A stretch of 18,806 nt of DNA from Candidatus Schekmanbacteria bacterium (GTDB lineage Bacteria; CSSED10-310; JACPHN01), in assembly GCA_016188575.1 (NCBI GenBank), contig JACPHN010000040.1:1-18806 (forward strand), given 5' to 3'. Shown in pieces: positions 1-18,806 of this stretch. Numbering within the stretch: the stretch's first letter is position 1; each line of letters starts with the position of its first letter. A program made the position numbers and the translations under genes. The notes beneath the pieces were generated by a model. It made no database searches. It had not been told where the DNA came from and worked only from the letters and a program-made list of their open reading frames with translations.

Positions 1-1
1 C

Positions 2-811
2 CACGCCAACGTGACTCAGCCGCTGCTGCTGGAGCAGCTCCGCGAGTGGGGCGTCGACATGTCCGCCGGGCAGCTCAGCACGATCATCACTCAGGGCAAG
101 GAGGACTTCCACGCGGAGAAGGAGGAGTTGTTGCGGGCGGGTCTCGGGCTGTCCGACTACGTCCACGTGGACGATACGGGAGCACGCCACCAGGGCAAGA
201 ACGGCTACTGCACCCACATCGGCAACGAGCTGTTCGCCTGGTTCGCCAGCACCGAGAGCAAGAGTCGGATCAACTTCCTGCAGCTACTGCGCGCAGGGCA
301 CAAGGACTACATTCTCAACGAGGAAGCGCTGGAGTACATGCGTGGGCAGAAGCTGCCCAATGGACCGATCGAGAAGCTGGCCGCCCGCGAACAGAAGATC
401 TTGAAGGACAAAGAGGAGTGGGAGGCCACCCTCAGGGAGTTGCGGATCATCGGTGAGCGCCACGTGCGCATCGCCACGGAAGGCGCACTGCTGGGTAGCG
501 TTGTCGAGCACGGGGTGAGCCCGGGCCTGGTTATCGTCAGTGTCGACGCGGGCCAGCTCAACGTCTTGCTCCACGCCTTGTGTTGGATCCACCCCGAGCG
601 GATTTTCGTCAAGCTGGTCGGCTTCAACGACGCCCAGCGTGAGGCGCTTGCTGGCCTACGAACCGCGATCTGGGACTCCTACGCAGACCTGAAGGCCTAC
701 AAGCTCGACCCCAACGAGGAGAAGAAGGTCGAGCTCGATGCGCTCTTCGACGAGCTGTGCGCCACCAAGACATGCTTCGTGAGTCTGAACCTGGCGCTGC
801 AGCGGATGTGA
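2..811 (+). pseudogene. IS66-like (ISNCY-type) DDE transposase, truncated at both ends
   Basis: The frame is open to the left edge of the window, so the N-terminus lies outside; the GTG at 11 is probably internal. Two parts of the RNase H-like core are recognisable: the first catalytic aspartate in YVHVDDTGARHQGKNGY (about 170-220), typical of IS66-like transposases, and a second aspartate in the strand VIVSVDAGQLNVLL (about 530-570), followed by a CWIHPER stretch resembling the CWAH motif of the family. The protein stops at TGA 809-811 just after LNLALQR. Family members continue there with the segment carrying the last catalytic residue and the conserved ENDIR-like region. The 3' third is therefore missing, and a remnant of another insertion sequence begins about 40 bp later. 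It is an inactive fragment. The family assignment rests on motif memory; IS66 versus ISNCY is not settled. Confidence 0.75.
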
Positions 812-850
812 CCGTGTGCCTCAAGCGGGCTGAACACGCGCGGGGCGTCC

Positions 851-2133
851 TGGCATGCTGGTGCCATTGGCTGCGGTCCCCTATGCGGTGCCAAGTTGCG
901 CTACGCCATCGTCTCCGCTGCCCTCGGCCTCATCGGCGGCTTGTCCTTCAGCGCCGCGGCCTGGCGCCTTTCGTGCCGGGATCGCTTCATCGGCTGGACC
1001 GAGGCGGCACGCCGCGAACATCTGCAGAGCGTGGTGGGCAACAGCCGATTCCTCGTCCATCCTGGGGTGCGGTGTCCCAATCTCGCCTCTCATGCGCTCG
1101 GCATCGCCTTGCGGCAGATGGCCTCGGATTGGTCGACACGCCATGGCTACGCCCCCGTCCTCGTCGAAACGTTTATTGACGCGCGCGATCATGCCGGCAC
1201 CTGTTATGCCGCGGCCGGGTTTCAGTGGGTGGGGAAGACGGCAGGCCGAGGCCGCAAGGATCGGACTCACACCCAGGAAAAATCGCCCAAGTGGGTGTAT
1301 GTTCGCCCCTTGATCCCGGATTGGCGCAAGGCACTGGGGGTCGATCCCGGATATGTGCCCGCGGTCGACTTCGGCGCGCCTGCCGTGGATGACTGGGCAC
1401 GGCGGGAGCTCTGGGCGTACATGGGCAAGCTTCCGGTGGCGGGGCGGATCACGGTCGAGATTCCCGAGCGCGGTGCCCGGCCAGCCCGACAAGCGCTGCT
1501 GAGCGTACGCTTTGGCGCGATCACCATCGAGCCACCGGAGGCGCACGCGCAACTGAAGCCGATGGTGCTGTGCGCCGTATACGCCCGGGAGGTGTGGCCG
1601 GCGAAAAAAAGCGAGGCCGTCGACTGGATGCTGTTGACGACCGTGTCCACCGAAACCTTCGCGGAGGCGGTAGAAAGAATCCGATGGTATCGGGCGCGCT
1701 CGGAAATCGAAGTGTTTCATAGGACCCTCAAGGCGGGATGCTGCATCGAGGATCGCCAGCTCGAGGCCATCGATCGGGTCGCGGCTTGCCTGGCGATCGA
1801 CATGGTGGTTGCCTGGCACGTCCTGTATCTGCGGACACTGAGCAGAGAGCAGCCGGATACTCTGCGGCCGAGGTGCTGGAGGCCGACGCCTGCACGGTCC
1901 TGTCGGTTCTCGCCGCCAGGCGGCCCGGGCAAAGCGCGCCGGGCGTCCGGGAGGCGGTGCGAGAAATCGCCCGACTCGGCGGGTTCCTGGGGCGCAAGTG
2001 CGACGGCGAGCCCGGGGCCACAACGATCTGGCGCGGTCTGCTCATCCTCTGGGCGATGGTGGAAGGGTACCGGATGGCACAGGCGGCCACGGCTGGTACC
2101 CGCCGCACTCGAAAGGCGTGCTCGCCGCCATAG
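851..2133 (+). pseudogene. IS4-family transposase with DUF4338 (DruA-like) N-terminus; internally deleted and frameshifted
   Basis: From about 875 to 1305 the reading encodes a DUF4338 (DruA-type) domain: PLCGAKLRY, FSAAAWRL, RDRFIGW, a VVGNSRFLV-like strand, NLASHALG, GTCYAAAGF. Such domains are often found fused to IS4-family transposases. The frame then passes directly to the C-terminal half of a Tn5-like IS4 transposase (GRITVEIPERGARPARQA, WMLLTTV). The hallmark Y-(2)-R-(3)-E-(6)-K signature is complete at about 1687-1731 (YRARSEIEVFHRTLK). The DNA-binding part and the two catalytic aspartates expected between these parts are absent, so a large in-frame internal deletion is inferred. Near 1855-1862 a frameshift moves the coding sense to another frame, which continues with LGGFLGRKCDG and TIWRGLLILWAMVEG and stops at 2131-2133. 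The upstream boundary near 851 is approximate. No terminal repeats were recognised. Confidence 0.8.
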
Positions 2134-2272
2134 CCGGCGCGTGCTTGTGCTCGGAGCATTGTCGCCAAGACGACAGCCCCCGACCCAACCGCGAGCCTCA
2201 GCGAGCGGGGGAAGGGTAGAGGACTTCTGTGGTGATCCACTTGCCAAGCCCGCGTCTTCAACCCCCTTTTAG

Positions 2273-2455
2273 CGCACGGTCACGTCGCCAGGAGGGCAAA
2301 TCATGATTCACGGTCAGAAGAATGGGTTCGGCTTGTTCTAAGGCGTTTCCCAGCAATTCGACGCGACGAACGGCTGTGTTGCTCTCAGCAACGCAGACAT
2401 GGAGGAAGTGTGGAAAGCCGTGAGTCCCGGAACCCACATTGAGCTTCGCCCATAG
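2273..2455 (+). pseudogene. L,D-transpeptidase (YkuD domain) C-terminal remnant
   Basis: Reading from 2273, after an in-frame TAG at 2270-2272, the translation runs TVTSPGGQIMIHGQKNGFG, meets a TAA at 2339-2341, and resumes in the same frame with DATNGCVALSNADMEEVW to a final TAG at 2453-2455. This is the C-terminal half of a YkuD catalytic domain: the IHG histidine motif, then the catalytic cysteine in TNGCVALSN, ending in a GT-x-I-E-L-R-P tail. These periplasmic enzymes form 3-3 crosslinks in peptidoglycan or attach lipoproteins to it. The internal stop and the missing N-terminal half make it a dead remnant. The AGGAGG at 2290-2295 looks like a ribosome binding site for ATG 2303 but is explained as coding sequence (Pro-Gly-Gly-Gln). 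The stub ends 5 bp before an attC-like site, as expected for the cargo of an integron cassette. Confidence 0.8.
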
Positions 2456-2459
2456 CGCC

Positions 2460-2524
2460 CTCTAACCCTTCCAACCAGGGGACGCACTCCGGCCTCCGTG
2501 CGCCCCTCATGTCAAACGATCTTC
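2460..2524 (+). other. attC-like integron recombination site 1
   Basis: The site starts with an R''-like CTCTAAC (2460-2466) and ends with an R'-like box at 2518-2524 (GATCTTC, first crossover T changed to A). Between them is a folded arm: AGGGG (2477-2481), unpaired A2482, CGCAC (2483-2487), a 10-nt loop, GTGCG (2498-2502), CCCCT (2503-2507). A one-sided unpaired base in an otherwise perfect stem is the hallmark by which attC strands are recognised. The flanks CTAACCCTTCC and CTCATGTCAAACG resemble, from memory, attC sites of beta/gamma-proteobacterial chromosomal integrons. The site lies immediately after the L,D-transpeptidase remnant, in the orientation expected for the 3' end of a cassette. 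Confidence 0.7.
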
Positions 2525-2604
2525 CGACGCCTGCCGATCACAATCGGCGCAGCGCCACCCGCATCGTCTCCGTGCGCCCCTCATGTCAAACGTTCTTCCG
2601 CCGC
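2494..2604 (+). repeat. 37-bp direct repeat duplicating the attC 3' arm
   Basis: Positions 2494-2530 and 2568-2604 are direct copies, 35 of 37 identical, offset by 74 bp. Each copy contains the 3' arm of attC site 1 (CTCCGTGCGCCCCTCATG...), the crossover G and the first bases beyond it (TCTTCCG). The second copy has the intact GTT crossover triplet (2592-2594). The 5' arm of site 1 is not repeated, but GGCGCA (2546-2551) can pair with TGCGCC (2573-2578). The 74 bp between crossovers 2518 and 2592 would be a geneless mini-cassette or a recombination scar. There is no gene here. Confidence 0.75.
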
Positions 2605-2617
2605 GCTGATCCGCGCG

Positions 2618-2701
2618 GCAGAACAACCGGGTGCAGCGGACAGCGTCCTGCGGTAGTAAACTACCTCCGGGCGCTGCCGCTGACCCGGCGCCCCGTTCGA
2701 C
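2618..2701 (+). other. attC-like integron recombination site 2
   Basis: R''-like GCAGAAC (2618-2624) is followed by AA and then a left arm of CCGGGT (2627-2632), unpaired G2633, CAGCGG (2634-2639), unpaired A2640 and CAGCG (2641-2645). The right arm is a perfect match: CGCTG (2672-2676), CCGCTG (2677-2682), ACCCGG (2683-2688). R' is GTTCGAC (2695-2701). Two unpaired bases on the same strand of a 17-bp stem are the classical attC extrahelical-base pattern. The variable terminal loop (2646-2671) holds its own small hairpin, GGTAG/CTACC. The cassette that starts at 2696 carries the toxin-antitoxin pair. Confidence 0.8.
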
Positions 2702-2803
2702 GCACGAAAATATGAAGCGTAGAGGCGAATGCGAAGCGACAGCGACGACTCGAGGCGAAGTGCTGGGCGGGTGGGGCGGATCGGATGGGCAAGCAAGGGG
2801 CTT

Positions 2804-2875
2804 GGCCGAGAAACAGGGGTTCGGGCCGATAGAGTGGCCTTGGCCGAGAAACAGCAAGTCCAAGCCGAGAAGAAA
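2804..2875 (+). repeat. Degenerate ~20-bp tandem repeat, cluster A (upstream of the TA pair)
   Basis: Four units with core (G/A)GCCGA(G/T)A(G/A)A start at 2804, 2824, 2842 and 2863, spaced 20, 18 and 21 bp. Two of them share the exact core GGCCGAGAAACAG. The same family forms cluster B at 3813-3945, in the same orientation, on the other side of the toxin-antitoxin genes. The rest of 2702-3000 shows no convincing gene. The function is unknown; spacing close to two helical turns would suit protein binding, but that is inference. Confidence 0.7.
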
Positions 2876-3020
2876 GGGAGGTCGGAGCCGGCCACGGAAA
2901 CATGGAGCGCTTGCGTCACCACTCATGTCGCTCGACTGCCGAGCTTCTGGTAGAGTCTCTTCAATGGCATTGAGCTCAGGGAGCTACAGGCGATCATGCC
3001 GTAGCATGGGAGAGCCGGAG

Positions 3021-3233
3021 ATGGTCCATCTGACCTGGACACTTGAACAACTCAAGAGCCAGTCTCTCGAGAGAGTCCTCAGTGACGTGGCAGACCACCG
3101 TGCCGCTGTTACGGTCGTACTTCCTGACGGCCGCGAGGTGCTTCTGGAGCCGAAGCTGGCGCTCAAGCCACTACCTGAGCTCGAGGGCTACGTTCCTGAC
3201 GGCTGGAAGGATGCTCTGTATGCCGGAGAGTGA
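3021..3233 (+). CDS. Antitoxin of a PIN-type toxin-antitoxin pair
   Basis: This 70-residue protein begins MVHLTWTLEQLKSQSLERVL and has a short helix-strand N-terminus, the strand segment AVTVVLPDGREVLLEP, and an acidic proline-rich tail with PLPELEGYVPDGWKDALY. The size, layout and tight coupling to a PIN-domain gene mark it as the antitoxin that would bind and neutralise the toxin and probably repress the operon. No named antitoxin superfamily is certain; it looks like a Phd/VapB-like partner. ATG 3021 is preferred because GGGAGAG (3008-3014) lies 6 nt upstream; ATG 3006, five codons earlier, is the alternative. A much longer in-frame extension upstream runs through the repeats and the attC stem and is not credible. 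The stop lies inside the next gene (14-nt overlap). Confidence 0.75.
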   Translation: MVHLTWTLEQLKSQSLERVLSDVADHRAAVTVVLPDGREVLLEPKLALKPLPELEGYVPDGWKDALYAGE

Positions 3234-3729
3234 ACTCCGTCATACTGACAGCCGAGCGCTGCTGTTCGACGCGGGGATCTTCATTGGAGCGCTGCTGCGA
3301 GGTGATCCGCGTTATGCAGAGGCTCGGCCGATTGTGGAGCAAGCTCGCCGAGGTTTGCTGCCGGCATGTACCACGATCAGTATCCTGTGCGAGGTCTATG
3401 GCGCACTGACGTGGGAAAAGGCGGTGCCGCGGCACAGCCCTCGGGAGGCCGAAGAGGCTGCGCGGTTATTGATCGAGCCACCGTCGGCCATCGCGGTGCT
3501 GGGCGAAGAACCACATCTCGCGCTGAGGACTCTGGAGCTGGCCGTGCGACATGGCCTCACGGCTCGGCGGATCCACGACGCGAGGCACGCAGCCACTGCC
3601 TTGAGCGCCGGAGTCAAGGATGTGTACACCTACGACAGCGACGACTGGCTGCGCTTCGAGCCGGATGGACTTCAGGTCGTGGGACCACCATCGACGCTGG
3701 TGCGGCTCGGTCGCGTGCGAACTCCATGA
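3220..3729 (+). CDS. PIN-domain toxin (VapC-like ribonuclease)
   Basis: This 169-residue PIN-domain protein has all four acidic positions expected for the metal-dependent RNase site: Asp in LLFDAGIF (near residue 20), Glu in SILCEVYGALTWE, Asp in RRIHDARHAA, and Asp in DVYTYDSDDW. PIN toxins of this class cleave RNA, often tRNA or mRNA, in the cytoplasm when the antitoxin is lost. ATG 3220 has AAGGA 8 nt upstream and overlaps the antitoxin gene by 14 nt, consistent with translational coupling; ATG 3211 is an alternative. The pair forms a two-gene operon inside the cassette bounded by the attC-like sites at 2618-2701 and 4057-4118, and TA pairs are typical stabilising cargo of cassette arrays. 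The sequence appears intact. Confidence 0.85.
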   Translation: MPESELRHTDSRALLFDAGIFIGALLRGDPRYAEARPIVEQARRGLLPACTTISILCEVYGALTWEKAVPRHSPREAEEAARLLIEPPSAIAVLGEEPHLALRTLELAVRHGLTARRIHDARHAATALSAGVKDVYTYDSDDWLRFEPDGLQVVGPPSTLVRLGRVRTP

Positions 3730-3812
3730 GTCCGGTGCGATGCGCGCCGCCAAGATATCGGGTACGCACATCTCTCTCCGGTGCCCTGGACCATCCTCGA
3801 TAGACGGAGCTG

Positions 3813-3945
3813 GGCCGAGAAACAGGGGGCTCAAGCCGAAAAGCAGGGCTTCGGGCCGATAGACTGGCCGGCCCGAGAGATTGTAGAAGAAGGAGTGCCG
3901 ACAAGCAGGCCTCAGGCCGATAGACAGGGCTTGGCCGAGACCGTG
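3813..3945 (+). repeat. Degenerate ~20-bp tandem repeat, cluster B (downstream of the TA pair)
   Basis: Units related to cluster A start at 3813 (GGCCGAGAAACAG), 3834 (AGCCGAAAAGCAG), 3854 (GGCCGATAGACTG), 3896 (TGCCGACAAGCAG), 3915 (GGCCGATAGACAG) and 3933 (GGCCGAGACC), with a more degenerate unit near 3871. Spacing is mostly 18-21 bp. Orientation is the same as in cluster A. The stretch 3730-4056 otherwise shows no gene; it carries these repeats and then the next attC-like site. Confidence 0.7.
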
Positions 3946-4056
3946 GGCGCTGCCCCCGGACCCCCGCCAGAGGGCGAGCCCTCTGGACACCCGATATTGG
4001 GATCCGGGCGCAAGCCAAGCAATGGGATGATTCGGGGTGCTCGATTCGAAGACGGC

Positions 4057-4118
4057 GTCGAACAAGCCCATGCAGTTGACGCTCGCTTCGCTCGCGCAAC
4101 TGATGGGCGACGTTCTTC
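4057..4118 (+). other. attC-like integron recombination site 3
   Basis: R''-like GTCGAAC (4057-4063) and AA precede a left arm of GCCCAT (4066-4071), unpaired G4072, CAGTTG (4073-4078), unpaired A4079 and CGC (4080-4082). The right arm is GCG (4094-4096), CAACTG (4097-4102), ATGGGC (4103-4108), and R' is GTTCTTC (4112-4118). The loop is TCGCTTCGCTC. The positions and identities of the two unpaired bases (G then A, six pairs apart) match site 2 exactly although the paired bases differ; such conservation of structure rather than sequence is expected of attC sites. It closes the toxin-antitoxin cassette (2696-4112). Confidence 0.8.
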
Positions 4119-4141
4119 CGACGCTGCGCGTCGGAAGAACG
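4111..4141. repeat. Perfect 14-bp inverted repeat with 3-nt loop
   Basis: CGTTCTTCCGACGC (4111-4124) is followed by TGC and its exact reverse complement (4128-4141). Its left arm includes the R' box of attC site 3 and shares TCTTCCG(A/C)CGC with the sequences that follow the crossovers at 2518 and 2592. There is no T-tract, so an intrinsic terminator is unlikely. It may be the start of the next cassette or a second recombination structure. Confidence 0.6.
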
Positions 4142-4181
4142 GGGCGCCGGGCACGGTGCAAGTCCCGGATTCGAGACTCAG

Positions 4182-4206
4182 GAGGCGAGCAACAATGACT
4201 TGAACA
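4182..4206 (+). repeat. Left terminal inverted repeat of the ISAzo13-family element
   Basis: It begins GAGGCGAGCAACAAT. It pairs with 5359-5383 in inverse orientation, 21 of 25 positions matching, with the outer 11 bases identical. Confidence 0.75.
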
Positions 4207-4213
4207 CTTTTGG

Positions 4214-5330
4214 TCAAACTGCAGGGACTCTGGGTTTCAGCCGGTAGTTCAATTCCCGTGAAACTCGTCTCGTTCAACGACGAGGCCCGCGATCTCCTCG
4301 TTCGAAACCTCGACCCCTGCTGCATACATCCTCTCGTCAAGCGCTGCCTTGATCTCGCGCCCCTCGCAGGTCGTGGCATTGCCGATCAGATTCACCACGA
4401 CCTCCCGGCTGGTGAGCGGTCGCCCCCGCCAATTCGCGGTAATGTGGCAGAACATGCGGTGGTCGGCGGTGATCAGCAGGCGAGTGGCCTGTGGGTAGGC
4501 TGCCTCACCCATTTCCCGCCACCAGCGCCGCATGCTCTCCACGGCAAACTCGGCGGTGTCGTGGTCGATCCCGACGCTCACCCAGCCCGTGTTCATCGTC
4601 AAGTCGTAGACGCCATAAGGTGCGACCTTGCCCAGCTTGCGGTCGATGAAGTCATGCACCCGGACCGGTTCCGGGGTGCCGTGTGGCTGCCACTCTTTTC
4701 CGCCGTTCTTGAAATCGCCGATCAGCTCCTTCTTCTTGGTGTCAACCGACACCACCGGATCACCCGTTGCCTGGAGCTCCGCCACCGCCCTGGCAATGTG
4801 CTCGAACTGGCCATCCCGATCTTGATGCTGGCCACCCTCTCGCAGCTTGCGCGTGGATTGCAGGCTATACCCCATCTGGCCCAGCAGATTGCAGACAGTC
4901 CGTTGACTGACCTGATGCCCCCGTCGCTTCAGTTCCTGCGCCAATCGCCGCGTGCTCTTGCAGGTCCAGCGTAACGCTGACATCGGATCGCCGCGTGTCG
5001 TCGGTTCGACCAACGTGTCAAGGTCTGTCAGCAGACTATCGTCTTTGTCCGTGAGCTTCTTACGTCCACTGCCCGGAGCGCGGATCGGGCCTCGCCTGCC
5101 ATTCGCAATGGCGCTCTCCCCCTCCATCTCTGGGCCAAAGCCGGCTCCCCTCAGCTCGGCCAGCCCAGCATGAATTGTCGTACGTGACATGCCAGTTGCA
5201 GCGGCAACCGTGCTGACCCCACCTCGGCCCAGGCTACGCGCCTGCTCCGCCGCCCACATTCGCAGAGTGGCCTCATCGAGACGCGTGGAAAGCGCCTCAT
5301 ACTTGGCTCAGATCTTCGCGATATCACCAT
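4214..5330 (-). pseudogene. ISAzo13-family transposase with internal deletion, nonsense codon and frameshift
   Basis: The longest uninterrupted piece is 4249-5259. Family features include the N-terminal helix-turn-helix region (GRGGVSTVAAATGMSRTTI), GSGRKKLT, the catalytic strand DPVVSVDTKKKELIGDFKNGG with the first Asp, and HRMFCHITANWRGRPL. LLITAD is joined directly to HRMF at 4461/4462. Relatives carry about 45 residues there (GGGSNG through the SKWNKIE region), so the deletion removes the surroundings of the second Asp and the catalytic Glu while keeping the frame. At the 5' end, coding similarity continues upstream as DIAKI-stop-AKYEALSTRLDEA, with TGA at 5308-5310 where an Arg codon is expected. 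At the 3' end one base appears lost near 4255, since the other frame continues LNYRLKPRVPAV to a stop at 4214-4216. The gene is dead. Confidence 0.8.
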
Positions 5331-5358
5331 GACTTGATCATAGGGCAGAACCGTCGAT

Positions 5359-5383
5359 TGTTGATGTTATTTTTGCTCGCCTC
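5359..5383 (-). repeat. Right terminal inverted repeat of the ISAzo13-family element
   Basis: The minus strand reads GAGGCGAGCAAAAATAACAT and onward. It is the partner of 4182-4206 (21 of 25 matching) and marks the right end of the element. Confidence 0.75.
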
Positions 5384-5416
5384 ATAAAGCCAGAGAAAGA
5401 GAATGAGGCGCTTCCT

Positions 5417-5436
5417 CCACCGGCTGAACCCGGTGG
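5417..5436 (-). terminator. Hairpin downstream of the GNAT gene, weak terminator candidate
   Basis: CCACCGG (5417-5423) and CCGGTGG (5430-5436) form a 7-bp GC-rich stem with a 6-nt loop, about 30 nt past the stop of the minus-strand acetyltransferase gene. No T-run follows on the minus strand, so factor-independent termination is only possible, not shown. Confidence 0.3.
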
Positions 5437-5464
5437 TTTCCGCGCCGGAGACCGGATGAGATTC

Positions 5465-5974
5465 TCAGGCCAGATCCTTCTTGAAGTAGTACAGGACCTC
5501 GTCTGGAGCTCTGCCCCGGCACTGCTTCAAAATATCGTAGCCAATGTGCTCGTAGAAGCGGATTGCATCCACGTTGTCTCCGTCCACTCCGAGCGTGATT
5601 CTGCGAAATCCCATCTCCCGAGCTTCGGTCTCCACCTGCCTCATCATGGCCCTGCCCATCCCCTGCTTCTTTCGCTGCCACGAGACTCTCAGGTGGTGGA
5701 CGTGGGCGACGGAATGCCCATCGGCAAGCTCGGGGTCACCGTCGGCGTTTGCCAGCAGCAGTTGAACCACGGCGATAGGTGCAGCGCTCTCGAAGGCAAT
5801 GAACGCCAGGCGATTGGTCCCGAGCTCGGCGAGCTCGCTCTCGAGCAGTGCACTGGCTTCATTCAACTCGCGCTCGCTCGGAGAGTACGTTAAAAAGACC
5901 TCGAGGAAGAGCCCGATATCTGCCTTGTCGGTAGACTTCTTGAATACGACCTCGCTGCGCTCATTAGTTGGCAT
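5465..5974 (-). CDS. GNAT-family N-acetyltransferase
   Basis: This 169-residue single-domain GNAT protein would transfer an acetyl group from acetyl-CoA to an amine; the substrate cannot be read from sequence. The acetyl-CoA binding motif A is clear: the strand HVHHLRVSWQRKKQGMG (Q/R-x-x-G-x-G/A type P-loop) followed by the helix RAMMRQVETEAREMG. Motif B is also present: ITLGVDGDNVDAIRFYEHIGYDIL, with the conserved asparagine and tyrosine. The protein ends in YYFKKDLA. ATG 5974 is chosen because GAGG lies 8 nt upstream and the domain begins right after it; a longer in-frame reading to 6169 crosses two palindromes and reads low-complexity sequence. It stands alone between a broken TA remnant and the ISAzo13-family element. 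GNATs are common cassette cargo, but it runs opposite to the attC orientation and no attC was found beside it. Confidence 0.85.
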   Translation of the reverse strand: MPTNERSEVVFKKSTDKADIGLFLEVFLTYSPSERELNEASALLESELAELGTNRLAFIAFESAAPIAVVQLLLANADGDPELADGHSVAHVHHLRVSWQRKKQGMGRAMMRQVETEAREMGFRRITLGVDGDNVDAIRFYEHIGYDILKQCRGRAPDEVLYYFKKDLA

Positions 5975-5996
5975 TCGTCCATCCTCGGGTGCAAAG

Positions 5997-6030
5997 GGCT
6001 TCGCGAAGCCAGCGGGCTCGCGCCCGCTGG
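5997..6030. repeat. Two adjacent palindromes in the leader of the GNAT gene
   Basis: GGCTTCGCGAAGCC (5997-6010) is a perfect 14-bp palindrome. It shares two bases with a second structure, CCAGCGGG (6009-6016), loop CTCGCG, CCCGCTGG (6023-6030). Together they lie 23 nt before the GNAT start and 19 nt after the stop of the antitoxin/PIN chimera. They may act as a transcript barrier, mRNA leader structure or recombination scar; no T-tract is visible. Confidence 0.55.
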
Positions 6031-6048
6031 AAGAGACAGGGGCGCGGC

Positions 6049-6276
6049 TCACGGCACAACCACGCGCAAGGTGAGACACGCCACCGCCAGATGCGTTGTC
6101 ATCTCGCGATCCAGGCCGATGAGCGCCGCTTGCCGTGCGAGCGCGAGGGCGACATGGACCGCATCGCATGGCCGCAAGCGCGCCCGCCGACCCCCCTGGG
6201 TCGCACCGTCGATCAGCTCCGCGCGAACCACCTCGGACAGGTGGGCTTTTACGTCAGATAGCGTCATGGTGGCCAT
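6049..6276 (-). pseudogene. In-frame chimera of antitoxin N-terminus and PIN-toxin C-terminus (TA operon remnant)
   Basis: The 75-residue reading starts MATMTLSDVKAHLSEVVRAE, typical of Phd/YefM-type antitoxins (DNA-binding N-terminus), and then becomes RLRPCDAVHVALALARQA...GLDREM...LRVVVP, the C-terminal part of a PIN-domain toxin with its third and fourth acidic residues (Asp in PCDAVH and in GLDRE). Antitoxin and toxin genes are normally adjacent, so one deletion removing the antitoxin 3' end and the toxin 5' end while keeping the frame explains it. ATG 6276 has a good GGAGG ribosome binding site 6 nt upstream, so the chimera could still be translated. It lacks half the PIN catalytic residues and the toxin-binding antitoxin tail. 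Confidence 0.7.
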
Positions 6277-6364
6277 GTCGAGCCTCCACGGCCCGATATG
6301 ACCATTGCAGACTCACGATGCAACCGCTCCTGCGGGCGTGCCGCGCTCCAGTCATGGCGCCGAA

Positions 6365-7048
6365 TCAGATGGCCTGCATGCGTTTCACGAGGTCGTCGCA
6401 TGCGCGATCGCTGCCGAGCGCCTGATCCGTCATTGGGTAAAGGATCTGCTCCTCCTTCGCGTTGTGCGTGGCAAGCGTGGCGGAGAGGCCGTTGAGCGCC
6501 GCCTGCGCCCGCGTGGCGTCGGCGGCCGCGAGCGCCCCCTGTGTCTGGTCCATCAGGCGCCGGATCTCGACGTGCTCGTCCCGCATGACGAAGGTGGGCC
6601 CGCCGGCGGTCATTCCGGTCGCCCGCTCGAAGGTAGGGAACAGCGCCTGCTCCTCGGCGTCGATGTGCCGGCTGAGGCCGCAGGAAAACTCCGCGAACCG
6701 GTCGCTTGCCTCCGGGAAAAAGCTTTCGCTCACCAGCCTCCGAACCTCGGGGACGATGGCGTCGAGACGCCGGTGATCGCCCCCCAGATACTCGGTAGCG
6801 CGGCGCGTGCCTTCGGAGGATCGGCGCCGGATTTCGACGCGGCAGCGCACGGGTCCTGCTTCAAGAACGCTCCAGTCGAAACGCCCGGGGCGTTCGGCCT
6901 GGAACTGATAGAGCAGTGGCTTGGGACTGTGGTCGTTGGCGAGAACAAAGACCTCGTCGGCCTTCAGCGCATCGAACAGCGCGAAGATCTCGGGATGCCT
7001 GCGGAACGGGGGAAGGGTTCTGACGTCGAGCTCGCGAGTGACTGGCAA
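6365..7048 (-). CDS. DUF2249 - hemerythrin HHE domain protein
   Basis: This 227-residue two-domain protein has an N-terminal DUF2249 domain (about residues 4-75: LDVRTLPPFRRHPEIFALFD, then LANDHSPKPLLYQFQAERPG) and a hemerythrin-like four-helix domain (about 85-205). The expected iron ligands are in order: His in GGDHRRLD, H-x3-E in RHIDAEEQ, H-x3-E in RDEHVEIRR, H-x4-E in THNAKEEQ. Proteins of this design bind a di-iron centre and are linked to oxygen, nitric oxide or iron-sulfur repair responses in the cytoplasm; the exact role is not known. TTG 7048 is chosen because AGGAGG (7054-7059) lies 5 nt upstream and because the sigma-54 promoter at 7088-7102 predicts transcription starting near 7077, downstream of the longer TTG start at 7081. 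It lies directly after its probable activator gene. Confidence 0.85.
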   Translation of the reverse strand: MPVTRELDVRTLPPFRRHPEIFALFDALKADEVFVLANDHSPKPLLYQFQAERPGRFDWSVLEAGPVRCRVEIRRRSSEGTRRATEYLGGDHRRLDAIVPEVRRLVSESFFPEASDRFAEFSCGLSRHIDAEEQALFPTFERATGMTAGGPTFVMRDEHVEIRRLMDQTQGALAAADATRAQAALNGLSATLATHNAKEEQILYPMTDQALGSDRACDDLVKRMQAI

Positions 7049-7053
7049 GATAT

Positions 7054-7059
7054 CCTCCT
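7054..7059 (-). promoter_or_regulatory. Ribosome binding site fixing the TTG start of the hemerythrin gene
   Basis: A full AGGAGG on the minus strand lies 5 nt before TTG 7048. The alternative start at 7081 has no such site and would lie upstream of the predicted transcription start. Confidence 0.75.
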
Positions 7060-7087
7060 GTTTGGTCGAGTTAGCGGTCAAGAGTAA

Positions 7088-7102
7088 GCAAGTTTCATGC
7101 CA
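7088..7102 (-). promoter_or_regulatory. Sigma-54 (-24/-12) promoter of the hemerythrin gene
   Basis: The minus strand reads TGGCATGAAACTTGC, against the consensus TGGCACG-N4-TTGC. Only one consensus position differs, and the GG-to-GC spacing is exact. It lies in the 66-nt gap between the stop of a sigma-54 activator gene and TTG 7048, with transcription predicted to start about 12 nt downstream, near 7077. The combination of consensus match, position and neighbouring activator makes it convincing. Confidence 0.85.
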
Positions 7103-7114
7103 TTCGCGGCCTCT

Positions 7115-8131
7115 CTATTCCTTTGCCTCGAGGCCAAGTGCTTTCAGCTTGCGCCAGAGCGTCGTCCGGCCGATCCCGAGCGCTCGGGCCGCCTCGGTCT
7201 GGTGACCGCCACACGCTTCCAGGACGCGGGCGATGTGCTCGCGCTCGACCTCCGCAAGCGGGCGAAGCCGCCCGACGGCGGGCGCCGCTGTCTTTGGGCT
7301 CCCGATTTCTTCGGGCAAGTGCGCGAGGTCGACGTCGAGGTCGCCGGCGAGCACCGCCCCGTGCTGTACTGCGCTCGCCAGCTCGCGGACGTTGCCGGGC
7401 CAGGGATAGCTTGCGAGCGCTGCCTGCGCCCTGGCCGTAAAGCCGCCCGTCGCCTGCCCTTCCTGCTCGAGAAACATCTTCGCGAGCGGAAGGAGGTCCC
7501 CACTCCGCTCGCGCAAGGGCGGCACCATCAGCCTGAAGACGCAAAGCCGATAGAACAGATCCTCCCGAAAGCGACGCTCCGCGACGCAGGTGCGCAGGTC
7601 CTGGTTGGTGGCGCAGAAGATGCGAATATCCACCAAGAACGCGCGTGTGTCTCCTACGCGTCGGATCTCGCCGTCCTGGAGGGCGCGCAGCAGCTTGGCC
7701 TGTAGTGAAAACGGCATCTCCGCGATTTCGTCGAGCAAGAGCGTTCCCCCATCTGCCGCCTCGAAGAGGCCGGGCTTGGGAGCGCCGGCACCGGTGAAGG
7801 CTCCTTTGGTGTGGCCGAAGAGCACCGACTCGAGCAGGTCGGCCGGCAGCGCGGCCACATTGACCGCCAGAAACGGCTGGTCTCTCCGCGGGCTGTTGGC
7901 GTGCAGCGCCCGGGCGAGGACCTCTTTGCCCGTGCCACTCTCGCCTCCGATGATCACAGGCGCATCGCTGGCGGCGATGGGAGCCGCTCTGAGCATGAGC
8001 GCTCGCATCGGGCCGCTCTCGGCTACGAGTCGCGAGCAGCGGCGGAGCCCTGGCGCCTCCGGTAGGAGTCGGCAGACGCTGCACACCTTGGGTCCCCTCT
8101 CAAAAGGGGTGCGACATGAGGAGTGTTCCAT
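7115..8131 (-). CDS. Sigma-54-dependent transcriptional activator (NtrC/NorR-type AAA+) with Cys-rich N-terminus
   Basis: About 338 residues. The AAA+ domain has Walker A GESGTGKE, the sigma-54 contact loop GAFTGA, Walker [10 protein letters not shown], and the FREDLFYRL and PWPGNVREL segments. A Fis-type helix-turn-helix follows ([20 protein letters not shown]). The protein hydrolyses ATP to open sigma-54 promoters. The receiver, GAF or PAS sensor domain usual in the family is absent. Before the AAA+ domain there are only some 45 residues, with cysteines at 6, 17, 20 and 32, suggesting metal or redox sensing (inference). The start is uncertain: ATG 8131 is used here; ATG 8164 is longer; GTG 8086 has the best ribosome binding site (AGGGG, 7 nt upstream) but loses the first cysteine. 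The likely target is the sigma-54 promoter just downstream. Confidence 0.88.
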
Positions 8132-8164
8132 GCAAATGTTCCATGATGTTTCGACATGAAACAT
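8124..8164 (-). promoter_or_regulatory. Operator-like repeat cluster at the activator gene start
   Basis: TGTTCCATG occurs at 8124-8132 and again at 8137-8145 (13-bp period), followed by the inverted repeat ATGTTTC (8146-8152), GACAT, GAAACAT (8158-8164). Four related half-sites within 41 bp overlap the possible starts of the sigma-54 activator gene. They may be its own enhancer sites or a repressor operator. If so, translation may begin at GTG 8086 rather than within them. Confidence 0.5.
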
Positions 8165-8202
8165 AGCGCGGAGAGGCCGTCGAGACAACGGGGCGGCGCA
8201 AC

Positions 8203-8247
8203 GTATCTGTTCACCCCTCTCCCCGCTTGCATCGGGAGGCGCGGGGT
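8203..8247 (+). repeat. Dispersed REP-like element, copy 1
   Basis: It begins GTATCTGTTCACCCCT and continues with a C-rich then G-rich arm (CTCCCCGC...GCGGGGTGG). A related copy in inverse orientation lies at 13565-13607: 14 of the first 16 bases match and it has the same C-rich/G-rich hairpin layout. It lies in the gap upstream of the sigma-54 activator gene. The gap 8165-8330 shows no other feature. Confidence 0.6.
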
Positions 8248-8330
8248 GGGGGGGCACGATTGCCAAGCGCATCGACGATGGTCGACAGCACTCATCGCCG
8301 TTCACGTCCCCCCCCCGCAAACGGCGTTGG

Positions 8331-8627
8331 ATGAGCAGCTCATGCGCGACCGCCCCCTGGGGTCCGCTCCCGCGAGGCGAGCTCGTCGAGCACACCTGGT
8401 CCGCTTCGTGCATCGCCGGAGCCGCGATCGAGGTCGCATTCGATTCCGCGGCCGCGCCTTCGGCGCCGGAGCTCCCCAGGCTCGTGATGGCCGCCATCGA
8501 CGGTCATGCGAGCGGCGAGGAGCATCGCGAGCTCATCGCCCTCTGGCAGAGCCGGGTAAAGCAGATTCTGACTCCTGATCCGGCTCGCCTTACCCGGGTG
8601 CGCCAGCTCGATCCGCAGGCGGTTTGA
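8331..8627 (+). CDS. Small hypothetical protein
   Basis: I do not recognise this 98-residue reading. Codon use from about 8385 to 8627 shows the strong G/C third-position bias of the neighbouring genes, and the product has a helical charged stretch ([30 protein letters not shown]). It would lie alone on the plus strand between two minus-strand units. ATG 8331 has no evident ribosome binding site and follows a run of nine C (8308-8316), where a length change could hide an upstream portion. It could be the 3' remnant of a longer gene. No signal peptide or membrane segment is seen. Confidence 0.4.
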
Positions 8628-8715
8628 CATGCCGAAACGCGTGCCGCTCGCGGTCCCCGCCGGCCTCGGGCCGCGTCTGCGCCGTGACTCGAGACGTCGC
8701 CCAACAACCGTTCCA

Positions 8716-8731
8716 GCGGCCGGCCGGCCGC
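8716..8731. terminator. 16-bp GC palindrome after the GlmS-like gene, weak terminator candidate
   Basis: GCGGCCGGCCGGCCGC is a perfect palindrome 15 bp past the stop of the minus-strand GlmS-like gene (8746). No T-tract follows. It may help end the operon transcript but could equally be incidental GC-rich sequence. Confidence 0.25.
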
Positions 8732-8745
8732 GTGCCCTGCCCGCC

Positions 8746-11700
8746 CTACCGGCGCGTTCCCTGCAGCATCCGCGCTGCTTCCTCGGGAGGCGCGGAGAGC
8801 AACGTCTCGATCGACAGGTGTGCCAGCAAGCTGTCGTCCCACCCGACGTTGATTTCGCCGGACGTCGCCACAAGCTCTTCGTAGCGCCGATCGTAGGCCT
8901 TCAGGAGCCGCACTTTCGCCGCCACCGATTGCTCGGCGGCAAAGCGCAGATGTAGCAGGAGCAGCCGCGCCGTCCGCGGAGGCCCCGTAAACAACGGCAC
9001 GATGCAGATCGGCCGGTGATCCCACTGGCCGAGGCCGACAAAGATCGAACCCGAGCTGACCACGAGCCACTTGGTGCCCCGCAGCTTCCCCTGACTTTCT
9101 GTCCGCGACTTCATCTGCGCGGCAATCCCCGTCGCTCGCTCCTTCGTCACCCGCGCGTCCTGCCCCGCCCCGCCGTTTTGCTCCAGCCCGCTCACGGCGT
9201 AGACCGTCGACCCGGCGACCTCCTGCACCAATGCCGCCACGGCTTCCAGGATTTCCATGTTGTCCCGCCGCAGGTCGGCTGGCGTCGCGCCGAGCTCGGC
9301 AAAGAACGGCGCAAACAGGTCGGGAAAGGCCAGCGTTGTGCGCGAGATGCCAACGGTTACCGTCTTGGCCTGATGCTTGATGGCGTCGATGGGGCGGGAT
9401 AGCTCGTTGACCGCCCTGGTCAGGGACGCCTGCAGCAGGTCGACCAGGTTGAACGGGGTGCCATCGACGACGAAGTCCTCTGTCAGGTCATCCAGCGCGA
9501 GGCGGCCGGTCAGGTAGCGCAGCAGCAGGGTCAGCTCCGCACTGGTGCTCGCCTGCAGGGCGCCGTCCATCCGGCCCGAGCGCAGCTCGCGACTGATCCG
9601 CGTGGCGACCTCGGCCATGTCGCGGCGAATGCCGCGAATCGACCAGGGGAACTCGCCCCGCGCTTCGGCGCGTCGCACCGCCTCGGAGAGCTCGCCGCGG
9701 AAATGCTTCAGCATCTGCGCCTGACCGTCGATCATCAGCGCGGCGCTGTAGCCGAACAGGTGGCCGACCATGGTCGTGAGCACGAAGACGAGCTCGTCCG
9801 GCATTTCCGGGACCTGCACAACTGCCGCGCCGTAGTGCTCGAAGCGCTCGGCCCCGCGATTGGCGATCACCACGGGGACCGATTTGTGGGCCTTAAAGAT
9901 CGCGACTTCCTTTACCGCGTCGGTCAGGTTGCCGCCGTCCAGACCCGCGGCGCACACGATCACCAGCGGCTCCGACGACAAGTCGATGTGCTTCTTGTCC
10001 TCCAGATGGTCCACCGCGATGGACTTGTAGCACAGCTCGCTGAGCTTGATGCGGATCTCGCAGGCTGCGATATGGTTCTGGCCGCTGCCGGTGACGGCCC
10101 AGTGGCGTTTTTTCGCCGCGTGCTCGCGCGCCACGCGATCGATCGAGTCGCGCAGCGCGAGCACCCTGTCCATCGCCTCGGGTAGCCGCTCCAGCTCGTC
10201 CACGGCCTGCAGGCAGGTCGCGGCATCGATGGCGCCGCTGCGTTCGGCGAGGTAGAGCGCGACGAGGTACCCGGCGACGATTTGCGCGTAAAACGCTTTT
10301 GTCGACGCCACCGACATTTCGATGTCCCGGCCGTCGCTGGTATAGAACACGCCGTCGCACTTGAAGGCCAGCGCCGATTGGCGGCGATTGATGATGCCCA
10401 GCGCGCGCGCCCCACGGCCGCGTAGCAGGTCGACGGTGCGATTGGTGTCGGTGGTCGTGCCCGACTGAGAAATCGCGATGACCAGCGTATCGCGCATGTC
10501 GGGCGCGAGCTGGAAACCGGAAACCTCCGTCGCCTTCGCCGCCTCCACGGCGATGCCGAGCCGGCTTCCGAGGTAGCGGGCCATGATATAGGCGACGCCT
10601 TCCGCCGCAATCGCCGCCGTGCCTTGACCGATGCACAGCACCCGCCGGATTTGCCTGGCCCGGAGCGCCGCCGGCACCTCATCGGGGATCGTGCCGTGGT
10701 CCAGCATGAAGCGCACGCGCCGCGCCTGGCCGTCCGCGCCATTCCCCTCGATCCGATAGCGGCCGTCGAGCGTCTTTCGCACCGACGCGACCGACTCCGT
10801 TACTTCTTTCTCGAAGAAGTGCCGAAAACCGCCGATGTTGATGTCCCGCGTGGTGATTTCGCTGGGCGCCGGCGCGGCCGGCCCGAGCTCTCGGCCGCTG
10901 AAGGCGAAGCCGCCTGCTGCTCGCCACCCACTGGAGACGGCGTCGCCGTCGAGGACGAAGTACTGGCCGACCGAGGCCGGGTTGGCGGGGTCGCTGTGGC
11001 GCTCACCTTCGAGCTTCACGAAGCGGTCGGTCAGCTCGACGAGACCATACAGCTCCGACGCATAAGCGAGGCAATCCGGGCGCCAGGCGACGAACAGCGA
11101 CTGGCCGCTACCGCGCTGCGCCAGGTACGCTTTGCGCGGCTCGCGGCTGCCGTGGACGGCGATGGCGAACGAGCCTTCGAACTGGTTGACGGCGTGCCGA
11201 AAGGCGGGCTGCATGTCAGGTTTTTCGGTGTAGCGCTGGGCCACGGCGAGCGGAATGATCTTGGCGTCGGTGGTGATGCGCTCGCTGATGGTGGCACCGG
11301 TTTCGCGGCCAAAGTCGCGCAGCAGCTCCTGAAAGTTATCGATATCGCCGTTGAGCACGGCGCCGACGAAGGGGTCGGCGCGGGGCCACAGGCTGCACGA
11401 GTTGTCCATGGGGTGGCAGTTCTCCTCGCTGATTACCCCGTTGCTCGCCCAGCGCGTGTGGGCAATGGCGTTGAGCGCCGGGGCCGCGGCGGCCAGGGCG
11501 AGCAGCAGCGGATCGCCCTGGACCGCTCGGCGCAGCGCGCGCGCGTTGTCGCCCATCTCGCCGATCTCCGCCGCCACCTTGTAGGTCAGGACAATCGCGG
11601 CGCTGCCTGCGGGGAGCCGGCAGGTGCCACTCGTAAAATTCGCCAGCGCGGTGCTGCCCTCCAGGAGCTCGGCCAGATCGGCCTGCGCGGCTCGTTCGGC

Positions 11701-12261
11701 GACGAATTGATCGCGCGCCGCAGGCGAATCAAAAGAAAACAGCAGCGACAGCCCCGCGGAATCTCGGCCGCGGATTTCCAGGCGATTGAGATTGCGTAGC
11801 AGGTAACTGATCACCCAAAAAGAGCGCGCCGCCCGCGGGCTCAATTCGACGCCACGACCACCGGCGAGCTCGCGGATGTCGTCGATGACGCCGAGCACGT
11901 CGTGCTCGATGCGCCACTGCAGATCCTGGCAGAGCACGCGTTCCTGATTGAGCGCCTCGATCTCTCGGAAGCCCGCCGCCTGCTCGCGCCGCGCCACCAG
12001 GCGCTCATACAGCCGCGAAAGGAATGCGGCGGCCTCCCGTAGCAGCGCGCTGTGATGCCAGCTCGCCCCCGCTTCATACGGGCCGTCACACAGGCAAATC
12101 CGCTCGAGCGAGCTGCGCGCGTGTCGCAGGAGCTCGCCGCAGCTTCCGGCCTGCTCCGCGGCGGCGAGCGCCTCCCCGCACAGGCGGTTCACCGCTTCCG
12201 GCGAGACCGGCTCGGCTGGCTTCAGGATCGCCGCCGAGAGGATTCCGACGATGCCACACAT
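8746..12261 (-). CDS. Giant GlmS-like glutamine amidotransferase / double-SIS protein
   Basis: 1171 residues, against about 610 for GlmS, which makes glucosamine-6-phosphate from fructose-6-phosphate and glutamine. The N-terminal MCGIVGIL supplies the class II glutaminase nucleophile Cys2; RGRDSAGL (D167), HTRWAS (H268), LNGDIDNF and TTDAKII complete that domain. SIS1 has SQSGTTTDTN (598-607) and a STKAF motif. SIS2 keeps, in register with E. coli E481, K485, E488, K503 and H504, the residues E735, K739, E742, K757 and H758. It differs by a ~135-residue insertion after the first strand, ~55 more residues before HTRW, no clear AKSVTVE tail, and a ~300-residue C-terminal extension of unknown fold. 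GGAG lies 7 nt before ATG 12261. The gene follows a SpoIIM-family gene by 18 nt. Activity is likely but the product is not proven. Confidence 0.85.
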   Translation of the reverse strand: MCGIVGILSAAILKPAEPVSPEAVNRLCGEALAAAEQAGSCGELLRHARSSLERICLCDGPYEAGASWHHSALLREAAAFLSRLYERLVARREQAAGFREIEALNQERVLCQDLQWRIEHDVLGVIDDIRELAGGRGVELSPRAARSFWVISYLLRNLNRLEIRGRDSAGLSLLFSFDSPAARDQFVAERAAQADLAELLEGSTALANFTSGTCRLPAGSAAIVLTYKVAAEIGEMGDNARALRRAVQGDPLLLALAAAAPALNAIAHTRWASNGVISEENCHPMDNSCSLWPRADPFVGAVLNGDIDNFQELLRDFGRETGATISERITTDAKIIPLAVAQRYTEKPDMQPAFRHAVNQFEGSFAIAVHGSREPRKAYLAQRGSGQSLFVAWRPDCLAYASELYGLVELTDRFVKLEGERHSDPANPASVGQYFVLDGDAVSSGWRAAGGFAFSGRELGPAAPAPSEITTRDINIGGFRHFFEKEVTESVASVRKTLDGRYRIEGNGADGQARRVRFMLDHGTIPDEVPAALRARQIRRVLCIGQGTAAIAAEGVAYIMARYLGSRLGIAVEAAKATEVSGFQLAPDMRDTLVIAISQSGTTTDTNRTVDLLRGRGARALGIINRRQSALAFKCDGVFYTSDGRDIEMSVASTKAFYAQIVAGYLVALYLAERSGAIDAATCLQAVDELERLPEAMDRVLALRDSIDRVAREHAAKKRHWAVTGSGQNHIAACEIRIKLSELCYKSIAVDHLEDKKHIDLSSEPLVIVCAAGLDGGNLTDAVKEVAIFKAHKSVPVVIANRGAERFEHYGAAVVQVPEMPDELVFVLTTMVGHLFGYSAALMIDGQAQMLKHFRGELSEAVRRAEARGEFPWSIRGIRRDMAEVATRISRELRSGRMDGALQASTSAELTLLLRYLTGRLALDDLTEDFVVDGTPFNLVDLLQASLTRAVNELSRPIDAIKHQAKTVTVGISRTTLAFPDLFAPFFAELGATPADLRRDNMEILEAVAALVQEVAGSTVYAVSGLEQNGGAGQDARVTKERATGIAAQMKSRTESQGKLRGTKWLVVSSGSIFVGLGQWDHRPICIVPLFTGPPRTARLLLLHLRFAAEQSVAAKVRLLKAYDRRYEELVATSGEINVGWDDSLLAHLSIETLLSAPPEEAARMLQGTRR

Positions 12262-12279
12262 TCCTGTACTCCATCGAGC

Positions 12280-13512
12280 CTACCTCGGCTCTCTGCAAGA
12301 CTCCTTGAGAACGTCCTCCAGCGGCTGCGGCAGCGCTGACTCCGCGCGGCTCCGCGTGGCCAGCATGCGGCCGCGGACCCGGTCCGGTGCCGGACCCGCC
12401 CCGATCAGCGCCGCCCACAGCACCGCGGACAGCGCCGCAAACGCGTAGCGGCCGGGTTCCGACAGACTCGACTGGCGCACGAAGGACTCGACCAGTGCCG
12501 CGATGAGCAGCATCGGAAAAGCGGCCATGACGAGGCGAATCGCATGCGGCCGAATGCCCCGCAACGCCTCGATGCGCGTCTTCTCGCCCGGCAGGAGAAT
12601 CGTGTGCCCGACCAGCAGCCCGCCGCCCGACAGCAAGATCACGGCGAGGAGCTCGGTGACGCCATGTGGCAAGATCCACGCCCACCACTCGTAGGCGAGA
12701 CCGTGAGACTGAAACGTATGACTGTAGACGCCGAGCAGCATGCCGTTGTCGAGCAACAGCAGGATGGTCGGGAGGCAAGCGAGCGCGCCGGCGAAAAACG
12801 CGGTCACGGCGATCGTCGTGTTGTGTCGCCAGAGCCACGAGGCGAAGGCGGCCTTGTCGCCGCCGCTCATGGGGCTCTCGCCGGCGTCGGGCGACGACGC
12901 ACCGGGCGACGTCGCGTCAGCGGACGGCGCCTCTTCCTGTCCGCCGCCGCGCTCGGGGTCGGGGTCGGCTGGCGGGCGCGGGCGTCCCGCGAGCAGCGAG
13001 GCGCGCAGCTCGTCGGCCGAGGCGTACGCGGACCGTTCATCGCCGACCGGGACGAATTCAAGCGCCCATTCGGGGTCCCGGGCGGCTCCCATGTACCCGT
13101 AGATCCCGCCGAGCACCAGGAGCGCCGCGGCCAGCAGATGGTAGGCTGCGGTGCGGCGCAGCGTTTCGGGAATCGCCAGAATGTGGTAGCGCAGGTACTG
13201 CGCGTTGGCGCCGCGCCGGGCCCGCCCGTAGATCACGCTGTGCGCGGCGCTGAGCAGCGCGTTAAGGTCGGCGAGTCGCCGCGCCGAGCCGCCAAACGCG
13301 CGCAACAGCGCGAGGTGAGTCATGGACGCGCGATACAGTCGTCCAAGCTGCTCGAGCTCCCGATCCGACAAGGATCGAATGCCGCGCTTTCGCGCCCGCT
13401 CGACCAGCTCCCGAAGCTGCTCCCACACCGCGGCGCGGCCGCCCGCGGTCGCCGCAAGCGGGGCTTCCTCGGCGCCGCGGTTGCTGGATTCGGTGGGCTC
13501 CCGGTTCATCAT
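12280..13512 (-). CDS. SpoIIM-family (stage II sporulation protein M, DUF95) integral membrane protein
   Basis: This 410-residue protein has the SpoIIM-family layout. The cytoplasmic N-terminus (about 25-110) contains WEQLRELVERARKRG, LSDRELEQLGRLYR and a helical segment. The family core follows: HNTTIAVTAFFAGALACLPT, LLLDNGMLLG, HGLAYEWWAWILPHGVTELLAVIL, GGGLLVG. Roughly five to six membrane segments are visible. Between the first segment and the core lies an unusual ~70-residue loop rich in Pro, Asp, Ala and Ser. Outside sporulating bacteria these proteins occur in operons of unknown function, so sporulation should not be inferred. ATG 13512 is followed by a second ATG and has no strong ribosome binding site. 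It is the first gene of a likely operon with the GlmS-like gene 18 nt downstream, and is divergent from the alpha-2-macroglobulin gene. Confidence 0.85.
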   Translation of the reverse strand: MMNREPTESSNRGAEEAPLAATAGGRAAVWEQLRELVERARKRGIRSLSDRELEQLGRLYRASMTHLALLRAFGGSARRLADLNALLSAAHSVIYGRARRGANAQYLRYHILAIPETLRRTAAYHLLAAALLVLGGIYGYMGAARDPEWALEFVPVGDERSAYASADELRASLLAGRPRPPADPDPERGGGQEEAPSADATSPGASSPDAGESPMSGGDKAAFASWLWRHNTTIAVTAFFAGALACLPTILLLLDNGMLLGVYSHTFQSHGLAYEWWAWILPHGVTELLAVILLSGGGLLVGHTILLPGEKTRIEALRGIRPHAIRLVMAAFPMLLIAALVESFVRQSSLSEPGRYAFAALSAVLWAALIGAGPAPDRVRGRMLATRSRAESALPQPLEDVLKESCREPR

Positions 13513-13564
13513 GCCGCGGGAGTCTACTATTCGGCCGACGAAAGAAAAAGAGGCGGTGGATTCC

Positions 13565-13607
13565 GATCACCTCCCCCCGCATGCTGGGGGAAGGAGTAAA
13601 CAGATAC
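13565..13607 (-). repeat. Dispersed REP-like element, copy 2
   Basis: The minus strand begins GTATCTGTTTACTCCTTCCC and then forms a hairpin of CCCCC / GGGGG around AGCATGC. It resembles the copy at 8203-8247 in sequence and layout. It sits in the 180-bp divergent intergenic region (13513-13692), which otherwise shows only the ribosome binding site of the alpha-2-macroglobulin gene; promoters there were not identifiable with confidence. Confidence 0.6.
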
Positions 13608-13692
13608 TGGGAACCTTCCATCGGCCGGCGTGTCCGATTACCCGATCCTACCACGAGACACAGATGACCCTATCAGCCAGGGAGACCGATCC

Positions 13693-16600
13693 ATGCGACT
13701 GACTCCAGTCCTGGCCGCGCTGTTGGCGGCGGCGAGCGCCACCGGGTGCTCAGGAACCGACACGACCGATGCCCTTCACGCCGGCTCGCCGGCGGTCCCG
13801 GTGGCCGCGGCCGCCGTATCGCTCTCACCCCAAAACGCGGCGCCGACCTCTCCCGCGACGCCGGCGGCACCTCCGGCCCCGGCCGCGCCGCGGCCGCCGC
13901 TCAAGGCCGCCATCGCCCCGCCTCCGGACAACGTGCCGCGCACCCCGCACAACGACGTGCCGGAGCTCACCCGCCCGATCCTCGACTACTTCACCGGCCA
14001 GGCCGGCCGTCGCTTCTACATCCAGATCGACAAGCCCCTCTACAGAGCCGGTGAAACGATCTGGATCAAGACCTGGGATTTGCGGGTTCGCGATCTCGAC
14101 GGTCAGGGTGCGGGCAGCGGCGTGCGCTATCGGCTCATCAGCCCCAAGGGCGCGATCGTGCTCGAGAAATGGGTGCAGCAGGACCGCGGTCTGGCGACCA
14201 ACGATTTTGAGCTGCCACCGGGGGTCCCCGGCGGCGAGTACCGCATCGCGGTGATTGCCGACAACGGCCAGCAGGCCGAGCGCCCCGTCATGGTCAGCAG
14301 CTACGAACCGCCGCGTCTGAAAAAGAAGCTGGAGCTGCTGCGCAAGGCGTACGGGCCGGGCGATGAGGTGACGGCGTCCGTCGAGGTGCGCAAGCCGACC
14401 GGAGAACCGCTTGTCAACCACGCCCTGCGGGTGAATGCCTGGCTGGACGGCCAGGATCTGCCCGCCTTCGAGCTCGCGACCGATCGCGACGGCGCCGCCG
14501 TCGTGCGCTTCTCCCTGCCGGCGCGCATCGAGAAAGGTGACGGGCTGCTGACGGTGCTCGCCGACGAGGGCGGCGTGACCGAGTCGATTTCCAAGCGCAT
14601 TCCGATCGTGCTCAACAAGATCCAGCTCAGTTTCTACCCCGAGGGCGGCAAGCTCGTGGAGGGAGTCGCAACGCGCCTGTACTTCGAGGCCAGGACCCCA
14701 CTCGGTAAACCCGCGGACGTCGAGGGGCGGCTGATGGACGACCACGGCAACGCCGTGGCGACGTTCCAGACCTACCACCACGGCCTGGGCCGCGTGGATT
14801 TCACGCCGGCGACGGGTCGTCGCTACCACGCCGAGATCACCCGCCCGATCGGCATCGCGGAGCGCTTCGCGCTGCCGCTGGCCGAGGCCGACGGCTGCGT
14901 GATCGGCGCCTACGACGACCTCGATGGCGAGCTGTCCGAGCTACGCGTGCGGATTGCCTGCACGCAGGCGCGGACGGTCTTGCTGGTGGCCACGCTGCGC
15001 GAGAATCTGCTCGACGCCGCCCGCCTAACCGTCGCCTCCGGGCAACCCGCGATCGTCTACCTGACGCCGGCGGATCAACAGCTTGCGCGCCGCCAGGGAA
15101 TCGCGCGCGTCACGCTCTTCGACGAGCAAAAACAGCCGCTTGCAGAACGACTCGTCTACCGCAACCGGCGGCAGCGGCTGCAGGTGGAGGTCAAGGCTGA
15201 CCGCGACCGCCACGCGCCGCGCGACCAGGTCACGTTGGCGATCACGACGCGGGAGGCGCCCGACCGGCCCGTCCCCGCCGAGCTCGCCGTTTCCGTCGTC
15301 GACGACACGGTCGTGAGCTTCGCGGACGACAAGACCGGGCACATCCTGAGCCGACTGTATCTCGAGCCCGAAATCCCTGGCGAGGTCGAAGAACCGAACG
15401 TCTATTTCGATCTGGCCGAGCCGAAGTCCGCGCTCGCCATGGATCTGCTGATGGGCACCCGGGGCTGGCGCCGCTTCGACTGGATGCCCGTTTTCAGCCC
15501 CCAGCCACGCCTGGCCGGCACCGGAGGCCCGGCGGATTTCGGCATGGAGGACGGGGTGCCTGGCGCCGCTGGACCACGGCGGCCCAATCCCGCCGTGCGG
15601 AAGCGCGCCGTTGAGGAAGAGCGACCGCTGCCGCCGGCCAATCCGCTCCCGAAGCCCGGCGATCCCGCCGCGCGCGCAGGGGAAAAGGCGGATCAGCCGC
15701 TGGACCGGCTCGAAAAGCAGGCCGCTGAGGAGGTCGCCATGCCGGCAGCGGTCTCGCCGCCCGTCATCGCCTTAATGCCCAGGGAAGCTTTCATGCGCGG
15801 GGACAATGCCGGCGCCGACAAGGACTGGGCAGCGGCCGAGAAGCTCCAGGCAGAACCCAGGTTCGCCGGCTGGGCACCGGTCCGGGTATTTCCCGCGCCG
15901 AGCTACAGCAGCGTCCATCAAGGATCGCGCACAGATTTCCGCGACACGATCCACTGGGCCCCGCGCGTGGTCACGGGCGAAGACGGTAAGGGCAGCGTGA
16001 GCTTCTTCCTGTCCGACGCCGTCACTTCCTTCCGCGTCTTTACCGAGGGCGTCGGCGCCGGGGCGGCGGGACGCGACGAGACCGTCCTGAGCTCGAGCCT
16101 GCCCTTCAGCATGGCCGTCAAGCTGCCCGCCGAGGTGAGCGCCGGGGATCACATCGACCTCCCGATCACCCTGACCAACAACGGCGAGGAGCCGCTCGCG
16201 GTGACCTTCACCGCGGACCTCGGCAAGATGCTGCAACCCGCCTCGCCACTGCCGGCCGGCGCGATCACCCTCGGCGCGGCCGCGAGCACGAGCCTCTTTT
16301 TGCCGCTCGCGGTAACCGGAACGCGAGGCTCCAGCCCGGTCGCGTTTGCGGCGGCGGCGGCGGGGCTGCGGGACGAGCTTTCCCGCGAGATCCGCGTGGC
16401 CCCGCCGGGCTTCCCGATCGAGCAGGCTCGCAGCGGTTCGGTCGCCGGCTCGGTCGTCCACTCCTTCGCCCTCGGAAGCGCCATCCCCGGCACTGTCACC
16501 GCCAGGGTCACGCTCTATCCGAGCCCCGTCGCGACCATGCTGAGCGGCCTCGACGGCTTGCTGCGGCAACCGAGCGGCTGCTTCGAGCAAGCCAGCAGCG

Positions 16601-17994
16601 CGAATTACCCCAACGTCATGATCATGAGCTACCTGCAGCAGCACCGGGCCGGCGACCCCGAGCTGATCGCCAGGAGCCAGGCGTTGCTCGAGGACGGTTA
16701 TCGCAAGCTGGCCGGCTATGAGACCTCGGACAAAGGCTACGAATGGTTCGGGTCCGCTCCCGGTCACGAAGCGCTCACGGCCTATGGCCTGCTCGAATTC
16801 CGCGACATGAAGGCAGTGTATGACGGCGTGGAGCCGGCGATGATGGCGCGCACGGCGAGCTGGCTCCTGAGCCGGCGCGACGGCGAGGGCGGCTATCGGC
16901 GCAATCCGAAGGCGCTCGACAGCTTTGGCGCGGCGTCGGCCGGGGTCACGGACGCCTACATCACGTGGGCGCTGGTCGGTTCCGGACATCTCGAGCCCGG
17001 CGTCGAAACCGAGCGGCAGCGGCGGCTCGCGCGGGAAACAGGCGATCCCTATCTGCTGGCGCTGGCCGCCGGGACGCTTCTGCAGGTCGAGTCGGCGCGT
17101 GCCGAGGGTCTGGCGGCGGTTGACCGCTTGCAGGCCATGCAGGACCAGGGCGGCTCCTGGAAGGGCGCCGCGGAGAGCATCACGCGGTCGGGCGGCAGCA
17201 ACCTCGAAATCGAGACCACGGCGCTCGCGCTCCTGGCGCTGCTGCAGGCCGAGCGCGGCGAGGAGGCCGTCCGGCGCGGCGTGCAGTGGCTCGAGCAAAA
17301 CCGCGGCGGCTTCGGCCAGTGGGGAGCGACGCAGGCGACGGTCCTGGCGCTCAAGGCCCTGACGCTGTATGCCGATCGCAGCCGGGTCGCGGCGAGCGAC
17401 GGCGCAGTGACCGTGATGATCAACGGCAACGAGGTCGGGCGGCAAGAGTACCGCGCCGGCCGCCGCGAGCCGCTCGTGTTCGACGACCTCGGCGGTCACT
17501 TCGGCGCGGGCGGCAACCGGCTCGAGATTCGCCACGAAGGTCAAAGTCCGCTGCCGTACGCGGTGGCCGTGGAGTCGCGCAGCGCGCTCCCGGCAAGCAG
17601 CCCCGAAGCGGTTGTCGATCTCCAAGTGGCGCTGGCTCGCGCGACCCTCGAGCTGGGTGAAGCGGTCAGGCTCACGGCTACCGTAACCAACAAGACGCGG
17701 GCGGGCCAGCCCATGACCCTGGCGCGCATCGGCCTCCCCGGCGGCCTGAGCTTCCAGACCTGGCAGCTCAAGGAGCTGCGCGAGAAGAACCTGATCGCGT
17801 TCTTCGAGACGCAGCCGCGCGAGGTCATTCTCTACTTCCGCGACCTCAAGCCCCAGGAAGTCAAGGAAATCCCGATCGACCTCGTGGCGACGGTGCCGGG
17901 AACATACACGGGTCCGGCATCGAGCGCGTATCTTTACTACACGGACGAGCACAAGACGTGGGTCGAGGGGGTCAAGGTGCAGATCACCCACTGA
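13693..17994 (+). CDS. Alpha-2-macroglobulin-like lipoprotein with thioester
   Basis: 1433 residues. It starts MRLTPVLAALLAAASATGC: a lipoprotein signal with the lipid-bearing Cys at 19 (lipobox ATGC, -3 position not ideal), then a Pro/Ala linker, so it is exported and lipid-anchored. MG2 begins near residue 105 (FYIQIDKPLYRAGETIWIK). A Pro/Arg/Glu-rich stretch (about 611-693) takes the place of the bait region. The A2M domain follows (SVSFFLSDAVTSFRVFTEG, near 765). The thioester motif is intact at C963-F-E965-Q966 in PSGCFEQ, within an alpha-helical toroid domain to about 1260. Such proteins are thought to trap attacking proteases in the periplasm by bait cleavage and covalent thioester capture, often beside penicillin-binding protein 1C (pbpC). 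No pbpC is within the window. AGGGAG lies 8 nt before ATG 13693; an in-frame start at 13630 would spoil the signal peptide. Confidence 0.92.
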   Translation: MRLTPVLAALLAAASATGCSGTDTTDALHAGSPAVPVAAAAVSLSPQNAAPTSPATPAAPPAPAAPRPPLKAAIAPPPDNVPRTPHNDVPELTRPILDYFTGQAGRRFYIQIDKPLYRAGETIWIKTWDLRVRDLDGQGAGSGVRYRLISPKGAIVLEKWVQQDRGLATNDFELPPGVPGGEYRIAVIADNGQQAERPVMVSSYEPPRLKKKLELLRKAYGPGDEVTASVEVRKPTGEPLVNHALRVNAWLDGQDLPAFELATDRDGAAVVRFSLPARIEKGDGLLTVLADEGGVTESISKRIPIVLNKIQLSFYPEGGKLVEGVATRLYFEARTPLGKPADVEGRLMDDHGNAVATFQTYHHGLGRVDFTPATGRRYHAEITRPIGIAERFALPLAEADGCVIGAYDDLDGELSELRVRIACTQARTVLLVATLRENLLDAARLTVASGQPAIVYLTPADQQLARRQGIARVTLFDEQKQPLAERLVYRNRRQRLQVEVKADRDRHAPRDQVTLAITTREAPDRPVPAELAVSVVDDTVVSFADDKTGHILSRLYLEPEIPGEVEEPNVYFDLAEPKSALAMDLLMGTRGWRRFDWMPVFSPQPRLAGTGGPADFGMEDGVPGAAGPRRPNPAVRKRAVEEERPLPPANPLPKPGDPAARAGEKADQPLDRLEKQAAEEVAMPAAVSPPVIALMPREAFMRGDNAGADKDWAAAEKLQAEPRFAGWAPVRVFPAPSYSSVHQGSRTDFRDTIHWAPRVVTGEDGKGSVSFFLSDAVTSFRVFTEGVGAGAAGRDETVLSSSLPFSMAVKLPAEVSAGDHIDLPITLTNNGEEPLAVTFTADLGKMLQPASPLPAGAITLGAAASTSLFLPLAVTGTRGSSPVAFAAAAAGLRDELSREIRVAPPGFPIEQARSGSVAGSVVHSFALGSAIPGTVTARVTLYPSPVATMLSGLDGLLRQPSGCFEQASSANYPNVMIMSYLQQHRAGDPELIARSQALLEDGYRKLAGYETSDKGYEWFGSAPGHEALTAYGLLEFRDMKAVYDGVEPAMMARTASWLLSRRDGEGGYRRNPKALDSFGAASAGVTDAYITWALVGSGHLEPGVETERQRRLARETGDPYLLALAAGTLLQVESARAEGLAAVDRLQAMQDQGGSWKGAAESITRSGGSNLEIETTALALLALLQAERGEEAVRRGVQWLEQNRGGFGQWGATQATVLALKALTLYADRSRVAASDGAVTVMINGNEVGRQEYRAGRREPLVFDDLGGHFGAGGNRLEIRHEGQSPLPYAVAVESRSALPASSPEAVVDLQVALARATLELGEAVRLTATVTNKTRAGQPMTLARIGLPGGLSFQTWQLKELREKNLIAFFETQPREVILYFRDLKPQEVKEIPIDLVATVPGTYTGPASSAYLYYTDEHKTWVEGVKVQITH

Positions 17995-18042
17995 TCCGAG
18001 GCGCGTGAGGCGCATTGTTTGGGATCACCGAACCAGACGTTG

Positions 18043-18086
18043 GTTCCGGTATTGGCGCGCGATAAATCGCGCGCCAATACCGGAAC
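18043..18086. terminator. Perfect 44-nt inverted repeat (21-bp arms, 2-nt loop) between convergent genes
   Basis: GTTCCGGTATTGGCGCGCGA (18043-18062) plus one T is mirrored exactly across a central AA to 18086. It lies 48 nt after the stop of the alpha-2-macroglobulin gene and 77 nt after the stop of the converging minus-strand gene. The position suits a bidirectional terminator, but neither side has a T-tract and the perfection and length are unusual. No gene is credible in 17995-18163. Confidence 0.65.
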
Positions 18087-18163
18087 GAGCTGCGCCGCCG
18101 AGACCGCCCTACCTGGCTTACACGGCGGCGCAGCGTCCGCGTCGCCGCCACACCAGCCGGAAT

Positions 18164-18537
18164 CTACTTCTTCCGCCGTTTTCGCGGTTGGGCGTCTCCG
18201 CCGTTGCCCTGGCCGGCTTCGAAGTGGCGCAACGCCTCTTTCGTGCGGTCAATTCCGAAAGCTTCGATGAACGGCGTGATGCCGAACGACTCCCGGGGCG
18301 CCTTGTTCTCGATGGCCGTCCAGGGAGGCAGGAAGTCGAAGAAGCCGGTGGGGACGGGATCCTCGACGAGGATCTCGAGGTAGAGGACAGCGCGGGATCG
18401 GCCCCAACTGGTGGCCGGCACTGTTGATTCTGGCGTTGGTGGCGAGCGGCGTCCGGCGTGGCGCGCGCGGGACGCCGCGGTGATCGAGGAGGCGATTTCC
18501 CGGGCGTTTTTTTCGCGGTGCTCGGCGCTTTGGCCAA
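18164..18537 (-). CDS. Small hypothetical protein, apparently frameshifted at an A7 run
   Basis: I do not recognise the family. The C-terminal 80 codons (from about 18410 down to 18164) are clearly coding, with strong third-position G/C bias: AVLYLEILVEDPVPTGFFDF, PWTAIENKAPRESFGITPF, GIDRTKEALRHFE, and a basic tail RKRRKK. The best start is TTG 18537, with GGAGAG about 10 nt upstream and only 6 nt after the previous gene's stop; it reads MAKAPSTAKK and then meets seven A (plus-strand T 18507-18513). The frame that carries the C-terminus passes through the same run, so a one-base slip there would join them into about 125 residues. A shorter in-frame start is GTG 18421. Whether this is sequencing error, mutation or programmed slippage cannot be told. 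Confidence 0.5.
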
Positions 18538-18543
18538 CCCGCT

Positions 18544-18806
18544 TCAGCTCTCCCCGCCCAGGGCCTCCGCCGCCGACGAGGCGGTGATCGCGCGCCGATG
18601 CCAGCGATCGAGCTGCCCGAGATCGCGGCATGACAGAACCTGTGAGCGCTGCTTTGGGGTGACCGGCAGGCCGCGGACCTCGAAAACGGCGAGCACGTCC
18701 TCGGCCCTTCTCCGCGCCTCGCCCCGCGCCTCACCGAGCGCCAGCAGCACCTCCCGCCGGGTGTCGACGAGCTCGCGCAAGTTGGCCGCCTCCTCGGCGG
18801 CCGCCG
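18544..18806 (-). CDS. Rpn/PD-(D/E)XK-like protein, C-terminal part (runs off the right edge)
   Basis: The frame is open to the window edge; the TTG at 18780 is probably internal. The visible 86 residues start with an Ala/Glu-rich charged helix (LRELVDTRREVLLALGEARG, then EARRRAEDVLAVFEVRGLPV) and end with the domain VTPKQRSQVLSCRDLGQLDRWHRRAITASSAAEAL. From memory this tail (a helix rich in E, A, R and G, then ARGL-P, a short linker, C-x-D-L-x-x-L-x-R-W, R-A) is common at the C-terminus of Rpn-family recombination-promoting nuclease / putative transposase proteins. The catalytic part would lie outside the window, so activity cannot be judged. It is followed 6 nt later by the small hypothetical gene, probably in one operon. 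Confidence 0.65.
   Translation of the reverse strand, partial: AAAEEAANLRELVDTRREVLLALGEARGEARRRAEDVLAVFEVRGLPVTPKQRSQVLSCRDLGQLDRWHRRAITASSAAEALGGES

What the first reader, a model, noticed from the sequence alone, without database searches (positions are those of the whole stretch)
2460..4118. Integrase-less cluster of attC-like sites forming a small cassette array
Three sites in the same orientation fold into one-sided bulged stems with RYYYAAC-like and GTTRRRY-like ends. Sites 2 and 3 share the same architecture (six pairs, unpaired G, six pairs, unpaired A, more pairs) although their paired bases differ, which is structural rather than sequence conservation. Cargo fits integron cassettes: an L,D-transpeptidase stub right before site 1, mini-cassettes, and a toxin-antitoxin pair before site 3. 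No integrase is in the window.
Basis: partly seen in the sequence, partly recalled or inferred. Interest (0 to 1): 0.75.

Follow-up and report, generated by a model that had tools for sequence, protein, structure and literature searches.

The report
Integron cassette array with repeated minicassette
This stretch holds a small array of integron gene cassettes cut off from any integrase gene, and one of its recombination sites turns out to be a truncated copy of a gene-free mini-cassette that is scattered about 40 times through the same genome and has look-alikes, with the same folded shape but different letters, in integrons of unrelated bacteria.

Summary
A covariance model built only from attC sites on other contigs scores site 3 (4056-4118) at 59.3 bits and site 2 (2617-2701) at 40.6-44.5 bits; site 1 is not detected and looks like a decayed attC. 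The 1,417-bp PIN toxin-antitoxin cassette between sites 2 and 3 is intact by the integron rule: its first bases are complementary to the R'' box of its own attC. The contig carries no integrase and the array is flanked by insertion sequences, so it is a CALIN, but the genome has two full-length IntI genes and about 56 attC sites.

Site 2 proved more interesting than the array. It is the 3' part of a ~152-bp ORF-less cassette with 44 full or partial copies on 28 contigs, bounded at G|TT, inserted after unrelated attC sites and once at an attI. It folds as a start hairpin plus a three-way junction. The same layout, with diverged sequence, occurs in Nitrospira and several other lineages, repeatedly directly at attI. 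I read it as a non-autonomous, IntI-mobilised minicassette. I found no description of it. IntI dependence and function are inferred, not shown.

The parts
2298..2459 (+). Broken L,D-transpeptidase remnant (frame ...TNGCVALSNADMEEVWKAVSPGTHIELRP* with an in-frame stop near 2340); cargo of the first, truncated cassette
   Evidence: translation; family recognised from motif only, not tested with a profile
2460..2524 (+). Site 1: decayed attC-like site; stem AGGGG-A-CGCAC/GTGCG-CCCCT, crossover GTT changed to GAT; followed by a degenerate minicassette start (CTTCCGACGC)
   Evidence: 6.2 bits, not a hit; shares flanking boxes with C56:80620-80698
2568..2592 (+). Second copy of the 3' half of site 1, with an intact G|TT at 2592|2593
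   Evidence: direct repeat D2, 95% identity
2593..2695 (+). 5'-truncated copy of the ORF-less minicassette (matches positions 50-155 of the ~155-nt unit at 98%)
2618..2701 (+). Site 2: attC of the minicassette; extrahelical G2633 and A2640; 2-nt and 6-nt unpaired central spacers; R' GTTCGAC
2696..4112 (+). Complete ORF cassette; start GTTCGACGC is complementary to its own R'' GCGTCGAAC
3021..3233 (+). Small ORF (70 aa), putative antitoxin, overlapping the PIN gene by 14 nt
   Evidence: translation; no family match
3220..3729 (+). PIN-domain (VapC-like) toxin gene, 169 aa
   Evidence: Pfam PF01850 E 2.1e-11
4057..4118 (+). Site 3: canonical attC of the toxin-antitoxin cassette; extrahelical G4072 and A4079; R' GTTCTTC
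   Evidence: (59.3 bits)
4112..4153 (+). 5' part of a second minicassette copy (start hairpin GTTCTTCCGACGC-TGC-GCGTCGGAAGAAC plus GGGGCGCCGGGCA), cut off at about 4153
   Evidence: C142_4112 q1-42
896..2272 (+). Transposase-like ORF (IS4-type, DruA-like N terminus) bounding the array upstream
4182..5383 (-). ISAzo13-type insertion sequence bounding the array downstream, with 25-nt terminal inverted repeats
   Evidence: NCBIfam NF033519 430 bits; inverted repeat I15

Best explanation
The window carries a small CALIN bounded by insertion sequences: a decayed attC, a truncated minicassette (site 2), an intact PIN toxin-antitoxin cassette (attC = site 3), and the 5' part of another minicassette. 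The minicassette is a ~152-bp ORF-less integron cassette. It starts with a hairpin formed by its own start and R'' box, followed by an inverted, internally shortened copy of its attC and then the full attC, so a single strand folds as a hairpin plus a three-way junction. It is inserted at G|TT of attC sites and of attI, which is the product expected of IntI using the minicassette's attC. Most likely it is a non-autonomous element moved by the IntI enzymes encoded elsewhere in the genome; that it spreads as a passenger rather than serving the host is inferred.
For: attC identity: R1 hits at sites 2 and 3; R1 also finds attC arrays beside intI genes of other phyla, 49 of 51 hits on the intI strand. 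Cassette rule: in 16 ORF-type cassettes the start matches the R'' of the same cassette at 8.6 of 11 positions against 6.3 when shuffled, 0 of 10,000. Genome has IntI at C140 (477 bits) and C88 (424 bits) plus remnants. Minicassette: 44 copies on 28 contigs; 5' ends abut the G of unrelated attC ends and 3' ends are mostly GTT plus different next cassettes; in C197 it sits exactly at an attI whose counterpart in C140 holds an ORF cassette instead. Same pattern in another lineage, G369: once at attI beside IntI, twice after attC sites. Fold z -12.8 and -14.8 in own genome, -7.9 in Nitrospira, -5.7 to -11 in other lineages; own plus Nitrospira pairs: 9 of 33 changed on both sides; model R3, trained without own or Nitrospira sequences, finds both.
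Against: No recombination was observed; IntI dependence is inferred from boundaries. Some copies lie in non-attC contexts (C7, C159, C162, C43:38663) and many are truncated. R3 training sequences were found with R2, which was trained on own sequences, so the two models are not fully independent. Several Nitrospira hits fold no better than shuffles (z -1 to -2.5). Nothing shows whether the element is selfish or useful. No relative close enough to show empty sites was found in the held genomes.
Confidence: 0.75

Rival explanations
1. The minicassette is a regulatory or insulating cassette kept for the host: as a promoter, terminator or structural barrier placed between ORF cassettes and behind attI.
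For: Gene-less cassettes of Vibrio carry promoters (PMC11014356). It lies between ORF cassettes far more often than next to itself (12 of 23 ORF-type attC are followed by it against 1 of 20 minicassette attC, Fisher p 8.5e-4) and sits first behind attI in several genomes.
Against: It is GC-rich and nearly all in stems, with no obvious AT-rich -10 region or T-run (read from the sequence, no scan run). Tandem copies could be lost by homologous recombination, which alone would give the alternation. Many copies are truncated, as expected of unselected elements.
Confidence: 0.2
2. The minicassette is a transposon relic (MITE- or REP-like) moved by a transposase and only resembles an attC.
For: Multi-copy, short, palindromic, dispersed over 28 contigs.
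Against: Borders fall at G|TT of attC or attI sites with different flanks each time, no target-site duplication was noticed, and the 3' end is itself an attC recognised by a model made from other cassettes.
Confidence: 0.08
3. The array is not a true CALIN but part of a larger integron broken by assembly.
For: The window is a whole contig that starts inside a transposase fragment, and IntI genes lie on other contigs.
Against: The array is bounded on both sides by non-cassette sequence inside the contig (IS4/DruA-like ORF upstream, ISAzo13 and other genes downstream), and about 20 similar small clusters lie on other contigs, many long.
Confidence: 0.1
4. The stems are chance hairpins in GC-rich DNA.
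For: The region is GC-rich and site 1 alone is weak.
Against: E-values of 1e-13 and 1e-8 at sites 3 and 2 with a model from other contigs, the start/R'' rule, and attC-specific asymmetric bulges.
Confidence: 0.02

Closest known systems
CALIN (cluster of attC sites lacking integron-integrase; IntegronFinder, PMC9024848)
   Same: At least two attC sites in one orientation with an ORF cassette and no integrase on the contig.
   Different: Only two model-confirmed sites; one belongs to a dispersed repeat cassette; intact IntI genes elsewhere in the genome.
Gene-less (ORF-less) integron cassettes of Vibrio and the oral metagenome (PMC11014356, PMC6557892)
   Same: Cassettes without an ORF, bounded by attC sites.
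   Different: Here the cassette is essentially only an attC plus an inverted shortened attC, in about 40 dispersed copies, with a conserved three-way-junction fold across lineages; no promoter tested.
Same-direction chromosomal integrons of Treponema (PMC3607928)
   Same: intI is transcribed toward attI and in the direction of the cassettes, as at C140, C88 and L156.
   Different: Genome of another, sparsely sampled phylum with many scattered clusters.
Cassette insertion at non-classical attG sites (Loot et al. 2024, doi 10.1038/s41564-023-01548-y, known here only as cited in PMC12901181)
   Same: Cassettes found outside the primary array; a few copies here lie in non-attC flanks.
   Different: Here most full copies sit after attC sites, and attG use was not tested.

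Membership tests
attC site (sites 2 and 3) | R''/R' boxes of type RYYYAAC / GTTRRRY | tested here: met
   GCAGAAC/GTTCGAC and GTCGAAC/GTTCTTC; the AAC and GTT cores are exact, the outer letters fit only loosely
attC site (sites 2 and 3) | L''/L' stem with extrahelical bases only on the L'' arm (PMC2727003) | tested here: met
   G and A extra on the 5' arm in both sites
attC site (sites 2 and 3) | Unpaired central spacer and variable terminal structure (PMC2727003) | tested here: met
   2-nt and 3- or 6-nt spacers, differing loops
attC site (sites 2 and 3) | Match to an attC covariance model | tested here: met
   own model R1; the IntegronFinder model was not available
attC site (site 1) | Match to an attC covariance model | tested here: not met
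   6.2 bits, E 9.4; crossover GTT lost
attC site (sites 2 and 3) | Recombination by IntI on the folded bottom strand | not testable with these tools
   needs an assay
Integron gene cassette (2696-4112) | Cassette start complementary to R'' of its own attC | tested here: met
   9 positions in a row from GTT outward
CALIN | Two or more attC sites, no integrase nearby (PMC9024848) | tested here: met
   sites 2 and 3; no IntI on the 18.8-kb contig
Integron (complete) | intI plus attI with the array | tested here: not met
   absent from this contig; IntI present on C140 and C88, attI read at C140
Gene-less integron cassette (minicassette) | Bounded by G|TT, carries an attC, no coding sequence | tested here: met
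   (no start-to-stop ORF seen in the unit)
Gene-less integron cassette (minicassette) | Promoter activity, as in Vibrio | not tested
   no expression data

The most novel reading that the evidence does not exclude
The ORF-less minicassette is a distinct class of integron-dependent mobile element found across several bacterial phyla: its strand can switch between a canonical attC and a more stable three-way junction (predicted 7 kcal/mol apart), it spreads to attI and attC sites with borrowed IntI, and by seeding attC sites around genes it could turn ordinary genes into cassettes, which would bear on the open question of how cassettes arise.
Probability: 0.2. Interest if true: 0.85.

Novelty: new variant of a known kind. 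Interest (0 to 1): 0.6.

Why it matters
The array itself is a known kind. The repeat inside it is a gene-free cassette in about 40 copies whose fold is kept while its letters change, seen in the genome studied, Nitrospira and several other lineages, and repeatedly as the first cassette at attI. If it is moved by IntI alone it is a minimal parasite of the integron system and a natural test case for how attC sites spread through chromosomes and how cassettes outside arrays (CALINs) arise.

Tried and rejected
Rfam, whole window at gathering thresholds: no match; Rfam on six element loci at E<=0.1: only sub-threshold noise. Scan of genome contigs for an exact core of the minicassette: nothing (that tool may leave out this genome); DNA search of 60 relatives: only the own genome, hence the structure models. 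First attC alignments (A1, A2) were misaligned by long loops and dropped for A4; A3 held a made-up control sequence and was not used. A8 (four lineages) misaligned G329 and was replaced by A9. The first fold used a mistyped C56 sequence and is not cited; only its second entry (site 1) is. A profile test of the L,D-transpeptidase remnant failed on its stop codons. Promoter and terminator scans were not run on the element. Literature searches for repeated, inverted or attC-only minicassettes found none described; most subscription papers are not covered.

Full report
Setting. The window is a complete contig (C142, 18,806 bases) of a 9.2-Mb genome in 275 contigs, 94% complete; its nearest held relatives share only its phylum. 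Organism names are not given for it.

Check of the sites. Sites 2 and 3 have the stated anatomy. I wrote a simple attC finder (AAC, stem with single extra bases only on the 5' arm, GTT); at score 13 or more it gave 32 sites in the fetched loci and none in 625 kb of Markov shuffles (the loci were chosen for containing such sites, so the real count is enriched). From eight sites on other contigs I built covariance model R1; its stem shows 9 of 17 pairs with changes on both sides, 0 of 500 shuffles. R1 finds site 3 at 59.3 bits and site 2 at 40.6 bits in the window, nothing else above 14.5 bits, and 56 matches in the genome, in one orientation within each cluster. Applied to 80 loci around IntI relatives from named genomes of many phyla, R1 finds 51 further sites, 49 on the intI strand and most downstream of intI, so it is an attC model and not a model of a local repeat.

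Site 1 is not found by R1. It shares both flanking boxes with a detected attC at C56:80620-80698 while the stem letters differ and still pair, and its crossover is mutated. I treat it as a decayed attC.

Cassette integrity. In integrons the R'' of a cassette's attC matches the start of the same cassette. For 16 ORF-type cassettes of this genome the match is 8.6 of 11 positions against 6.3 after shuffling, 0 of 10,000. The cassette 2696-4112 in the window matches over 9 positions in a row (GTTCGACGC / GCGTCGAAC). It holds a PIN-domain toxin (PF01850, E 2.1e-11) overlapping a 70-aa partner with no family match.

Integrase. TIGR02249 matches over cut-off at C140:2586-3530 and C88:9829-10764, with remnants on other contigs. 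In both, attC sites lie downstream in the same direction, as in Treponema (PMC3607928). attI can be read by comparison...TTATGCGGATCCGTCTAATTGTTG|TTC at C140 with an ORF cassette, and the same site at C197, where only an IntI C-terminal scrap remains, with the minicassette.

The minicassette. Site 2 with its 5' flank matches about 40 other places, most at 81-97% identity. Full copies read G|TTCTTCCGACGC-TGC-GCGTCGGAAGAAC-GGGGCGCCGGG-CAAAA-CCCGGTTGTTCCGCCGCGC-...-attC-CCCCG|TT. There are 44 full or partial copies on 28 contigs, 18 nearly full. All 21 copies aligned with a 5' end begin with GTTC right behind the end of another attC, an attI or, in a few cases, unrelated DNA, and the 3' flank is a different cassette start each time. 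The part GGAAGAACGGGGCGCCGGG...CCCGGTTGTTCCGCCGCGC is the reverse complement of the element's own attC with the inner stem removed. Twelve of 23 ORF-type attC sites are followed by a minicassette start but only 1 of 20 minicassette attC sites (Fisher p 8.5e-4); loss of tandem copies could explain this too. In the window, site 3 (and site 1 in decayed form) is followed by a minicassette start, and site 2 is a copy lacking the inverted 5' part.

Fold. The full unit folds as a start hairpin plus a three-way junction, z -12.8 (top strand) and -14.8 (bottom). Forcing the canonical attC costs about 7 kcal/mol on either strand, so two competing forms are predicted.

Other genomes. The top-ranked IntI relative, in a Nitrospira MAG (L156, 62% identity), has three copies of an equivalent element on its contig, one at attI, and a fourth elsewhere in that genome; it folds the same way (z -7.9). 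Across five own and two Nitrospira copies 9 of 33 pairs are changed on both sides. Model R2 from these finds elements in 10 further genomes among Nitrospira relatives, several of them decayed, at least seven directly behind an attI-like motif, and in unrelated lineages G064, G369, G038, G329, G245 and G015, with fold z from -5.7 to -11. In G369 copies lie at attI beside IntI and after two attC sites, the same layout as here. Model R3, made only from G064, G369 and G038, finds the own copies (58.8 bits, E 2e-7) and the Nitrospira ones (44.7 bits, E 6e-5). Its training set came from R2, so it is supporting rather than independent evidence. The element is uncommon: 3 of 388 genomes in one sample with R3, 11 of 148 Nitrospira relatives with R2. 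Shorter two-hairpin forms of 57-63 nt exist (G076, G146).

What is shown and what is inferred. Shown: attC identity of sites 2 and 3, the cassette rule, IntI genes in the genome, the copy number and G|TT borders, the predicted fold and its conservation with changed letters. Inferred: movement by IntI, the selfish role, competition between folds in the cell, and shared ancestry across phyla (rather than repeated origin). Not tested: any function. Some handles are the same genome under two numbers (identical places), so lineages were counted once.

Noticed in passing
L029:2583-3965 (-), L030:9370-10773 (+): Both IntI proteins carry about 145-150 extra N-terminal residues before the SAM-like domain with no Pfam match; part of the extension is shared with the Nitrospira and Spirochaete relatives.
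   Followed up: no
window 2803-2877 and 3798-3940: Repeated motifs GGCCGAGAAACAG and GGGCCGATAGA flank the toxin-antitoxin genes inside the cassette; in the fetched loci they occur only here.
   Followed up: partly
window 4182-5383: ISAzo13-type insertion sequence with terminal inverted repeats, inserted about 29 nt behind the truncated minicassette.
   Followed up: partly
window 18043-18086: Perfect 21-bp inverted repeat with a 2-nt loop near the contig end.
   Followed up: no
window 896-2272: One ORF matches both DruA (N-terminal part) and IS4-family transposase models.
   Followed up: no
window 8746-12261: Very long ORF (1,171 aa) whose translation looks like a glucosamine-6-phosphate synthase (GlmS) fused to further sequence; no family search was run.
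   Followed up: no
L248 and L246 (G146, G076): 57-63-nt cassettes consisting of two hairpins bounded by GTT, possibly the minimal form of the minicassette.
   Followed up: partly
G000:C43:38817-42321: A 3.5-kb stretch lies between two minicassettes without an ORF-type attC detected in between, so recombination between the two copies could release it as a cassette.
   Followed up: no
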